From Pseudanabaena sp. PCC 6802 (lineage in GTDB: Bacteria; Cyanobacteriota; Cyanobacteriia; Pseudanabaenales; Pseudanabaenaceae), in contig NZ_KB235914.1 in the NCBI RefSeq assembly GCF_000332175.1, forward strand, positions 4,433,793-4,497,792: a DNA stretch of 64,000 nt. Reading direction: 5' to 3'. The position numbers and the translations under genes are program-made. Position 1 is the stretch's first letter. Every line of letters begins with the position of its first letter. The notes beneath the pieces are model-generated. The model ran no database searches. It had not been told where the DNA came from and worked only from the letters and a program-made list of their open reading frames with translations. Of this stretch, positions 1 through 64,000 are shown piece after piece.

Positions 1-1
1 C

Positions 2-2944
2 CACATCGATCCCGGTTTACTGAGAGAAGTGGAAGATGCAAGGCAGCAAAGAATATTGTATTTGCGCCAAAAACATTATGAGCGATCGCATCAATCCGAG
101 CCTTCCCAGTTTAGAGATCGTTCTTTTAGCAGGGATGTAATTATTATTACTGGAGCGGATACGAAGTTTTTCGAGTTAGCTCAAGGAACTATTCGGTCAA
201 TCCGAGATAAGCCTCAAGGTAAAGATGTGGCTATAGGATTCCTCGATCTAGGTTGCACTGCTGAAGAAATTAGGTGGTTGCAAGATCGCGTCGATATCAT
301 CAAACAGCCAGTTTGGGATTTTGATTTTCCCAATCGAGAGCGATCGCCCGAATATTTAAAAGGGCTGCTAGCACGACCATTTTTACGACAGTATTTCCCA
401 AATTTTGACATTTACCTCTGGATCGATGCCGATGCCTGGGTGCAAGACTGGTATGCAATTGAATTATTTATCCAGGGAGCTAACCGCAAGGGGCTGGCGA
501 TCGTGCCCGAACTAGACCGATGTAGCAATAAGGAGTATGGCGGGCAAGTTGATTTTCAGCGTTATAAATCTAATCATTATAAGAGCTTTTTCGGCAATAG
601 CGTAGCTGAGAAATTATGCACGTATCCCATGTTGAACGCTGGAGTTTTTGCGCTCCGTTGCGATGCGCCGCATTGGCAAATCTGGGAAAGCTTACTGCGT
701 CAGGGATTGCAGAATTGTGCCAATTTCTTAACCGATCAGTTTGCGCTGAACTTTGCAATTTACGAGCATGGGTTGCTTGCTCAAACAGAGTTTCTGCCGG
801 GCTGGTGCAATTGGTTACTACTGCACGGACTTCCCATGCTGGATAGTACTACATACAATCTGGTCGAGACCTATTTGCCGCACGTTCCTATAGGGATATT
901 GCATCTTGCCGGAGGTTACAAGCAATTTAAACAGCTAAAACTATCAGCGATCGCAGGTGGGATAGTTGCCGTGAATATTCGCTATCCTGAATTCAAACAA
1001 CAACGAGAGAGAGTATCTGCACTTCAAGATCGAGTCAAAAGCGATTCTCTACCTTCAGGAGACTATATCTCTCAGGGTTTTGTCTCAATTTATCCAGATC
1101 TTTGTTTACCCAATATTGCGGTTAGCAACTCCAATGCGAGCGATCGCTCATACCAACACAACCGCTATTTCGATCGCCGCCATCCCGGCTTGCCATTACT
1201 CAGCCGCGATGAAGCACTTATTCTCTATAATATTGCGCTCCAATATAAAGGCAGAAGGGGACTGGCGATCGGCGCTCAGATGGGATGGACGTTGTGTCAT
1301 ATGGCGATCGTGGGTCTAGAACTAGATGTTCTGGATTCGATGCTAGGAGATAAAGAAGTGCTCCAAAGCATTAAGTCATCCATTGACTCTGCTAAAGAGA
1401 TATTTGGTACGATCTCTCAAGTTACTTTAGTTCCTGGCGATAGTTCCCAGGTTGTTGAAGAATTAGGCAACCAGTTGCAACGCCGTTGGTCTACGATCTT
1501 CATTGACAGTAGCTTTGATCGCTCGTCTGTTCGCCATCTGGCGATCGTCTGCGAACGATATGCCGAACCTGATGCCACCATCTTGTTTGCCAATGCCTCA
1601 GTGCCCGAGGTCGTCGCTAGCTTAAACGATCTCAAAAATAGGGGATGGCAGACAACGATCTATCAAACCCTGCAAGGCATGGCCGTTGCCTGGAGAGGCA
1701 ACATCCAGCCTATCAAGCATTACAGCGATCCCAAGCTAGGACAATCTGTCCGACTTCCCACGGCACCAGTCAAACATATTTTGCTGTGTACTGGCGATCG
1801 CGGTGTGGGCGGCGTGGCGAAATACAATCACTCCCTGCTCTGTGCCCTAGCCGAACGGGGCTACAAAGTCACCTGCGTCCAACCCCACGCCGTAGATACC
1901 GATGCTGTAAATATCCGCCAACAACTAGGCGTTCGGCATCTATGGCTCGACGATCGCCAAACTCAAGCAGAACTCAATCGCATCTTTAATACGAGTTCAG
2001 AACGCCCTCATCTCATTATTAGTAGCAATACCAGCCCCTTCTCTAATCTCGACATTCAATCAACCGCAATTGAATTTGACATTCCTTACATCATTGTTGA
2101 GGGACTCGTCATGCCCGAATATATCCAAAGAGAAACTCCCGAGAGGATTAAACAACTAGCTCGTCACTACTCCCAAGCCAAACAAACGATCGCTGTCTCT
2201 ACTGAGAACCTTAATCTCCTGCACCAACAGTTTGGCTTGCCGCGCGATCGCGGTCGAGTAATTTACTATGGCAGGCCGCCGCAATACTTTACACCGCGCG
2301 ATCTTGCCAATAGCAATAGCCTGCGCCAAAGCTTGCAAATTCCCCACAATGCGATCGTCTGCTTCACATCAGCCCGCATAGAAGTACGCAAAGGCTACCA
2401 CTATCAACTAGAAGCCATCCAGGCATTAATCGCAACGCCCGTCTGGGAACGCCTATATTTTGTCTGGGCTGGCGGCGGCATTTTTAGACCGCAACTCGAA
2501 GCACAGCTTAAAGAGGCTTTAGAGCAATTAGGAATTTCAAACAGAGTTAAGTTTCTCGGGCAGGTACAAGACGTAGCAGAATGGATAGATTTAGCCGATA
2601 TTTTTATCTTGCCATCCCAAAATGAAGGTATGCCCCTGTCGGTAATTGAAGCAATGGCTAAGGGCATTGCCATAATCGCCACCGCCGTGGGTGGGATCCC
2701 CGAAGCTCTAGGTAATACAGGTCGCTTAATTTCCGATCCTAAAACTGACCCGCAACGTACCGTGACAGAATTAGTCCTTGCCATTCAAGAATTAGCCGCG
2801 CAACTAGAACTGCGCGATCGCCTGGGTCGAGATGCCAAACAAAGAGCAGAGCAATTATTTAGCGAAGAGCGCATGTTAGAAGAGACGATCGCCGAGATTC
2901 AAACCGCTATTGCGGAAACCGTCGGCACCAGTTCTGGTAGGTAA
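2..2944 (+). CDS. multi-domain glycosyltransferase, 5' end outside window
   Basis: The frame is open to the window edge, so the gene probably starts upstream; a GTG at 29 is the first internal start and would give 971 residues. Numbering from it, residues ~35-330 look like a nucleotide-sugar transferase of GT-A type with a DADAW (DxD) motif near 133. Residues ~395-565 resemble a class I methyltransferase or methyltransferase-like module. Residues ~590-960 are a GT4-type GT-B domain: a GGVAKYNHSL donor-side loop, a GRPPQYF segment and an NEGMPLSVIEAM E-x7-E motif near 864-873. The likely role is building a surface polysaccharide or glycan, possibly adding two sugars, with methylation if the middle domain is active. 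Acceptor and sugars cannot be inferred. No signal peptide is visible in the part present. Confidence 0.85.
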   Translation, partial: HIDPGLLREVEDARQQRILYLRQKHYERSHQSEPSQFRDRSFSRDVIIITGADTKFFELAQGTIRSIRDKPQGKDVAIGFLDLGCTAEEIRWLQDRVDIIKQPVWDFDFPNRERSPEYLKGLLARPFLRQYFPNFDIYLWIDADAWVQDWYAIELFIQGANRKGLAIVPELDRCSNKEYGGQVDFQRYKSNHYKSFFGNSVAEKLCTYPMLNAGVFALRCDAPHWQIWESLLRQGLQNCANFLTDQFALNFAIYEHGLLAQTEFLPGWCNWLLLHGLPMLDSTTYNLVETYLPHVPIGILHLAGGYKQFKQLKLSAIAGGIVAVNIRYPEFKQQRERVSALQDRVKSDSLPSGDYISQGFVSIYPDLCLPNIAVSNSNASDRSYQHNRYFDRRHPGLPLLSRDEALILYNIALQYKGRRGLAIGAQMGWTLCHMAIVGLELDVLDSMLGDKEVLQSIKSSIDSAKEIFGTISQVTLVPGDSSQVVEELGNQLQRRWSTIFIDSSFDRSSVRHLAIVCERYAEPDATILFANASVPEVVASLNDLKNRGWQTTIYQTLQGMAVAWRGNIQPIKHYSDPKLGQSVRLPTAPVKHILLCTGDRGVGGVAKYNHSLLCALAERGYKVTCVQPHAVDTDAVNIRQQLGVRHLWLDDRQTQAELNRIFNTSSERPHLIISSNTSPFSNLDIQSTAIEFDIPYIIVEGLVMPEYIQRETPERIKQLARHYSQAKQTIAVSTENLNLLHQQFGLPRDRGRVIYYGRPPQYFTPRDLANSNSLRQSLQIPHNAIVCFTSARIEVRKGYHYQLEAIQALIATPVWERLYFVWAGGGIFRPQLEAQLKEALEQLGISNRVKFLGQVQDVAEWIDLADIFILPSQNEGMPLSVIEAMAKGIAIIATAVGGIPEALGNTGRLISDPKTDPQRTVTELVLAIQELAAQLELRDRLGRDAKQRAEQLFSEERMLEETIAEIQTAIAETVGTSSGR

Positions 2945-2971
2945 AATTGCGGGAAACTGCAAATATACCTA
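2945..2971 (+). promoter_or_regulatory. upstream element shared with the second RTX gene
   Basis: This 27-bp block matches 6193-6219 at 22 of 27 positions (core AAACTGCA, ending ACCTAG). Each copy lies 140-190 bp upstream of an RTX-type gene. Both genes also have GAGGAGTAA just before the start codon. A common promoter or regulator site is inferred, or simply ancestry by gene duplication. Confidence 0.4.
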
Positions 2972-3112
2972 GATGTCTTCGTGCTATTTTTATTGCTATA
3001 CGCGGTTCTCAGAAATGTCTCAGATTCGTATTCGTAAGTTCCAACCGCATAGACATGACAGATTAGGGATGGCGCAAGTTTTTAGGAAGAAACTTGAGGA
3101 GTAACATGCAAA

Positions 3113-4018
3113 ATGGCAATCTTTACCGGCACTGCTGCCGATGACTTTTATATAGCTACGCCAGAGGGCGATCGCGCCTCCGGTCTTGATGGTAACGATA
3201 CTTTAACTGGTAGTGTTGGCAAGGATGCACTGGACGGTGGCAATAACAACGATGTATTGATATCCGATCTCCCAGTCGGTTTTAGTACGCCCACAATAGA
3301 TATAGCTTTGGGTGGCGATCTAGAGGGAAATGACACTCTCTCAGGTAATGCGGGCAACGATACGCTGATTGGCGCTCGGACTGGGTTTAGTAACGATGTA
3401 TTGCTTGGCAGTGGTGATAGCGATCTCCTGATTGCTTCTAACTTCGGCGGCAATATCCTCTTCGGCGGACAAGGGGATGACATTATCTATGGCGGTTTCC
3501 TGAATGGCAATTTTATGAATGGCAACGCGGGAGACGACCTTCTGGTAGCTGGTTTAGGCAATGACACCATGCAAGGTGGTAGTGGCAACGATACTCTGGT
3601 TGCAGGCGTGAGTAGCAACGAATTGTTTGGCGGTAGAGGTGCCGACGAATTTCAATTTCTCAGCAAGCAGGAGAATACTTTGTCAGTATTAATAGGGACA
3701 GAGCAAATCCTGAGAAGTGATGGTGGGTTTGGTGGTAGCGATACTATCCACGACTTTGGAGTGGAGGATAGAATTACGATTAGCGAACTAGATCGCAACA
3801 CCCTTATTACTGTATTTAATAACTCCGCTGGTGCAGCCGTAATTACAATTAATGGAACGGCTGGCAACGGGCAGCCTGCGAATCAAACCATCTCGGTTTT
3901 AGGTATGACCAGAGAACAGTTATTGTCACCAGAATCGCGGTTCCTTTCTATTAATGGCAACTTTTTTACTATCGACGATGCAACTAACTCAGATGGCTTA
4001 TCCAGTTTCACAGTTTGA
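3113..4018 (+). CDS. RTX-type calcium-binding repeat protein (short paralogue)
   Basis: 301 residues. Residues ~20-180 hold degenerate nonapeptide repeats of hemolysin type (GNDTL, GGQGDD, GNAGDD, GGSGNDTL), which fold into a calcium-bound beta-roll in this family. Residues ~195-300 form a second conserved region also found in the paralogue at 6406-7953; the first 20 residues match too. It lacks the extra C-terminal repeat domain of the paralogue. There is no N-terminal signal peptide; family members usually leave by type I secretion through an uncleaved C-terminal signal, but no type I exporter is in this window. GAGGAG at 3096-3101 supports this start. The 3' end overlaps the convergent ATP-grasp gene by 11 bp. 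Likely an extracellular or surface-layer-associated protein. Confidence 0.85.
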   Translation: MAIFTGTAADDFYIATPEGDRASGLDGNDTLTGSVGKDALDGGNNNDVLISDLPVGFSTPTIDIALGGDLEGNDTLSGNAGNDTLIGARTGFSNDVLLGSGDSDLLIASNFGGNILFGGQGDDIIYGGFLNGNFMNGNAGDDLLVAGLGNDTMQGGSGNDTLVAGVSSNELFGGRGADEFQFLSKQENTLSVLIGTEQILRSDGGFGGSDTIHDFGVEDRITISELDRNTLITVFNNSAGAAVITINGTAGNGQPANQTISVLGMTREQLLSPESRFLSINGNFFTIDDATNSDGLSSFTV

Positions 4019-4982
4019 GCAATAAGTTGGAAAAGGCTTGAGTAAGACGCGATCGCATTGGCAGCAGATAATCGAACGAATCGCCTGCTGCCGGAAATGG
4101 CAGAGCGTTCATGCAAGCATTTGCCTCAAACAGGAGTAAATCTCCATTTGGCAGCGGACTGGCATCTACCCCTAAATAATGCAGCCCGAGTTTATCGATC
4201 AGGGCGCGCAGTGCCTTGAGTCGCCGATCGCCTAAAATTACCTGGTAGTTTTCCAGAAATTCTCTTTCCTCGTCAAGCAAAGATGGTTGGCCGATCATCA
4301 CGTCCGATCGCGTGCGGCTGTGAATGTTCCAGTCGCGACCGATAATCAAGTGGCGAGGCACGACTTCCCCTGTGGCAAAAACAAAGAATCGACATTTACG
4401 ATACAATCCATCGTGACTGCGAAAATCGTGAAACTCTGTGAGATACACCTGTCGAGACGATAACGCAGAAATTGCGCCGATCGCAGCAGCATCTGCTATT
4501 TTTACTAATGCCGTACCGCCGTGGGCACCCGCTGGTCTGGCTAGTAAAGGATAGCGCAGCCCCGCCACCGCTACCGACTTCTTTGCCAGTGCCGGTTTAT
4601 TGGCAACCCGAATCGTACCAGGCGTTACCAACCCTGTAATGCCAGCGGCTACTTTTGCTACCTCCTCCCGATGGGTTTGCAGCACGTGTTTGGGGTGATT
4701 CACAATGGTTCTATTTTTTTGTTGGCGCAGTACAGTTCTCAGGTTGGATAAAGTATGGGGGTTAATATCGGGGTCGGAGATCGTATTGAGGAGAATGCCT
4801 TCTCGCGGCACGATCGCCATTTCAATTTCTGCTAATTTGGCATGGGCAAATACCAGGCGTTGTAGCTCAAACCGGGTATCGTCAAGCAGTTCCCACAGAT
4901 CGCAGTTGCCGCTTATCTGGCGGGCTGATTCGATCTTTAAGCGATCGTCAGCTCCGCGCAATACAATAACGGGAATTACCAT
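4008..4982 (-). CDS. ATP-grasp ligase-like protein
   Basis: 324 residues. The C-terminal two thirds show ATP-grasp features: a YPLLARPAGAHGG segment (near 145-155, lysine-poor glycine loop), a GVDASPLPNGDLLLFEANA metal-binding stretch near 285-300, where the Glu and Asn would hold Mg, and an acidic Asp just before it. Family enzymes join a carboxylate to an amine or thiol through an acyl phosphate. It follows the methyltransferase gene by 15 bp, so the two probably form one transcript. The substrate is unknown. The size resembles graspetide ligases, but I see no precursor-peptide gene and the N-terminal part does not look like MvdC/MvdD. The 3' end overlaps the RTX gene convergently. Confidence 0.7.
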   Translation of the reverse strand: MVIPVIVLRGADDRLKIESARQISGNCDLWELLDDTRFELQRLVFAHAKLAEIEMAIVPREGILLNTISDPDINPHTLSNLRTVLRQQKNRTIVNHPKHVLQTHREEVAKVAAGITGLVTPGTIRVANKPALAKKSVAVAGLRYPLLARPAGAHGGTALVKIADAAAIGAISALSSRQVYLTEFHDFRSHDGLYRKCRFFVFATGEVVPRHLIIGRDWNIHSRTRSDVMIGQPSLLDEEREFLENYQVILGDRRLKALRALIDKLGLHYLGVDASPLPNGDLLLFEANACMNALPFPAAGDSFDYLLPMRSRLTQAFSNLLLKL

Positions 4983-4997
4983 AGCTAGGACTCACTG

Positions 4998-5750
4998 TTA
5001 ATCTTCATTCGTTGCCAACAAGAGATGCAGAGACCAGGGTAACCCGATACCTCGCTCGTCAAACTCCAGAGACCCCAAGTACTCCTTCACGCCGTGTAAT
5101 ATTTCTAGATCGGCGATCTGCTCCAGCCCAAACATCAGGCGGATAAAGCGACTCAAATCTTCAGTTGTCGCAAACCGCCATTGGTAACGAGCGGCGCGAT
5201 CTTGCTTTAAAGTTAACCCCGCCTCAGATATTGCCGCACGGAAGCTGTCATCTATATATTTACCAACATGACCGTCCGGGTTGTGGGCATCCACAAATTC
5301 ATCCAGGAAGCGAGCAACCGGGCTGTTGCGGGCAACCTCAGCGATCGCCAGGCGACCGCCTTTACGCAACACCCGCTTTACTTCGCGAAAGATGGATACA
5401 TGGTCAGATTCATGATGTAGCCCGGCCAAACTAACTACCACGTCAACTTCACCCGACTTTAATGGTATATCTGCAAGCGGGCAACAGTGGGTTTCAGCGA
5501 TCGAGTCTTGGCAGCACCTGAAAAAAATCGGCGAAGGGTCAACCGCAATTAACCTCACACCTTTTAATTCTTTGTAGTTCAATAAATAACCGCCACCAGA
5601 GGGCATATCCACCAATGTTTCACCGATTTGCGGATTAGCCAAAGAGAGCGCCGCTTCGAACTCAGCATCTCTAGCGTTTGGGCAGTTCAGCATAGCGGCA
5701 TGATACGCATCCCCCCTACGACTGAAAATCTCGGTGTAACTCTTAAACAT
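4998..5750 (-). CDS. class I SAM-dependent methyltransferase
   Basis: 250 residues of Methyltransf_11 type. The SAM-binding motif I region reads ETLVDMPSGGGYLL (near 45-58, with Pro-Ser instead of the usual Gly-x-Gly start), followed by VDPSP (motif II acidic end), LADIPLKSGEVDVV (motif III/IV) and a histidine-rich SLAGLHHESD. The substrate is unknown. It heads a two-gene unit with the ATP-grasp gene 15 bp downstream, which suggests that a small molecule or peptide is ligated and methylated. It begins about 650 bp upstream of, and divergent from, the longer RTX gene. Confidence 0.8.
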   Translation of the reverse strand: MFKSYTEIFSRRGDAYHAAMLNCPNARDAEFEAALSLANPQIGETLVDMPSGGGYLLNYKELKGVRLIAVDPSPIFFRCCQDSIAETHCCPLADIPLKSGEVDVVVSLAGLHHESDHVSIFREVKRVLRKGGRLAIAEVARNSPVARFLDEFVDAHNPDGHVGKYIDDSFRAAISEAGLTLKQDRAARYQWRFATTEDLSRFIRLMFGLEQIADLEILHGVKEYLGSLEFDERGIGLPWSLHLLLATNED

Positions 5751-5878
5751 TATTGTTACATGTTGCTAAAAACTTCTGGCGTTCTGAATTTTGAGAATAT
5801 ACTACGGATCGAGCACAACAAATAGGATCTCGCACAGCAACCTTTTATATAGTCCGCTCCAGCCGACTTTAGCTTTGA

Positions 5879-5900
5879 GCCAAGAAATTGATTTCTTGGC
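5879..5900. repeat. 22-bp perfect palindromic repeat
   Basis: Two 10-bp arms (GCCAAGAAAT / ATTTCTTGGC) around a 2-bp centre. A near copy lies at 32205-32228. It sits in the 655-bp gap between the methyltransferase gene and the long RTX gene. No U-tract follows, so a terminator role is not supported. Confidence 0.6.
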
Positions 5901-6010
5901 CTTCTGCGATCGAGATGCGTAACAACATGGGCTTTCCCAACAAATTACATCAAGCCAAGCAGAGCTGCGCGTAAGTCATTAGGAATCTGGTCGACTGACA
6001 AATTTGTTAC

Positions 6011-6114
6011 CCCTCATCCCCCAGCCCCTTCGCCCACAAGGGGCGAAGGGGGGCTAGAGTCCACAGGAGTTAAAAACCCTTCTCCCGCTCTGGGAGAGGG
6101 GTTTGGGGTGAGGG
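6011..6114. repeat. GC-rich interspersed repeat, copy 1
   Basis: About 104 bp starting CCCTCATCCC and ending GGGGTGAGGG, with two internal hairpins (the GCCCCTTCGCCC/GGGCGAAGGGG and TCTCCCGCTCTGGGAGA types). A second copy starts at 63925 and runs off the window. It is a palindromic intergenic repeat of the kind common in filamentous cyanobacteria, with no coding content. The rest of 5751-6405 shows only this repeat, the palindrome at 5879 and the shared block at 6193. Confidence 0.75.
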
Positions 6115-6192
6115 CGGATAACTTTTGTCAGTCAGACAGCATCAGGAATAGTGTGGGGGCGGAAGCAAATTTCACCTAGCTCGGCGCAGAAT

Positions 6193-6219
6193 ATTGCCGA
6201 AAACTGCACAATTACCTAG
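6193..6219 (+). promoter_or_regulatory. upstream element shared with the first RTX gene
   Basis: Matches 2945-2971 at 22 of 27 positions and lies 187 bp before the start of the long RTX gene. It may be a shared promoter or regulatory site, or a relic of the duplication that made the two RTX genes. Confidence 0.4.
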
Positions 6220-6405
6220 TACATGTTGTGATATGTTTAGTTATGTAAGGTGGCAAGTTTCTAAAAACATGCGAAGTGCACAAGCGTCCAGTTTATTACC
6301 TACTGGCGGCAGAGGCACCGCAGGGTTACCGTCATAGTAGGTAACGCATGGCACATTAGAAGGCTAGAACTTGTAAACTAAAAAACTCGAGGAGTAAATA
6401 ATTAA

Positions 6406-7953
6406 ATGGCAGTTTTTACAGGAACCAACGCAAACGACAGTTATTTAGCAACTACTGCAGGCGATGACGCTAGAGGCCTCAGAGGCGACGACACTCTAAC
6501 TGGTAACGTCGGCAAAGATACACTCAATGGTAATGCTGACAACGACCTTTTGTTTGCTGATAGCTTAACCCAAACCGCAGGCGGTAACGACAGTTTATTT
6601 GGCGGTCAAGGTTCTGATACCCTGGTTGGTGCTCGCTTTGGCTTTAGCGCTGACAGCTTGGGTGGTAACAGAGGCGAAGACGTATTGATCGCTTCCACCA
6701 ACGGTGGTAACACGCTCTTTGGCGGTCAAGGCAATGACACGATCTACGGTAGCGTTGCCAACTCCAACACCATGAACGGCGACATCGGCGACGACGTAGT
6801 GGTTGCTGGCAGAGGTAACGATCGCATGTTGGGTGCCGATGGTAACGACACCCTTATCGGTGGCAGCGGCAACAACGACATGTTCGGCGAATCTGGCAAC
6901 GACCAGTTCCAGTTCTTCACCGCCGTACCTCAAGACCTGGTTCTGTTCACGGGGGCAGAGCAAGTAGTCAGAAGCAGAGGCGGCTTCGGTGGTTCGGACA
7001 CCATCTTTGACTTCTCTACTGGCGACACGATTTCAATTTCACAACTAGACCGCAACGCCACAGTTAGCGTCACCACCAACTCTGCTGGTGCAGCAGTAGT
7101 CACGATTGCAGGCACGGCAAGCGATGGCACCCCTGCTAACCAAACCATTACGGTTGTGGGCGTGACCAAGGATCAACTGCTCGCTCCTGGCGCACAGTTG
7201 TTTGCGGTCAACGGCAGCTTCATCACCACTAACGACACCGTCAATACCGGTGATGGCGCGACATCCACCTTCACAGTTGGTGGAGCTGGTGCCGTCATCA
7301 AGGGCAGCAACCTCATCGGTAGTCCTACTGCTGATACCTTCACCGACGATCCAACTGCTGCAACCACGGCTAATGGCATCCAGTTGCTGACCACAGTCAA
7401 CGACGATACCGTCACTGGTAACGCTGGCGATGACTACGCCTTCGGTAGCGCTGGTAACGATATCCTCAATGGCAATGCTAGTGCCACTGCGACTGGCGCT
7501 CCCAGTGCTAACACTGCTCCTGGCTTGGGCGACACGCTCATCGGCGGTCAAGGCTTTGATACGTTGACTGGTGGTTCTGGTACTGACAACTTCGTACTTG
7601 ATGTCTTCCAGCCTGGTGTCATCGATACCATTGCTGACTTCAAGCCCGTAACAGAATTCGATCGCATCCTGATCAGCGCGGCTGGTTTTGGTGGTTCGCT
7701 CATTGCCGGTCAAAAAGCCTCTGCTGCTGCTCCAGCCAGCTTCTTCTTTACGCTCGGTGCAGGTGGCGTAGAAGGTCAGAATGCTCCTGCCGCTAACATC
7801 GGTACTTCTACCTTCTTCTACGACACAGTCGGTGGCGGCCTCTACTTCGACAGAGATGGTGGTGGTACTGGTACCACATTTACTCAAGTCGCTCAGGTTA
7901 CACCACAATTCGGTAACGCAGCGGCTATCACTCAACTGGTAATTATTGCCTAG
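6406..7953 (+). CDS. RTX-type calcium-binding repeat protein (long paralogue)
   Basis: 515 residues, very Gly/Asn/Asp/Thr-rich and almost free of Lys and Cys. Residues 1-290 parallel the 301-residue protein at 3113-4018 (start MAVFTGTNAND, then repeats such as GGQGNDTIYG and GADGNDTLIGG). Residues ~300-400 add a second repeat array (TVTGNAGDDYAFGSAGNDIL, LIGGQGFDTLTGG). The tail from ~395 (DNFVLDVF, then IADFKPVTEFDRI) is the C-terminal domain usual in cyanobacterial hemolysin-type proteins and probably carries the type I secretion signal. The start follows GAGGAGTAA at about 10 bp. Codon use is more regular than in the neighbours, which suggests high expression. A strong terminator follows. 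Likely an abundant secreted or surface protein. Confidence 0.9.
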   Translation: MAVFTGTNANDSYLATTAGDDARGLRGDDTLTGNVGKDTLNGNADNDLLFADSLTQTAGGNDSLFGGQGSDTLVGARFGFSADSLGGNRGEDVLIASTNGGNTLFGGQGNDTIYGSVANSNTMNGDIGDDVVVAGRGNDRMLGADGNDTLIGGSGNNDMFGESGNDQFQFFTAVPQDLVLFTGAEQVVRSRGGFGGSDTIFDFSTGDTISISQLDRNATVSVTTNSAGAAVVTIAGTASDGTPANQTITVVGVTKDQLLAPGAQLFAVNGSFITTNDTVNTGDGATSTFTVGGAGAVIKGSNLIGSPTADTFTDDPTAATTANGIQLLTTVNDDTVTGNAGDDYAFGSAGNDILNGNASATATGAPSANTAPGLGDTLIGGQGFDTLTGGSGTDNFVLDVFQPGVIDTIADFKPVTEFDRILISAAGFGGSLIAGQKASAAAPASFFFTLGAGGVEGQNAPAANIGTSTFFYDTVGGGLYFDRDGGGTGTTFTQVAQVTPQFGNAAAITQLVIIA

Positions 7954-7997
7954 TTCTAGGTAATCTAAAAATCCAGTACATCTAGTATTGGATATCT

Positions 7998-8030
7998 AAA
8001 AAAGAGGCGGTTAATAACCGCCTCTTTTTT
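7998..8030 (+). terminator. Rho-independent terminator of the RTX gene
   Basis: Two perfect 16-bp arms meet almost without a loop; the core is GAGGCGGTTA / TAACCGCCTC, flanked by an A6 run on the left and a T6 run on the right. It lies 45 bp after the RTX stop codon. The A/T symmetry means it could act in both directions. Confidence 0.9.
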
Positions 8031-8083
8031 GTCTGCAGATCTAGTAGTAAGCTAATCGCGCCTCCAGTGCTACTCTAGTTCTC

Positions 8084-8974
8084 ATGAGAACAGATACCCT
8101 TTTCTATCAATTGTTTCGAGCATTTAAACCTCTGCTGTTCGAGCTAATCGAGCAACCGATATCTAATGCAGAAGGATACGAGTTTGTTTCTGTTGAGGTG
8201 AAAGAAAAAGCCTTCCGCATTGATGGTGTTTTCCTGCCCAAAGACGAGGACAAGTTAATTATCTTCACAGAGGTTCAATTCCAGCCTAAATCTGACTTCT
8301 ATGAAGACTTCATGACAGAGAACTTTATGTATCTCAGGCAGTACAAGCCCAAACAAGACTGGCAAGCAGTAGCAATTTTTGCGAAACGCAGCTACGATCC
8401 TGGTGAGGTTCACTATTATCGAGAGCTATACGCTAGCGGTCGTATCCTACGAGTTTACCTAGAGGATTGGCAAGATCGAGATACTGATTCTTGGGCAATC
8501 AAGATCGTGCAGTTAGTCCTGGCATCGACAGCTAAAGCAAAAAAATTAGCAGAACAGTTAGCTGTGCTGGTGGAGCAAGAAACCTTAACTGACCTAAGAG
8601 AGAAAGTTGTAGAATTAGTTGAGACGGTGTTAGTGTACAAATTTCCGCAGTTAAGTCGCGAGGAAATCCAGGCCATGTTTACACTTGACGATCTAAGGCA
8701 AACTCGTGTTTATCAGGATGCTAAACAAGAAGGCATGCAGCAAGGTATGCAGCAAGGTATGCAGCAAGGTATGCAGCAAGGTATGCAGCAGGGGCAGACT
8801 GCTTTGGTCTTGCGGTTACTAACTCGAAAATTTGGATCTTTGCGTAAAGGGTTGCGATCGCAAGTCGAGCAATTATCCACCCACCAACTGGAAAGCCTAG
8901 CAGAAGCAATTTTAGATTGCGATCGCCTCGAAGATCTAGAGATATGGTTTGCCAGACTGGATAAGGCCACTTGA
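8084..8974 (+). CDS. DUF2887/Rpn-type PD-(D/E)xK nuclease-like protein with DUF4351 tail
   Basis: 296 residues. The N-terminal ~200 residues match the cyanobacterial DUF2887 pattern (start MRTDTLFYQLFRAF, then FRIDGVFLP, EVQFQ, ENFMYLRQ, RVYLEDW). Here the Asp of RIDGVF and the Glu-x-Gln of TEVQFQ look like a PD-(D/E)xK nuclease core, as in Rpn recombination-promoting proteins. Five tandem MQQG units (8735-8794) follow near 218-237, then a DUF4351-like helical tail (LRLLTRKFGSL to the end). Homologues are multi-copy in cyanobacteria and are associated with mobile DNA. IS256 material begins 26 bp after its stop codon. Function in the cell is not established. Confidence 0.85.
   Translation: MRTDTLFYQLFRAFKPLLFELIEQPISNAEGYEFVSVEVKEKAFRIDGVFLPKDEDKLIIFTEVQFQPKSDFYEDFMTENFMYLRQYKPKQDWQAVAIFAKRSYDPGEVHYYRELYASGRILRVYLEDWQDRDTDSWAIKIVQLVLASTAKAKKLAEQLAVLVEQETLTDLREKVVELVETVLVYKFPQLSREEIQAMFTLDDLRQTRVYQDAKQEGMQQGMQQGMQQGMQQGMQQGQTALVLRLLTRKFGSLRKGLRSQVEQLSTHQLESLAEAILDCDRLEDLEIWFARLDKAT
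8735..8794 (+). repeat. five tandem 12-bp units inside the DUF2887 gene
   Basis: The unit ATGCAGCAAGGT is repeated four times exactly and a fifth time with two changes, encoding Met-Gln-Gln-Gly. Because 12 is a multiple of 3, slippage would change linker length without a frameshift. Confidence 0.95.
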
Positions 8975-9000
8975 CGGCGTGAGAGTGCCCTGATTGAGAC

Positions 9001-9564
9001 GAGAGTGCTCAGATTTTTGTGTAAGCGAGAAATAAGGTCAGTAATTTAAACGTCCTGGGAATAGGATAGCAAAATATGACAACGCTGCCTTCCAATCTTT
9101 AAGGGGGCGAGTCCAACGCTTGGCAATGTTATGCATGGCCAAGAACATGAGCTTGAAGACAGATTCCTCATCGGGGAAGACAGCCTTGGTTTTAATCACC
9201 TTGCGCAGGGAGCGATTGAGGGATTCAATGGCATTGGTAGTGTAGATGACTTTGCGGATGTCCATGGGATAGTCAAAGATGGGGATAATGTTCTGCCAAT
9301 GGCGCAGCCAGATTTGGCTAATCGCGGGGTATAGGCGATCCCACTTGGCGGCAAAAGCCTCAAGCGCAGCTTCGGCTTCTGCCAAAGTGGCAGCATGATA
9401 AATGGGCTTGAGGTCAGCCACAACAGCTTTAGCGTCTTTCCAGGGCACATGACGCAAACAGTTGCGGATCAGATGCACAATACATAGTTGCACCTGGGTT
9501 TGCGGGAAAACAGCCTCAATCGCCTGGGGGAATGAGAGTGCTCAGATTTTTGTGTAAGCGAGAA
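9001..9564 (-). mobile_element. IS256-family remnant with two same-direction ends
   Basis: Bases 9001-9533 are the reverse complement of 25793-26325, the right 533 bp of the complete IS256-family element in this window. At 9534 the match stops and a second copy of the 31-bp right terminus begins (9534-9564, the same sequence and orientation as 9001-9031). The left half and left inverted repeat are absent and no target duplication is apparent. It is a dead fragment, unless it is moved by the complete copy. Confidence 0.9.
9038..9533 (-). pseudogene. IS256-family transposase, C-terminal fragment
   Basis: Encodes the last ~165 residues of the mutator-type transposase found whole at 25035-26288, without amino-acid differences in the part compared. 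It keeps the TTNAIESLNRSLRK segment with the third catalytic acid but lacks both upstream catalytic Asp residues and the DNA-binding N-terminus, so it cannot be active. Confidence 0.95.
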
Positions 9565-9575
9565 TTCGTCTAAGA

Positions 9576-9977
9576 TTATTGCTCTAAGAGTCGATCTACT
9601 TTGTTCTCAATCACATTTAGTTTCCTGAGGATGGTGGGTCTATCTTCATCCAGATTGGACAGTAACCTTGCGATACCCTCTTGAGTGCCAGCTAGACGAA
9701 TCATGGCATGATTCAACTCTGTTGACGATTGCTGCTGAGTAGAAATCAGTTGCGCTAAATCTCTACCGATCGCCTGGGTTACCGCCGTCAGTTCTTCTTG
9801 TCCAGCCTGTTGAATGGCAATCAGTTGTGCTAAGTCTCTACCAATTGTCTGAGTTACCGCCGTCAGTTCTTCCATCCGATCGTCTAAGCGACTCATTCGC
9901 TCATTTCCAGCCGCGATTGCCGTGGCTACCGTTGCCGCAAACCTGTCTAATGTCTCTTCCGTCCAACGCTCGGTCAT
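9576..9977 (-). CDS. small coiled-coil protein of unknown function
   Basis: 133 residues, mostly helical heptads with an internal duplication (ELTAVTQTIGRDLAQL and ELTAVTQAIGRDLAQL, near 37-52 and 61-76). It begins MTERWTEETLDRFAATVATA. Similar short coiled-coil proteins are frequent in cyanobacterial genomes, but I know no function for them. There is no signal peptide or membrane segment. It is divergent from the WecG-like gene, and the true start of that gene (10105) leaves a 127-bp shared promoter region. Its 3' end lies 11 bp from the second IS256 end. Confidence 0.7.
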   Translation of the reverse strand: MTERWTEETLDRFAATVATAIAAGNERMSRLDDRMEELTAVTQTIGRDLAQLIAIQQAGQEELTAVTQAIGRDLAQLISTQQQSSTELNHAMIRLAGTQEGIARLLSNLDEDRPTILRKLNVIENKVDRLLEQ

Positions 9978-10104
9978 GGTTAATGTAAATTACGATCCAA
10001 GATGTATACAGTATTGTAGCAATCTGGCGATCGCGACAAAAGCTTCCCTAGTTTTTCACGATCTCGATCTAACATGCTCGCATAAGAAAACGAAGATACG
10101 AGCC

Positions 10105-11436
10105 ATGTCTAGCAAAACATTAATCCCAACCAAGCACGTTGTTAATTCCCCGGTTACCGCTCTGCGCTTTGACGAGCAGATGTTTTTAATTTTGAAATGG
10201 GCAAGGGCGCATCAAAGCAAAATGGTATGCCTGGCAAACGTGCATATGTTGATGGAAGCCTATTGGCATGAAGAATTTGCCACGGTGCTAAAGTCAGCCG
10301 ACATGGTCTCAACCGATGGTATGCCCCTCGTATGGATGTTGAGACAGCTAGGGGTGCGCGGTCAAGACCGGGTTGCAGGGATGGACGTTTATCTGCGGCT
10401 GTGTCAGTTGTGCTCTATGACAGGTGTAAGTGTCTACTTTGTCGGCTCTCAGGCAGAAATTCTAAATCAAATGCAGGCAAAGTTAATGCAAGAGTTCCCA
10501 TCTCTGCAAATTGCTGGCATGGAACCACTCCCATTCCGCCCATTGACTCCAGATGAGGATGAAGCGCTCGTTCAAAGAATAAATGATAGTGGTGCTGGTA
10601 TTGTCATGGTTTGCTTAGGCTGCCCCAAACAAGAATACTGGATGGCGCAACACCTTCATAAGATTAATGCCGTGATGATTGGTGTGGGTGCCGTATTCTC
10701 CGTCTATGCTGGGTTGCAAAAGCGAGCACCTCAGTTTGTAAGGAGTTCGGGTTTGGAGTGGTTCTATCGCCTGATCCAGGAACCCAAGAGGCTGTGGCAT
10801 CGCTACCGCGACACTATTCCACCATTTCTTATGTTAGTCTCCAAACAATTGGTAGATAAAGTATCTCAAAAGAAATCTAATCCTTTTGCTTTGGTCAAGG
10901 ACGATCGCTCTGCCACTAAATTGGATTTAGACACTATTGAAGCCGAGCTAGAGGCGATCGCACCGGAGCTAGATGTTTTTGCATCGAATTTAGAGTTAAT
11001 TGCTTCCGATCCTGAACCTGCCAAGATTGGGGAGATCTTGGTGAGGCAAAATCTGGTTTCTGAGGAAGCTTTATCAATGGCTTTAGAAGAGCAAAGTGAA
11101 ACCCAAAAGAAAGTTGGCGAGATTTTGACGGAGCAGGGGCATATTTCCCAAGCGGAACTCAACTACTACATTAAAAATCAAAGTATTAGATTGGGAGATC
11201 TGCTGGTTGAGAATGCAATTATTTCCAAAGCCCGCTTAAAGAAGCTGATCGATCGCCATAGGCAAGCTAAAAAGAAACTGGGGGAAGTACTGGTGGAGGA
11301 AAAGGTTCTTTCTGCTACAGAACTGCACCAGCTTTTGATCGAGCAATACTGGCGCCGCCATGGTATTTGGTTGGCTGCCGAAAGCGTGGGTGAGAGTTCT
11401 TCCCGTCGAGTTAAAAACCTTGCACTGACCAGTTGA
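10105..11436 (+). CDS. WecG/TagA/CpsF-family glycosyltransferase fused to four MshEN-like repeats
   Basis: 443 residues from the ATG at 10105, chosen because the frame further upstream runs into the divergent gene and has no family similarity. Residues ~15-245 are a GT26 transferase (VCLANVHMLMEA, then MVSTDGMPLVWMLR and CLGCPKQEYWM with the family's hallmark Gly-Pro/Cys-Lys-Gln-E loop). GT26 enzymes transfer N-acetylmannosaminuronate or related sugars to lipid-linked intermediates at the membrane. Residues 307-414 are four 24-residue units starting KIGEIL, KVGEIL, RLGDLL and KLGEVL and mostly ending in a Gln; this is the motif of the MshEN domain known from type II secretion/pilus ATPases, which binds cyclic di-GMP. 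The fusion suggests a signal-responsive polysaccharide enzyme (inference). Confidence 0.85.
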   Translation: MSSKTLIPTKHVVNSPVTALRFDEQMFLILKWARAHQSKMVCLANVHMLMEAYWHEEFATVLKSADMVSTDGMPLVWMLRQLGVRGQDRVAGMDVYLRLCQLCSMTGVSVYFVGSQAEILNQMQAKLMQEFPSLQIAGMEPLPFRPLTPDEDEALVQRINDSGAGIVMVCLGCPKQEYWMAQHLHKINAVMIGVGAVFSVYAGLQKRAPQFVRSSGLEWFYRLIQEPKRLWHRYRDTIPPFLMLVSKQLVDKVSQKKSNPFALVKDDRSATKLDLDTIEAELEAIAPELDVFASNLELIASDPEPAKIGEILVRQNLVSEEALSMALEEQSETQKKVGEILTEQGHISQAELNYYIKNQSIRLGDLLVENAIISKARLKKLIDRHRQAKKKLGEVLVEEKVLSATELHQLLIEQYWRRHGIWLAAESVGESSSRRVKNLALTS

Positions 11437-11491
11437 GATGTCATTTAAAAGACTACGCGATCGCTGGGAATAGCTATATCGATCGATTTGA

Positions 11492-12565
11492 ATGAGGGTT
11501 ACTACTCAGATGATTCCTTACAGAAAACCTAAAATAGTTGTAATTGGTGGTGGCTCCGGAGTGAGCACTGTTCTCAGCGAGTTAAAACACGTAGCTGATG
11601 TCACTGCTGTTGTCTCGATGATGGATAGTGGCGGGAGTAGCGGTCGCCTGCGCGATCGACATGGCGTTCTTCCTCCTGGTGATATTCTCAAATGTATTTC
11701 CGAGTTATTGCCAGATGACTGCTCCAGTCAAAAATGGCGAGATTTACTCAATTACCGCTTTCATAAGGGGGACGATCTCAAAGGACACAGTTTAGGCAAC
11801 CTCTTGCTCGCGGCTGCCTATGACTGGGAAGGGGGCACTTCTTTTGGAATTGAATCGATCTCCAATTTGCTAAATATTCAAGGGCACGTCTTGCCAGTTA
11901 CGCTGAACGACGTAGATCTAATTGCTAAGTTGAATGATGGCACCGATCTGTATGGCGAAACTTTCATAGATCTGCGCACTAACTTCGAGCAAAAGATCGA
12001 ATATATTTATCTTTCACGCCGCGCCCAAGTGTATAAGCCGGTTGTACGAGCGATTTTGGAAGCCGATCTTATCGTTATCGGTCCTGGCAGTTTATTTACG
12101 AGCATCCTACCCAACTTTTTGGTGGAAGGACTGGCTGAAGCTTTAATCCAAACTACTGCCCCAAAAACCTATGTTGTTAATCTCGTCACCGACCCATCTG
12201 AAACGTATGGCTATAAAGCCTCAGATTTTATCCGAACCATTGAGGAATACTTAGGCAACGGAACTCTAATTGATTACGCTGTAGTAAATACGGAGCCAAT
12301 TGACGAGAGACTATGTCGCCTTTACGCGACCGAACACAAATTCCCAGTCGAGCCAGATCTCCAAGCCTGTCAGAAACTAGTCTCAAAAAAAGTTATTAGT
12401 GGTAACTTTGTACGAGGAAAAACAATTCTGCGCCACAATAGCGCCTATCTAGCTGAGGTTCTGCTAAATGAATGCGAACAAAGAGCATCTAAAAATTCCT
12501 ATACCTCCAATCCGAACTTGACTCAAGAACTTGTCGCGTCTAGTCTTCTGGAAGCCGCAGCGTAA
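11492..12565 (+). CDS. yvcK: YvcK/GlmR-family UDP-GlcNAc-binding regulator
   Basis: 357 residues of the YvcK (CofD-like) family. The N-terminal nucleotide fold shows PKIVVIGGGSG near 10-20, followed by MMDSGGSSGRLRD and LPPGDILKC; GHSLGNLLLAA and LIVIGPGSLFTSI are also typical. Known family proteins bind UDP-N-acetylglucosamine and tune carbon flow into cell-wall precursors; a CofD-like phospholactate transferase activity is not expected. A second ATG at 11510 is an alternative start. It lies 55 bp after the WecG-like gene on the same strand, which fits shared cell-surface metabolism. Confidence 0.9.
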   Translation: MRVTTQMIPYRKPKIVVIGGGSGVSTVLSELKHVADVTAVVSMMDSGGSSGRLRDRHGVLPPGDILKCISELLPDDCSSQKWRDLLNYRFHKGDDLKGHSLGNLLLAAAYDWEGGTSFGIESISNLLNIQGHVLPVTLNDVDLIAKLNDGTDLYGETFIDLRTNFEQKIEYIYLSRRAQVYKPVVRAILEADLIVIGPGSLFTSILPNFLVEGLAEALIQTTAPKTYVVNLVTDPSETYGYKASDFIRTIEEYLGNGTLIDYAVVNTEPIDERLCRLYATEHKFPVEPDLQACQKLVSKKVISGNFVRGKTILRHNSAYLAEVLLNECEQRASKNSYTSNPNLTQELVASSLLEAAA

Positions 12566-12627
12566 AGTAAATTCGATCTGCAAAATGATAGGATTGTTAG
12601 ACTGCGCTCTTGTTTTGAATTTCTTAA

Positions 12628-13200
12628 ATGGATTTAACATCCCTCAGTCGTCCAGCTCAAGAAGTTGCACCTCAACTATTGGGCTGTACTTTGGTGCGGC
12701 AAATCGATGGAGTTGAGTACAGAGGTCTCATTGTAGAGACGGAGGCCTATGGGCCTGGCGATCCGGCCTGTCACGGTTATGCTCGCAAAACCGATCGCAA
12801 TGCTGCCATTTTTGGCAAACCTGGTTCGGTTTACGTTTATCTCATCTACGGCATGTACCATTGCCTGAATATCGTGACCGATCGCGAAGGTGTATCTAGT
12901 GCCGTCTTGCTGAGAGCTTTAGCTTTAGATCGAGTTCCTCCTTGGGTAGATGCTAAGGAAAAAGTCGTGCGCGTTGCTGCTGGGCCGGGGAAGTTGTGTC
13001 GAGCGCTCAAAATTGACCGCAGGTTGAACGGCATTTGCTTGCAGCCGCGATCGCAACTATGGCTAGAACCCAGATCGGATAATCTGGTAATAAAGCCATC
13101 TGACATCGTGCAAACCACGCGAGTTGGCCTGACAAAAGGAGCGGATACTCTCTGGCGATGGTACATCAAGGAGCATCCCTCAGTTTCTAAACGAGGATAG
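12628..13200 (+). CDS. 3-methyladenine DNA glycosylase (AAG/MPG family)
   Basis: 190 residues, the usual length for the bacterial AAG-type enzyme. It shows the VETEAYGPGDPACH stretch (near 38-51, with the catalytic Glu in family numbering), then SVYVYLIYGMYHCLN and the C-terminal AAGPGKLCRAL turn that grips DNA. It excises alkylated purines such as 3-methyladenine, leaving an abasic site for base-excision repair. It lies 62 bp after yvcK on the same strand. Nothing unusual. Confidence 0.92.
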   Translation: MDLTSLSRPAQEVAPQLLGCTLVRQIDGVEYRGLIVETEAYGPGDPACHGYARKTDRNAAIFGKPGSVYVYLIYGMYHCLNIVTDREGVSSAVLLRALALDRVPPWVDAKEKVVRVAAGPGKLCRALKIDRRLNGICLQPRSQLWLEPRSDNLVIKPSDIVQTTRVGLTKGADTLWRWYIKEHPSVSKRG

Positions 13201-13488
13201 ATTAATTCTTTCGGTATTTTTTACGCCGGAGCTAACTGTTTTTGGTGCATTGTTACTGGATTGGAACGCAAGTTTGGTAATTATTACGATGGGCTTTAAG
13301 TTTAGCAATCCGCTCTAGTTATACGTTTGGGGGTTTGTAATTCTGGCCATCGCCTTCAATCGCTCCTCTGGCGGTGCTCCGAATTTTCATTTTGGCGGTC
13401 ACCAAACCACAACAATAGCGAGGACGCATTTACTCCGAGAAAGGGTAGGATATATGCGTAACTTATGACTTAGATAAGGTTTACATTT

Positions 13489-13623
13489 ATGTCAGACTTT
13501 AATCGCGGCATCATGAAGTTCGATGGGGCAGACAGTCCCGCGATCGTTCTGCTTTCTGCATCAGCGATCTTAGCTGCGATCGCTTTCTTGATCTGGTGGG
13601 GAATCGGCACCGCCTACCTTTAA
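13489..13623 (+). CDS. 44-residue single-membrane-span protein
   Basis: ATG at 13489, TAA at 13621. The peptide starts MSDFNRGIMKFDGADSP, then has a ~22-residue hydrophobic helix ending in FLIWWGIGTAYL. The shape (short soluble N-terminus, one helix, aromatic end) is that of small subunits of cyanobacterial photosynthetic or NDH-1 complexes, but I do not recognise which one. The reading frame uses normal codons, including two GCGATCG sites. It is flanked by 288 bp of sequence with no other feature upstream and by a hairpin at 13701 downstream. Confidence 0.55.
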   Translation: MSDFNRGIMKFDGADSPAIVLLSASAILAAIAFLIWWGIGTAYL

Positions 13624-13700
13624 AGCTAGAGTCAGGATACCTATGCAGAAGCTTAGCTAAATTGCTTGTAACATTGTGGGCTAGCGCTCGCATTACCTTA

Positions 13701-13731
13701 GGGGGATACACCTAGTATGGTTGTATCCCCC
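13701..13731. promoter_or_regulatory. 10-bp inverted repeat before the flavin reductase gene
   Basis: Arms GGGGGATACA and TGTATCCCCC, perfect, with an 11-bp loop. No T-run follows, so it is a poor terminator. It lies 41 bp before the preferred flavin reductase start and could be an operator or a 5'-UTR hairpin. An ATG at 13733 right behind it would place the hairpin over the ribosome site if used. Confidence 0.4.
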
Positions 13732-13771
13732 TATGTTCTATGCTAAGGAAAGTACAAAAAATTTAGATAGT

Positions 13772-14260
13772 ATGGCCGAATTAAATACTCAAAATGAAGC
13801 TCTAGGATCGGCGATTGGCTGCATTCCCAGCGGTCTTTATATTGTTACGACTACGCAAGACGGCAAGACTGCTACCATGTTGGGTTCGTGGGTGCAGCAA
13901 GCCGCGTTCGATCCGCCTGCCGTCACGATCGCCGTTGCTAAGGGGCGCTACATCGAATCGTTCCTCACCCCTGGCAGCCCTTTAGTCATAAACATTCTGG
14001 AGAAAGGGCAGGGGCAGATTATGGGACATTTCTCCAAAAGCTTTGAGCCAGGTACGGATCCGCTAGCAGAACTGCCTACTGGCAATGCCCCCAGCGGTCA
14101 GCGCTATTTACAAGAGGCGATCGCCTATCTTGATGCTGAAGTTGTTTCTAGTCTTGACGCGGGCGACCATTCCATTATTTTGGCAAAGCTGGGCGCAGGC
14201 GAAAAACTACGAGATGGTGAGGTAGCCGTCCACATTCGTAAGAATGGGTTTAAGTATTAA
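13772..14260 (+). CDS. flavin reductase-like FMN-binding protein
   Basis: 162 residues from the ATG at 13772 (MAELNTQNEALG); a longer form from the ATG at 13733 is possible. The split-barrel flavin reductase fold is shown by ALGSAIGCIPSGLYIVTT, ATMLGSWVQQAAFDPPAVTIAVAKGR and LVINIL. It most resembles the C-terminal reductase domain of cyanobacterial flavodiiron proteins, here free-standing. Such proteins bind FMN and pass electrons from NAD(P)H to flavin or to a partner. No flavodiiron gene is nearby. Confidence 0.85.
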   Translation: MAELNTQNEALGSAIGCIPSGLYIVTTTQDGKTATMLGSWVQQAAFDPPAVTIAVAKGRYIESFLTPGSPLVINILEKGQGQIMGHFSKSFEPGTDPLAELPTGNAPSGQRYLQEAIAYLDAEVVSSLDAGDHSIILAKLGAGEKLRDGEVAVHIRKNGFKY

Positions 14261-14316
14261 TAATCGCCCTAGCGCTCTAAGTCCCAACTGAGATATAGTT
14301 CCCGTACTTGCCTACC

Positions 14317-14769
14317 ATGAGAAAATTCTTAATCCTGGTATCTCTAACCCTATCTCCAACTCTGCTGGGAGCCGCTGCCAAAAGGGTGCAGTGGACCCCT
14401 AATCAGCTAGCAGCAACTCAAAAAGTTTGCGTACTCTCTGCCCTGGAAGCTAATCCTAAAGCCACGAACGAACAAGCTACTTATTTCTGTAAGTGCGCTT
14501 TAGACGAAGCCTCAACTAAATGGACATATACGGACTTTGTTAAGAATGAAGAAAAGTACGCACAACAGCTAGGCAATGAGGGGGTAATTGGCAGATGCGC
14601 GAGGGCAACTTTTCAGATCGTTCCTGAGTCTAAGCCAAAGGTCGATTCTGGCATCGCTCAGTTGAATAAGTCGAATAACTTAAATAACTTAAATAACTTA
14701 ATGGAGTCACTGGGCAAAACCTGGGTAAATCGACCAAGTGAAATCACCAATCTAGGTAGGAGAAATTAA
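14317..14769 (+). CDS. secreted four-cysteine protein, paralogue A
   Basis: 150 residues from the ATG at 14317. The first ~19 residues (MRKFLILVSLTLSPTLLGAA) are a Sec signal peptide. The mature part has one Cys, a C-x-C pair (FCKCALD), a WTYTDFVKNEEKY segment and a final Cys (GRCARATF), followed by an Asn-rich stretch with three LNN units. The next gene encodes the same cysteine layout, so the two are tandem paralogues. Its stop codon overlaps the next start (TAATG), so the two are probably coupled. Probably periplasmic; no function recognised. Confidence 0.7.
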   Translation: MRKFLILVSLTLSPTLLGAAAKRVQWTPNQLAATQKVCVLSALEANPKATNEQATYFCKCALDEASTKWTYTDFVKNEEKYAQQLGNEGVIGRCARATFQIVPESKPKVDSGIAQLNKSNNLNNLNNLMESLGKTWVNRPSEITNLGRRN

Positions 14770-15077
14770 TGCAATTTTCTGGATCTGGCATATTTTCCGT
14801 ACTGTTGGCGTGCACCAGCGCGATCGCCCTAGGATTACCCACGCGAGTACTGGCTGCCGAAGCAGCTAAAAATGTCTATCCGGCTGAAGTCACAAAAAAC
14901 TTCATGAAAGGATGTCAATACAGGTCAAAGAAAGAGTACTGTTCCTGCGTGATGAATTCGCTTCAGGCAAAGTACACCTTTGCTGAATTTAAGAAAGTTG
15001 ACGAAGAAGTCAGAACGACTCGTAAAGTTCCCGATGCCGTGCAGTCGATCTTTGACTCCTGCAAACAGAAAAAATAA
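14769..15077 (+). CDS. secreted four-cysteine protein, paralogue B
   Basis: 102 residues. The N-terminus (MQFSGSGIFSVLLACTSAIALG, cleavage likely near VLAAEA) is a signal peptide. The mature part repeats the layout of the preceding protein: GCQYRSKKEYCSCVMNSL, then YTFAEFKKVDEEVR and a last FDSCKQKK. Two disulfides, or a metal or haem-free cofactor site, are possible. The start overlaps the upstream stop by one base. Likely exported with its neighbour; function unknown. Confidence 0.7.
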   Translation: MQFSGSGIFSVLLACTSAIALGLPTRVLAAEAAKNVYPAEVTKNFMKGCQYRSKKEYCSCVMNSLQAKYTFAEFKKVDEEVRTTRKVPDAVQSIFDSCKQKK

Positions 15078-15088
15078 CTTTTGCGTAG

Positions 15089-15292
15089 TCAAGCATTAGA
15101 GTTTTTGTGTTGCATGTACTCTGCGATCGCTTCAGATACGTCATCTTCGGGCTGATAGACGCGCGATCGCGGACTCTCGGAATGTAACTTGTCGAGGTAG
15201 GCATGTAGTGCTTCCTCATCATTGCGATGACCTAAAACATATGCTCGAAGCTCGATCGTGCTCATAGTCGCAAAATCTGGTTTAGCACTCAT
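15089..15292 (-). CDS. DUF6887-like small protein
   Basis: 67 residues from the ATG at 15292, chosen because it overlaps the stop of the gene before it in an ATGA junction; an ATG 12 bp further upstream is less likely. The sequence MSAKPDFATMSTIELRAYVL, then HRNDEEALHAYLDKL, is the cyanobacterial DUF6887 pattern. These proteins are nearly always encoded directly after a DUF6888 gene, as here. The pairing and tight overlap resemble toxin-antitoxin modules, but no activity is established to my knowledge. Confidence 0.75.
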   Translation of the reverse strand: MSAKPDFATMSTIELRAYVLGHRNDEEALHAYLDKLHSESPRSRVYQPEDDVSEAIAEYMQHKNSNA

Positions 15293-15465
15293 ACAAATCT
15301 CCATTCGCCACTGGCTTCAATTTCAATGTTAATTGCCTTTCCAGCCAATATAACTACGTTCCCTGTCCGACCATCGACGGTGACTAAGTCAACAGAGCAA
15401 TATTTGCTGGTCAGATTGCAGCAAAGCTGAAAGCATTTTATAGCTTGAGCTGTTGTGTGTATCAA
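15289..15465 (-). CDS. DUF6888-like small protein, TTG start
   Basis: 58 residues, read from a TTG at 15465-15463 to a TGA at 15291-15289 that overlaps the ATG of the DUF6887 gene. The tail TGNVVILAGKAINIEIEASG then EWRFV matches the conserved end of DUF6888 proteins, and QAIKCFQLCCNLTSKY matches their usual helix. The start codon is uncertain: no ATG lies in the frame, and the stop of the upstream secreted protein gene is 3 bp away. It forms a pair with DUF6887. Confidence 0.65.
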   Translation of the reverse strand: MIHTTAQAIKCFQLCCNLTSKYCSVDLVTVDGRTGNVVILAGKAINIEIEASGEWRFV

Positions 15466-15468
15466 AGC

Positions 15469-15960
15469 CTAGTAGCGATAGTAATAGCGGTTGCGAGCTT
15501 CGTTGCTGTTAGCAATGTCATTACGAATTTGACCTAGGGACCAGCCACGGTAATACTGATCTGTATAATGCCTTATACCTTCCCAGTCAGCGTTGCGCCC
15601 TAGCTCACGGCGGTAGATGTCGTTGATGGCACGGCGCAAGTCCCCATTGTTAGCATAGGAGCGGTTGCTGTAGTAGTCATTATTGCGCCACTGGTCGCGC
15701 CGCCAGTCTTCGTAGTAGCCCTGGTCGTTGTGATAGGAGCGATCTTGCCGCCGCCATTCCTCGTAGTAGCCACCATCGTTGTAGTAGCGGTTATTGCGAC
15801 CCCGATCGTAGTAATAATCATTATTGATGCGAGTGTCTTGACATTGCATTTGCCGTCCTACCCATCGGCATCGGGTTTGGGCTTGGGCAGGCTGTGAAGT
15901 TCCCAAAGCAAGAGCCGCAGCAACAGCGGCAAATCCTGTAGCTAAAACTCTTTTCATCAT
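15469..15960 (-). CDS. secreted Tyr/Arg/Asn-rich protein with DUF4214-like end
   Basis: 163 residues. There is a clear signal peptide (MMKRVLATGFAAVAAALALG, cleavage after AQA). The middle, ~45-105, is low complexity in Tyr, Asn, Arg and Asp with two related blocks (YYEEWRRQDRSYHND and YYEDWRRDQW). The end, ~108-155 (LRRAINDIYRRELGRNADWE, then GWSLGQIRNDIANSNEA), resembles a DUF4214 unit, found in S-layer and secreted proteins. Likely periplasmic or cell-surface. It is followed on the same strand by the DUF6888/6887 pair. Confidence 0.75.
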   Translation of the reverse strand: MMKRVLATGFAAVAAALALGTSQPAQAQTRCRWVGRQMQCQDTRINNDYYYDRGRNNRYYNDGGYYEEWRRQDRSYHNDQGYYEDWRRDQWRNNDYYSNRSYANNGDLRRAINDIYRRELGRNADWEGIRHYTDQYYRGWSLGQIRNDIANSNEARNRYYYRY

Positions 15961-16049
15961 TTTGTCCTCAGCGATGAATCCCTTGTTTTTCTAGAATAAC
16001 AAATGTGAAAGTTTGCCCACTTCACCTATTTGAACTAGAACTGAGGGCA

Positions 16050-16162
16050 TATAGCGTTTTTCAATTGAGAACAGGTTTTATTGATGGGGTGAAGGGGTGG
16101 AATCCCTTCTTGGGGGCAACGCCCCCAAACCCCCTTCTGGTTTTCAGATGAAAACCGCTATA
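16050..16162. repeat. 113-bp palindromic element, copy 1
   Basis: Begins TATAGCGTTTTTCAATTGAG and ends with the near-inverted GATGAAAACCGCTATA. The interior carries GGGGTGAAGGGG and a GGGGGCAACGCCCCC hairpin. Five other copies in this window have exactly the same length. It has no coding capacity and lies between two genes. Confidence 0.9.
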
Positions 16163-16181
16163 GTATGGCAATCAGAATTAT

Positions 16182-18899
16182 CTAGCCTTTGACTGTAGCT
16201 TTGCGAGTGCGGGTGGTCTTGGTAGTAGTGGTTTTACTAGTCTTGGTGGAGGACTTGGTCGAGCTTTTAGTCGATGTCTTAGCCTTGGTGCTGGTTCCTG
16301 TTTTGGCGGTTGTTTTAGCCTTGCTGGTTGTAGTTTTACTGGCAGTAGCTTTGCTGGATTTGGCTGGTGCCTTGGTGGCTAGTAAAGCGATCGCCTGTTC
16401 CAAAGTCAGATCGTCTGGCGAGCTATCTTTAGGTAGCGACACGTTAACCTTGCCATGTTTGACATAGGGGCCATATTTACCCATGTAGATTTCTACAGGC
16501 TGCTCGTCGGCGGGATGCGTGCCCACAGAGCGCAATACCTGCGCCGAGCCTCTCGTTACCTTGGGTTGTGCCAGGAGTTCCAACGCTCGCTCTAAGGTGA
16601 TCGTGTAGGGATCGTCGTCGCCTTTGAGCGATCGGTAATCTTTCCCATCTTTGCCGCGATCGTGGACGACATAGGGGCCAAACCGCCCTAAATTAGCCTG
16701 CACTTTCTTGCCAGTGTCGGGATGTACCCCCAACGTGCGCGGCATTTTCAGTAAATCCACCGCGATCTCCAGGGTGAGTTGCTCCAGTTGCATTCCCTTC
16801 GGCAGCGATGCCCGCTTGAGTTTAGCCTTATCATCCTTAGAGCTTCCTAGTTGCACGTAAGGTCCATATGGCCCCACATGCAAAAAGATCGGCTCGTTGG
16901 TTTCAGGATGAATCCCAATTTGATCTGGCCCTTCTATTTTCTGCTTGAGAATCGTCTCAATCTTTTCAGGCACTAAATCGGAAGGCGTGAAATTGGTGGG
17001 AATTGATGCATTGATCGTATTATCGCCTTCACCAACCTGGATATAGGCACCATACTGCCCTAGCTTAATTTTGACATTCTCCAATCCCTCTAAATGGACT
17101 GTGCGAGCGGCATCGGACGCAATTTCCTTTTCACCATTTTTTACCAGAATTTGCAAGCCTTCCTTGCCGTGATAAAACTCCCGTAGATATGGCAACCAGT
17201 TCGCGCTACCTGTGGAAATATCATCCAAGGTTTGTTCCATTTTGGACGTAAAACCCGTATCTACTAAATTGGGAAAATGCTCTTCTAGTAAAGCAGTAAC
17301 CGCAAAAGCAGTAAATGTGGGAACCAGAGCATTCTGGATTTGCTGCACGTAGCCGCGATCGCAGATCGTTCCGATAATGCTGGCATAGGTGCTGGGACGA
17401 CCGATCCCCTCGCTTTCTAAGGTTTTTACCAATGAGGCTTCGGTATAGCGTGCGGGTGGCTGGGTATCGTGGCCGCTCGGTACGATCTGCCGACATTCGG
17501 GATGGTCTCCGACAGCCATAGCGGGCAAAATCACCTCCTGCCCTTCGATCGCCGCGTCAGGATCGTCCGAACCCTCAACATAGGCGCGGAAGAAGCCAGG
17601 GAAATCAATCCGCTTGCCGGAAGCGCGGAAGACGGCATCCTCTACCTGCAATTGCACGGCGATCGTGGTTTGGCGAGCATCTGCCATCTGCGATGCCACC
17701 GTGCGCTTCCAGATCAGATCGTACAATTGCAACTCGCGACCCGATAAGCCAGTTTGCTGGGGCGTGCGAAAAGTTTCGCCAGCGGGACGAATCGCTTCGT
17801 GGGCTTCCTGTGCCCCCTTCGATTTGGTGGCATACTGGCGCGGCTGAGGACTGAGGTAGTTAGCGCCGTACATTTGCTCGACGCAGGTACGGGCAGCGGT
17901 AATTGCCTGCTGCGACAAATGCACCGAGTCAGTACGCATGTAGGTGATATACCCCTGTTCGTACAGCGCCTGTGCCGTCCGCATCGTATCTCGGGCAGAC
18001 AGGCGCAGCTTGCGGTTAGCTTCCTGTTGCAGCGTAGAGGTGGTAAATGGTGGCGATGGCTTGCGGTTGTTGGGGCGCTCTTCGATATTGCCGACCGTCC
18101 AGGTTTTGCCTGTAATGCGATTTTGCAGGGCGATCGCGCCAGCCTCATCTAATAACTCAACATTGCGATTGGCAGCAATTCTGCCCGTTGACTCGTCAAA
18201 ATCCTTACCCGTGGCAATATTTTTGCCCCTCACGGAGACGAGTTGCGCTGGGAACTCCTGCTTGGGGGCAAATAACGTTGCTTTGAGATCCCAATAGCTG
18301 CCCGACTTGAACGCTCGCCGATCGCGTTCGCGATTGACGATCAGGCGCACGGCGACGGACTGCACTCTGCCGGCGGACAGTCCCCAGGAAATCTTTTTCC
18401 ACAGTAGTGGCGACACGGTATAGCCGACAAGTCGATCTAAAATGCGTCTGGTTTCCTGGGCTTGGACGAGTTGCTCGTTGATATTGCGGCAATTTTGCAA
18501 AGCATTACCAATCGCTTCGGAGGTAATTTCATGAAATACCATGCGTTTGGTCGGCACCTTGGGCTGCAATAATTGCAACAGATGCCAGGAAATGCTTTCC
18601 CCTTCTCGGTCTTCGTCAGTGGCCAGGATGAGTTCGGAGGCATTTTTTAAGGCAGCCTTCAGCTCCCTAACTACTTTCTTTTTGTCTTCGGGCACGATGT
18701 AGAGCGGCTCAAAGTCTGCATCCACATTTACGCCTAACTTCGCCCACTCCTCAGACTTAACTGTTGCGGGAATATCAGTAGCAGATTGCGGGAGATCTCG
18801 CACGTGCCCCATTGAAGCTTCGACCCGATATCCAGGTGGCAGGAAATTTTTAATTGTGCGGGCTTTGGTCGGAGACTCAACAATGACAAGTGTGGACAT
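16182..18899 (-). CDS. topA: DNA topoisomerase I with Lys/Thr/Ser-rich tail
   Basis: 905 residues from the ATG at 18899 ([20 protein letters not shown]), the canonical Toprim start; an in-frame ATG 96 bp earlier has no homology. Toprim acids are in DEDREGE near 103-109; the active-site Tyr is in YITYMRTDS near 318. The type IA core is followed by several TopoI_C units (each with a FGPY/YGPYV-type motif) rather than zinc fingers, as is usual in cyanobacteria. The last ~63 residues are Lys, Thr, Ser and Ala only, a basic tail likely to bind DNA. It relaxes negative supercoils. It stands alone on the minus strand. Confidence 0.97.
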
Positions 18900-19528
18900 A
18901 GTTAGCGGTGCAGTTATGAGGGCAATTGGTAGTGCATAAATGGCTCGGAAACAGCTCGGAAACAGTTTGTAAAAGCTATTAGTTAAGGGTAGCAACCAGT
19001 ATTAGATTAAACCCTTCTTAACCTTATATAATGCTTAACCTTTTATATACAACCTTTACTAAAAAATAAATTAAAAATTAGCTTTTAGCAGTCAGCTATC
19101 AGCGGTCAGCTTTTTTAACAAGCACTCAGCAGTTAGCCGTTAGCTTTTTGAGGGCGTATGATGAGGGATGTCGATCGCTAGTTAACTTTATATAACGGGT
19201 GTCGATCGCATCGAGCAATGTGCGGATAACCGTAAGCGATCGCACCTTAACTGCAAGATCTCAGTTATAGGCTGGAAATATGTAGGATCGAGATGGTGGC
19301 AATGTCGATTGTCATGAAATTTTCACAGACTTAGCCCTGCTCCCTTAACTACTACCCTCTGCAACGTGAGGAAACAGTTGGCGGATCCAGTGGCAAATTT
19401 ACCGTAGGTAGAATGACTGTAAGTGCGATAAGTGCGATCGCTCAAGGTGATATAGGACAAACAATGCTAAAAAATGTAAAAGTGACAGGTGATATCGATT
19501 TGGGCGACTGACTCAGGAGGCATGGGCA
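18900..19528. other. gene-free stretch between topA and the DUF29 gene
   Basis: 629 bp with no convincing gene. It holds the short degenerate repeat at 19080-19152 and several HIP1-like GCGATCG sites. The divergent promoters of topA and of the DUF29 gene must lie here, but I cannot place them with confidence. Confidence 0.7.
19080..19152. repeat. short degenerate heptad-like repeat (AGCAGTCAGCT type)
   Basis: Imperfect units of about 7 bp on the theme TTAGCAGTCAGCTATCAGCG. The same sequence type recurs at 28704-28722. Short tandem repeats like this are scattered through cyanobacterial intergenic DNA. Confidence 0.6.
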
Positions 19529-19960
19529 ATGGAAGAGTTGCTAGAACTTAAGGAATTGCTTGTTGGTGGCAACATCCATGAGGCATTGCTATTGGTAGAG
19601 GAGATGACCGAAATGAGCAGGGACGATAAGCTAAACAGAGTTTTTAGCTTTGGGATTATCCTGCTGCTCCACTTGATTAAGCAATCTGCCGAGAAGCGCT
19701 CGACCAGATCTTGGGAGATATCTATTTTTAACGCGGTGAAGCAAATCCAACGCTCGAACAAACGCCGCAAAGCAGGAGGCACTTACCTCTCTCAAGCTGA
19801 ATTACAGGAGACGCTAGAAGATGCCTACGAGTCTGCTTTAAAACAGGCGGCATTGGAAGCATTTGAGGGTAGGTACGAAGCGGCTGAGATTGCCGCTATG
19901 GTCGATCGCACCGCGATTATCGACCAGGCGATCGCCTTAATTTTGGGAGATGCCGTATGA
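19529..19960 (+). CDS. DUF29 family protein
   Basis: 143 residues. The start MEELLELKELLVGGNIHEAL, then EMSRDDKLNRVFSF and ILLLHLIKQSAEKRSTRSWE, is the DUF29 signature, a helical family expanded in cyanobacteria with no settled function. AGGAGG at 19515-19520, 8 bp before the ATG, fixes the start. The stop overlaps a 35-codon frame (ATGA), and the ATPase operon starts 117 bp downstream on the same strand, so it could share its transcript. Confidence 0.85.
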   Translation: MEELLELKELLVGGNIHEALLLVEEMTEMSRDDKLNRVFSFGIILLLHLIKQSAEKRSTRSWEISIFNAVKQIQRSNKRRKAGGTYLSQAELQETLEDAYESALKQAALEAFEGRYEAAEIAAMVDRTAIIDQAIALILGDAV

Positions 19961-20064
19961 GCGAACAACCTAAGACACAGCTAGAATTGTGCAAAGACCT
20001 AAAGATAAGTCGCGCCATTTATTTTACAATTGCTAAGTTAGAGCAGCCTTACTATTTGGACTAG
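19957..20064 (+). CDS. possible 35-residue peptide overlapping the DUF29 gene
   Basis: ATG at 19957 overlaps the DUF29 stop (ATGA); TAG at 20062. The peptide MSEQPKTQLELCKDLKISRA, then IYFTIAKLEQPYYLD, has no recognised family. The overlap argues for translation. It ends 12 bp before the ATPase start, so it may be no more than a spacer that couples translation. Confidence 0.35.
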   Translation: MSEQPKTQLELCKDLKISRAIYFTIAKLEQPYYLD

Positions 20065-20076
20065 GGACTAGAGTTT

Positions 20077-21420
20077 ATGTCATCTCAGCGGGCAGTTAAC
20101 CTGCGTGAAGCCTATCGTGTATCTGATGTCAAACCTTTGGAAGGGGACGATCTCGATCGCTATTACACAGAGCTAGGTGAATCGCGCAAAAGTGAAGCTG
20201 TCACGAATATGCGTGTTGCCCTCGATTTACAAGAATCTGGAGAATTTAGCACGATTTTGTTTACAGGGCATCGCGGCTGCGGCAAAAGTACCGAACTACA
20301 CTCATTAGAAAGAAATTTGCGGAAACAGTATCACGTCATTTACCTCAGAACGGATGAGATTACGGATATCAATGATGTGGAATATACCGATCTGTATTTG
20401 CTGGTCGCACAGTATGTAGAATACGAACTACGCAAAACTAAAATTAAAATCGATGCGAGCATAATTAGAGATTTCGAGAGTTGGTTTGCTGAAGTCACCC
20501 ATGAAAACGAACAAACAGTAGAAAGTTCTATTTCAGTGGAGGGGGAAATAACTTTAGGGGGCGAGACTCCCTTTCCTATACCTTTTCTGGCAAAGCTATT
20601 GGCAAAGATTATGTCTCAGATCAAGGGCGGCTCGAAAGATAAACAAACTATTCGACAAACTCTAGAGAGAGACTTCTCTCGTTTAAAAACTACACTTAAC
20701 TTATTGCTGGATGATGGGAATGAGAAGCTCCGCAAGAGATATCCGGACAAAAAAGGTATTCTGTTGATTTTTGACAATCTCGATCGCTGCCCACCTCATG
20801 TAGCCGAGCGCTTGTTTTTTAACTACGGTTCGCAACTGCAAGAGCTGCGCTGCACGATAATTTATACTCTGCCAATTTCCGCCCTATACTCGCCTCGCGG
20901 GATTGCCAATACATTTGCAGAGCCAAAAATCATTCCGATGGTCAATATCTATGAATTTGATGCCAAACGCAATCCCCTGAAGCATAACCCAGATGGTATC
21001 CAGGCTCTTGTCAATTTATTAGAGCGCCGCATGGATACGCAACAGATATTTGCAACCGATCGGGAACGGGACGATCTGATTCGTGCGAGTGGCGGGCATA
21101 TTCGCCACTTGATGCAAATGGTACGCGAGGCTTGCCTCACTGCAATCGGGCGCGGACACAGTAAAATTGAAGCAGACGATGTAGTTTATGCAATTAATCA
21201 ACGCCAGTTTAGCTTTGAGCGCGAGATCCCCGACACGCACTATGGCGCGATCGCTAATACATACCGTACTAAACGAGCAAATAACGATGAAATCGGGCAG
21301 TTAACGCTGGTTAATACCTCTGTGTTGGAGTACAACGGTAAACGTCGCTGGAACTATCCCCATCCTACGGTCTTGAACATCGATGCTTTTCAACGCGCCC
21401 TTAACGACTCAGTTCAATAG
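20077..21420 (+). CDS. P-loop ATPase of AAA/STAND type, first gene of a four-gene operon
   Basis: 447 residues. Walker A is GHRGCGKST (64-72), Walker B is ILLIFDNLDR (228-237) and a sensor-like IIYTLP lies at 261-266. Residues ~320-375 form a winged-helix-like lid (ASGGHIRHLMQMVREACL). The overall layout is that of AAA+/STAND switches of the Cdc6/Orc1 and NACHT kind. The next gene, a TPR protein, starts 38 bp before this stop, so the two are translated together. The ATPase probably acts as the switch for the TPR sensor (inference). A defence or stress role is suggested by the PIN toxin at the end of the operon. Confidence 0.8.
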   Translation: MSSQRAVNLREAYRVSDVKPLEGDDLDRYYTELGESRKSEAVTNMRVALDLQESGEFSTILFTGHRGCGKSTELHSLERNLRKQYHVIYLRTDEITDINDVEYTDLYLLVAQYVEYELRKTKIKIDASIIRDFESWFAEVTHENEQTVESSISVEGEITLGGETPFPIPFLAKLLAKIMSQIKGGSKDKQTIRQTLERDFSRLKTTLNLLLDDGNEKLRKRYPDKKGILLIFDNLDRCPPHVAERLFFNYGSQLQELRCTIIYTLPISALYSPRGIANTFAEPKIIPMVNIYEFDAKRNPLKHNPDGIQALVNLLERRMDTQQIFATDRERDDLIRASGGHIRHLMQMVREACLTAIGRGHSKIEADDVVYAINQRQFSFEREIPDTHYGAIANTYRTKRANNDEIGQLTLVNTSVLEYNGKRRWNYPHPTVLNIDAFQRALNDSVQ

Positions 21421-23977
21421 TTCCGATCTTGATTTTCTAGCTCGCAATGCTGAGGCTATCCGTAAGATAGGGCTTTTTGCCGATCTGTCTGAGGGTCTGA
21501 CAATCGGCTTTGTCGAGATTAATCTGGAGCGCGATCGCGATGCCACAGTCCAGTTTTTGCTCGATCGCAGTCAACCAGATTACGTGCAGTGGATTCCTTT
21601 AATGTTAGATCGCCCCGATCTGCGCTATCTAATCGCGGCAATTGAGGAAGACCTGAGATCGGTAACTCTAATTCCAGGGAAAAAGCCCGTTCTGCTATTG
21701 TGCGGTTTAGAACATGCGATCGGTGGATATGGCGACTATCCCGATATCCTCAGCAATATCAACATTGCCCGTGACAACTATCCACAGAGGCTACCATATC
21801 CATTACTTTTCCTGCTACCTGGCTATACTATTACTCGTTTTGCCAGGTTTGCTCCCGACTTTTGGGATTGGAAATCGATGGAAGTTCGTCTGAAAAGTGA
21901 TATTCCTGCAATTGAGTCAGTCGATCTAGAACAAATCAGAAGACCAACGCACCAACTAACTATCCCTGTCTCCCAAGAACGCTTTGATTTTCTCTACCAC
22001 GTTCTAGAGCGATATCCCCAACCTAGTCTCGCTCGTGCCGACATCCTCGATCTCTTGGGCGATGCCTATAGATCTCATCTCAACTATCCTGAAGCTGAAA
22101 GAGCATATCTAGAAGCACTCAATCTCTACGAAACTCATGATAAGCCGCTTGGTATTGCACATGTGCTCAATAACTTGGCAGGACTAAACTACGAGCAAGG
22201 GAAGTACGGCGAAGCAGAACCTCTATACCTCAGATCGCTGGAAATTTGGGAACGACAACTGGGAGCACGCCATCCCAATGTCGCCAGCGGCCTCAATAAT
22301 CTCGCATTGCTATACACATCGCAAGGGAAGTATGCGGAGGCAGAACCTCTATATCTTAGATCGCTGGAAATCAGGGAACGACAACTGGGAGTAGACCATC
22401 CCGATGTCGCCAACAGCCTCAATAATCTCGCAGGGTTATACGAATCGCAAGGGAAGTATGTGGAGGCGGAACCTCTATATCTTAGATCGCTGGAAATCAT
22501 GGAACGACAACTGGGAGCAGACCATCCCGATGTTGCACAAAGTCTCAATAATCTCGCATTGCTATACAAATCGCAAGGGAAGTATGCAGAGGCTGAATCT
22601 CTATACCTTAGATCGCTGGAAATCAGGGAACGACAACTAGGAACAGACCATCCCGATGTCGCCAACAGTCTCAATAATCTCGCATTGCTATACAAATCGC
22701 AAGGGAAGTATGCAGAGGCTGAATCTCTATACCTTAGATCGCTGGAAATCAGGGAACGACAACTAGGAACAGACCATCCCGATGTCGCCAACAGCCTCAA
22801 TAATCTCGCATCGCTACACTTCGCACAAGGAAAGTACGTGGCAGCAGAACCACCGTTGCGACGCGCGCTGGAAATCAGGGAACGACTACTGGGAGCAGAC
22901 CATCCCGATGTCGCCAACAGCCTCAATAATCTCGCAGAGCTATACAGAGTAAAGGGGAGATATGTTGAAGCAGAACCTCTATACCTTAGATCGCTGGAAA
23001 TCAGGGAACGACTACTGGGAGCAGACCATCCCGATGTTGCACAATGCCTCAATAATCTCGCAGGGCTATACGGAGTAAAGGGGAGATATGTTGAAGCAGA
23101 ACCTCTATACCTTAGATCGCTGGAAATCAGGGAACGACTACTGGGAGCAGACCATCCCGATGTCGCACAAAGCCTCAATAATCTCGCAGAGCTATACGGA
23201 GCAAAGGGGAGATATGTTGAAGCAGAACCTCTATACCTTAGATCGCTGGAAATTAGGGAACGACTACTGGGAGCAGACCATCCCGATGTCGCCAACAGCC
23301 TCAATAGTCTCGCAAGGCTATACCATGCGCAAGGGAAGTATGTTGAAGCAGAACCTCTATACCTTAGATCGCTGGAAATCAGGGAACGACTACTGGGAGC
23401 AGACCATCCCGATGTCGCACAAAGCCTCAATAGTCTCGCATTGCTATACGGAACAAAGGGGAGATATGTTGAAGCAGAACCTCTATACCTTAGATCGCTG
23501 GAAATCAATGAACGACTACTGGGAGCAGACCATCCCGATGTCGCACAAAGCCTTAATAATCTCGCATTGCTATACAAATCGCAAGGGAAGTATGCGGAGG
23601 CAGAGCCTCTATATAAGAGATCGCTGGAAATCAGTGAACGACTACTGGGAGCAGACCATCCCGATGTCGCCATCAGCCTCAATAATCTCGCATTGCTACA
23701 CTACGCACAGGGAAAGTACGCGGCAGTGGAACCACCGTTGCGACGCGCGCTGGAAATCAACGAGCGACAACTAGGAGCAGACCATCCCGATGTCGCCAAC
23801 AGCCTCAATAATCTTGCAGGGCTATACTATATGCAAGGGAAGTATGCGGAGGCGGAACTGTTGTATTGTCGGGCTATAGCGATCGCTGAAAAAGCACTTG
23901 GTGCGGAACATCCAGATACCACAACATATCGTAAAAATTACGAGCTATGCTTAAAGCAAAAGGAGGATAGACAATGA
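21383..23977 (+). CDS. TPR protein with degenerate ATPase-like N-terminus and 14 repeats
   Basis: 864 residues. Residues ~10-180 form an alpha/beta domain with a Walker-B-like VLLLCGLEHA, a LLFLLPGYTI strand and RFAPDFWDWKS. This ending is shared by many bacterial STAND-like proteins; no Walker A is present, so it is probably an inactive ATPase module. Residues ~262-849 are 14 kinesin-light-chain-type TPRs of exactly 42 residues (core EAEPLYLRSLEI, then HPDVA). TPR solenoids bind peptides or proteins. The gene overlaps the ATPase gene by 38 bp and the next gene by 4 bp. The likely role is target recognition for the ATPase (inference). Confidence 0.85.
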   Translation: MLFNAPLTTQFNSSDLDFLARNAEAIRKIGLFADLSEGLTIGFVEINLERDRDATVQFLLDRSQPDYVQWIPLMLDRPDLRYLIAAIEEDLRSVTLIPGKKPVLLLCGLEHAIGGYGDYPDILSNINIARDNYPQRLPYPLLFLLPGYTITRFARFAPDFWDWKSMEVRLKSDIPAIESVDLEQIRRPTHQLTIPVSQERFDFLYHVLERYPQPSLARADILDLLGDAYRSHLNYPEAERAYLEALNLYETHDKPLGIAHVLNNLAGLNYEQGKYGEAEPLYLRSLEIWERQLGARHPNVASGLNNLALLYTSQGKYAEAEPLYLRSLEIRERQLGVDHPDVANSLNNLAGLYESQGKYVEAEPLYLRSLEIMERQLGADHPDVAQSLNNLALLYKSQGKYAEAESLYLRSLEIRERQLGTDHPDVANSLNNLALLYKSQGKYAEAESLYLRSLEIRERQLGTDHPDVANSLNNLASLHFAQGKYVAAEPPLRRALEIRERLLGADHPDVANSLNNLAELYRVKGRYVEAEPLYLRSLEIRERLLGADHPDVAQCLNNLAGLYGVKGRYVEAEPLYLRSLEIRERLLGADHPDVAQSLNNLAELYGAKGRYVEAEPLYLRSLEIRERLLGADHPDVANSLNSLARLYHAQGKYVEAEPLYLRSLEIRERLLGADHPDVAQSLNSLALLYGTKGRYVEAEPLYLRSLEINERLLGADHPDVAQSLNNLALLYKSQGKYAEAEPLYKRSLEISERLLGADHPDVAISLNNLALLHYAQGKYAAVEPPLRRALEINERQLGADHPDVANSLNNLAGLYYMQGKYAEAELLYCRAIAIAEKALGAEHPDTTTYRKNYELCLKQKEDRQ
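22166..23929 (+). repeat. 14 tandem 126-bp coding repeats
   Basis: The TPR region is 14 units of exactly 126 bp without indels. Units at 22544-22669 and 22670-22795 differ only at their last base, and most others are closely similar at the DNA level. Such identity points to recent unit duplication or gene conversion and would permit in-frame gain or loss of units. Confidence 0.95.
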
Positions 23978-24195
23978 CTATCAAAGAACAACTCTTTCAA
24001 GAACTTGAAAATGCTCCTATGCCTGTATTGGCAGAAGTTCTCGATTTTTTGAGATTCCTCCAATCTAAGCAGCCAAAAGTAGATTTTATGGAATTTGCAG
24101 GTATGGCATCCGATCTAGGGGACATCATGGATGAAATTGTTGCAGAAGCCGAAGCCAATCGCCAACTGGATCTCGGCAGAGAAGATCGCGCATGA
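23974..24195 (+). CDS. DUF2281-type antitoxin-like protein
   Basis: 73 residues. MTIKEQLFQELENAPMPVLA, then EVLDFLRFLQSKQ, is the DUF2281 pattern found in small proteins encoded upstream of PIN toxins. The acidic C-terminal half is where such antitoxins usually contact the toxin. The ATG overlaps the TPR stop and its TGA overlaps the PIN start, both as ATGA, so it is tied translationally to both neighbours. Confidence 0.75.
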   Translation: MTIKEQLFQELENAPMPVLAEVLDFLRFLQSKQPKVDFMEFAGMASDLGDIMDEIVAEAEANRQLDLGREDRA

Positions 24196-24596
24196 AAAAG
24201 GCTTTAATTGACACTAATATTCTCTCCTATTTTTTAAAAGGCAACTCAACGATTATTGAAAGATTTCGCATCTATCAACAGCACTATTCCTACTTTTCAT
24301 TTTCGATCTTTACCTACTACGAAATCAAAAGTGGCTTACTCTATAAAGATGCTCAAAGGCAAATGCAGCAGTTCGATCGACTTGCCCAAGTTAGTGAAGT
24401 GATACTCTACGATCGAGCGATCGCTGATATAGCCAGCCAAATCTACGTCGATCTTAGAACTAGAGGTATTACGATCGCACCTATTGACTTGTTTATTGCG
24501 GCAACTGCGCTATATTGTGATTGTCTACTTGTCACAGCCAATGTGAAGCACTTTCAAAACATTCCAAATCTCAACTATGAAGACTGGACAAAATAA
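24192..24596 (+). CDS. PIN-domain ribonuclease toxin (VapC type)
   Basis: 134 residues. The PIN acids are visible: Asp in LIDTNILSYFLK (near 7), Glu in FTYYEIKSG (near 43) and Asp in IAPIDLFIAATAL (near 99), followed by VTANVKHFQNI. VapC enzymes cut tRNA or rRNA in a Mg-dependent way and are held inactive by the partner antitoxin. It overlaps the DUF2281 gene by 4 bp. Its place as the last gene of an ATPase-TPR operon is unusual and could make it the effector of that system. Confidence 0.88.
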   Translation: MKKALIDTNILSYFLKGNSTIIERFRIYQQHYSYFSFSIFTYYEIKSGLLYKDAQRQMQQFDRLAQVSEVILYDRAIADIASQIYVDLRTRGITIAPIDLFIAATALYCDCLLVTANVKHFQNIPNLNYEDWTK

Positions 24597-24726
24597 AAGT
24601 CGCGATCCTCAAGATAGAAGTATTGCCGATCGCTGGAGGCAATGGTTTGAGGAAGTCGATCGCTTGGGAATTCCCAATGGTAAATCTAAAGACGGGTTTA
24701 GGTGCATGGAATCGTCTGAACTTTGA
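24577..24726 (+). CDS. possible 49-residue protein overlapping the PIN gene end
   Basis: ATG at 24577 lies inside the last codons of the PIN gene; TGA at 24724. The peptide MKTGQNKSRDPQDRSIADRW, then RQWFEEVDRLGIP, is plausible as the beginning of a small soluble protein, but the last third overlaps the end of the interrupted antitoxin gene on the other strand. It may be the truncated head of a lost gene. Confidence 0.3.
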   Translation: MKTGQNKSRDPQDRSIADRWRQWFEEVDRLGIPNGKSKDGFRCMESSEL

Positions 24727-24974
24727 TGTTTACATGCAGTGTTTTACAAAGGACATTGAGAATCGCAGTCAGGTTATCCATCGTAGGATTCCCTTTTGCA
24801 GATAACATCCGGTGCAGGCTTTTGCTTGGTTTGGATGTTGCGATCGCCAGTTGTTCAAAACCGACAGTTGCATTTACAAGATCTCTCAGTATAAGTCTTG
24901 CGGTTTCTGGTTCGCCATTGAGGAACAGAGAAATAGCTTCGTCAAGAAGAGCTTCCGCAAATGCAGGATCTCGC
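24698..24974 (-). pseudogene. HigA-like antitoxin, C-terminal part (cut by IS256)
   Basis: Encodes 89 residues to a TAA at 24700-24698: DPAFAEALLDEAISLFLNGE, then an XRE-type helix-turn-helix (GFEQLAIATSKPSKSLHRML) and SAKGNPTMDNL, the pattern of HigA antitoxins of the HI1420 type. The first 18 codons are at 26326-26379, beyond the IS256 element. Removing the IS and one copy of its 7-bp duplication restores a 107-codon frame without error, so the damage is only the insertion. Confidence 0.9.
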
Positions 24975-26325
24975 GAGACTGATCAGAATTTTGTGTAAGC
25001 GGTCTAGAATCACAAAAACCAAGGAGACCGCAACATGTTAAGAGGCAAACAAGCAACTAATCGTACAGATGAACTACTAGACGAGTTGGTGTCAGAGTGC
25101 CATAGCCCCGAGGACATTCTAGGAGAATCGGGCTTACTGAAGCAACTGAGTCAACGACTAATCGAGCGAGCGCTCACGGGAGAGCTGAGCCATCACCTCA
25201 AATCAAGCACGCCTAAGGGAGAGGAAGCGGTAGAAGACGAAGTTGTGCGACGCAACAGCCGCAATGGCTACTCGCAGAAGACGGTGCAGTCGCAACAGGG
25301 CGAAATGGAGTTGTCGATACCGCGAGACCGTAACGGCGAGTTTGACCCCGTGCTGGTACCGAAACACCAAAGGCGAATAGCAGGACTCGATGAGAAAATC
25401 CTGGCTATGTATGCACGGGGATTAAGCACCCGAGACATTAGTGCTCAACTCGAAGAACTCTATGGTGCCAAGATCTCCGCCGCACTCATCAGTGAGGTCA
25501 CTGATGCAGTTAGCGACGAGGTCAAGGCTTGGCAGTGCCGTCCCCTGGAACCTGTATATCCCATCATTTACCTCGATGCCCTCTACGTGAATATCAAGGT
25601 GTCGGGTCGGGTGAGCAAGCGAGCGGTCTATGTCGTCTTGGGTATTACGGTTGAGGGCAACAAAGAATTGCTTGGGCTGTGGATTGGGGAGGTGGAATCC
25701 GAAGGCGCTAAGTTCTGGCTCAAGGTGCTGACTGACCTCAAAAACCGTGGGGTCAAGGACATTCTGATTGCCTGTTGCGATGGCTTAGTGGGATTCCCCC
25801 AGGCGATTGAGGCTGTTTTCCCGCAAACCCAGGTGCAACTATGTATTGTGCATCTGATCCGCAACTGTTTGCGTCATGTGCCCTGGAAAGACGCTAAAGC
25901 TGTTGTGGCTGACCTCAAGCCCATTTATCATGCTGCCACTTTGGCAGAAGCCGAAGCTGCGCTTGAGGCTTTTGCCGCCAAGTGGGATCGCCTATACCCC
26001 GCGATTAGCCAAATCTGGCTGCGCCATTGGCAGAACATTATCCCCATCTTTGACTATCCCATGGACATCCGCAAAGTCATCTACACTACCAATGCCATTG
26101 AATCCCTCAATCGCTCCCTGCGCAAGGTGATTAAAACCAAGGCTGTCTTCCCCGATGAGGAATCTGTCTTCAAGCTCATGTTCTTGGCCATGCATAACAT
26201 TGCCAAGCGTTGGACTCGCCCCCTTAAAGATTGGAAGGCAGCGTTGTCATATTTTGCTATCCTATTCCCAGGACGTTTAAATTACTGACCTTATTTCTCG
26301 CTTACACAAAAATCTGAGCACTCTC
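24975..26325 (+). mobile_element. complete IS256-family insertion sequence, 1351 bp
   Basis: Terminal inverted repeats start GAGACTGATCAG (left) and GAGAGTGCTCAG (right, read inward) and share TTTTGTGTAAGCG further in; about 24 of 27 positions agree. The 7-bp sequence ATCTCGC flanks both ends (24968-24974 and 26326-26332), and its single copy rebuilds the antitoxin reading frame. The IS carries one intact transposase gene, so it may still move. Confidence 0.93.
25035..26288 (+). CDS. IS256-family (mutator type) transposase
   Basis: 417 residues, full length. Catalytic acids sit in IIYLDALYVNI (near 181), IACCDGLVGF (near 246) and TTNAIESLNRSL (near 355), the DDE triad of this family. The N-terminal ~100 residues, with NGYSQKTVQSQQGEMELSIP, are the DNA-binding part. 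It binds the inverted repeats of its own element and catalyses replicative, circle-forming transposition in known relatives. An identical C-terminal fragment is at 9038-9533. Confidence 0.97.
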   Translation: MLRGKQATNRTDELLDELVSECHSPEDILGESGLLKQLSQRLIERALTGELSHHLKSSTPKGEEAVEDEVVRRNSRNGYSQKTVQSQQGEMELSIPRDRNGEFDPVLVPKHQRRIAGLDEKILAMYARGLSTRDISAQLEELYGAKISAALISEVTDAVSDEVKAWQCRPLEPVYPIIYLDALYVNIKVSGRVSKRAVYVVLGITVEGNKELLGLWIGEVESEGAKFWLKVLTDLKNRGVKDILIACCDGLVGFPQAIEAVFPQTQVQLCIVHLIRNCLRHVPWKDAKAVVADLKPIYHAATLAEAEAALEAFAAKWDRLYPAISQIWLRHWQNIIPIFDYPMDIRKVIYTTNAIESLNRSLRKVIKTKAVFPDEESVFKLMFLAMHNIAKRWTRPLKDWKAALSYFAILFPGRLNY

Positions 26326-26379
26326 ATCTCGCTGAACTCTTTCACAAACCGTTTCTTTAAAGTCTCTTGTTAATGTCAT
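26326..26379 (-). pseudogene. HigA-like antitoxin, first 18 codons
   Basis: Begins with the ATG at 26379-26377 and reads MTLTRDFKETVCERVQRD up to the IS256 end; the rest is at 24698-24967. It starts 5 bp after the toxin stop, in the toxin-first order of HigBA modules. Confidence 0.88.
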
Positions 26380-26384
26380 AATCT

Positions 26385-26740
26385 TTACTTCTTTCCTTTC
26401 TTTTTTTCAGTTTTTTCTTTTACTTCTGCTTCACTAGCCCCCCTCTTTCTTCTCTTATACTCTTGGTAAAGTTCTCTAGCTCGGTCAATATCTGACTGCT
26501 GACTTTTTTTAGTTCCACCCCCAAACAAGACAATTAGTTGCTTACCATCCTGAGCTAGGTAAATGCGATAACCTGGTCCCCAATCAATCCTGTATTCGCC
26601 AATTCCATCAAACCATTTGATGCTTGATGTGTTTCCTAGCTCTAGACGAGACTTCGCAACTGTAACCTTTGCCGCAGCTATGGCATCCAGGTTGTCGAAC
26701 CATTTCTGATAGGGATTTGAGCCATCCTCTCTAATATATT
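26385..26740 (-). pseudogene. HigB/RelE-type toxin, body (cut near its start by an IS5-family element)
   Basis: Encodes [20 protein letters not shown], then [33 protein letters not shown] and [11 protein letters not shown]. This is the HI1419/RelE-ParE superfamily pattern of mRNA interferases that act at the ribosome. A Lys-rich tail ends at a TAA (26387-26385). Only the first ~6 codons lie beyond the IS, at 27689-27704. Joining the parts gives 122 codons plus a stop in frame, so the gene was intact before the insertion. Confidence 0.9.
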
Positions 26741-27688
26741 AGACCTCTTGCAGATTAGGTTGAGGTTGAGTTGCCAAAGAACCCCAAGATAGGAAAATAT
26801 CAGGACATAGCAATAACGAAAAAGCGTCCTGATGATGAACTATATAATAGCGCAAACCCTACCTGCTGCACACTTTAAGCGTCGATTTGGTATCGAGACT
26901 AATACGTTCAAAGCAATTGTGAAAGTGCTTAAACCAGAGTGGCGAGCAACGCCAACACCTGGAGCCAAGCCTAAACTCGGACTAGAAGACCGCATATTGG
27001 TTACCTTCGAGTATTGGCGGGAATATCGCACCTACTTTCACATCGCCACTAGTTGGGGCATCAGCGAGTCTACAGTTTGTCGAATAGTGCATTGGGTAGA
27101 GGAGACTTTAATCCGCTCACGTCGCTTTCGACTACCTGGGAAGCGCCAGTTGGTGCGGGGCTTTGGGATACCTACAGTCGCGATCGTTGATGTGACTGAA
27201 ACTCGCATTGAGCGTCCTAAGCGGCACCAACGTGCCTTTTATAGCGGCAAACAGAAAGGGCACACGCTCAAATGTCAACTCATAATTGACGCTCTTACTG
27301 GGCAGATTATCTGTACGTTTTTCGGCAAGGGGCGACGGCATGATTTCAAGCTGTTCAAAGCTTCTGGCATCCATTTCCATCCTCAAACCGAGAGTTTGCA
27401 GGACAAGGGTTATCAAGGCATCCAGAAACTGCATCTCTACTGCCGCTTACCCCACAAGAAACCGAAAGGTGGTCAGCTTACGCCCGAGCAGAAAGCGTTC
27501 AACCGCCAACTTGCGCGCCAACGGGTTGGCATTGAGCATGTTAATCGCCGCTTGAAGATCTTCCGCATCTTATCTGGACGCTATCGCAATCGTCGTCACC
27601 GCTTTGGTTTGCGTTGCAATCTAATTGCTGGTCTCTACAATTTTGAACGCTCTCAAGGCTCCTCAGTTGGCTAATTTGCAAGAGGTCT
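26741..27688 (+). mobile_element. IS5-family (ISL2-like) insertion sequence, 948 bp
   Basis: Ends AGACCTCTTGCAGATTAG (left) and AGACCTCTTGCAAATTAG (right, read inward) are near-perfect inverted repeats. The flanking ATT (26738-26740 and 27689-27691) is a 3-bp target duplication, matching the ANN rule of the ISL2 group. Removing the IS and one ATT restores the toxin frame. A second copy (947 bp) lies at 50897-51843. Confidence 0.92.
26832..27674 (+). CDS. IS5-family transposase (HARBI1-like DDE)
   Basis: 280 residues, intact. An N-terminal helix-turn-helix (STVCRIVHWVEETL) precedes a DDE_Tnp_4-type core: VDVTETRIERP (first Asp), GRRHDFKLFK (second Asp) and GIEHVNRRLKIF (Glu). The second copy of this element differs at few residues but has a frameshift, so this is the only copy here able to supply active enzyme. 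Confidence 0.95.
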   Translation: MMNYIIAQTLPAAHFKRRFGIETNTFKAIVKVLKPEWRATPTPGAKPKLGLEDRILVTFEYWREYRTYFHIATSWGISESTVCRIVHWVEETLIRSRRFRLPGKRQLVRGFGIPTVAIVDVTETRIERPKRHQRAFYSGKQKGHTLKCQLIIDALTGQIICTFFGKGRRHDFKLFKASGIHFHPQTESLQDKGYQGIQKLHLYCRLPHKKPKGGQLTPEQKAFNRQLARQRVGIEHVNRRLKIFRILSGRYRNRRHRFGLRCNLIAGLYNFERSQGSSVG

Positions 27689-27704
27689 ATTCTTGAACTT
27701 TCAT
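27689..27704 (-). pseudogene. HigB/RelE-type toxin, first codons
   Basis: ATG at 27704-27702 followed by codons for KVQE, then the IS5-family insertion. With the part at 26385-26737 it rebuilds [19 protein letters not shown], matching the expected start of this toxin family. Short direct repeats (ATATTAGATATGATAGTAAC) just upstream may belong to the original promoter. Confidence 0.8.
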
Positions 27705-27746
27705 ATTAGATATGATAGTAACTTATATGTTACTTATTGTCAAAAC

Positions 27747-27850
27747 TATAGCTTTAGACAGATCGGCTAGTTCAGTGGGTGGGTGGAACTGCTCACTATG
27801 CAGGGGTTTTACCTCTGCACCCCGTCCTAAACCTGTTGGCTATGGCTATA
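27747..27850. repeat. TATAGCT-ended intergenic repeat, copy 1
   Basis: Starts TATAGCTTTAGACAGATCGG and ends GTTGGCTATGGCTATA; the ends are imperfect inverted repeats. The interior includes CACCCCGTCCTAA, shared with the longer copy at 35780-35927. It overlaps the last codons of ksgA by a few bases. Confidence 0.7.
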
Positions 27851-28694
27851 TCTTTCTACAATGTAGATCGTCATGAAATCCGCGCAGAGATATAGCATCG
27901 CTAAGCGCTACCCATTCCTCAACGCTCAAATCCTCCGCCCTTACCTGAGGATTAATGCCCATCTCCTCCAGCAAACTAACCAGGCGATCGCGATCGATTA
28001 TACTTCCCAAATTATTCCGCAGCATCTTCCGCCGCGTCGCAAACCCCATCTCGATTAACTTCCCCAAAAACTCAGGATCGCTAGCTGGTTTAACGGGCGA
28101 TCGCGGTAACAAACACACCACCGCCGAGTTTACCTTGGGCGGCGGATAAAATGCCTGGGCGGGTACGTCGCAAATAAACTGACACTCGGCTAAATACTGC
28201 ACCCGCACGCTCAGAGCACCATACGCCTTATGTCCCGCCTTTGCCACCAGGCGATCGGCGATTTCCTTTTGCACGAGCAACACGATGCGATCGAACTGAT
28301 TGACCGGAGCCGCGATCGTCCCCAACAACTTCGTCAAAATCGGCCCCGTAATGTTGTAAGGGATATTGGCTACGACCTTGCGAACCCCTTCCGGCAAGGG
28401 CACATCGAGAATGCTGCCTTCGATCAGTTCAAAATTCTCCTGCGTAAACTTACGCCTTAATTGCTCGCACAAATCGCGATCGATTTCTACAGCAGTCAGC
28501 GATCGCACGAACGGCAACAGCATTTTCGTGAGATTCCCCGTTCCCGGCCCAATTTCCAGGACGCGATCGTCGGGGCTTAGCTGCGCCGCTTTCAGGATTT
28601 TTGCCAGCGCCTTTTCGCTGCGCAGCCAGTGCTGTCCGAATTGTTTGCGCGGCAGACCCATCGCATTGTCCTTAAAGAATTTGCGCTTTGTCAT
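27846..28694 (-). CDS. ksgA: 16S rRNA dimethyladenosine transferase
   Basis: 282 residues, the normal length of KsgA/RsmA. FGQHWLRSEKALAKI is the conserved N-terminus; RVLEIGPGTGNLTKML is the SAM motif I; NIPYNITGPIL is the N-x-P-Y motif that flips the target adenine. It dimethylates the two adjacent adenines of helix 45 late in 30S assembly. The ATG at 28694 is used; one 33 bp later (MGLPRKQ) is an alternative. No operon partner is obvious. Confidence 0.97.
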   Translation of the reverse strand: MTKRKFFKDNAMGLPRKQFGQHWLRSEKALAKILKAAQLSPDDRVLEIGPGTGNLTKMLLPFVRSLTAVEIDRDLCEQLRRKFTQENFELIEGSILDVPLPEGVRKVVANIPYNITGPILTKLLGTIAAPVNQFDRIVLLVQKEIADRLVAKAGHKAYGALSVRVQYLAECQFICDVPAQAFYPPPKVNSAVVCLLPRSPVKPASDPEFLGKLIEMGFATRRKMLRNNLGSIIDRDRLVSLLEEMGINPQVRAEDLSVEEWVALSDAISLRGFHDDLHCRKI

Positions 28695-28745
28695 TGTATA
28701 GTGTTAGCGGTCAGCTTTTTTAAAGCGATACTGAAAATCCTCTTC

Positions 28746-28796
28746 AAGTCCGCACAGGCGGACTTTGTTTGTGTAGCCGCGATTTCAATCGCCAGG
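28746..28796. repeat. GCAGGCGGAC / TAGCCGCGATT repeat, copy 1
   Basis: About 50 bp: AAGTCCGCACAGGCGGACTT hairpin, TTGTTTGTGTAGCCGCGATT and an AATCGCCAGG end. Related copies are at 30820-30869 and 38816-38869. This repeat type is widespread between cyanobacterial genes. A small AGCGGTCAGC-type repeat lies just before it (28704-28722). Confidence 0.8.
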
Positions 28797-28808
28797 CTTT
28801 AATCTCAA

Positions 28809-29408
28809 CTACTTTTTAGAAGTTGGCGCGATACCGTAAAAGTAATAATCAGCCGTATAATCCACTTTCACTTCCGCATCCTTCTTGGTCGCGGCATCGC
28901 AACCTTTAGCAGGAGCTTGTCCGCCTACCGTGGCGAGACGCTGAACGTGTTTGACATTACTCATCGCACCTTTGCCAGAGTGAGAGGTCACCTCCAATAA
29001 AAGCAGAGGAATAGAATTCTTGGTAGAAGAATCTGCTTTCGCCTGGATTTTACCCTGAATCTTACTGCCATCCTTGAGTTCCCAAGTCGGCCCCCCATAG
29101 TGTTTGCCCACCTCCACGCCCTTCTCATCGAGCAACACTGCCTCCGGTGCTTTTAGCTTCCATCCATACTTTTGAGGGTTATCCTCTTTCGGTTGACAGG
29201 TATAAATCTGTACGCCCTTTGCCGCCGTTTTAAACAATAGCTTCTCGTCTTTGGGCACCTGTAATTGACTGGGGACTTGAGATGCTGCGGTTTTCGCTAA
29301 TAGCTGGCGCTGGCTGGGGAGTTCGTTCGCAGAAACGCTGTAAGCATTCAGACCAGAGAGAGAGACAAGTGCCAAGCTTGCAAAGATTACTTTCAGATTA
29401 GATTGCAT
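28809..29408 (-). CDS. secreted DUF3455 protein
   Basis: 199 residues. A signal peptide covers ~1-27 (MQSNLKVIFASLALVSLSGL, cleavage near VSANE). The domain shows GVQIYTCQP, GWKLKAPEAVLLDEKG, HYGGPTWELKDGS and a Cys near the end (KGCDAA), the DUF3455 pattern. Proteins of this family are exported and of unknown function. It stands alone. Confidence 0.88.
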   Translation of the reverse strand: MQSNLKVIFASLALVSLSGLNAYSVSANELPSQRQLLAKTAASQVPSQLQVPKDEKLLFKTAAKGVQIYTCQPKEDNPQKYGWKLKAPEAVLLDEKGVEVGKHYGGPTWELKDGSKIQGKIQAKADSSTKNSIPLLLLEVTSHSGKGAMSNVKHVQRLATVGGQAPAKGCDAATKKDAEVKVDYTADYYFYGIAPTSKK

Positions 29409-29466
29409 TTGATTGCTCCTGTAAAAACAAAGTCTTAAGAGAATTGGAGATTTTTATTAAGTAGTA

Positions 29467-29566
29467 ATACCAATTCCCTAAAGTAAAATTACAGATTGCT
29501 GGAGGGGCGAACGGCCGTTCGCCCGTACATAGATCGATCTGTAGTTCAATTTTGAAGAATTGGTAT
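29467..29566. repeat. ATACCAATT-ended palindromic element, copy 1
   Basis: 100 bp, bounded by ATACCAATTC and GAATTGGTAT, with a GGGGCGAACGGCCGTTCGCCC hairpin inside (20 of its bases are self-complementary). A 113-bp relative with the same ends is at 60602-60714. The rest of 29409-29689 holds only the small GGTGGGCAGTGCCCACC palindrome at 29569-29585. Confidence 0.8.
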
Positions 29567-29689
29567 AAGGTGGGCAGTGCCCACCCTACCTATGGTGTTT
29601 TTGCGTTAGTCCTAACCAGGGTTAGGCCGCTGGTTTATTTGTGTTAACTCTTTAACTAGTACGCGCTACCTCCAATCCCGGATCGAAAT

Positions 29690-30787
29690 TTATATAAGGC
29701 GTTGATAGCGCATACCGGGCGATGGTGCGATCGCCCCGATCAACTCCAGTTGCAATAAGGCTCCCGACACTTCTCCAGCGGGCAAGCCCACGGTTTCAAC
29801 GATGCGATCGAAGCCGATCGGTTCGCCAAAGGCGATCGCGGCGAGGATGCGCTGTTGGGTTGGCTCCAGTAAAGGTAACTGCACTGGTTCTGTCTGAGGA
29901 TCGGGATCTAGACCGGGCATGGCACCTAGCGCCGCTATGAGTTCGTCAACGCCCAAAATTACCTGCGCGCCGTTACCGATTAATTTCAAGCAACCAAGCG
30001 AGTGGTGCGTATCTAAAGAGCCGGGCAGAGCGAAGACATCGCGACCGTATTCGTTGGCCTGGTGGGCGGTGATCAGAGCGCCCGATTTCTCCGGTGCTTC
30101 GATCACGATCGTGGCGCGGCACAGTCCGGCGATGATGCGATTGCGAGCGGGGAAATGGACGCGATCTGGTTGAGTGTTGTGAGGATATTCGCTGACAACC
30201 AGACCGGATTTGATAATTTCTTGATAAAGCGATTGATTTTTGGGCGGGTAGACGATATTAACGCCCGTACCGACTACGGCGATCGCGTTACCCTCGCCGC
30301 TCAAGCAACCCCGATGCGCTTCGGCATCCACGCCATCCGCCAAACCCGACACCACGGTAAAACCATGCTCTGCTAGAGCTTTGCCAATTTTCTGCGCCCA
30401 GCGCCGCCCGTAACCGCTGGGACTGCGCGTTCCCACCATGCCCACGGTCGATCGCTCCGCCCATTTTGTCAGGCTGCCCGCATAATGCAGGATGGGCGGC
30501 GGATCGGGAATTTCCCATAGTAGTTTGGGATATTCGTCATCGGATGGAGTCCAGAAGCGAGGATTTTGACGTTGATATTCCTCCAGAAGCGCGGGCGGAT
30601 CGATCTCTCGCCGCGTTGCAGTTATAACCGAGGCAATCTGTTTGCCTATGCCCTCAACTTCAAGTAATTCCGAACTGGAAGCCGACCAGGCATCTTTGAG
30701 ATTCCCAAAGTGTTGATAGATGCGCTTGAGAGATACGGGGCCGATCTGTGGAACTTTCGACCACGCCAGCCAATATGCTTTTTCCAT
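29690..30787 (-). CDS. dprA: DNA-processing protein DprA/Smf
   Basis: 365 residues. An N-terminal helix-hairpin-helix-like part (~1-75) precedes the Rossmann-like core: VGMVGTRSPSGYGRRWA, VVSGLADGVDAEAHRG, AIAVVGTGVNIVYPPKN and FPARNRIIAGL. The C-terminal ~60 residues form the winged-helix DprA domain. DprA protects incoming single-stranded DNA and loads RecA in natural transformation. An intact gene suggests possible competence. Confidence 0.95.
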   Translation of the reverse strand: MEKAYWLAWSKVPQIGPVSLKRIYQHFGNLKDAWSASSSELLEVEGIGKQIASVITATRREIDPPALLEEYQRQNPRFWTPSDDEYPKLLWEIPDPPPILHYAGSLTKWAERSTVGMVGTRSPSGYGRRWAQKIGKALAEHGFTVVSGLADGVDAEAHRGCLSGEGNAIAVVGTGVNIVYPPKNQSLYQEIIKSGLVVSEYPHNTQPDRVHFPARNRIIAGLCRATIVIEAPEKSGALITAHQANEYGRDVFALPGSLDTHHSLGCLKLIGNGAQVILGVDELIAALGAMPGLDPDPQTEPVQLPLLEPTQQRILAAIAFGEPIGFDRIVETVGLPAGEVSGALLQLELIGAIAPSPGMRYQRLI

Positions 30788-30819
30788 CTAGATTGAGAAT
30801 TGAATTATTGGGAGCCTTG

Positions 30820-30869
30820 AACCCGCGCAGGCGGGTTTTGTTTGTATAGCCGCGATTGCAATCGCCAGG
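30820..30869. repeat. GCAGGCGGGT / TAGCCGCGATT repeat, copy 2
   Basis: Same architecture as 28746-28796: a GAACCCGCGCAGGCGGGTT hairpin, TTGTTTGTATAGCCGCGATT and AATCGCCAGG. It fills most of the gap between dprA and sufS. Confidence 0.8.
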
Positions 30870-30886
30870 TTGTACGTTCGCAATCC

Positions 30887-32134
30887 CTACAGAATGCTAT
30901 TGAAAAAGGCGATCGCATCCTTCAGGGCTACGATAAAGGCATCAATCTCATCACGAGTATTGTAGAAGTACAAACTGGCTCTGGCGGTACCGCTCGCGCC
31001 CAGGTGATGATGTAGAGGCTGCGTGCAATGATGCCCCGAACGAATTGCTACGCCCGCTTGATCGAGCATGGCGGCCAGATCGTTGGCATGGATGCGATCG
31101 CCCACATTGAACGCTACCAGTCCGGCGCGATGGTGCAATGGCCCGTAGATTTTGAGGTCTGGAATGGGCTTGAGTTGCTCTAATAAGTAGGTGACCAGCT
31201 CCTGCTCGTAGGCGTGGATGTTCTCCATGCCAATTTCGCTGAGATAGTCCACTGCCGCACCAAGGGCGATCGCTTCGCCAATCGCGGGCGTGCCTGCCTC
31301 AAATTTATGGGGCGGCTCGGCATAGGTGGAATAGTCGAGATATACATCGGCAATCATTTCGCCACCACCCATAAACGGGGGCATAGAGCGCAGCAGATCC
31401 AGCTTGCCGTAGAGGAAGCCAATCCCAGTAGGAGCGCACATCTTATGTCCCGATGCCACGAGCCAATCGCAATCCATTGCCTGCACGTCCACTGACATGT
31501 GCGGCACGCTCTGGCAGGCATCGATCAGGACTTTGCTGCCGCGATCGTGGGCAAGGCGAACGATCTCCGCCACGGGGCTGACGCAACCCAAGGTATTGGA
31601 AACGTGGAATGTGGTAACCAGTCTGGTGCGATCGCCGAGCAGCGCTTGATATTGCTCGAAATCGAATTCACCGCTAGCGGTGGGCTGCACGAACTTCAGG
31701 ACGGCTCCAGTTTTCTGTGCTACGAATTGCCAGGGGACGATATTGCTGTGGTGCTCGATGACGCTGAGGATAATTTCGTCCCCCGCCACCAGGTTATTCA
31801 TGCCCCAGGCATAGGCGACTAGATTAATGGCTTCGCTGGCATTGCGCGTATAGACAATTTCCTGGGGCGATCGCGCGTTGACAAACCGGGCAACTTTTTC
31901 CCGCGCCCCCTCGTAGGCATCGGTAGCGCGAGTGCTGAGGGTATGAGCGCCGCGATGCACGTTGGCGTTGTCGTGTTCGTAGTAATAGCGCCAGGCTTCC
32001 AGCACGGCCAGGGGTTTTTGCGAGCTAGCCGCATTATCAAAATAAATCAGCGGCTGACCGTGGATCTCCTGATGCAGGAGCGGAAAATCTGCTCTTACCT
32101 TTTCTGCCAGAGTTTTTTCGCGAACTAGGGTCAT
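30887..32134 (-). CDS. sufS: cysteine desulfurase SufS
   Basis: 415 residues of the group II (SufS/CsdA) type. [13 protein letters not shown] is the N-terminal motif; [18 protein letters not shown] holds the PLP Lys near 226; [12 protein letters not shown] holds the catalytic Cys near 364 in the tight loop typical of SufS. It moves sulfur from cysteine to SufE for Fe-S cluster assembly. The other suf genes, usually adjacent in cyanobacteria, are not in the sequence on either side. Confidence 0.95.
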
Positions 32135-32204
32135 GGCTTTGAACTGTACTTTGCAAAATGTGCGCCTAAATGCATCTTAACTCGGATTATTCGGGAATAG
32201 CATT

Positions 32205-32228
32205 AGCCAAGAAATTAAGTTCTTGGCT
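32205..32228. repeat. palindromic repeat related to 5879-5900
   Basis: AGCCAAGAA and TTCTTGGCT arms with a 6-bp centre. It lies just past the 3' end of the PIN gene and upstream of sufS. Confidence 0.55.
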
Positions 32229-32242
32229 GTGGATCGTATCAA

Positions 32243-32641
32243 TCAGGGAGAGACGACAGGAATTACATTATTAAGGCGACGCGCTCTTTTTTGCAAAGCT
32301 AAATCGAACGTCGCAAAGCGATCGGCAATACCGCTGGATGCTAGGTGCAAAGCATCGGCAAAGTCCAGCCCTTCGCCATACCAAAACATCGCTTGCTTGA
32401 CTGAGGCATCGTCTTCCACCAAAAGATTTGGCAATCCCAACAAATGGCGAAATGCTTTATCGATAACAATGCGATCGAGTTTGTAAGTGTAGCGCAAAAC
32501 CCATTCAACCTCTAAAAGCACGGTCTTTGGGATAAATACGCGATCGCTTTGTATGAGGTTGGCAGCAATTTTTGCTTGTTCGGGATCGTCATTAGTTAAA
32601 ATCCTCACAATGAGATTCGTATCTAGAGCGATAGTTAGCAC
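32243..32641 (-). CDS. PIN-domain toxin (VapC type)
   Basis: 132 residues. PIN acids: ALDTNLIVRIL (Asp near 6), LLEVEWVLRYT (Glu near 44), GLDFADALHLASS (Asp near 94) and a FATFDLAL Asp near 113. It is a ribonuclease toxin in known relatives. The start overlaps the antitoxin stop by 7 bp, forming a VapBC pair. It differs from the PIN gene at 24192. Confidence 0.92.
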   Translation of the reverse strand: MLTIALDTNLIVRILTNDDPEQAKIAANLIQSDRVFIPKTVLLEVEWVLRYTYKLDRIVIDKAFRHLLGLPNLLVEDDASVKQAMFWYGEGLDFADALHLASSGIADRFATFDLALQKRARRLNNVIPVVSP

Positions 32642-32907
32642 TGCTGCACTCCTTTAGAAAATTGCTCGGCAACGCCAATGGCGATCGCTGCTTCCATATC
32701 TTCCAAAGTATGCTTTGGTCCCTGATAGTCCGTACAACCAATCAGATCTTCAACGCGCGATCGCGGAAACGCATTTACAGGTCGCAAAACAATAGAACTA
32801 CCGAGATCGTCGATTTCAAATTCTTGCCCCGCTTTCCATCCATGTGCTTCGCGCACGGACTTCGGAACGATGACCTGTCCTTTACTAGACAAACGTGTAG
32901 TTTCCAT
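32635..32907 (-). CDS. AbrB/MazE-type antitoxin (VapB)
   Basis: 90 residues. METTRLSSKGQVIVPKSVRE is the classic SpoVT-AbrB swapped-hairpin DNA-binding start. The C-terminal half (PKHTLEDMEAAIAIGVAE) would wrap the PIN toxin. The pair overlaps by 7 bp, and autorepression through the AbrB domain is expected in this family. Confidence 0.92.
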   Translation of the reverse strand: METTRLSSKGQVIVPKSVREAHGWKAGQEFEIDDLGSSIVLRPVNAFPRSRVEDLIGCTDYQGPKHTLEDMEAAIAIGVAEQFSKGVQQC

Positions 32908-32991
32908 AATCCAAGATGTAAGACGGCGGTAAGATTATTATAGCCAAGATGCCCTGTAACCGTCAAAACCTTTCTTATTAAAGTATTCGCG

Positions 32992-33591
32992 TTAAAGCAC
33001 GCCTTTAGAACTGGGAATGACGCTGCCGCGTCGCGGGTCGATTTCGATCGCCATCCTCAATGCCCTGGCAAATGCCTTGAAAGTAGCTTCGATGATGTGG
33101 TGGGAATTAATGCCGTCAAGCTGGCGAATGTGCAATGTCATTTGGGCGTGGTTGACAACTGCCTGAAAAAATTCGCGCACCAGTTGCGTATCGTAGGTAC
33201 CCACCCGTTGCGTGGGAATCTCCAGACCGTAAACCAGGTAGGGACGACCGGAAAAATCCAGAACGACCTGCACCAGAGCTTCATCCAGGGGCGCGATAAA
33301 ATGTCCGAACCTGACGATGCCCTTGCGATCGCCCAGTGCTTGCCCTAACGCCTGCCCCAGCGTAATACCAACATCCTCATTGGTATGGTGATCGTCGATG
33401 TGCAGGTCGCCAGTTGCCTGAATATCCATGTCGATGAGGCCGTGCGAACAAATCTGTTGCAGCATGTGATCCAGGAAGGGAATGCCCGTACTTACCTGTC
33501 CCTTGCCCTGTCCGTCGAGATCTAATCCGACTCGAACGTCGGTTTCTCCAGTTTGGCGGTGGACGCTAGCAGTACGATTTATGGATGACAT
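32992..33591 (-). CDS. hisB: imidazoleglycerol-phosphate dehydratase
   Basis: 199 residues, the single-function plant/cyanobacterial form of HisB. Metal-binding motifs are [16 protein letters not shown] near 37-52 and [11 protein letters not shown] near 66-76, then DFSGRPYL and [17 protein letters not shown]. It performs the sixth step of histidine synthesis. It is not in a his operon, as is normal for cyanobacteria. Confidence 0.97.
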
Positions 33592-33677
33592 GGCCTGGTT
33601 ACTTTGCTTGAATATTAAAATCTGGTATGGATCTCCAGTATAGGTAAATTCTGCGATCGACAGCGAACCAGATCTTG

Positions 33678-33725
33678 CTATGACTCCTGCCGTATCGCAT
33701 CTCTAAAGATTTTCATTGCTTCTAA
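33678..33725 (-). pseudogene. severed C-terminal codons of the Uma2 gene
   Basis: Read on the minus strand it encodes [14 protein letters not shown] and a TAG stop (33680-33678). Joined to 34601-35158 after removing the IS5-family element and one TAA duplication, it completes a 200-residue Uma2 protein in frame. Confidence 0.8.
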
Positions 33726-34600
33726 GAACCCATTTAGGAAGTCGCAGTTGCCAGATTTCTTAGCATTTTGCGGATTAAAGCCAAGTAAATAAACGATTCA
33801 GACATTTGCTCATAAAATTCATAATCCTTGCTTAGTCTACGACAATTACCTAACCAAGCAAAGGTTCGCTCTACCACCCAACGCTTTGACTCCACTACAA
33901 AACCTTTCTGATTGTCTGCCCGTTTGCTAACTTCCCAAAGCCATCCGAAGTTGTCGTTGACCCATTGTGTGATTTCATCACCAGAGAATCCAGCATCAAC
34001 CAGAATTTTCTCTAATCGTGGTAATGGAGATGTGAGATTCTGTAACAACTGCTTAGCTCCTGCTCTTTCACCGATGTTAGCTGCACACACCAACACCTTT
34101 ACAACTAAGCCCAAGGTGTCAACCATAGCGAAGCGTTTTCTGCCCTTGATTTGCTTACCGCCATCAAAACCTCGACTGCCCGCACTTTCTGTTGTCTTCA
34201 CACTCTGGCTATCGATACTCACCAAGCTTGGGGTCGCCTCTTTACTAACCTTTTCCCTAAATTGTTGGCTCAATTTGCGATTAATCTCCTCCAGTAGCCC
34301 AGTTCTTTCCCACCTTTGCCAGTAGAAATAGACCGTTGAGTAAGGCGGAAAGTCATGGGGTAGATTCTGCCATGTACAACCATTTTTGAGTATATAGAAA
34401 ATGGCATTCAGTAACTCTCGCATATTTGTTTTGGGTGGCCTACCCCATTTTGATGGTTTGGGTAGCATGGGTGCGATAATTTCCCATTCTTGGTTGGATA
34501 AATCGGTATTATAGGATCGGCGCATCTCTTCAGGTTTATACTAGACTTCATCAGTATTTATACCTGCTTTTGGTGCGCCTTTTACTTCCTAAATGGCTTC
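33726..34600 (-). mobile_element. IS5-family (IS1031-like) insertion sequence, 875 bp
   Basis: Terminal 17-bp inverted repeats (GAACCCATTTAGGAAGT left, GAAGCCATTTAGGAAGT right read inward) differ at one base. The TAA at 33723-33725 and 34601-34603 is a 3-bp duplication of the TNA type that marks the IS1031 group. The transposase is intact. It inserted in the end of a Uma2 gene. Confidence 0.85.
33734..34525 (-). CDS. IS5-family transposase (IS1031 type)
   Basis: 263 residues. The N-terminal part (LSNQEWEIIAPMLPKPSKWG, then RPPKTNMRELLNAIFYILKN) is the DUF4096-like DNA-binding region. DDE acids: LVSIDSQSVK (Asp), ILVDAGFSGDE (Asp) and WVVERTFAWLGNCRR (Glu). The frame is uninterrupted and its stop lies within the left inverted repeat. 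Probably functional. Confidence 0.95.
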   Translation of the reverse strand: MRRSYNTDLSNQEWEIIAPMLPKPSKWGRPPKTNMRELLNAIFYILKNGCTWQNLPHDFPPYSTVYFYWQRWERTGLLEEINRKLSQQFREKVSKEATPSLVSIDSQSVKTTESAGSRGFDGGKQIKGRKRFAMVDTLGLVVKVLVCAANIGERAGAKQLLQNLTSPLPRLEKILVDAGFSGDEITQWVNDNFGWLWEVSKRADNQKGFVVESKRWVVERTFAWLGNCRRLSKDYEFYEQMSESFIYLALIRKMLRNLATATS

Positions 34601-35158
34601 TAAGCGCGATTGCATTTGCACGCAGCGTACTAACAGATCGATGTCTAATTCTGGTAAAAGTTCACTGCGCATTATTTCTACGTACTGGCCATCTTGCAGG
34701 TGGTACAGCTTTAACTGGTTACCCTCCCAGAACCACACCTCCTGGATCTCAAAGCGGCGATATTTCTCCAGTTTCTGCAAACTCCCACTGGTCAGCACCA
34801 CCTCGATCGCTAGATCTGGATTGGCTTTCTTTTCTCGCAAGTAATAGGACTCATCCGGCTCAAAGGAAGTACCCTTATCTTCCTCTCGTCGCGTAGCGCT
34901 GCCCACAGGAATATACTCAATTTCCATGAGTGTAAAGTAAGCTTCCAGCAAGATAGCCAAAGATTTTTTAATTAATTCGTGTGGCTCTCCCAATGTCATG
35001 AGTTCGATCCATCCATCCAAATAAGTTATCCGCAAACCAGGAGAATCAGCCAGGAGTTGCTCTAAAGCCTCAAACTCCTGCCAACTGTAGTTCCCTGGCA
35101 GCAAGAAACGCTGCTCCTGCTCTGTGCTAGGCAAGTTATTAAGTAATGTTGCAGTCAC
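34589..35158 (-). CDS. Uma2 family endonuclease-like protein, tail replaced by IS sequence
   Basis: 189 residues of the Uma2 (DUF820) PD-(D/E)xK family, highly expanded in cyanobacteria. Core: RITYLDGWIELM (near 42-53), NPDLAIEVVLTSGSL (Asp and Glu-x-Val near 113-117), KLEKYRRFEIQEVWFWE. The last residues, EAI and the stop, come from the IS5-family inverted repeat; the original ending [14 protein letters not shown] lies beyond the IS at 33678-33725. The nuclease core is intact, so activity may persist. The cellular role of the family is unknown. Confidence 0.88.
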   Translation of the reverse strand: MTATLLNNLPSTEQEQRFLLPGNYSWQEFEALEQLLADSPGLRITYLDGWIELMTLGEPHELIKKSLAILLEAYFTLMEIEYIPVGSATRREEDKGTSFEPDESYYLREKKANPDLAIEVVLTSGSLQKLEKYRRFEIQEVWFWEGNQLKLYHLQDGQYVEIMRSELLPELDIDLLVRCVQMQSRLEAI

Positions 35159-35201
35159 GACTCTAACCTCCTGAAGTAGAGATTTTCATGGCTTCCTGGG
35201 C

Positions 35202-35314
35202 TATAGCACTTTTCAATTGAGAACGGGTTTTATTGATGGGGTGAAGGGGTTCCACCCCTTCTTGGGGGCAACGCCCCCAACCCCCCTTCTCGTTTTCATC
35301 TGAAAACCGCTATA
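35202..35314. repeat. 113-bp palindromic element, copy 2
   Basis: Starts TATAGCACTTTTCAATTGAG and ends CATCTGAAAACCGCTATA, with the same interior (GGGGTGAAGGGG, GGGGGCAACGCCCCC) as the copy at 16050. It lies upstream of the Uma2 gene. Confidence 0.9.
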
Positions 35315-35368
35315 ATTCTACCAAACTACATTCGCGTGAATTTTCCCTTTGTTTTTCCGTTTGGGATC

Positions 35369-35770
35369 TCATGCGGCGATTAAATGAATTTTAGGAATGT
35401 TTAACTCAGGCGATCGCTCTCGCATTTGTTGGGCGATCGCATCAACTCCCTCCGCTCCAGAAGTTTGCAATGTTTTCAATAATGTGGCGCTATCAAGCAC
35501 TAATCGCTCGACATCAACATCTGCATAGTCTGGTTGGAAATCGCGCAGCCGACCGATCCCTTCACCCAGAAGAATTACCGCGCCGCGCCAGTTGCTATTA
35601 CTGAGATGATACAATCCGACGGCTATTTGTAAAATTCCCTGATAGAAAGTCTTGTCTGGATACTCGGCATCCATCCAAATGGCTTCCAGGGTATCGTGGC
35701 AAGCATAAAATTCCGATCGATTAAATTGCGCGATCGCTTCACCAAATTCAACTTCTACATTCACCTGCAA
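35369..35770 (-). CDS. DUF309 protein
   Basis: 133 residues, all helical. FNRSEFYACHDTLEAIWMDA, then YQGILQIAVGLYHL, is the DUF309 signature (His and Glu of ACHDTLE on a conserved helix). Family members are widespread in cyanobacteria and plastids and have no defined activity. It is followed downstream by the 113-bp repeat and preceded by the TATAGCT-type repeat. Confidence 0.88.
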   Translation of the reverse strand: MQVNVEVEFGEAIAQFNRSEFYACHDTLEAIWMDAEYPDKTFYQGILQIAVGLYHLSNSNWRGAVILLGEGIGRLRDFQPDYADVDVERLVLDSATLLKTLQTSGAEGVDAIAQQMRERSPELNIPKIHLIAA

Positions 35771-35779
35771 ATTCCCATA

Positions 35780-35927
35780 TATAGCTGTAGACAGATCTGT
35801 TAGGACAAGGGGTGTGGGGGCTGCGCCCCCACGCAGGGGAGGCAGGGCGGTCTTGGGGGTTCCCCGCTAGAGCCACTGCCGTGTGGAACCCCTGCACCCC
35901 GTCCTAAGCCTATTGGCTATAGCTATA
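35780..35927. repeat. TATAGCT-ended intergenic repeat, copy 2
   Basis: 148 bp, starting TATAGCTGTAGACAGATCTG and ending TTGGCTATAGCTATA. It shares both ends and the CACCCCGTCCTAA block with 27747-27850 and has an extra GGGGGCTGCGCCCCC hairpin inside. Half an end of the 113-bp element (TATAGCGTTTTTCAATA) follows at 35967. Confidence 0.7.
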
Positions 35928-36003
35928 CATGCTTTCCTCGCATTCCCAGCCCGTCTCAGGCTGTATTATAGCGTTTTTCAATACTGCATGTCAGGAGTAT
36001 CGA

Positions 36004-36822
36004 TTAAATCTCCTCTGACTGTGGTAAGGGAAAAGTTTTGCCAGCTAGGTAAGCATCAAAGTGCTTTTGAAAATACAACCACGAGGTCATATCTTCTACA
36101 TCATCTGAATAAGACAGCGGTGCATTTTTATATAGAGGCATGCGAGTATTAATCTCATCCCTTAGCAGTTGCGGCAATTCATCCACTCCATTTACTTTGC
36201 TGCCACAGGCGCTGTAGATGAGTTGACCGGGGCGATCGCCCATTTTCATCCAGGGCACCCAAGGCCCGACCCGATCCCAGTAAAGCTGGAGTTTGGAAAC
36301 AGAGAGAATTTCAGGATTCAATAGTTCTTCAGTGGGAACTGAAATCTTGAATAACTCGGCTGCCTGATAAGTTGGATTCGGGCTATGCTCGGCAAATTTC
36401 CGATCTGTGGCGAGAGGATTGGGATAAGTAGAAAATAGGTCAAATACGAAAGTGGTATTGCTGCCATCTACTTGTGCGGGAAACTTGCCTTTGAAATGCC
36501 CCTGTACGGGATCGTTGGCAACGTGCATTACCGTTAGTAATTCGCCTGTCCAAGGATTTTCCCACTGCTGCAAAATTTCACCTGTCTCTGGATGAAGGTA
36601 GTAAGTCAACTCTCTGGATGTGAAATCCCAGATCCCCTCTGCGGAGGGAATGCACCTGCTGACGCTCATGCCCACCATTTTAAAGAGGCGATTTCTCTTT
36701 TCACCGGGAATGAAAGCATATATTGACCCCGCCCAGATCAGGAAACTCGATTCGTTTGAGTCGAGCGACGATCGCGTCTTCACCCACTGTTGGGCATCAA
36801 AGTCTCTGGTTTCAGCAGCCAT
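36004..36822 (-). CDS. DUF1838 protein
   Basis: 272 residues. The conserved segments SSFLIWAGSIYAFIPGEK, LFKMVGMSVSRCI, YYLHPETGEILQQWENPWTG and YWDRVGPWVPWMKMGDRPGQ fit DUF1838, a family found in cyanobacteria, proteobacteria and fungi, with no known activity. There is no signal peptide. Solitary 113-bp-element ends of the same polarity (TATAGCGTTTTTCAATA at 35967 and at 36850) bracket the gene. Confidence 0.85.
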   Translation of the reverse strand: MAAETRDFDAQQWVKTRSSLDSNESSFLIWAGSIYAFIPGEKRNRLFKMVGMSVSRCIPSAEGIWDFTSRELTYYLHPETGEILQQWENPWTGELLTVMHVANDPVQGHFKGKFPAQVDGSNTTFVFDLFSTYPNPLATDRKFAEHSPNPTYQAAELFKISVPTEELLNPEILSVSKLQLYWDRVGPWVPWMKMGDRPGQLIYSACGSKVNGVDELPQLLRDEINTRMPLYKNAPLSYSDDVEDMTSWLYFQKHFDAYLAGKTFPLPQSEEI

Positions 36823-36969
36823 CTACGGGTTCCTCGGTATTTAAAAGCTTATAGCGTTTTTCAATAATTTTCTGGGTAATATGCCTCTATGAGGTAGTTA
36901 TACGGAAATATGCAAGGTAACGAAGTCTCAATTACGACTTCCTCGGGAGGTGCTCAAAGGGAACATAGT

Positions 36970-38580
36970 CTATGCCTGCAAAACCGGAGTAGATAAGGGA
37001 CGATAGACCCTGTAATCGATTTGTGGAAAGATATTGTCCATATATTCTACTTTTTCCAGCCAGCCAGAGTCGATCGCACCTTTACTAATATCCTCAAATA
37101 ATTTGTTGAACCGCAACAGGTGAGATTTGGTGCGTCGCACGGCATAGGGCACCATGGTGCCCGTACTCATAATGAACGTCCAATCTGAAGATTGGGCTAA
37201 CAGTACTTCCCGTGCCGCCTGATTCAAGGCTTTACGTTCTAATTCGTCAACTGCCTCGCGCTGTGCCAGAGCAATCATGCGCTCGGTGGCTTTGTGTAAA
37301 TGCGGATATACCCAAGCATTCGTCTCGTTCAGCCAGAACTCGTGGAAACCCTTGTAGCCCCAGCTTGACTGTGCCGGACGTGCCACCTGCTGACTGGGAT
37401 TTTCTTTCAAGTAGTCGGCAAGGTGCGTAAGGCGAAATACCTTCTGGTCGAAGTAGGCTTTGCGAAGCGTATAGTCAATAAACCAGGGGCCTTCGTACCA
37501 CCAATGCCCAAATAACTCGGCATCGTAGGGCGACATGACAATTGGCGGTCGCCCCATACTGTGATACAGATGCTCGATTTGTTTCTCGCGGTTAAAGCAG
37601 AAATTGCCCGCATGTTCGGCGGCTTTTTCCCTTGCCCAGTAAGGATCGTATAGCTGCTTGGCACCCAGATCTAAATTCTGACCTGTAATTTTGTGGTACT
37701 TAACCCCCGTATTTTTGCGCTGCCCATTTGGCATGATAAAGGGTTTAATGTACTCGTAGTCGGCTTCCCAACCCAAATCTTTGTAAAATTCGCGGTAGAC
37801 TGGGTCGCTGGGATAACCGATCCTTGCCGACCATACTTGCTGCGAAGATTCCTGATCTCTGGCAAATACGGCTACGCCCGTTTCGGTAAAAATGGGAGCA
37901 TAGGTGCTAAAGCGCGGACGAGGCTTGGCGTACATGATGCCATGACCGTCGGAGATGAAGTAGCGCAAACCAGCATCGGCGATCGCGCGTTCTAACCCGT
38001 TGAAGTAGGCGCATTCAGGCAGCCAGATGCCATTGGGTGGCTTGCCAAATTCCTGGGTGTGGGACTCTACCGCCACTTGGAGTTGCGCCCGTATCGCTTC
38101 GGGGTACATTTTTAGCAAGGGCAGATAGCCGTGCGTTGCGCCGCAGGTAATAATTTCCAGATTATTGCTATCCAGGAATTGCTTGAACGCACCCACGATA
38201 TCGCCATCATATTTTTGCCATAGCGATCGCACCTCTGCCAATTCTTTTTCGTAGAACTCAGCCAAATACTTGAGGTGGCTGTTGAACTTGTTGCGCTCCA
38301 CTTCACAAGCTACCAGCTTTTGTAGTTGGGTTAAGTGGGCTTCATAACGTTCCTGAAGCAAAGGATCGCGCAGCATTGCCACCAAGGGTGGGGTCAGAGT
38401 CATGGTGAGCTTGAAGTCAACGCCATCTGTCCTCAGTCCCTCAAATACCTTGAGTAGGGGAATGTAAGTTTCGGTAATTGCCTCATACAGCCATTCTTCC
38501 TCTAGAACATAATCGCTCTCAGGGTGGCGGACAAAGGGCAAGTGAGCGTGTAGAACTAGTGCAAGATATCCAATGGTCAT
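36970..38580 (-). CDS. GH57 glycoside hydrolase, 1,4-alpha-glucan branching enzyme type
   Basis: 536 residues, the usual size for GH57 branching enzymes. The start MTIGYLALVLHAHLPFVRHP is the family's His-x-His motif. The nucleophile Glu lies in GIWLPECAYF (near 190) and the acid/base Asp in MSPYDAELFGHWWYEG (near 352). The C-terminal part is the DUF1957-type domain. It transfers alpha-1,4 chains to form alpha-1,6 branches in glycogen; other GH57 amylase-like specificity cannot be excluded by sequence reading alone. It is transcribed alone. Confidence 0.9.
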   Translation of the reverse strand: MTIGYLALVLHAHLPFVRHPESDYVLEEEWLYEAITETYIPLLKVFEGLRTDGVDFKLTMTLTPPLVAMLRDPLLQERYEAHLTQLQKLVACEVERNKFNSHLKYLAEFYEKELAEVRSLWQKYDGDIVGAFKQFLDSNNLEIITCGATHGYLPLLKMYPEAIRAQLQVAVESHTQEFGKPPNGIWLPECAYFNGLERAIADAGLRYFISDGHGIMYAKPRPRFSTYAPIFTETGVAVFARDQESSQQVWSARIGYPSDPVYREFYKDLGWEADYEYIKPFIMPNGQRKNTGVKYHKITGQNLDLGAKQLYDPYWAREKAAEHAGNFCFNREKQIEHLYHSMGRPPIVMSPYDAELFGHWWYEGPWFIDYTLRKAYFDQKVFRLTHLADYLKENPSQQVARPAQSSWGYKGFHEFWLNETNAWVYPHLHKATERMIALAQREAVDELERKALNQAAREVLLAQSSDWTFIMSTGTMVPYAVRRTKSHLLRFNKLFEDISKGAIDSGWLEKVEYMDNIFPQIDYRVYRPLSTPVLQA

Positions 38581-38815
38581 ATACTAGGGTTCCTTGTTGG
38601 CAATGGGTAGACGAAATGCCAAATGCCTGTATCTAAGCCATTTTAGGCTATTCAGGTAGCAGTTAATTTTTTTTGTTAATGCCATTTTTAGCGTTTTTGT
38701 GTAAGTTCGGCAATCGGGTTGCGATCGCTGTCGCAACCCACCCTTACATAAATTGTTCAGTTAGTCAGGCGATCGCTTACTTATACCAAACCCTGGTTTT
38801 TACCCCCCTTTTTGC

Positions 38816-38869
38816 GGAGTCTGTACAGGCAGGCTTTGTTTTTTGTAGCCGCGACTTCTAGTTGCCAGG
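38816..38869. repeat. TAGCCGCGACTT repeat, copy 3
   Basis: The diverged third copy of the 28746-type repeat: GGAGTCTGTACAGGCAGGCT, TTGTTTTTTGTAGCCGCGAC and AGTTGCCAGG. Confidence 0.65.
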
Positions 38870-38872
38870 CAA

Positions 38873-38985
38873 TATAGCGGTTTGCAGATCGGAAAGAGTA
38901 GGGGGTTTGGGGGCGTTGCCCCCAGGTCGGGGTTCTACCCCTTCAGCCCGTCAATAAAACCTGTTCTCAATTGAAAAACGCTATA
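38873..38985. repeat. 113-bp palindromic element, copy 3 (reverse)
   Basis: Starts TATAGCGGTTTGCAGATCGG and ends CAATTGAAAAACGCTATA, i.e. opposite orientation to copies 1 and 2, and directly adjoins the repeat at 38816-38869. Confidence 0.9.
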
Positions 38986-39082
38986 TTAGGGACAATTAAC
39001 GCGGATTTGGTATTACACGTATATTTTTGACCTGGCTAAAATAGGACAGTGCGTTCGTTAATTTACGAAAATTCTTAAACCT

Positions 39083-41083
39083 ATGGCAGAGTTTCAAATT
39101 CAGACACCCTGGCCGCCCACCGCCGATCAGCCCAAAGCGATCGCCCAGCTACTCCAGGGGCTAAAAGACGGTAAGCGCTATCAAACTCTGCTAGGTGCGA
39201 CGGGTACGGGTAAAACCATGACGATCGCGAATGCAATTGCGCAATATCAGAAGCCAACGCTGGTGTTAGCCCATAACAAAACTCTGGCAGCGCAGTTGTG
39301 TAACGAGTTGAGGGAATTTTTTCCCAATAATGCCGTCGAGTATTTCATTAGTTATTACGACTATTACCAACCAGAAGCCTATATCCCCGTTACCGACACC
39401 TACATCGAAAAAACCGCCTCGATTAACAACGAAATCGATATGCTGCGTCACTCCGCCACGCGATCGCTATTCGAGCGCAAGGACGTAATTGTGGTCGCCT
39501 CGATTAGCTGCATTTACGGTCTGGGCATTCCCGCAGAATATCTCAAGGCATCAATTCCATTGCGCGTGGGAGATACTGTCGATCAGCGGCAAGTGTTGCG
39601 AGATCTCGCAACAATCCAGTACGAACGCAACGATATTGAGATGTCGCGGGGTCGATTTCGCGTGAAGGGCGATATCCTGGAAATTGTCCCTGCCTATGAG
39701 GATAGGATTATTCGCGTTGAGTTTTTTGGCGATGAAATTGATGCGATTCGCTTTGTCGATCCGGTGACGGGAGAAATCCTGCAAAGCGTGGAAGGGCTGA
39801 ATATCTATCCCGCTCGCCACTTCGTTACACCACAGGAGCGCTTGCAAATTGCCTGCCAGCAAATCAAACAGGAGTTAGACGAACGCCTTGAGGAACTGAT
39901 TAAGGATAATAAACTCCTGGAAGCGCAGCGTCTGGAGCAGCGCACTCGCTACGACCTGGAACTGTTGCAGGAAGTGGGCTTTTGCAATGGCGTGGAAAAC
40001 TATTCGCGACATCTCTCCGGTCGCAATGCCGGCGAATCACCCGACTGTTTGGTGGACTATTTCCCCGCCAATGACTGGCTGTTGGTCGTGGATGAATCGC
40101 ACGTTTCCGTGCCGCAGATGCGCGGCATGTATAACGGCGATCGCGCCCGCAAGTCTGTATTGATCGAACATGGTTTCCGGTTACCCAGTGCGGCAGACAA
40201 TCGCCCGCTCAAATCGGAAGAATTTTGGGATAAGGTGAAGCAGTGTATATTCGTCTCAGCCACACCGGGCGATTGGGAGTTAGAGATTTCCGAGCAAATT
40301 GTGGAGCAGATCATCCGTCCCACCGGGGTTCTCGATCCGGAGATATTCGTGCGCCCGACGGAAGGGCAAGTCGATGACCTGCTGGGTGAAATCAAATTGC
40401 GCGTAGCCCGCCACGAGAGAGTATTAATTACCACCCTCACCAAGCGCATGGCGGAGGATTTGACTGCTTACTTTGAGGATAGACACATCAACGTGCGCTA
40501 CCTCCATTCCGATATCAAATCGATCGATCGCATCGAAATTCTGCAAGCACTCCGCAATGCCGAATTTGATGTCTTGATCGGCGTAAATCTATTACGCGAA
40601 GGTTTGGATTTACCAGAAGTATCGTTGGTGGCAATTCTCGACGCGGATAAAGAAGGTTTCTTAAGGGCAGAGCGATCGCTAATTCAAACTATCGGTCGCG
40701 CTGCCCGCAATGTCAACGGACAGGTAATTATGTATGCAGATCGGCTCACTGACAGCATGGACAAAGCGATTAGCGAAACAGCACGCCGCCGCCAGATCCA
40801 GATCGCTTACAACGAAGAACACGGCATCGAGCCAAGATCGATTACCAAGAAATCCAGCAATGCGATTCTCGATTTTCTATCGATCTCCCGTCGTCTCAAC
40901 GAACAACAGTTAGATTACGTCGTCAACCAACCCCTCGATATTTCCCTGGATGAATTGCCAGAACTAATCGAGCAACTAGAAGCACAGATGCGCGAAGCCG
41001 CCAAGAAACAAGAGTTCGAGCAAGCCGCTCAGTACCGCGATCGCATTAAAAAATTGCGTCATAAACTACTGGGCAACCCATAA
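39083..41083 (+). CDS. uvrB: excinuclease ABC subunit B
   Basis: 666 residues, full length. Walker A is [14 protein letters not shown] near 38-51; the beta-hairpin that separates strands lies near [23 protein letters not shown] is the DEAD-like box; helicase motifs V/VI are [20 protein letters not shown]-type and QTIGRAARN; the C-terminal UVR motif (~625-660) recruits UvrC. It loads at DNA lesions delivered by UvrA in nucleotide excision repair. It is a single gene, as is normal in cyanobacteria. Confidence 0.98.
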
Positions 41084-41112
41084 TGATGGCTAATCTTTAT
41101 GAGCCATCTGGT

Positions 41113-41142
41113 TATAGCGGTTTTCATCTGAAAACCGCTATA
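41113..41142. repeat. 30-bp end-to-end derivative of the 113-bp element
   Basis: TATAGCGGTTTTCATCTGAA followed by AACCGCTATA: only the two inverted ends of the 113-bp element, joined with no interior. It could be a deletion product or a minimal form. Confidence 0.85.
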
Positions 41143-41144
41143 GA

Positions 41145-41240
41145 GAACAAGCTAAAGCGATCGCCGCTCAAGAACGACGGAAAAACGAGCAACTAGAGGC
41201 TTACCTCAGATCGCTTGGCATCAACTCTGATGAAATTTAA
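41145..41240 (+). pseudogene. orphan C-terminal tail of a Uma2-like gene
   Basis: A 31-codon frame EQAKAIAAQERRKNEQLEAY, then LRSLGINSDEI and TAA, which is the typical charged-helix ending of many cyanobacterial Uma2 proteins (…AYLRSLGINPDEI). No nuclease domain precedes it; the 30-bp palindrome directly abuts it. Just before lies ATGATGGCTAATCTTTATG, which could be the start codons of the same lost gene. It overlaps the convergent gene's end by 20 bp. Confidence 0.6.
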
Positions 41241-42135
41241 TCGAGTTAGCTTGTGTAGCGGAGCCAATCGCTTGCATCTTTGCCTGCTGTTGACACAACT
41301 CCAAGTAGCGATGTAGATACTCCGCGATGATGCCGTGTAGGATCAAAGCCCGTCCTGCCACAAACGGGCTGTTGGGGCTAAGGGGATGGCGATTGTGAAT
41401 GACGTGATTCCAGCGATAGTCACCCGTAATCTCGCTGACGTAGCAGCCGAAATTCTCATCAAACTGTAAGGATAAGACAGCGCGAGCAAACTCATCGCTC
41501 GTGAGGCAAATCGAATAGAATACTTTGAATAGCTCGATCGCAGATTCCAGGTCGAGAATTTGCAGCCAACCTCGTTGAGAGCAGTCTATATTGATTTCCA
41601 CTGGACGGATGCTATTGTAGTTAATGCCTTGCGATCGCCTTGCCTCCAACCAGTTGGGATTAGCCTGTACTGCCATATTGTAGTCGTAGACAAAATTATA
41701 GAGAATCAAGTCATGTTCTAAGAAAGCATTTTGCGACAGATCGTCCACTGTGCTCGGGTAGAGATTGGACTTTGCAATTTCAGGATCGGGACCGTTATCG
41801 ATCAGAAAATTGACAATATTGGAACCGATACAGAGGTGTCGCACGATCAGATAGCAGGCTTCAGGCGTGACGCAGTGTTTGAGGAAGAAAGCAGCAGAGC
41901 GATGCATCAAGACATAAGCGCGAAACTGAAATGGCAGCAGTCGCTTACCGATCGTAATTATTGCCAGCAGGAGATTGGCAACGATTTTAATTGGAATCAG
42001 CAGATAGTTACGCGTCCAGTTTTGCAGATCGCGCACCATATATACTTTGGCCGTAACATCAACTGGAATTGCGCGATCGAGTTGCAGGATATCCCAGGCA
42101 TTGGGATCTCGGCGATTATTATGGATATCAGTCAT
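41221..42135 (-). CDS. unknown protein paired with the KAS III-diiron fusion (DUF6999-like?)
   Basis: 304 residues, not firmly recognised; it may be the family catalogued as DUF6999. One hydrophobic segment near 43-65 (NYLLIPIKIVANLLLAIITI) suggests membrane contact. Conserved-looking parts include ACYLIVRHLCIGSNIVNFLI, FLEHDLILYNFVYDYN and NPNWLEARRSQGINY. Its ATG directly follows the TAA of the fusion gene (TAAATG), so the two are cotranslated. This context makes it a probable partner or further enzyme in the same pathway. Confidence 0.65.
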   Translation of the reverse strand: MTDIHNNRRDPNAWDILQLDRAIPVDVTAKVYMVRDLQNWTRNYLLIPIKIVANLLLAIITIGKRLLPFQFRAYVLMHRSAAFFLKHCVTPEACYLIVRHLCIGSNIVNFLIDNGPDPEIAKSNLYPSTVDDLSQNAFLEHDLILYNFVYDYNMAVQANPNWLEARRSQGINYNSIRPVEINIDCSQRGWLQILDLESAIELFKVFYSICLTSDEFARAVLSLQFDENFGCYVSEITGDYRWNHVIHNRHPLSPNSPFVAGRALILHGIIAEYLHRYLELCQQQAKMQAIGSATQANSIKFHQS

Positions 42136-44082
42136 TTAGCCGATCTCCTCTAATTGCAATAGATAGAGTCTGGCTGTAACTTTGGCAGTTTTGACGATGC
42201 GCTTTGCGATCGCAGCGGTCATCCATTCTGCTCGTACAAGTGCGTTCAGCTTATCGACGTGCGATGCGTCGTTTTTGCCGTGATATGCTAAAAACGATAC
42301 TTGTGACTCATTGAGAGCGAGGCTCTGCTGAATCCGATCTGCCCACTGGCCAGCTAGCTTATTACCCAATCCCTCGATAACAAACATGCTACCAATTAAG
42401 TCGATTGGATCGCTTTGGGAAGCTTGGTTAAAGATAAAAGCTGACAAAGCCTCGCTTCCAATATTCTTTTCCGCTTGGAGAATATTGGATAAATCGCCAC
42501 CCACTGACTGATAATTTTGTTCTAGCATTAGGAAGTCGCGATGCTCTACTTGGGCGTGACCGATAAAAGTCGATCGCATCTGAAAATCGGTCATATTGGA
42601 GGCAGCCCGTGCCATCCAGCGGGCACCTTCTACTACTTGGGGGCGCAAATTAATTAACAGGGCTTTGTAGTCTGGCAGAGTGAATTCACCGCGCTCGAGC
42701 CGACGTACTATAGGCACGGAATGGATGCGACGCTCAAATTCCAACCAAACTTGTGCCAATTGTCTGATTAGATACGTCGATACGGTTTCTCGCTCTAAAA
42801 TACTATTGGAGATATAGTAGCGATCGGCGTAGGGATCTTGAGATATGGCTTTATCCTGGCTGTTACTCTGGGAGAGTTCATTTTGCGCGATCGCTTGACT
42901 ATTTACCTCCATAGATGAATTAGATGAATTCGGCGAATTGACTAAAGGAGTGCAGGATTCCACGACGCTCAAGAGCATGTAGGCAGTGGTAAAGCGACCG
43001 CTTTCGGGAATAAAACAGAAAATTTTTTGTCCAACCTGCAATTTGCCAGAATTAAATAGTTCCTCCAGCATCAAATAGATAGCGGCGCAACCCGTATTCC
43101 CCCTCGTGTAGAGATTAGTGAACCACTTATGCTCGGGGATCGTACAGTCTGCCATTTCCAGGAGTTCCACAATCTGACTGCGGAAGAAATGCGAAGAGTA
43201 GTGACACAGCAACCAATCGATTGTGCTTGGATCGACTCGCCCCTGGTCGATTAAGCGCAGCCAACCTTCCACGCCTAACTTAAGCACATCGTCAAGCAGT
43301 CGAATATTTTGACGCAGGTCGAGCGCTCCCGACTTAGCTGCTTCCACATAATCGGAATATTCCATCCAGCTACGTTTTGCGCTCTCATCATCAAATCCAG
43401 CATACATGCACACAGGATAAGCATTTGCATGGGAAATTAGTTCGATCCATTCCACCTTGAGACTAATGCCATTGGGATTGGGGCGATCCTGAATTAACAT
43501 CGCTCCAGCTCCATCTGACAGCATCCAGCGCAAAAACTCAGTGTCAAATGGTAGTGACTTCCCTGCCCGTACATTTTCCGCAGCTTCAAAGCGGCTGTGC
43601 TTAAATAGACGCGATGGCATTTCCGCTGCTACAGCGATCGCATTGCGTTTCTGTCCTAATGCCACCTGATTTGTCGCATACTTCAGCGCGGATATTCCCG
43701 CGCAGCACACGCCATGCGTAGAGGCAGTTTCTAAAGGCAAGCATTCTGATAGCTCCCCATGTACCATACTGGCAAAACTGGGAACTAACTGGTCTGCCCA
43801 GGTGGTGGCAGCGGCAAGTAAATCGATTTCCTTTGCATCGCGATCGGCCAGCGCGAGAGCATCGCGTACTGCTAGTGCTGCCATTTCACTGGTGCGATGC
43901 GTGGTATTTTGCTGGCGATCTAGGGCATAGTAGCGCTGTTGGATGCCATTGCTTTTGAGAATGCGAGAACGTACTTTGGAAGGGCGATCGCCAATTTTCC
44001 CGAGAAAGTCTTCCATCTCATCGTTGGCTATAGGGTCGTTGGGCAGAAATTTCCCAATGCTGTTAATGTAGGCGGTATGCAT
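42136..44082 (-). CDS. ketoacyl-ACP synthase III fused to a haem-oxygenase-like diiron oxidase
   Basis: 648 residues. Residues 1-375 are a FabH-like thiolase fold with the Cys-His-Asn triad visible: Cys127 in HGVCCAGISAL, His294 or 298 in LLCHYSSHFF, Asn329 in YTRGNTGCA. A Ser/Asn/Gln-rich linker covers ~378-412. Residues ~420-648 are an iron-containing redox (haem-oxygenase-like diiron) domain with candidate ligands Glu485, His509 and Glu513 (HAQVEH), Glu570 (FVIEGLG), and His601, Asp605 and His608 (HGKNDASH, the H-x3-D-x2-H motif). KAS III enzymes condense acyl thioesters; the diiron domains of this fold, as in UndA, oxidise or decarboxylate fatty acids or amino acids. A specialised lipid product is likely (inference). 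Confidence 0.85.
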   Translation of the reverse strand: MHTAYINSIGKFLPNDPIANDEMEDFLGKIGDRPSKVRSRILKSNGIQQRYYALDRQQNTTHRTSEMAALAVRDALALADRDAKEIDLLAAATTWADQLVPSFASMVHGELSECLPLETASTHGVCCAGISALKYATNQVALGQKRNAIAVAAEMPSRLFKHSRFEAAENVRAGKSLPFDTEFLRWMLSDGAGAMLIQDRPNPNGISLKVEWIELISHANAYPVCMYAGFDDESAKRSWMEYSDYVEAAKSGALDLRQNIRLLDDVLKLGVEGWLRLIDQGRVDPSTIDWLLCHYSSHFFRSQIVELLEMADCTIPEHKWFTNLYTRGNTGCAAIYLMLEELFNSGKLQVGQKIFCFIPESGRFTTAYMLLSVVESCTPLVNSPNSSNSSMEVNSQAIAQNELSQSNSQDKAISQDPYADRYYISNSILERETVSTYLIRQLAQVWLEFERRIHSVPIVRRLERGEFTLPDYKALLINLRPQVVEGARWMARAASNMTDFQMRSTFIGHAQVEHRDFLMLEQNYQSVGGDLSNILQAEKNIGSEALSAFIFNQASQSDPIDLIGSMFVIEGLGNKLAGQWADRIQQSLALNESQVSFLAYHGKNDASHVDKLNALVRAEWMTAAIAKRIVKTAKVTARLYLLQLEEIG

Positions 44083-44209
44083 ATAAAGATCGTAGTATTT
44101 CAGGGGATGGCGGGCTCAGGTAGCGCTACTGCAAGCTCGTTACTTCTGACTCTATGAGTTTTATAGCTAGATCGGTATGTGGAGTGTGCCAGTTTCAGGA
44201 ATGTCATAA

Positions 44210-44322
44210 TATAGCGGTTTTCACTTGAGAACGGGTTTTATTTTTGGGGTGAAGGGGTTCCACCCCTTCTTGGGGGCAACGCCCCCAAACCCCCTACTCT
44301 TTCTGATCTGAAAACCGCTATA
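44210..44322. repeat. 113-bp palindromic element, copy 4
   Basis: Starts TATAGCGGTTTTCACTTGAG and ends GATCTGAAAACCGCTATA, with the same GGGGTGAAGGGG and GGGGGCAACGCCCCC interior as the other copies. Confidence 0.9.
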
Positions 44323-44453
44323 GTGCGTCAAGAAGCTAGAGAGATGCACAAGAGACAAATAATCGCCTTGACGTTTCGCCATCAATTCTTAAAAAATTAA
44401 TAAGAATATTGCTATGTAGTCTAGAAAACAAGATAGGGCAAAAATTAGCACCC

Positions 44454-44459
44454 TATAAT
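44454..44459 (+). promoter_or_regulatory. possible -10 box of the phosphoketolase cluster
   Basis: TATAAT 36 bp upstream of the xfp start and 17 bp before GGAGG (44477-44481). No convincing -35 hexamer is found at the right distance, so it is only a suggestion. Confidence 0.3.
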
Positions 44460-44494
44460 AGACGCAAAGTATTTTTGGAGGATTAATCGCAATT

Positions 44495-46933
44495 ATGGTA
44501 GCAACTCCTCAAAAGCCCAATATTGACATGTCATCGATTAGCGCGTTTGGAATGGCGCGATCGACAGTTGAGGGAACTCCTCTTAGCTCCGAAGAATTGC
44601 GCAAGATCCATGCATTCTGGCGTGCAGCTAACTATCTAGCCGTTGGCATGATTTACCTGCGCGATAATCCTTTATTGAAAGAATCTCTGAAATCAAACCA
44701 CGTTAAACTCCGTTTGTTGGGTCACTGGGGTTCTAGCCCTGGCATCAGTTTTCTCTACACTCACCTGAACCGAGTCATCAAAAAATTCGACCAGGACATG
44801 CTATTTATGGTAGGCGCAGGACACGGTGCGCCAGGATTTCTCGGCCCCTGCTATTTAGAGGGCAGTTATTCCCACTACTTCCCAGAGTGCAGTGAAGACG
44901 AAGTGGGAATGCAGCGTTTTTTTAAGCAATTCTCTTTCCCAGGTGGGGTTGGCAGTCACTGTACGCCCGAAACCCCTGGTTCGATCCATGAGGGCGGCGA
45001 ACTGGGCTACAGCCTTTCCCACGCCTACGGTGCCGCCTTTGACAATCCCAACTTAATCGTCGTTGCTATGCCCGGTGATGGAGAGGCTGAGACGGCGGCT
45101 TTAGCAACCTCCTGGCACTCCAATAAATTTATCAATCCCATTCGAGATGGCGCGGTATTGCCCGTGCTGCACCTGAACGGCTACAAAATCAACAACCCCA
45201 CAATTCTCTCTCGCATCAGCCACCGAGAACTAAAAGCGCTGTTTGAAGGCTACGGGTACGAACCCTACTTTGTTGAAGGTTCCGATCCTGAATCGATGCA
45301 CCAGGCAATGGCGGCAACCCTGGATCGCTGCACTACCGAGATCCGCAACATCCAGCAGGAAGCGCGTTCTAGCGGGGTGGCAACTCGTCCCATCTGGCCG
45401 ATGATTGTGATGCGGACTCCCAAAGGATGGACGGGACCCGCCGAAGTGGATGGGCACAAAGTAGAAGGCTTCTGGCGAGCGCATCAGGTGCCAATGGGAG
45501 GGATGCACGACAATCCAGAGCACTTGCGTCAATTAGAAGAGTGGATGCGCAGTTACAAACCGGAAGAACTATTTGATGCCAACGGTGTGCTGCGATCGGA
45601 AATTAAGGATATGGCACCTACTGACAATAAGCGACTCGGCTCTACTCCCTATGCCAATGGTGGGTTGCTGCGGCGCGATCTGAAGATGCCTGATTTCCGC
45701 CAGTATGGAGTGCGAGTGGAAAAGCCAGGTACCGTTGAAGTCGAGAATACGAAGCCTCTGGGTGCGTTCCTGCGAGATGTCATGAAGTCTAACATGACTA
45801 ACTTCCGAGTCTTTGGTCCCGATGAAAATACGTCGAATAAACTCGGTGCGGTTTATGAAGTCAGCAAGAAGTTCTGGATTGCTGAGTATTTACCAGAAGA
45901 TGCAGATGGGGGCGAACTGTCGCCCGACGGTCGCGTCATGGAAATGCTGAGCGAACACACGTTAGAAGGCTGGCTGGAAGGCTATTTGCTCACTGGACGG
46001 CATGGGTTCTTCTCGACCTACGAGTCGTTTGCTCATGTGATTGATTCCATGTTTAACCAACACGCTAAGTGGTTGGAGATCTGCAATCGCATTCATTGGC
46101 GCGAAGAGATTTCGTCGCTGAACTTGTTGATTACTTCTACCGTGTGGCGGCAAGATCACAACGGCTTTACCCATCAAGATCCGGGTTTCCTGGATGTGGT
46201 GCTGAACAAAAGCCCGGAAGTGGTGCGGATTTACCTGCCGCCAGATGTGAATACGTTGCTGTCAGTTGCGGATCATTGTTTGCGCAGCAAGGATTACATC
46301 AACGTAATCGTGTCGGATAAGCAAATGCATTTGCAATTTCACGACATGGACGCAGCGATTAAAAACTGCACGAAAGGTATTGATATTTGGGAGTGGGCTT
46401 GTACGGACGAGGGGCACGAGCCGGATGTGGTACTGGCTACAGCAGGTGATATTCCAACCCAGGAATCGCTGGCGGCATCCTGCATCTTGCGGCAGCACTT
46501 CCCGGATCTGAAGATACGGTTTATCAATGTAATCGACCTGTTTAAGCTGCAACCGGATACGGAGCACCCCCACGGATTGAGCGATCGCGACTTTGACAGT
46601 CTTTTTACGCTGGATAAGCCCATTATCTTTAACTTCCACGGCTATCCCTGGTTAATTCACCGCCTTACCTACCGCCGCACCAATCATAAAAACCTGCACG
46701 TGCGGGGCTATAAGGAAAAAGGCAACATCAACACGCCGTTAGACTTGGCAATCTGCAACCAGATCGATCGCTTTAGCATTGCGATCGACGCGATCGACCG
46801 GCTGCCCCAACTGAAAGTAGCAGGTGCCCATGTGAAAGAGATGCTCAAGGACGAACAGATCTCCTGCCGCAACTATGCCTACGAACACGGTATCGATCGC
46901 CCCGATGTGGTGAACTGGAAGTGGCCTTACTAA
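44495..46933 (+). CDS. xfp: xylulose-5-phosphate/fructose-6-phosphate phosphoketolase
   Basis: 812 residues, full length for the family. [39 protein letters not shown] and the thiamine-diphosphate motif [20 protein letters not shown] are diagnostic, followed by [15 protein letters not shown]. It splits xylulose 5-phosphate (or fructose 6-phosphate) with phosphate into acetyl phosphate and glyceraldehyde 3-phosphate (or erythrose 4-phosphate). GGAGG precedes the start by 13 bp. Acetate kinase in the same cluster can take the acetyl phosphate and make ATP. Confidence 0.97.
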
Positions 46934-47006
46934 ACCACAGATAGGTCAGGAGGAATAAAATTAGCGCAAGACTTCGTATCGCGAACTGACTTTCTGGAGG
47001 TATGTT

Positions 47007-48032
47007 TTGAAGATCGCATTTTTCAGTACCAAATCCTACGATCGCCAGTCTTTTGAGGCGGTAAATGCCAGCTATCAGCACGAATTGACGTTTTTCGACG
47101 TTCAACTCAACGAAAAAACTGCCGTATTAGCGGCGGGGTTCCCCGCAGTTTGTTTATTTGTCAATGATACGGCAGATGCAGCAGTGCTGGACGTTCTTGC
47201 TTCTTGTGGGACTCGCTTGCTGGCACTGCGATCTGCGGGGTTTAACAACGTCGATTTGCAACGGGCAGCAGCGTTAGGCATAAAGGTAGTGCGCGTGCCT
47301 GCCTATTCTCCCTACGCCGTTGCCGAGCATGCCGTTGCCCTGGTACTGACGTTAAATCGCAAGCTCTACAAAGCCTACAATCGCGTTCGGGATGACAACT
47401 TCTCCCTGGAGGGGTTGTTGGGATTTGACCTGTATGGCTGCACAGTTGGGGTCGTCGGTACGGGAAAGATCGGCATGGTGTTTGCCCGGATTATGCACGG
47501 ATTCGGTTGTTCGCTGTTGGGTTACGACGCTTATCCCAATACGCAGTTTGAAGCGATCGGCAGCGCTCGTTACGCATCCCTAACGGAGCTTCTATCTAAT
47601 TCCGATATTATCTCCCTCCATTGTCCCCTGTTACCCGAAACCCGCCATTTAATCAATACCAGCACGATCGCGCAAATGAAGTCGGGTGTCATGCTCATCA
47701 ATACTAGCCGCGGTGCTCTGATTGACACGACTGCCGCGATCGCGGGCATCAAGTCGGGCAAAATCGGCTATCTGGGAATCGACGTGTACGAACAGGAAGA
47801 CGAATTGTTTTTCCAAGACCTGTCAGACACTATTATTCAGGACGACACCTTTCAACTATTGCAATCCTTTCCCAACGTGGTCATCACTGCCCATCAGGGA
47901 TTCTTCACCCGCAATGCGTTGGAAAACATCGCCACCACCACCCTGTCCAATATTACCGATTTTGAGCGAGGTCAGTCGTTGCAGAATGAAGTTTTCGAGC
48001 GGCCACCTGCACCGCTAAAAGCAGTTGTTTAA
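47007..48032 (+). CDS. ldhA: D-lactate dehydrogenase (2-hydroxyacid dehydrogenase family)
   Basis: 341 residues from a TTG start; CTGGAGG lies 6 bp upstream, and the two-codon frame ATG TTT TGA at 47002 overlaps this TTG, so no ATG start exists. LdhA-type signature: LLALRSAGFNNVD, GCTVGVVGTGKIGMVFARI (NAD-binding GxGxxG), LINTSRGALIDT (catalytic Arg), DVYEQEDELFFQD (Glu) and ITAHQGFFT (His). It reduces pyruvate to D-lactate and regenerates NAD in the dark or without oxygen. It follows xfp by 73 bp. Confidence 0.93.
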   Translation: MKIAFFSTKSYDRQSFEAVNASYQHELTFFDVQLNEKTAVLAAGFPAVCLFVNDTADAAVLDVLASCGTRLLALRSAGFNNVDLQRAAALGIKVVRVPAYSPYAVAEHAVALVLTLNRKLYKAYNRVRDDNFSLEGLLGFDLYGCTVGVVGTGKIGMVFARIMHGFGCSLLGYDAYPNTQFEAIGSARYASLTELLSNSDIISLHCPLLPETRHLINTSTIAQMKSGVMLINTSRGALIDTTAAIAGIKSGKIGYLGIDVYEQEDELFFQDLSDTIIQDDTFQLLQSFPNVVITAHQGFFTRNALENIATTTLSNITDFERGQSLQNEVFERPPAPLKAVV

Positions 48033-48118
48033 AGAGACTGGGCTATCTCATCGGTCACAATCCACAGATCGATCTATGTTCTATTCCCCGTTCATAGCCA
48101 ACAGGAGAAAGCCCCAGT

Positions 48119-48199
48119 ATGTCCAGCACCGTTGCTAATAAGATTCAAATTGAAGACGATCGCACCGGAATTAATGTCGAAACCCTGATTCCATTTTAA
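48119..48199 (+). pseudogene. 5' remnant of a glycogen phosphorylase gene
   Basis: 26 codons: MSSTVANKIQIEDDRTGINV, then ETLIPF and TAA. The segment IEDDRTG-x-x-VETL is the conserved beginning of cyanobacterial glycogen phosphorylase, which normally continues with KRAF-x-DNL. AGGAGA at 48103-48108 is a plausible ribosome site. All later codons are missing, and pyruvate kinase starts 17 bp after the stop. It is either a leftover of glgP deletion or a short leader peptide that keeps its ribosome site. Confidence 0.6.
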
Positions 48200-48216
48200 T
48201 TAAATTTAAGGATCCC

Positions 48217-49644
48217 ATGAAACCATTGATCCACCGCACAAAGATTGTGGCGACGATCGGTCCGGCAAGCGATACCCCCGACACGATTCGGAAGATGATG
48301 CTGGCAGGAATGAACGTGGCACGGCTCAATTTCTCCCACGGTAAATATGAAGATCACGCCAAGCGGATCGAGCGGTTGCGCTCTATTTCGCAAGACCTGG
48401 ACTTGCCACTGCTGCTGCTGCAAGACCTGCAAGGCCCCAAGATCCGAGTGGGCGATCTGCCTGCTGAGGGTATGATGTTGCACGAAGGAGGCTCGCTCAC
48501 CCTGGTACCGATCGCCGAATACGCGGGACAACCCAACACGGTTGGCATCGACTATCCCTACCTGGCAGAAGAAGCCGAGTCGGGAACTCAGGTATTGCTG
48601 GACGACGGTTTGTTAGAGCTGTGCGTTGAGGGGGGCGATGGTAGTGCCGTTCGGTGCCGGGTAGTAGAAGGCGGTTTACTTAAGAGTCGCAAAGGGGTGA
48701 ACTTGCCAACGCTGAACCTGCGCTTGCCTTCAATGACCGATAAGGACAAGCGCGATCTCGATTTTGGCATTGCGCAAGGTGTAGACCTCATCTCCCTCAG
48801 TTTTGTGCGCAAACCGGAAGACATCCAAACTCTGAAAGCATTGCTCGAGGAGAAAGGAGTCAATATTCCCGTACTGGCAAAACTGGAGAAACCCCAGGCG
48901 ATCTCCAACCTGGACGCAATTGTGCATGAGTGCGACGCGATTATGGTGGCGCGGGGTGACCTGGGTGTGGAAATGAGTCCGGAAAAAGTGCCCTCGATCC
49001 AGAAGCGAATTATCAAACTGTGCAACCAGAAAGGAATTCCGGTAATCACCGCCACCCAGATGTTAGACAGCATGATTCACAACCCCCGTCCCACCCGCGC
49101 AGAAGCTAGCGACGTAGCCAACGCGATCGCGGACGGCACAGATGCCGTGATGCTCTCTGGCGAATCTGCGATTGGCAGTTACCCGGTGGAAGCGGTCAAA
49201 ATGCTGGCACGCATTGCTGCTGAAGTGGAACCATCCATTCAGTTTATTAACTATCCACCCAACTGTAATGGCGATGCAGATGCCATCAGCGAAGCTTTAC
49301 ACGCGATTGACGACGCGCTGGATCTGCAGTGCATTGTCGCTTTTACCGAAACAGGTTATACCGCTAAGCTGGCTTCGGCAGAACGTCCAAAGGCTCCGAT
49401 TGTAGCCTACACTCCCGACCTGAAAATCTATCGCCAACTCAGCCTGAACTGGGGAGTTAGACCCGTTCTCCTGGAACAGGTTCAGTATAGTTTGTCCGAT
49501 GTACTGAACTACCTGGAAACCGATTTAATTCGGCGGCAGTTTGCAGCTTTCGGTGATAAGGTACTGATTATGGGAGGACTTCCTTTTGGGAAAGCAGGCG
49601 GCACGAACTTCCTCAAAATTCACACGATCGCGCGTAAGGAGTAA
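48217..49644 (+). CDS. pyk: pyruvate kinase
   Basis: 475 residues. RTKIVATIGPASDTPDTIRK, NVARLNFSHG, QDLQGPKIRVGDL, LAKLEKPQAISNLDAIV (catalytic Lys), DAIMVARGDLGVEM and TATQMLDSMIHNPRPTRAE are the canonical motifs. The C-terminal regulatory domain (~345-475) is present. It makes pyruvate and ATP from phosphoenolpyruvate. It lies between the glgP remnant and ackA in a same-strand cluster, with lactate dehydrogenase able to use the pyruvate. Confidence 0.97.
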   Translation: MKPLIHRTKIVATIGPASDTPDTIRKMMLAGMNVARLNFSHGKYEDHAKRIERLRSISQDLDLPLLLLQDLQGPKIRVGDLPAEGMMLHEGGSLTLVPIAEYAGQPNTVGIDYPYLAEEAESGTQVLLDDGLLELCVEGGDGSAVRCRVVEGGLLKSRKGVNLPTLNLRLPSMTDKDKRDLDFGIAQGVDLISLSFVRKPEDIQTLKALLEEKGVNIPVLAKLEKPQAISNLDAIVHECDAIMVARGDLGVEMSPEKVPSIQKRIIKLCNQKGIPVITATQMLDSMIHNPRPTRAEASDVANAIADGTDAVMLSGESAIGSYPVEAVKMLARIAAEVEPSIQFINYPPNCNGDADAISEALHAIDDALDLQCIVAFTETGYTAKLASAERPKAPIVAYTPDLKIYRQLSLNWGVRPVLLEQVQYSLSDVLNYLETDLIRRQFAAFGDKVLIMGGLPFGKAGGTNFLKIHTIARKE

Positions 49645-49650
49645 CCAACA

Positions 49651-49686
49651 ATGGCAATGCTGATTTTAATCCGGCACGGACTATGA
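49651..49686 (+). pseudogene. 5' remnant of a phosphoglycerate mutase/histidine phosphatase gene
   Basis: 11 codons, MAMLILIRHGL and TGA. LIRHG is the catalytic start of the histidine phosphatase superfamily (phosphoglycerate mutase begins MAKLVLIRHG). AAGGAG at 49636-49641 is a good ribosome site. The TGA overlaps the ackA ATG (ATGA). The rest of the gene is absent, so this is either a deletion relic or a tiny leader that couples ackA translation. Confidence 0.5.
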
Positions 49687-51044
49687 AAATACTGGTACTC
49701 AACGCAGGTTCGAGCACTCAAAAGAGTTCTCTCTATGAGATAGCAGGCGATCGGCTGCCGGATATCCCTCCAAAACCCCTCTGGCAAGCCGTTGTCGATT
49801 GGACGCACCATCAGGACTGCGCCGAGATTGAAGTCAAAACAGTCGCGGGAGAGGTTCGGCAGGAGAAAATCCCAACTCAATCACACCTAGAAGCGATCGC
49901 CCATCTGTTGGCAACGCTCTGGCAAGGTAAAACCGCCGTCATCGCGCATCCATCGGAAATTAACGCAGTGGGGCATCGGGTGGTGCATGGAGGACAGGAG
50001 TATTGCGAGACGGTCAGAGTGACTGATGCGGTGAAGGCGGCGATCGCTCGGCTCTCTACTCTAGCACCAGCGCACAATCCTGCGAATCTAGATGGGATAG
50101 AGGCAGTGGAGAGCATCTTAGGCAACAAAATACCGCAATTCGCTGTCTTCGACACTGCCTTTCACAGCAATCTCCCTGCCGCCGCTGCCATCTATCCTGG
50201 CCCCTATGCTTGGGTAGAACGGGGAATTCGTCGCTATGGGTTTCATGGCATTAGCCACCAGTACTGCGCTCGCCGAGCCGCTCAACTATTGCAGCGAGAT
50301 TGGCAAAACCTGAGGTTAATCATCTGCCATCTTGGTAATGGCTGTTCTCTTTCCGCTGTTCGGAACGATCGCTGTGTAGATACGACGATGGGATTTACCC
50401 CCTTAGATGGATTGATGATGGGAACGCGCTCTGGTGCAGTCGATCCGGGCATCCCGATCCACCTGATGCGTCAGGAGGGGTATACTATCGATCGCCTCGA
50501 TCGAGAACTCAACAAAGAATCTGGATTGCTTGGTATTTCAGGTGTCTCGTCAGATATGCGTCAGATTGTGGCAGCGATCGCCGCAGGCAACGAACGAGCG
50601 CAGCTAGCTCTAGATATCTATATTCATCGGCTATGCTCTGGTATTGGTTCTATGCTGGGGAGTTTAGGCGGTCTGGACGCGCTAGTATTTACGGCTGGTG
50701 TAGGCGAAAACTCGGCACTCGTACGTTCCCGCACCTGTGAGGCATTCGAGTTTCTGGGACTAGCTCTCGATTCACAACTAAATGAGAATCATCCAGTCGA
50801 TCTAGATATTGCCACTCCAGATTCCAAAGTAAGAGTTCTGGTAATCCATACTCAAGAAGATTGGGCGATCGCTAGAGTCTGCTTTTCAGAATTATTAGAC
50901 CTCTTGCAAATTAGCCAACTGAGGAGCCTTGAGAGCGTTCAAAATTGTAGAGACCAGCAATTAGATTGCAACGCAAACCAAAGCGGTGACGACGATTGCG
51001 ATAGCGTCCAGATAAGATGCGGAAGATCTTCAAGCGGCGATTAA
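49683..51044 (+). CDS. ackA: acetate kinase with IS-derived C-terminal extension
   Basis: 453 residues as it stands. MKILVLNAGSSTQKSSLYEI, VGHRVVHGGQEY, RRYGFHGISHQYCARRAA, CHLGNGCSLSAV, TPLDGLMMGTRSGAVDPGI and FTAGVGENSALVRSRT are the full set of acetate kinase motifs. The last native codons are cut at 50896 by an IS5-family element, and reading continues ~49 codons into the IS to a stop at 51044. The original end, SSE and TAA, is preserved past the IS at 51848-51859. The catalytic core is complete, so activity may survive. It converts acetyl phosphate and ADP to acetate and ATP. Confidence 0.93.
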   Translation: MKILVLNAGSSTQKSSLYEIAGDRLPDIPPKPLWQAVVDWTHHQDCAEIEVKTVAGEVRQEKIPTQSHLEAIAHLLATLWQGKTAVIAHPSEINAVGHRVVHGGQEYCETVRVTDAVKAAIARLSTLAPAHNPANLDGIEAVESILGNKIPQFAVFDTAFHSNLPAAAAIYPGPYAWVERGIRRYGFHGISHQYCARRAAQLLQRDWQNLRLIICHLGNGCSLSAVRNDRCVDTTMGFTPLDGLMMGTRSGAVDPGIPIHLMRQEGYTIDRLDRELNKESGLLGISGVSSDMRQIVAAIAAGNERAQLALDIYIHRLCSGIGSMLGSLGGLDALVFTAGVGENSALVRSRTCEAFEFLGLALDSQLNENHPVDLDIATPDSKVRVLVIHTQEDWAIARVCFSELLDLLQISQLRSLESVQNCRDQQLDCNANQSGDDDCDSVQIRCGRSSSGD

Positions 51045-51843
51045 CATGCTCAATGCCAACCCGTTGGCGCGCAAGTTGGCGGTTGAACGCTTTCTGCTCA
51101 GGCGTAAGCTGACCACCTTTCGGTTTCTTGTGGGGTAAGCGGCAGTAGAGATGCAGTTTCTGGATGCCTTGATAACCCTTGTCCTGCAAACTCTCGGTTT
51201 GAGGATGGAAATGGATGCCAGAAGCTTTGAACAGCTTGAAATCATGCCGTCGCCCCTTGCCGAAAAACGTACAGATAATCTGCCCAGTAAGAGCGTCAAT
51301 TATGAGTTGACATTTGAGCGTGTGCCCTTTCTGTTTGCCGCTATAAAAGGCACGTTGGTGCCGCTTAGGACGCTCAATGCGAGTTTCAGTCACATCAACG
51401 TCGCGACTGTAGGTATCCCAAAGCCCCGCACCAACTGGCGCTTCCCAGGTAGTCGAAAGCGACGTGAGCGGATTAAAGTCTCCTCTACCCAATGCACTAT
51501 TCGACAAACTGTAGACTCGCTGATGCCCCAACTAGTGGCGATGTGAAAGTAGGTGCGATATTCCCGCCAATACTCGAAGGCAACCAATATGCGGTCTTCT
51601 AGTCCGAGTTTAGGCTTGGCTCCAGGTGTTGGCGTTGCTCGCCACTCTGGTTTAAGCACTTTCACAATTGCTTTGAACGTATTAGTCTCGATACCAAATC
51701 GACGCTTAAAGTGTGCAGCAGGTAGGGTTTGCGCTATTATATAGTTCATCATCAGGACGCTTTTTCGTTATTGCTATGTCCTGATATTTTCCTATCTTGG
51801 GGTTCTTTGGCAACTCAACCTCAACCTAATCTGCAAGAGGTCT
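50897..51843 (-). mobile_element. IS5-family (ISL2-like) insertion sequence, second copy, 947 bp
   Basis: The same element as 26741-27688, in reverse orientation and shorter by one base. Ends AGACCTCTTGCAAATTAG and AGACCTCTTGCAGATTAG are intact, and ATT (50894-50896, 51844-51846) is the target duplication. Near identity to the other copy implies recent spread. Confidence 0.95.
50911..51752 (-). pseudogene. IS5-family transposase with one-base deletion
   Basis: Nearly identical to the intact gene at 26832-27674, but one T is missing from GCGATCGTTGATG (here GCGACGTTGATG, near 51400). This breaks the frame just before the first catalytic Asp (VDVTETRI). The N-terminal part then ends at an early stop and the C-terminal part is read in another frame. 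It cannot make full transposase. Confidence 0.92.
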
Positions 51844-51859
51844 ATTATCGAGTGAATAA
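51844..51859 (+). pseudogene. displaced native end of ackA
   Basis: After the ATT duplication the bases ATCGAGTGAATAA complete the acetate kinase frame as Leu-Ser-Ser-Glu-stop. Without the IS, ackA would encode 408 residues. Confidence 0.8.
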
Positions 51860-52014
51860 ATAATTTATGGTTGTCCGGTAATGGCGATCGCTATGCTAAT
51901 AGTAGTAGAGCGCAACTGAGAGCAGACTGTATTTTTACCGTTCTGGATAGGCGATCGAGGATAGGTGTTAAGCTGTACCTACCATGCAAATTTTAATTGC
52001 TGCAATCCCAGCTT

Positions 52015-52260
52015 ATGCATTACAAAATTCCCTTGCTACTGACTCCTCAACCAGAAGGTGGTTTTACAGTAACCTCCCCATTATTACCAGAACTAGTAAC
52101 TGAAGGGGATTCCATTGATGAAGCTGTAAGCAATGCTAGAGATGCATTTGAAGCAATCCTCGAAGCTTATGAAGACCTAGGTAAAAAGCCTCCTCTCAAC
52201 TTGCAATCTATAGATGAACATTCTCCTGCTTTGATAGAAACTGTTGTCTTTGCAAAATGA
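52015..52260 (+). CDS. hicB: HicB-family antitoxin
   Basis: 81 residues from the ATG at 52015 (MHYKIPLLLTPQPEGGFTVT); a TTG further upstream is less likely. The pattern of a strand, GGFTV, P-LLPELVTEGDSIDEAV and a NARDAFEAILEAY helix is the degenerate RNase-H-like fold of HicB. HicB neutralises the HicA toxin and usually represses the operon. Its TGA overlaps the HicA start (ATGA). Confidence 0.9.
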   Translation: MHYKIPLLLTPQPEGGFTVTSPLLPELVTEGDSIDEAVSNARDAFEAILEAYEDLGKKPPLNLQSIDEHSPALIETVVFAK

Positions 52261-52469
52261 AATGCCGGGAAGTTGCTCAGACGTGGGTAAAGTTAGTTTG
52301 TACTGAACTCCCAAGGCGTGGTGGGGGATCTCACAGAAAATGGTTTAATCCAATTACCCAAAAGTTAACGGTAATACCTGATTGGGCTAGCTGCGATTTA
52401 AAGTTGGGAACTTTGAGGGCAGCAATAAAACAACTAGGAATAGATTGGGCTGATTTTGAAAATGCGTAG
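52257..52469 (+). CDS. hicA: HicA-family toxin
   Basis: 70 residues with the double-stranded-RNA-binding-like HicA fold. RRGGGSHRKWFNP holds the catalytic His (near 27), and TLRAAIKQLGIDWADFENA is the usual C-terminal helix pair. HicA cleaves mRNA and tmRNA in known systems. The order is antitoxin first. It overlaps hicB by 4 bp. Confidence 0.9.
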   Translation: MKCREVAQTWVKLVCTELPRRGGGSHRKWFNPITQKLTVIPDWASCDLKLGTLRAAIKQLGIDWADFENA

Positions 52470-52477
52470 TCCCTTAT

Positions 52478-53938
52478 TTATTCTCCCATATTCTCCTTAA
52501 GCGATGCTTCTTGAGCTAAGATCGCAGCAGCGCAGAGTTGGCCGGAGAGCGTCGCTCCTTCCATGCTGTCGATGTAGTCTTGCATGGTATAGCTGCCAGA
52601 TAAGAAGAAGTTAGAGATGGGAGTTTTTTGGGGTGGGCGATAGGGATCCATGCCAGGTGCCTCGCGATAGAGCGATTGGGCGAGTTTTACTACGCCATAC
52701 CAGGTCATATTCAACTCGCGGGCTGATGGGAACAAAGCCTGGACTTGCTTGAGAACGTGTTGAGCGATCGCTTCGTTGCTTTCCTTGATGAATGGATCGC
52801 CGGGAGTGAGTACGAGTTGCAGCAAAGAACCCTGTCCTTTGCGGTAGTAGTTTGAGGGGCTGGTGAGAGCTAGATCTGCGAAGCAGGAAAAGTCAGCATC
52901 AGATGTATAGAGTAGATTATCCATGCCAGTGGCGCGAGCTAGCTGATGCCTTTGCGCGGGATCGTTGAGTTCGGTCACCCAACCGTCAAACCGCAATTGC
53001 ACTGTGGCAACTGGCACCGTTTCGAGCTTATAGATATTGTCGAATTCCTTCCATTTGCGCCACGCTGCTGGTAAAAGGCGCTGTACGCCCGGAACATCGC
53101 AAGCACAAACATAGGCATCAGCGATAATTTGCTCCTCTTCCTCTCCATTTGCCACCACCAAACCAGTTACTTGGGTGGCAGCGCCATCCTGGGTAAACTG
53201 AATTTCGCGAACGCGGCGACGGGTGTAAATCCTGGCACCTCTGGCTTCGAGGTAGTTGATAATCGGCTTATGCAGGTATTCGTGAGGAGAGCCTTCCAAC
53301 ATTCGCAATACCGATGCCTCGGTGCGAGCGGCAAACATTTGGAAGATGGTCAACATGCAACGGGCGGAAATATTCTCGCAATCGATAAATCCCAAGGCGT
53401 AGGCAATGGGATTCCACATGCGTTTGATACTGCCATTACTGCCGCCGTGACTGCGAAACCAATCGGCAAAGCTGATGCGATCTAGACTGCGGATAGTTTT
53501 CATCGCGCCTTCAAAATCGATCAAACCGCGCACGATGGGGCTGGTGCCGAGCGCGATCGCATTCTGAATCTTATCTTGCAGCGACAGTTGGGATGTGGTG
53601 AAGAAGGCTTTGAGACCGTTAAACGGCGCACCTGTAAAGAAGCGAAAATCCAGGGCACCGATGCGCCCACCTTCATTGACAAAGGTGTGAACGTGTTCCT
53701 TGCGCAGCAGACTTTTGAATGCGCCCACTTTCTGCATGAGGGCAAAGAGCTGGTAGTAGTTGCCAAAAAATACGTGCAGCCCCATTTCTACGTGGTTGCC
53801 ATCGGGATCGACCCAGCTACCGACTTTGCCACCCACAAACGGACGGGACTCAAAGATTTCTACCTGATAGCCGCGATCGCACAGTTCGACTGCTGTGGAC
53901 ATACCTGCTAACCCTGCACCAACGATCGCTACTCGCAT
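52478..53938 (-). CDS. zds: zeta-carotene desaturase
   Basis: 486 residues of the plant/cyanobacterial CrtQ/Zds type. [20 protein letters not shown] is the FAD-binding Rossmann start; [33 protein letters not shown] and the C-terminal [20 protein letters not shown] are typical. It introduces double bonds at C7 and C7' of 9,9'-di-cis-zeta-carotene to form lycopene isomers, passing electrons to plastoquinone at the thylakoid. It stands alone. Confidence 0.95.
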
Positions 53939-54013
53939 CTTTTACTACTGTTTCAATATCTTCACCATTGTATTGCTTAGTATACGATCGAGGAGTATTT
54001 GTGTTGAAGATTC

Positions 54014-54838
54014 ATGCCGCAACTCCCACTGCGAAAACTGCTCATTGGCGAATTTAGCTGGAAACGGCTAGCGCTCTCATTCCTGTTTATTTACGCTAGT
54101 TTTGCGATTTATATTTTTTTCAAGGCAGACTCGATGATTTTTTTGCCGCAACCGTCTAGCTATCAAGATACCAAAGACATCCTGAAACTAGCGGTCAACG
54201 ATCGCGAGCGCATTTCCGCTATACATTTACCCAACCCTCAGGCGAAATATACCGTACTCTTTATTCATGGCAACGCCGAAGACCTCGGCGATCTTCGTTC
54301 CGAGCTCGAACTCTTGCATAGCTGGGGATTTAGCGTTTTTGCCTATGACTATCGCGGCTATGGCACCAGTGATGGTACGCCAAGCGAGCAAAATGCCTAC
54401 CAGGATGCCGATACAGCTTACAAGTACCTCACCCAAAATCTGGGAGTACCCGCGCAGCAGGTGTTGATTTACGGGCGCTCTGTAGGTAGCGGCTCGGCTA
54501 TCGAACTAGCCACTCGCTATCCTGTGGCAGGTTTAATTTTAGAAGGCGCGTTTACCTCTGCTTTTCGAGTAGTAGTGCCCTTTCCGCTGCTGCCCTTTGA
54601 TAAATTCACCAATCTTGACAAAATATCCAGGGTGCAAAGCCCCGTGCTGGTGATGCACGGTCAAATTGACGAAGTTATCCCCATCCACCACGGGCAAAAA
54701 TTATACGCAGCGGCACCGGAGCCAAAACTTGCACTTTGGGTAGAAGGCGCAGGACACAACGATTTTACCTGGGTGGCAGGCGATCGCCGCCGCACGGCCT
54801 TAGCTGAGTTCCTGAAAATCATCGAGAAAAAACAATAG
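54014..54838 (+). CDS. membrane-anchored alpha/beta hydrolase (ABHD13/Bem46-like)
   Basis: 274 residues. One N-terminal membrane helix (~19-37, LALSFLFIYASFAIYIFF), then an alpha/beta hydrolase: LFIHGNAEDLG (oxyanion), YDYRGYGTSDG, YGRSVGSGSAIELA (nucleophile Ser near 155), MHGQIDEVIP (Asp near 220) and GAGHNDF (His near 249). The triad is complete. Substrates of the family are poorly known (lipases, thioesterases and peptidases have been suggested). No operon partner. Confidence 0.88.
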   Translation: MPQLPLRKLLIGEFSWKRLALSFLFIYASFAIYIFFKADSMIFLPQPSSYQDTKDILKLAVNDRERISAIHLPNPQAKYTVLFIHGNAEDLGDLRSELELLHSWGFSVFAYDYRGYGTSDGTPSEQNAYQDADTAYKYLTQNLGVPAQQVLIYGRSVGSGSAIELATRYPVAGLILEGAFTSAFRVVVPFPLLPFDKFTNLDKISRVQSPVLVMHGQIDEVIPIHHGQKLYAAAPEPKLALWVEGAGHNDFTWVAGDRRRTALAEFLKIIEKKQ

Positions 54839-54940
54839 TCGCAAGGTAGACAATGCCCACCCTCCGATGTTTCTGCTGAAAATGTTAATTTCCTATATAG
54901 GCAATGCAAAGGCGTTTAATAGTAATGTTATCTTGTGGAA

Positions 54941-56017
54941 ATGCACGATCTAGAGCAATGCTATCGAATACTGGGGCTTGAGTCTGGTGCTTCGCTGGAA
55001 GAGGTGAACCAGGCATATAAGGATCTGGCGTTTATTTGGCACCCAGATCGCATTCCTAACGATAATCCCCGCTTGCAGGAAAAGGCGCAGGCAAAGCTCA
55101 AAGAAATTAATCAGGCACGGGATCGGTTGCGATCGCACCAGTCGCACCAGTCGCACCAGTCGCACCAATCGCACCAATCTAACGGTCACGCCCAGCAACC
55201 GCACGATCGATCGCACGCCCAGTCAAACACCCAGTCAAACGCCCAATCAAACGCCCAATCCGCCAGATCGCACGCCCAATCGCAGCATTATTATTCGCAG
55301 CCGCGCCAAAGTTACCAAACTTACCAACAGCATTATTGGCAGCGCGATCGCCAAGATCGCCAGCATCACGATCGCCAAGATCGCCAGCATCACGATCGCC
55401 AGCATCACGATCGGTCTCAGGAGCGATCGCAGTCCAAGACAACTTCGGCCTACCAGCAGAGCTATCAGCAAGCTAAAGCTGCCTACCAAAAAGCTCAGGA
55501 AGCACGGCAGCAGCAGGCACGACAAACCTATGAAGCGGAACAGGCAGAGCGCAAAGCTAGGCAGCAGGCTCAGCAAGAAACTCAGCGGCAAGCTCAGCCA
55601 CAACAGCCAAAGCACGATCGCGATCGCGAAAACAATTACAATCAACGTCCCGATCTCAGTGGTGCTAACTTTAGCGGTGCTAACCTGAGCGAACGGGATT
55701 TATCAGGGCGTAACCTTAGCCATGCCAACCTCAGTCATGCCGATCTCAAAGATGCCTTTTTGCATCGGATTAATTTAAATAGCGCTAATTTGCATAAGGC
55801 TAATCTTTTCAGGGCAAACCTCCTGCAAGCCGATCTGCGCAATGCTAACCTGCGCGAAGCTAACTTAATTGGAGCCGATCTCAGCGGTGCCGACCTGAGC
55901 GGTGCCGATCTAACTGGTGCCCAGATTAAGGTTGCGGATCGGCTCATGGTTAAGCTGACGGGTGCTAATCTCACCGACACGATCATGCCCGACGGCAGAA
56001 TTCACGATCGCGGCTAA
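54941..56017 (+). CDS. J-domain protein with His/Gln/Ser-rich linker and pentapeptide repeats
   Basis: 358 residues from the ATG at 54941; a GTG two codons earlier is possible. Residues 1-65 are a J-domain (YRILGLESGASLEEVNQAY, then WHPDRIPND with the HPD motif), which would stimulate a DnaK. Residues ~66-245 are low complexity: tandem SHQ units (TCGCACCAG repeats at DNA level) and Gln/Arg-rich blocks. Residues ~250-350 are pentapeptide repeats (LSGANFSGANLSERDL type), a right-handed beta-helix. The fusion could bring DnaK to a particular partner (inference). Confidence 0.88.
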   Translation: MHDLEQCYRILGLESGASLEEVNQAYKDLAFIWHPDRIPNDNPRLQEKAQAKLKEINQARDRLRSHQSHQSHQSHQSHQSNGHAQQPHDRSHAQSNTQSNAQSNAQSARSHAQSQHYYSQPRQSYQTYQQHYWQRDRQDRQHHDRQDRQHHDRQHHDRSQERSQSKTTSAYQQSYQQAKAAYQKAQEARQQQARQTYEAEQAERKARQQAQQETQRQAQPQQPKHDRDRENNYNQRPDLSGANFSGANLSERDLSGRNLSHANLSHADLKDAFLHRINLNSANLHKANLFRANLLQADLRNANLREANLIGADLSGADLSGADLTGAQIKVADRLMVKLTGANLTDTIMPDGRIHDRG

Positions 56018-56258
56018 TTTGTAATTGTTTTGGAACTTCGATCCATCCATTCTGCGATCGCGTACTAATTGCAACACAAATTGCAATATGGAATCGTGAC
56101 AAATGTAATGGTTAGACAATGACACTTAGTAGATGCGAGCGATCTCCTGGTTTTGATAACTTAAATCCATTCAAGCGCTGTTTACCTTTACGGCAATCTG
56201 CTAATTGACTCTAGGAAATTGAGAGTAGGACTGCCAAATTAACAAAGAGAAGAAAATC

Positions 56259-57326
56259 ATGTTGAAAAACTTTTGGTATGCTTGCGAATTTAGTTCGGCT
56301 ATTACGAGCAAACCCAAACAAATTAAGCTATTGAACCAGGAGTTCGTTCTCTATCGCAATTCCCAAGGACAGATTATCGCTTTCAAAGATCGGTGCCCTC
56401 ATCGAGGCGCAGCTCTTTCACAAGGATGGAGCGATCGCGACTGTATCAGATGCCCCTATCACGGTTGGAAATTTCAGGCGGATGGGGCTTGCATTGAGAT
56501 TCCTTCAAACGAGGACGGAGAACTGATTCCTCACAAAGCTCGCCTGGATGCCTATCCGGCGCAAGAGAAATATGGTTTTGTCTGGCTGTTCTGGGGAGAT
56601 TTACCTGAATCGGAATGCCGTCCTCTCCCATCATTTCCAGAAATCAACAAATCGACATATCGACTCGTTCAAACTGAATTGACATCAACTGCTCACTACA
56701 CGCGCCTATTAGAAAACCATATCGATGCGATCCACCCTGCTTTTGTCCACCCTACCGCCTTTGGTAGCGGACTAGCAGACAATCCCAGATTTTCCAAGTT
56801 TGACCTGCAAATGCAAGATTGGGGAGCGACTGCCTCTTTTTATAATAAGAAATATCTACCCAAAGGCTTTTTGTGGACTTATATTTCCAAACTAATCCCA
56901 TCGGAGATTAAGATAACCATCGCCTTTCACCTTCCCAACATCGTATGCGTTGATATTGATGAGGGAAAGTTGGTTGTATATCTTATCCCCGTTCCCCATG
57001 ACGACAATACAGCCACAACCAAATCAATTCTATGTCGGCAGTTTTTAACCTCTGCTTGGGCAGACGGCATTTTCCGGAAGCTGGTTTTAAAAGCCCACCA
57101 GGAAGACGGTCAGATCGTAGAATCCCAACATCCCAAGGTAATGCCCCATGATCTAGAGGAAGAAGTTCATGTTTCCTCCGATGCGCTGTCGATCGCCTAT
57201 CGCGAGCTTCTCAAAAAAGCCATCGATATGGGTTGGGGAATTGAACGCAAGTCTCGCGATGCGTTTAATTTTGCAGTGCGAAGTCCAAACTGGGAAAAGT
57301 CCAAACTGTCCGAAGTTCAAAAATAG
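56259..57326 (+). CDS. Rieske-type non-haem iron oxygenase
   Basis: 355 residues. Rieske cluster ligands are CPHRGAALSQGW (Cys47, His49 approx.) and CPYHGWKFQ (Cys66, His69 approx.); the mononuclear iron site is ENHIDAIHPAFVHP (His-x4-His near 158-163), with an Asp expected in the C-terminal half. The architecture is that of phenylpropionate-dioxygenase-like alpha subunits. It needs a reductase, not encoded here. It sits 1 bp before the GH3 gene, so the two act in one pathway. The substrate is unknown; chlorophyll-catabolic members of the family are larger and membrane-anchored. Confidence 0.9.
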   Translation: MLKNFWYACEFSSAITSKPKQIKLLNQEFVLYRNSQGQIIAFKDRCPHRGAALSQGWSDRDCIRCPYHGWKFQADGACIEIPSNEDGELIPHKARLDAYPAQEKYGFVWLFWGDLPESECRPLPSFPEINKSTYRLVQTELTSTAHYTRLLENHIDAIHPAFVHPTAFGSGLADNPRFSKFDLQMQDWGATASFYNKKYLPKGFLWTYISKLIPSEIKITIAFHLPNIVCVDIDEGKLVVYLIPVPHDDNTATTKSILCRQFLTSAWADGIFRKLVLKAHQEDGQIVESQHPKVMPHDLEEEVHVSSDALSIAYRELLKKAIDMGWGIERKSRDAFNFAVRSPNWEKSKLSEVQK

Positions 57327-57327
57327 T

Positions 57328-59118
57328 ATGAGAATTGTCCTCATGTTAAGATTTTTTAAGGATAGATCGGAGCAATCTTTCTTTTCTCCATTATTTCGTC
57401 AAGTCGCAATCTTCATTGGCCGCATTCTTTTGCATTTATTGCGGCTACAGATGCTGCGGGCAACCCAGGCTAACTCGATCGCATTAAGACGGATAATCGC
57501 CAGAAATCAACACTCTGAGTTTGGTCAACAGCACCGATTTAGTTCTCTACTGAAAGATTCTCAAATCGCTAACAAGTATAAATCGCTAGTCCCGCTAAGT
57601 TCCTATCAGGATTACGAAGCAGCGATCGCTCGCATGAAACAGGGCGAACCAAACATCCTGGTCTCAGAGCCTCTTGTCAGTTTTGCCGCTACGGCTGGTA
57701 CGATGGGTTTGGCGAAGATCGTACCCAGAACCCGTTCCCATCTGAGAGTGCCGATGAAGATATCAGGACTATTGAACCCTGCCATAGGCACCAATTACTT
57801 TCTCAAAGGCAAGCCGCGAGGCAAAGGGATATGCTTGCTGACTGGTGCGGGAGCGATCGAAACGACTCAATCAGGAGCAACAGTTGAAGAGCACTCATCG
57901 ATGGGCATGCGTCGTGTTGCAAAGATGATTCCGCATCTGTGGTGTTCGCCTGCTGAGGTCTTTGCCATTGATGATGACCGCACTGCCAGGTATTTGCACG
58001 CCTTGTATGGCCTGCGAGACGATCGGGTTCAGTATATCGCTGCTACATACGCTCCATACGTGTTGCAGTGGCTGATTGACATGGAGAGTCGCTGGTCGGA
58101 ACTGGTTGACGACATCGAAAGCGGAACGCTCAGCGAGAATTTGACATTACCGCCAGCCGCGAGACAGTCGCTCGCAGCTAATTTGACTCCCGACCCCGCA
58201 CGCGCTGCCGTACTGCGTGCAGCAACAGCAAGTGGTTTCAGAGGTATCGCGCCGCGCATTTGGCCTCAGATGGCTTATGTTGAAACAGTGACTACAGGGA
58301 GTTTTAGTATCTACGTCCCCGCCTTGCAGTTCTACCTTGGCAATATCCCTCTTTTCAGTAGTTTCTATGGTTCCTCCGAGGCGGCTATAGGCATAGGGCT
58401 ATGGCCAGATCGCCCTGGAGACTACGCTCTGCCATTAGGTAGCGCCTATTACGAGTTCATTCCACTATCAGATGTGGATAAGGAGCACCCCAGGACAGTA
58501 GATCTCGATTCCCTGAAAATTGGCGAGTCATACGAAGTTGTCGTGACAAACTTGTCTGGATTCTATCGCTATCGCATAGGTGACATTGTCAAGATCGCGG
58601 GGCGCTATTTTGAAGCTCCCATACTGAATTTCAGCCATCGACGCGGAACGACACTGGATCTGGCTGGCGAGAAAACCAACGAAGCCCATGTCAAGACAAC
58701 TATCGATCGCCTAACAGATGAGTGGATGCAGGAAATGGATAGTTGCTGGCGCGACTACACGGCAGCCATCGATTCTACTACTACTACGCCATCTCGCTAT
58801 GTCTTTTATATCGAGCTTTTGGGCGATATCGTACCATCTGTAGCGATCGCCACCATCGATCGAGGAGCGCAGTTGCTCGATAAAGCTCTTGGGGATGTCA
58901 ATCGCGCCTATCGACTGCAACGCCGCCAGGGGTCGATCGGGATGCCGCAGGTCAAGCTGTTAGCAAGCGGCAGCTTTAGCCTGCTGAGCGAAAAGAGAAA
59001 TCTCAATCAGCTCAAGATCCCGAGATATTTAACCAATAAGCAGCAAATAGACCTGCTAGAGTCGCGGGTTATTGCGGCATCAGATCGGGAAGAAAGTCAT
59101 AATTTAGCACTTGCTTAA
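57328..59118 (+). CDS. GH3 family acyl-acid-amido synthetase-like protein
   Basis: 596 residues from the ATG at 57328, chosen because the frame upstream overlaps the Rieske gene; an ATG at 57343 is an alternative. GH3 signature: SFAATAGTMGLAKIVPRT (phosphate-binding loop, here Ala-Ala-Thr-Ala-Gly rather than Ser-Ser-Gly-Thr), FYGSSEAAIGIGL and YRYRIGDIVKI. Plant GH3 enzymes adenylate a carboxylic acid and join it to an amino acid; bacterial roles are little known. Directly after a Rieske oxygenase, it would activate or conjugate the oxidised product (inference). Confidence 0.9.
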   Translation: MRIVLMLRFFKDRSEQSFFSPLFRQVAIFIGRILLHLLRLQMLRATQANSIALRRIIARNQHSEFGQQHRFSSLLKDSQIANKYKSLVPLSSYQDYEAAIARMKQGEPNILVSEPLVSFAATAGTMGLAKIVPRTRSHLRVPMKISGLLNPAIGTNYFLKGKPRGKGICLLTGAGAIETTQSGATVEEHSSMGMRRVAKMIPHLWCSPAEVFAIDDDRTARYLHALYGLRDDRVQYIAATYAPYVLQWLIDMESRWSELVDDIESGTLSENLTLPPAARQSLAANLTPDPARAAVLRAATASGFRGIAPRIWPQMAYVETVTTGSFSIYVPALQFYLGNIPLFSSFYGSSEAAIGIGLWPDRPGDYALPLGSAYYEFIPLSDVDKEHPRTVDLDSLKIGESYEVVVTNLSGFYRYRIGDIVKIAGRYFEAPILNFSHRRGTTLDLAGEKTNEAHVKTTIDRLTDEWMQEMDSCWRDYTAAIDSTTTTPSRYVFYIELLGDIVPSVAIATIDRGAQLLDKALGDVNRAYRLQRRQGSIGMPQVKLLASGSFSLLSEKRNLNQLKIPRYLTNKQQIDLLESRVIAASDREESHNLALA

Positions 59119-59167
59119 ACTTTAGAAACACTTGTTGGGAACACTTAGTTTTAAGGATATCTTTCTC

Positions 59168-59755
59168 ATGGAATTAGAACAATTATCTACTCTGGAAAAT
59201 CCATATCGCGATCGCGATATAGTATCTGCTGTAGAGCTTGCGATCGCCCTGAACGCTACTGACTCGGTTGAATGGCTTCATGTCGGTCAAACCATGACTC
59301 CTGCTCCTAACCCATTCTCAATAACTTCATCAGGAGGAATTGGCGCTACCGTTCGCATTCCCTCTGGAACTTTTTTGAGAATCGATCAAACTCCTTCTTT
59401 CCCAGGAGCTTTTGATGTGGGTGATGCTCTACTTTTTACTGGTCTTGCTAATCCAGGCCCCCTGACCATTACGTTTGATGTGCCAGTATTTGGTGCGGGC
59501 ACGCACATCCAATCAGATCCCGCGAATACTCCCAACTATATTGTCACTGTTGAAGCTTTCGATCGCGGCGATCGCAGCTTGGGTAAATTTGAATTTTCAG
59601 GTGTTAGCTCCAAGGTTGCTGGTAGTGGCGTACTTTTCGTTGGTCTGCTCGATCGCAGCGGTAGTATCAAAAAACTGGTGCTTAACGCACTAGAACAGGG
59701 AGCTAGCGTTCCTTTTGCCATAAATGCAATCGCGCTCAGAACTAGCATTACATAA
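59168..59755 (+). CDS. beta-sandwich protein of unknown function following GH3
   Basis: 195 residues from the ATG at 59168 (AAGGA 9 bp upstream); a TTG at 59132 would add 12 residues. It is rich in Gly, Ser, Thr and Pro, with alternating strand patterns (FLRIDQTPSFPGAFDVGDAL, LTITFDVPVFGAGTHI, GKFEFSGVSSKVAGSG). It looks like the beta domain of PEP-CTERM-type exported proteins but has neither a signal peptide nor a sorting tail. It is 49 bp after GH3, so it may be the third gene of that operon. Confidence 0.65.
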   Translation: MELEQLSTLENPYRDRDIVSAVELAIALNATDSVEWLHVGQTMTPAPNPFSITSSGGIGATVRIPSGTFLRIDQTPSFPGAFDVGDALLFTGLANPGPLTITFDVPVFGAGTHIQSDPANTPNYIVTVEAFDRGDRSLGKFEFSGVSSKVAGSGVLFVGLLDRSGSIKKLVLNALEQGASVPFAINAIALRTSIT

Positions 59756-59783
59756 TCTCACAGACGAGCGCGAACCCAAACTG

Positions 59784-59896
59784 TATAACATTTTTCAATT
59801 GAGAACAGGTTTTATTGACGGGGTGAAGGAGTAGAACCCCTTCTTGGGGGCGTTGCCCCCAACCCCCCTTCTCGTTTTCATCTGAAAACCGCTATA
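59784..59896. repeat. 113-bp palindromic element, copy 5
   Basis: Starts TATAACATTTTTCAATTGAG and ends CATCTGAAAACCGCTATA. The interior has GGGGTGAAGGAG and a GGGGGCGTTGCCCCC hairpin. Confidence 0.9.
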
Positions 59897-59936
59897 ACAT
59901 CTTCATGAATTTCCTAACCAAGCGAAACAGTTCCCT

Positions 59937-60602
59937 ATGTCACTGCAATCGTTGCCCCCTCTCTTGGAATTTGCTGCAAAACCTTCCTTGAAACTGGTTG
60001 CGGAGTCTGCTTCGATTAAATTCGATACCTTTGATGTCAATCCGTATGAATATTTGAGCAGGCAACAGCTCGATTCTCTAGCTTCAAGCGATCGCGTAGA
60101 GTACTGCTCGCTGCTAATTCCGGGAGCAAATGGGCTGGGGAACTTATTTGAGAATATTTGCGATCGCGCTAGTAGGGCGCACCAAATTCTCTCACTGTCA
60201 GGGAACCCATTTACAGCGCTGAGCATGGCTAAGTCAGTCGTGCGGAGGCTATCGCCCCAAAAAGCCATTCATATCATCGCTCACTCTAATGGCAATCTCA
60301 ACGTCGTTCCTTTTTTGGTAACCTCTCTACAGACTTTAGTTAGGAGGATGGCCTGGGATCTCGTCCCAATTAAAGTATGCAGGTTAGATCCAATTGGAAT
60401 TCCCAAATCTACAGTTGTCGGTGCCGCGCAAGTAATTGATATTGGAAGTAATAAACCGGATTCAAACGATCTGCGCGATCGAGCTGCTTTGAGCTTTCTG
60501 CGCCCCGATTTTCGAGTGCGACAGGGGATCGGGCACTACGATCTACTCAACGATACCGAAATTCTCGACCGCCTGATAGAAACGCCATACAATTTCTTCT
60601 GA
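59937..60602 (+). CDS. possible alpha/beta hydrolase-like protein
   Basis: 221 residues, not assigned to a named family. HIIAHSNGNLNV (near 113-124) looks like a nucleophile elbow (x-H-S-x-G), with RLDPIGIP (Asp near 162) and QGIGHYDLLN (His near 203) in the order of a Ser-Asp-His triad. An N-terminal LIPGANGLGNLFENI could be the oxyanion part. There is no signal peptide. It is flanked by repeat elements on both sides. Confidence 0.6.
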   Translation: MSLQSLPPLLEFAAKPSLKLVAESASIKFDTFDVNPYEYLSRQQLDSLASSDRVEYCSLLIPGANGLGNLFENICDRASRAHQILSLSGNPFTALSMAKSVVRRLSPQKAIHIIAHSNGNLNVVPFLVTSLQTLVRRMAWDLVPIKVCRLDPIGIPKSTVVGAAQVIDIGSNKPDSNDLRDRAALSFLRPDFRVRQGIGHYDLLNDTEILDRLIETPYNFF

Positions 60603-60714
60603 TACCAATTTAAATTGTTGTGGTTACAGATGGGGGGTGGGGGCGTTGCCCCCACGAAGGGGTTCCACCCCTTCACCCCGCTCGATCTGTCGTGTTTACT
60701 GTTCAAATTGGTAT
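60602..60714. repeat. ATACCAATT-ended palindromic element, copy 2
   Basis: 113 bp from ATACCAATTTAAATTG to CAAATTGGTAT. The interior GGGGGCGTTGCCCCC and GGGGTTCCACCCCTTCACCC resembles that of the TATAGCG family, so the two families share a core with different ends. It overlaps the last base of the preceding gene. Confidence 0.8.
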
Positions 60715-60746
60715 GACATTGCCTTTGTTGGCGATTGCTCTCAAAC

Positions 60747-60859
60747 TATAGCGGTTTTCAGATGAAAACGAGAAGGGGGTTTGGGGGCAACGCCCCCAAG
60801 AAGGGGTGGAACCCCTTCACCCCATAAACTAACGCCTTTCTCAATTGCAAAACGCTATA
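60747..60859. repeat. 113-bp palindromic element, copy 6 (reverse)
   Basis: Starts TATAGCGGTTTTCAGATGAA and ends CAATTGCAAAACGCTATA, the reverse orientation relative to copies 1, 2, 4 and 5. It lies 33 bp from the ATACCAATT element. Confidence 0.9.
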
Positions 60860-60899
60860 TAGCTATATAATCTGTCTGAAGTTTCCCCCCTTTGCTGGC

Positions 60900-61751
60900 A
60901 TGACCCCATTCAAACAAGAAGAACTATCCAATTGCACCTCTCAAGATTGGGAAGGTGAAACTTTCTATCCCAAACCTGGCTGGGTGTGGCAATATCCAAA
61001 GCCAAAGCTGCAAACTAGCTACGCCAACCCTTTGATGCTGTCAGCGATCGAATTCTTCCACTATCTGACATTTGCAACCCAAATTGGGCTTGCCTATACT
61101 TTCTTCTCTTTCTCTGACTTCTACGCACCGCGTTGCGAATCGTTTTTTCTAGTGGCGATCGCTCCCGTATTTCAGCAGGCGGCTAGCGTAGTTCCGATCG
61201 TATTGCACGAATACGAAGGATGGCAAATCGCTCCTTTTAAAGATAGCACTGGCGATCGCGATAAGTTTAATAATGACGGCCTCCGCCGAGTTGCCTACAA
61301 ATTGCTATTTGTCTTACAGGCGGTTGCTTCAGGCATGTTTTGCATCGGCGTGTTTGGCACGAACAGGTGGTCTGTTGGTTCTCTAACTGTTGAGATGCCT
61401 TGGACTATTTTGTTTGTAGCAGCCGTTCTCTTATGGCTGTACGTTGCTTCGAGAGCCGCTAAAACTTTCTCATTAACGATCGACAACAAATTGTTACTAC
61501 CAGTTCCCCTCTCGATCGCGATCGTCTATATCCCTATCCAATTTGCCTATATCATTGCGCTAGCCGATTTATTGGGTTGGGTACCTGCACTGCTCGGCGT
61601 TGCGCTGCCATTATTGGGTGGCGTAATGGAAGGACTAGGTGCAGAAAGCACTTTCAATCAATGGTGGCATCTATTCGCCGTCATACTATTGAATTCGGCT
61701 GGTGTAGTTTTGAGCTTCTGCGTTGCCCGACATGCAATGGGATTGCTGTAA
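60900..61751 (+). CDS. multi-pass membrane protein of unknown function
   Basis: 283 residues with about six membrane helices after a ~45-residue soluble start (PKPGWVWQYPKPKLQTSYAN). Hydrophobic runs lie near 50-75, 83-103, 130-150, 160-180, 196-222 and 255-280. A His-Glu-Tyr-Glu (VLHEYEGW) between helices might matter but fits no enzyme I know. It is followed convergently by the DUF3611 gene. Function not recognised. Confidence 0.7.
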   Translation: MTPFKQEELSNCTSQDWEGETFYPKPGWVWQYPKPKLQTSYANPLMLSAIEFFHYLTFATQIGLAYTFFSFSDFYAPRCESFFLVAIAPVFQQAASVVPIVLHEYEGWQIAPFKDSTGDRDKFNNDGLRRVAYKLLFVLQAVASGMFCIGVFGTNRWSVGSLTVEMPWTILFVAAVLLWLYVASRAAKTFSLTIDNKLLLPVPLSIAIVYIPIQFAYIIALADLLGWVPALLGVALPLLGGVMEGLGAESTFNQWWHLFAVILLNSAGVVLSFCVARHAMGLL

Positions 61752-61769
61752 GCTGTAGATGAGTTTCTG

Positions 61770-62429
61770 CTACGATCTCTCCTGAGGGTTTTGATTCTGT
61801 CTGACGAGATAAAGCAACAGCAATGCCACCACTAAGCCAACCAATCCTGACGCGATCGTGTTCACCATAGCTTGAATGGCAATCATATCTGACGGTGTAA
61901 TCAACGCTCCTTGAGTTACGAGAGTCCTAGCTCGATCGGGTGTAGGGACAACTACTGCCGAGCCTTGAGGTACAGTAAGCATTTTAAAGGTCAATTCACC
62001 AACTCGTGCTAAGGCAATCAGTACGGCGATCGCCATACTGCCGACATTAGCGCTTAATCCCAATTGAAGATCGCGGATTACCTGAGATTTCGCCGGACGC
62101 AGATCTCTTATCTCAAGTTTGCGAGCTAGTTGAGTATAGCGAAAACACCAGTAGATACTGAAGATCATTAGCAGCAAACAGGCGATCGCTGAAAATAAAC
62201 CAAACGAGAGTCCTCCACTCTGCTGCCTATTAGGGTTAAACAGAACAGTTCCTACCACGACTAGAATCGGCATAAAACCGAGTAGCGATTGCAGCCAGAA
62301 TCCAATCCAGCCCAACAGCCTGAAAAAACGCGCAATCTGTTGGGGAGTAGGGTTAGTGGCTTCAGGATTCAAAAAATTAAACATGGCTACTTGTTTTGAG
62401 ATAAATCCATCGTTAAAACTCACTGGCAA
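61770..62429 (-). CDS. DUF3611 membrane protein
   Basis: 219 residues (204 if the ATG at 62384, MFNFLNPEATNPTP, is the start). Four membrane helices with ARFFRLLGWIGFWLQSLLGF, FSIYWCFRYTQLARKL and a central Lys-Ser-Gln loop match DUF3611, a family of cyanobacteria and chloroplasts. Role unknown. The start as given overlaps the end of the DUF2252 gene by 17 bp, so the two are likely cotranscribed. Confidence 0.85.
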   Translation of the reverse strand: MPVSFNDGFISKQVAMFNFLNPEATNPTPQQIARFFRLLGWIGFWLQSLLGFMPILVVVGTVLFNPNRQQSGGLSFGLFSAIACLLLMIFSIYWCFRYTQLARKLEIRDLRPAKSQVIRDLQLGLSANVGSMAIAVLIALARVGELTFKMLTVPQGSAVVVPTPDRARTLVTQGALITPSDMIAIQAMVNTIASGLVGLVVALLLLYLVRQNQNPQERS

Positions 62430-63819
62430 CCTGAATGCGTCCCTGACGGGCTGCCGCTGCTAGTAGATCGTAATCTCGCTCTGTGCGATCGGCATAGGCA
62501 TAGGCAAACTTTGCCAGTGCGGCATCCAAATCTTCGCTCTTGCCAACGTAGCCAGCTAGCATGGCGGCATCGCCGGATTTAGCATGAGCTAGTGCCAATG
62601 CCCAGCCGCACAGGCCGCAGTAGTCAGGCAGACTGGCAATCCGGAACTTAGTCGGATCGAATTCTACTCCGCCCTTCATATCCCGTAACTGGCGCACGTA
62701 GTATTGAATGCCATCCTGTTCGCCCCAACCCAGAAAAATATCCGGTGCTCCTTGAATCAGACGCTGCCCAGATACAACCCGATGACCTTGATTTTCAATC
62801 GCTGGGTTGTCCGTCGTTAAATTGCCAGCGTAGGGAGCCAGTACGGATGGTTGGGCTTCCTTGACCTGGAGGAATAGAGGATCTCCAGCATCCTTGCCTT
62901 GCAGGTAGATTACCCAGCAACGGGTACCCACACTACCCACACCGACAACCTTACGGGCGACATCAACAATGCGATAGCGCGATAGCAAAAAGCGGCGATC
63001 TGCTCCTACAGAGGCCAGGTAATCCCGCAAAAATAGTTCGAGTGCTTCGGCAATAGGCCTGCCCGTGCCGGTTGTCTCTGTCCGCACGATCAGAGGATGA
63101 ACTTCGACGATGCGCTGTTGATCGTCAACCAGATCCGTCATCTTTTCAAGTACCTGAAGATGGGTGCGCTGTCGTGCCTTATCAATGTGTTGAGCTGCTC
63201 TTTTGCGCGATTCAGGGGGGAGTACATTGAGTAATGCGGTCTCAGTGATATTGGCGTACCAAAGTTCCAAATAACCCATGTGGGCGTATTGGCGCATGCG
63301 ATCGCGGTAAGAGCGCACAACCGCCCGTGCCGCTTCCTCGCACAGAACGCGATCTGCACCGAGAAATCGCCCTGCCACCACAGCACTGGCCGTGAGGCGT
63401 TTGAGATCCCACTCCCACCCCCCAATATGGGTTTCATCGAAATCATTGATGCCAAATACCAGATTGCGTTCGGCAGAGGCAAACACGCCAAAGTTGGAGA
63501 CATGCATATCGCCGCACGCCTGCACGGTTATCCCTGTCGTCACCGCTGGCGCGATATCACCGATCATCACCGCCGCCGATCCGCGCAGAAAGGCAAACGG
63601 AGAAGCCAACATGCGGGCATAGCGCACGGGCACTAGCTCCGGTAATCGCGTTTGAGCCTGAGCTTCGAGAATAGCGATCGGATCCTCGCGATTGTCTGGA
63701 ATATTAAATTCAGCATGGGCGCGGCGAGATACTAGTCGGCGGAGGGCTTTACCTGCTGCCAGCCGTTCTGCCACCGAAGGGCGGACAGCCGTAAAACAAT
63801 CGAGGTAGTTATCTGTCAA
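62413..63819 (-). CDS. DUF2252 protein (kinase-like fold)
   Basis: 468 residues. RYARMLASPFAFLRGSAAVM, CGDMHVSNFGVFAS, FGINDFDETHIGGWEWDLKR and GVGSVGTRCWVIYLQGKD are the DUF2252 hallmarks. The His-x-x-Asn and Asp-Phe-Asp motifs resemble the catalytic and metal-binding loops of aminoglycoside/choline-kinase-like proteins, so small-molecule phosphorylation is plausible (inference). It is upstream of and overlaps the DUF3611 gene. Confidence 0.88.
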   Translation of the reverse strand: MTDNYLDCFTAVRPSVAERLAAGKALRRLVSRRAHAEFNIPDNREDPIAILEAQAQTRLPELVPVRYARMLASPFAFLRGSAAVMIGDIAPAVTTGITVQACGDMHVSNFGVFASAERNLVFGINDFDETHIGGWEWDLKRLTASAVVAGRFLGADRVLCEEAARAVVRSYRDRMRQYAHMGYLELWYANITETALLNVLPPESRKRAAQHIDKARQRTHLQVLEKMTDLVDDQQRIVEVHPLIVRTETTGTGRPIAEALELFLRDYLASVGADRRFLLSRYRIVDVARKVVGVGSVGTRCWVIYLQGKDAGDPLFLQVKEAQPSVLAPYAGNLTTDNPAIENQGHRVVSGQRLIQGAPDIFLGWGEQDGIQYYVRQLRDMKGGVEFDPTKFRIASLPDYCGLCGWALALAHAKSGDAAMLAGYVGKSEDLDAALAKFAYAYADRTERDYDLLAAAARQGRIQVASEF

Positions 63820-63924
63820 CTTGTTTTTTCTGTAGATATCTACTGGAGTTTAGCCTAAAAACAAAAGATTGAGTAGTCATGACTATAAAGTATATAGGGG
63901 CGCGCGATGTGCAACTAACGTACT

Positions 63925-64000
63925 CCCTCATCCCCCACCCCCTTCTCTCAAGGCAGGAGAAGGGGAGCTAGAATCGGCCTAAATCCCTCTCCTGCTCTGG
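63925..64000. repeat. GC-rich interspersed repeat, copy 2 (cut by window end)
   Basis: CCCTCATCCCCCACCCCCTT onward parallels 6011-6114, including the GGGAGCTAGAATC spacer and the CTCTCCTGCTCTGG arm. The 3' part is outside the window. Confidence 0.8.

What the first reader, a model, noticed from the sequence alone, without database searches (positions are those of the whole stretch)
57328..59755. Bacterial GH3 acid-amido synthetase directly behind a Rieske oxygenase
The two genes are separated by one base, and a third gene for a beta-rich protein follows. GH3 enzymes are known mainly from plants, where they conjugate hormones to amino acids. A Rieske-GH3 pair suggests oxidation then conjugation of an aromatic or lipid acid. 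The GH3 phosphate loop is unusual (AATAGTMG), so chemistry may differ.
Basis: partly seen in the sequence, partly recalled or inferred. Interest (0 to 1): 0.55.

Follow-up and report, generated by a model that had tools for sequence, protein, structure and literature searches.

The report
Plant-type GH3 enzyme beside Rieske oxygenase
A cyanobacterium carries, directly behind a Rieske oxygenase gene, a relative of the plant enzymes that attach amino acids to hormones; its ATP-gripping loop lacks a serine that a related enzyme needs to work, and the gene pairing was not seen in the closest relatives examined.

Summary
A 355-aa VanA-type Rieske oxygenase (56259-57326) ends one base before a full-length GH3 protein (57328-59118), followed 13 bases later by a small orphan ORF. 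The odd phosphate loop is real: TAGTMGLAK appears once in 152 aligned GH3 proteins, and the replaced serine (S123A) matches OlsH S115, whose Ala variant had no detectable activity. Of 28 near-invariant GH3 columns the window breaks only two, so the rest of the protein looks constrained.

By phylogeny this is a rare plant-type bacterial GH3, grouping with plant enzymes, two Actinomycetota MAGs, one Myxococcota MAG and one other cyanobacterium, apart from ordinary cyanobacterial GH3s. The pair itself is not conserved: 0 of 4 plant-type bacterial GH3 loci have a nearby Rieske. Yet a different, shorter GH3 sits in a conserved cyanobacterial operon with a different Rieske and a fatty-acid hydroxylase (Rieske in 23 of 42 loci), so Rieske-GH3 linkage recurs.

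Best reading: oxidise an acid, then amidate it with an amino acid, with an impaired or modified adenylation step. A dead GH3 is the main rival. Nothing here shows substrate or activity.

The parts
56259..57326 (+). Rieske non-haem iron oxygenase, VanA type, 355 aa
   Evidence: PF00355 81.1 bits and VanA_C 73.3 bits, both over cut-off; best solved relatives NdmA, SxtDIOX, SxtT
56394..56462 (+). Rieske [2Fe-2S] ligand motif CPHRG...CPYH (residues 46-68)
   Evidence: pattern C-x-H-x(n)-C-x2-H found at residue 46; meaning of the motif is general knowledge
56724..56750 (+). mononuclear iron ligand motif DAIHPAFVH (residues 156-164)
   Evidence: pattern D-x2-H-x(3-4)-H found at residue 156; meaning is general knowledge
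57328..59118 (+). GH3 acyl-acid amido synthetase homologue, 596 aa, plant-type clade
   Evidence: PF03321, PF23571, PF23572 over cut-off; trees; model matches JAR1 Z 42.2
57691..57717 (+). variant phosphate loop TAGTMGLAK (residues 122-130; S123A and T126M against the clade consensus)
   Evidence: alignment of 152 GH3; codons; residue map to JAR1
58366..58380 (+). GH3 nucleotide motif II YGSSE (residues 347-351), intact
58558..58584 (+). GH3 nucleotide motif III GFYRYRIGD (residues 411-419), intact and plant-like (Arg416; Asp in the main cyanobacterial clade)
59014..59016 (+). C-terminal lysine K563 in QLKIPR, near-invariant; presumed catalytic Lys by analogy with acyl-adenylate enzymes
   Evidence: conservation; role is general knowledge
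59132..59755 (+). orphan ORF, 207 aa, 13 bases after GH3; core resembles the middle of cyanobacterial proteins that look PEP-CTERM-like but have extra N- and C-terminal parts absent here; not counted as part of the system
   Evidence: no Pfam family at E 0.1, no NCBIfam match over cut-off; weak homologues in 8 of 243 other genomes; sequences read

Best explanation
Two probably co-transcribed genes form a short oxidise-then-conjugate unit. The Rieske enzyme, fed by a general ferredoxin, hydroxylates or demethylates an organic acid. The GH3 protein then joins that acid to an amino acid by the GH3 mechanism: acyl-adenylate formation with ATP and Mg2+, rotation of the C-terminal domain, and attack by the amine. 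Shown: gene identity, spacing, strand, intact Rieske ligand motifs, intact GH3 motifs II and III and the C-terminal Lys, and plant-type ancestry. Inferred: co-transcription, functional coupling, and that the altered loop (loss of two hydroxyls) slows or changes the adenylation step rather than abolishing it. The acid and the amino acid are unknown. One pocket position that is Trp in JAR1 and Phe/Trp/Tyr in the six other plant or plant-type proteins compared is Ala353 here, compatible with a bulkier acid.
For: Pfam and fold identity. One-base gap, same strand. Of 28 columns conserved in at least 95% of GH3s only Q49N (shared with the three nearest relatives) and S123A differ, on an end branch of 0.71 changes per column. 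Three separate Rieske lineages lie near three GH3 lineages in cyanobacteria. The closest Rieske relatives sit in a cluster that also holds an ATP-grasp protein, a class that includes amide ligases (general knowledge), plus a FAD oxidase and exporter genes. GH3 two-step mechanism: PMC11253546 (passages). Pocket map.
Against: S123A corresponds to OlsH S115A, which had no detectable activity at any pH, ATP level or cation tested (PMC12493201, passages). The pair is absent from all 4 plant-type bacterial relatives and GH3 is absent from 34 other genomes of the same family. Class A Rieske-GH3 linkage is only weakly peaked: 2.1 Rieske per 100 kb within 3 kb against 1.3 at 4.5-8 kb. No reductase or ferredoxin gene is next to the window pair.
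Confidence: 0.42

Rival explanations
1. The GH3 protein is catalytically dead or nearly so: two point changes in the phosphate loop removed hydroxyls that clamp the ATP phosphates. It survives as a binding or scaffold protein, or is at the start of decay.
For: The same serine is essential in OlsH. The loop is unique in 152 sequences. Each change is one nucleotide from a Ser or Thr codon.
Against: 26 of 28 near-invariant columns are kept, and motifs II and III are intact. The ORF is full length. 4 other GH3s of 152 also lack Ser at that position, with Thr or Gly.
Confidence: 0.33
2. The two genes are neighbours without a shared pathway, brought together by separate transfers.
For: The nearest relatives of each gene lack the other. 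Both genes are patchy in distribution. The third gene's homologues show no GH3 or Rieske within about 1.5 kb in any of 10 loci.
Against: One-base spacing on one strand. Rieske-GH3 linkage recurs with unrelated members in other cyanobacteria.
Confidence: 0.2
3. It is an OlsH-type enzyme making N-acyl-ornithine for ornithine lipids.
For: OlsH is the only bacterial GH3 whose characterisation I found in the papers searched; two alpha/beta-hydrolase-like ORFs lie within 4 kb (one by Pfam; one by eye), and OlsI is of that superfamily (PMC12493201, passages).
Against: OlsH model 63.8 bits against a cut-off of 620. The tree places it with plant enzymes; OlsH itself was not in the tree.
Confidence: 0.05

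Closest known systems
Plant GH3 acyl-acid amido synthetases (JAR1/GH3.11, GH3-1, GH3.8)
   Same: Full-length homology, shared clade (100/99 and 95/95), same fold (JAR1 Z 42.2), motifs II and III
   Different: Phosphate loop TAGTMG instead of SSGTSxG; different acid-pocket residues; bacterial; next to a Rieske gene
OlsH, lyso-ornithine lipid synthetase of planctomycetes
   Same: GH3 family in a bacterium
   Different: 63.8 bits against the 620 cut-off; loop Ser replaced; no gene identified as OlsI next to it
Plant-type GH3s of Acidimicrobiia (L156, L157) and Myxococcales (L158) MAGs
   Same: Nearest relatives, about 37-41% identity; share Q49N and the Arg416 form of motif III
   Different: Normal SSGTTG loop; no Rieske in the DNA held around them (L156 has almost no 5' flank)
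Tandem Rieske proteins of cyanobacterial genomes G245, G151, G297, G329 (one family, f28) beside a HemF-like protein, a FAD oxidase and exporter genes
   Same: Closest relatives of the window Rieske, about 50% identity, clade 100/99
   Different: Two copies in tandem and no GH3

Membership tests
GH3 family (Pfam GH3 N, M and C domains) | all three domain models over cut-off | tested here: met
   226.9, 82.7 and 56.6 bits against 23.6
GH3 family | nucleotide motif I, (S/T)SG(S/T)(S/T)(x)GxxK | tested here: not met
   TAGTMGLAK: Ser to Ala and Ser/Thr to Met; lowers the claim of a normal active GH3, not the homology
GH3 family | nucleotide motifs II and III | tested here: met
   YGSSE and GFYRYRIGD
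GH3 family | ATP-dependent acyl-amino acid synthesis | not testable with these tools
   needs an enzyme assay
Plant-type GH3 clade | groups with plant GH3s against the main cyanobacterial and short GH3 clades | tested here: met
   8 rows 100/99 under LG+G4 and 95/95 under LG+C20; 3 plant chains only, partial
OlsH lyso-ornithine lipid synthetase (NF052613) | NCBIfam equivalog cut-off | tested here: not met
   63.8 bits against 620
Rieske oxygenase, VanA type | Rieske and VanA_C domains with both iron-ligand motifs | tested here: met
4beta-methylsterol monooxygenase SdmA (NF052579) | NCBIfam equivalog cut-off | tested here: not met
   115.1 bits against 600

The most novel reading that the evidence does not exclude
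Coupling a Rieske oxygenase to a GH3 ligase is a recurrent, undescribed cyanobacterial way of making oxidised acids conjugated to amino acids, evolved at least three times with different Rieske and GH3 lineages. In this window the GH3 is a bacterial cousin of plant hormone-conjugating enzymes that works with an altered phosphate loop.
Probability: 0.15. Interest if true: 0.68.

Novelty: new variant of a known kind. Interest (0 to 1): 0.42.

Why it matters
Plant GH3s control auxin and jasmonate, and their origin is debated; transfer of a GH3 from bacteria to an alga has been suggested (PMC10015382, passages). Bacterial proteins that group with the plant enzymes give that question testable outgroups. 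A natural GH3 without the loop serine tests how much of the ATP clamp is needed. The recurrent Rieske-GH3 linkages give concrete operons to search for new oxidised acyl-amino acids.

Tried and rejected
A single-sequence scan of genome contigs found no relative; an alignment query found 136, of which 80 were kept.

I first called the shorter (about 505 aa) cyanobacterial GH3s 'OlsH-like' (also in my notes); the OlsH model gives the tested one only 23.8 bits against 620, so the label is dropped. 'Class A' and 'class B' here mean GH3s above and below a bit-score line with my own profile. Class B is a mixed remainder: in the tree 17 of 18 sampled rows fall on one branch, and L108 does not.

Class A linkage to Rieske looked strong by count (13 of 102 within 3 kb, 9 on the same strand). 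An inner-versus-outer ring control showed only 2.1 against 1.3 per 100 kb, and for class B 8.9 against 7.6, because its clusters hold further Rieske genes several kb out. I therefore rely on gene order and on the Rieske tree rather than on distance enrichment.

Horizontal-transfer signs: GH3 base composition is ordinary for the window (GC 0.50, GC3 0.52); ORF3 is low (GC3 0.35). A phage link: no PHROGs family for the three proteins. Promoters and terminators near the genes: no more than in shuffles. Solved-structure sequence search with ORF3: nothing meaningful, best E 0.54.

A selection test (dN/dS) was not possible: no close relative was found. Acidimicrobiia and Myxococcota samples gave 1 of 119 and 3 of 103 genomes with a match at E 1e-40, the centre genome included in each.

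Full report
What is there. On the + strand a 355-aa Rieske oxygenase gene (56259-57326) ends one base before a 596-aa GH3 gene (57328-59118), and a 207-aa ORF starts 13 bases later (59132-59755). The GH3 protein passes the Pfam cut-offs of the N, M and C domains and aligns over nearly its whole length with plant GH3 structures (best 235 bits, grape GH3-1). An AlphaFold model (mean pLDDT 81.1, alignment of 17) matches Arabidopsis JAR1 best: Z 42.2, rmsd 2.2 over 401 residues, 31% identity. The Rieske protein carries Rieske and VanA_C domains and both iron-ligand patterns. Its solved relatives include NdmA and SxtT/SxtDIOX.

Phosphate loop. The window reads TAGTMGLAK where the nearest relatives read SSGTTGxxK and most cyanobacterial GH3s TSGSTGxxK. 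In an alignment of 152 GH3 proteins (window and three plant chains included) the five letters TAGTM occur once; the second letter is not Ser in 5 of 152 (TTGST twice, TGGST twice, TAGTM once). That serine corresponds to JAR1 S101 in the numbering of PMC12493201 and to OlsH S115 (and the motif alignment quoted). OlsH S115A had no detectable activity (PMC12493201, passages). Against decay, of 28 columns at least 95% conserved the window deviates at Q49N (shared with L156-L158) and S123A only, on an end branch of 0.71 changes per column. The codons are each one nucleotide from Ser and Thr codons. I cannot rule out assembly error, but two substitutions without a frameshift make it unlikely (inference).

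Ancestry. GH3 genes were found in 53 of 386 cyanobacterial genomes at E 0.001 and 97 of 388 in a class sample at E 1e-20, but in none of 34 other genomes of the window's family. The best cyanobacterial match is 36% (G501). The best overall are an Acidimicrobiia and an Acidimicrobiales MAG (39%) and a Myxococcales MAG (37%). In a 46-row tree the window groups with these three (100/99), and these four with G501 and three plant GH3s (100/99), apart from the other cyanobacterial GH3s. A 30-row mixture-model tree keeps both groups (100/99 and 95/95); whether G501 belongs with plants or with the window group is unsettled (82/50). Plant-like residues back this, such as Arg416 where the main cyanobacterial clade has Asp. 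Sampling of other bacteria and of plants is thin, so the direction of any transfer is open.

Is the pair conserved? Not in what I could see. Of 4 plant-type bacterial GH3 loci none has a Rieske gene within 3 kb; three of them have at least 3 kb on both sides. The window Rieske groups with tandem Rieske pairs of four genomes of another cyanobacterial family (100/99). There the neighbours are an ATP-grasp protein, a HemF-like coproporphyrinogen oxidase, a FAD oxidase, HlyD and FtsX proteins, and no GH3. Six further loci with related Rieske genes also have no GH3.

Recurrent linkage elsewhere. Gene maps of 58 GH3 neighbourhoods and a larger deduplicated set show two other Rieske-GH3 arrangements. 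(a) A short GH3 closes a same-strand run: ferritin-like protein (sub-threshold match), a protein of unknown family with a sub-threshold AurF match, [2Fe-2S] ferredoxin, Rieske, fatty-acid hydroxylase PF04116, a hexapeptide-type protein, GH3 (Pfam on L114). A same-strand Rieske lies within 3 kb in 23 of 42 class B loci, the hydroxylase within 6 kb in 27 of 42, and the hexapeptide-type protein in 30 of 42. In the evenly drawn sample all 22 genomes with this GH3 were looked at; 13 of 22 have the Rieske within 3 kb on the same strand (read; L283 and L277 have little flank). (b) For the main cyanobacterial GH3, 13 of 102 have a Rieske within 3 kb, 9 on the same strand. In L096 the run is GH3, MFS, Rieske, aminotransferase, GNAT and a 3-beta-HSD-like SDR, with the MFS gene on the other strand. 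The ring control is weak for this group, but all 12 sampled Rieske proteins near such GH3s form one clade (100/100). The three linkages use different Rieske clades and different GH3 clades.

Third gene. Weak homologues occur in 8 of 243 other genomes. They have what looks like a signal peptide and a PEP-CTERM-like tail (my reading), which the window ORF lacks. None of 10 such loci shows GH3 or Rieske in the roughly 1.5 kb held on each side. I do not count it as part of the system.

Literature. Searches for Rieske + GH3 + cyanobacteria, GH3 + Rieske + operon + acyl and 'GH3 auxin-responsive promoter' + cyanobacteri each gave 0 papers in the held library. PMC12493201 reports bacterial GH3s as widespread and includes two cyanobacterial sequences in its tree (passages). 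PMC10015382 reports the suggestion that an algal GH3 came from bacteria (passages). PMC11253546 describes the two-step mechanism (passages). Most subscription literature was not searched.

Judgement. The genes and the odd loop are real. The coupling hypothesis is reasonable and gains indirect support from recurrent linkage, but for this pair it rests on spacing alone. The loop makes an impaired GH3 a serious alternative.

Noticed in passing
L114 (also L113, L116-L118, L120-L123, L126, L128, L270-L276): Conserved cyanobacterial operon: ferritin-like protein, unknown ~400-aa protein (sub-threshold AurF match), [2Fe-2S] ferredoxin, Rieske, fatty-acid hydroxylase, hexapeptide-type protein, short GH3 (not every locus has every gene); no paper found.
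   Followed up: partly
L096, L074, L076, L093: Another cyanobacterial cluster: long GH3, MFS transporter, Rieske, aminotransferase (L096 also GNAT, SDR and ABC-type export proteins).
   Followed up: partly
L132, L133, L244, L245: Tandem Rieske pair with HemF-like protein, cytokinin-dehydrogenase-like FAD oxidase, HlyD and FtsX proteins, and (L132) an ATP-grasp protein with PGM1 C-terminal domain: looks like a biosynthetic and export cluster.
   Followed up: partly
54935-56017: DnaJ domain joined to pentapeptide repeats through a long Gln/Ser/His-rich repetitive linker.
   Followed up: no
52478-53938: Zeta-carotene desaturase, 902.7 bits to TIGR02732 against a cut-off of 622.15.
   Followed up: no
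59937-60602: 221-aa ORF with an AHSNGN motif that may be a trimmed alpha/beta hydrolase; no Pfam match.
   Followed up: no
G049 contig C11 (L074): Two GH3 genes in tandem followed by MFS, Rieske and aminotransferase genes.
   Followed up: no
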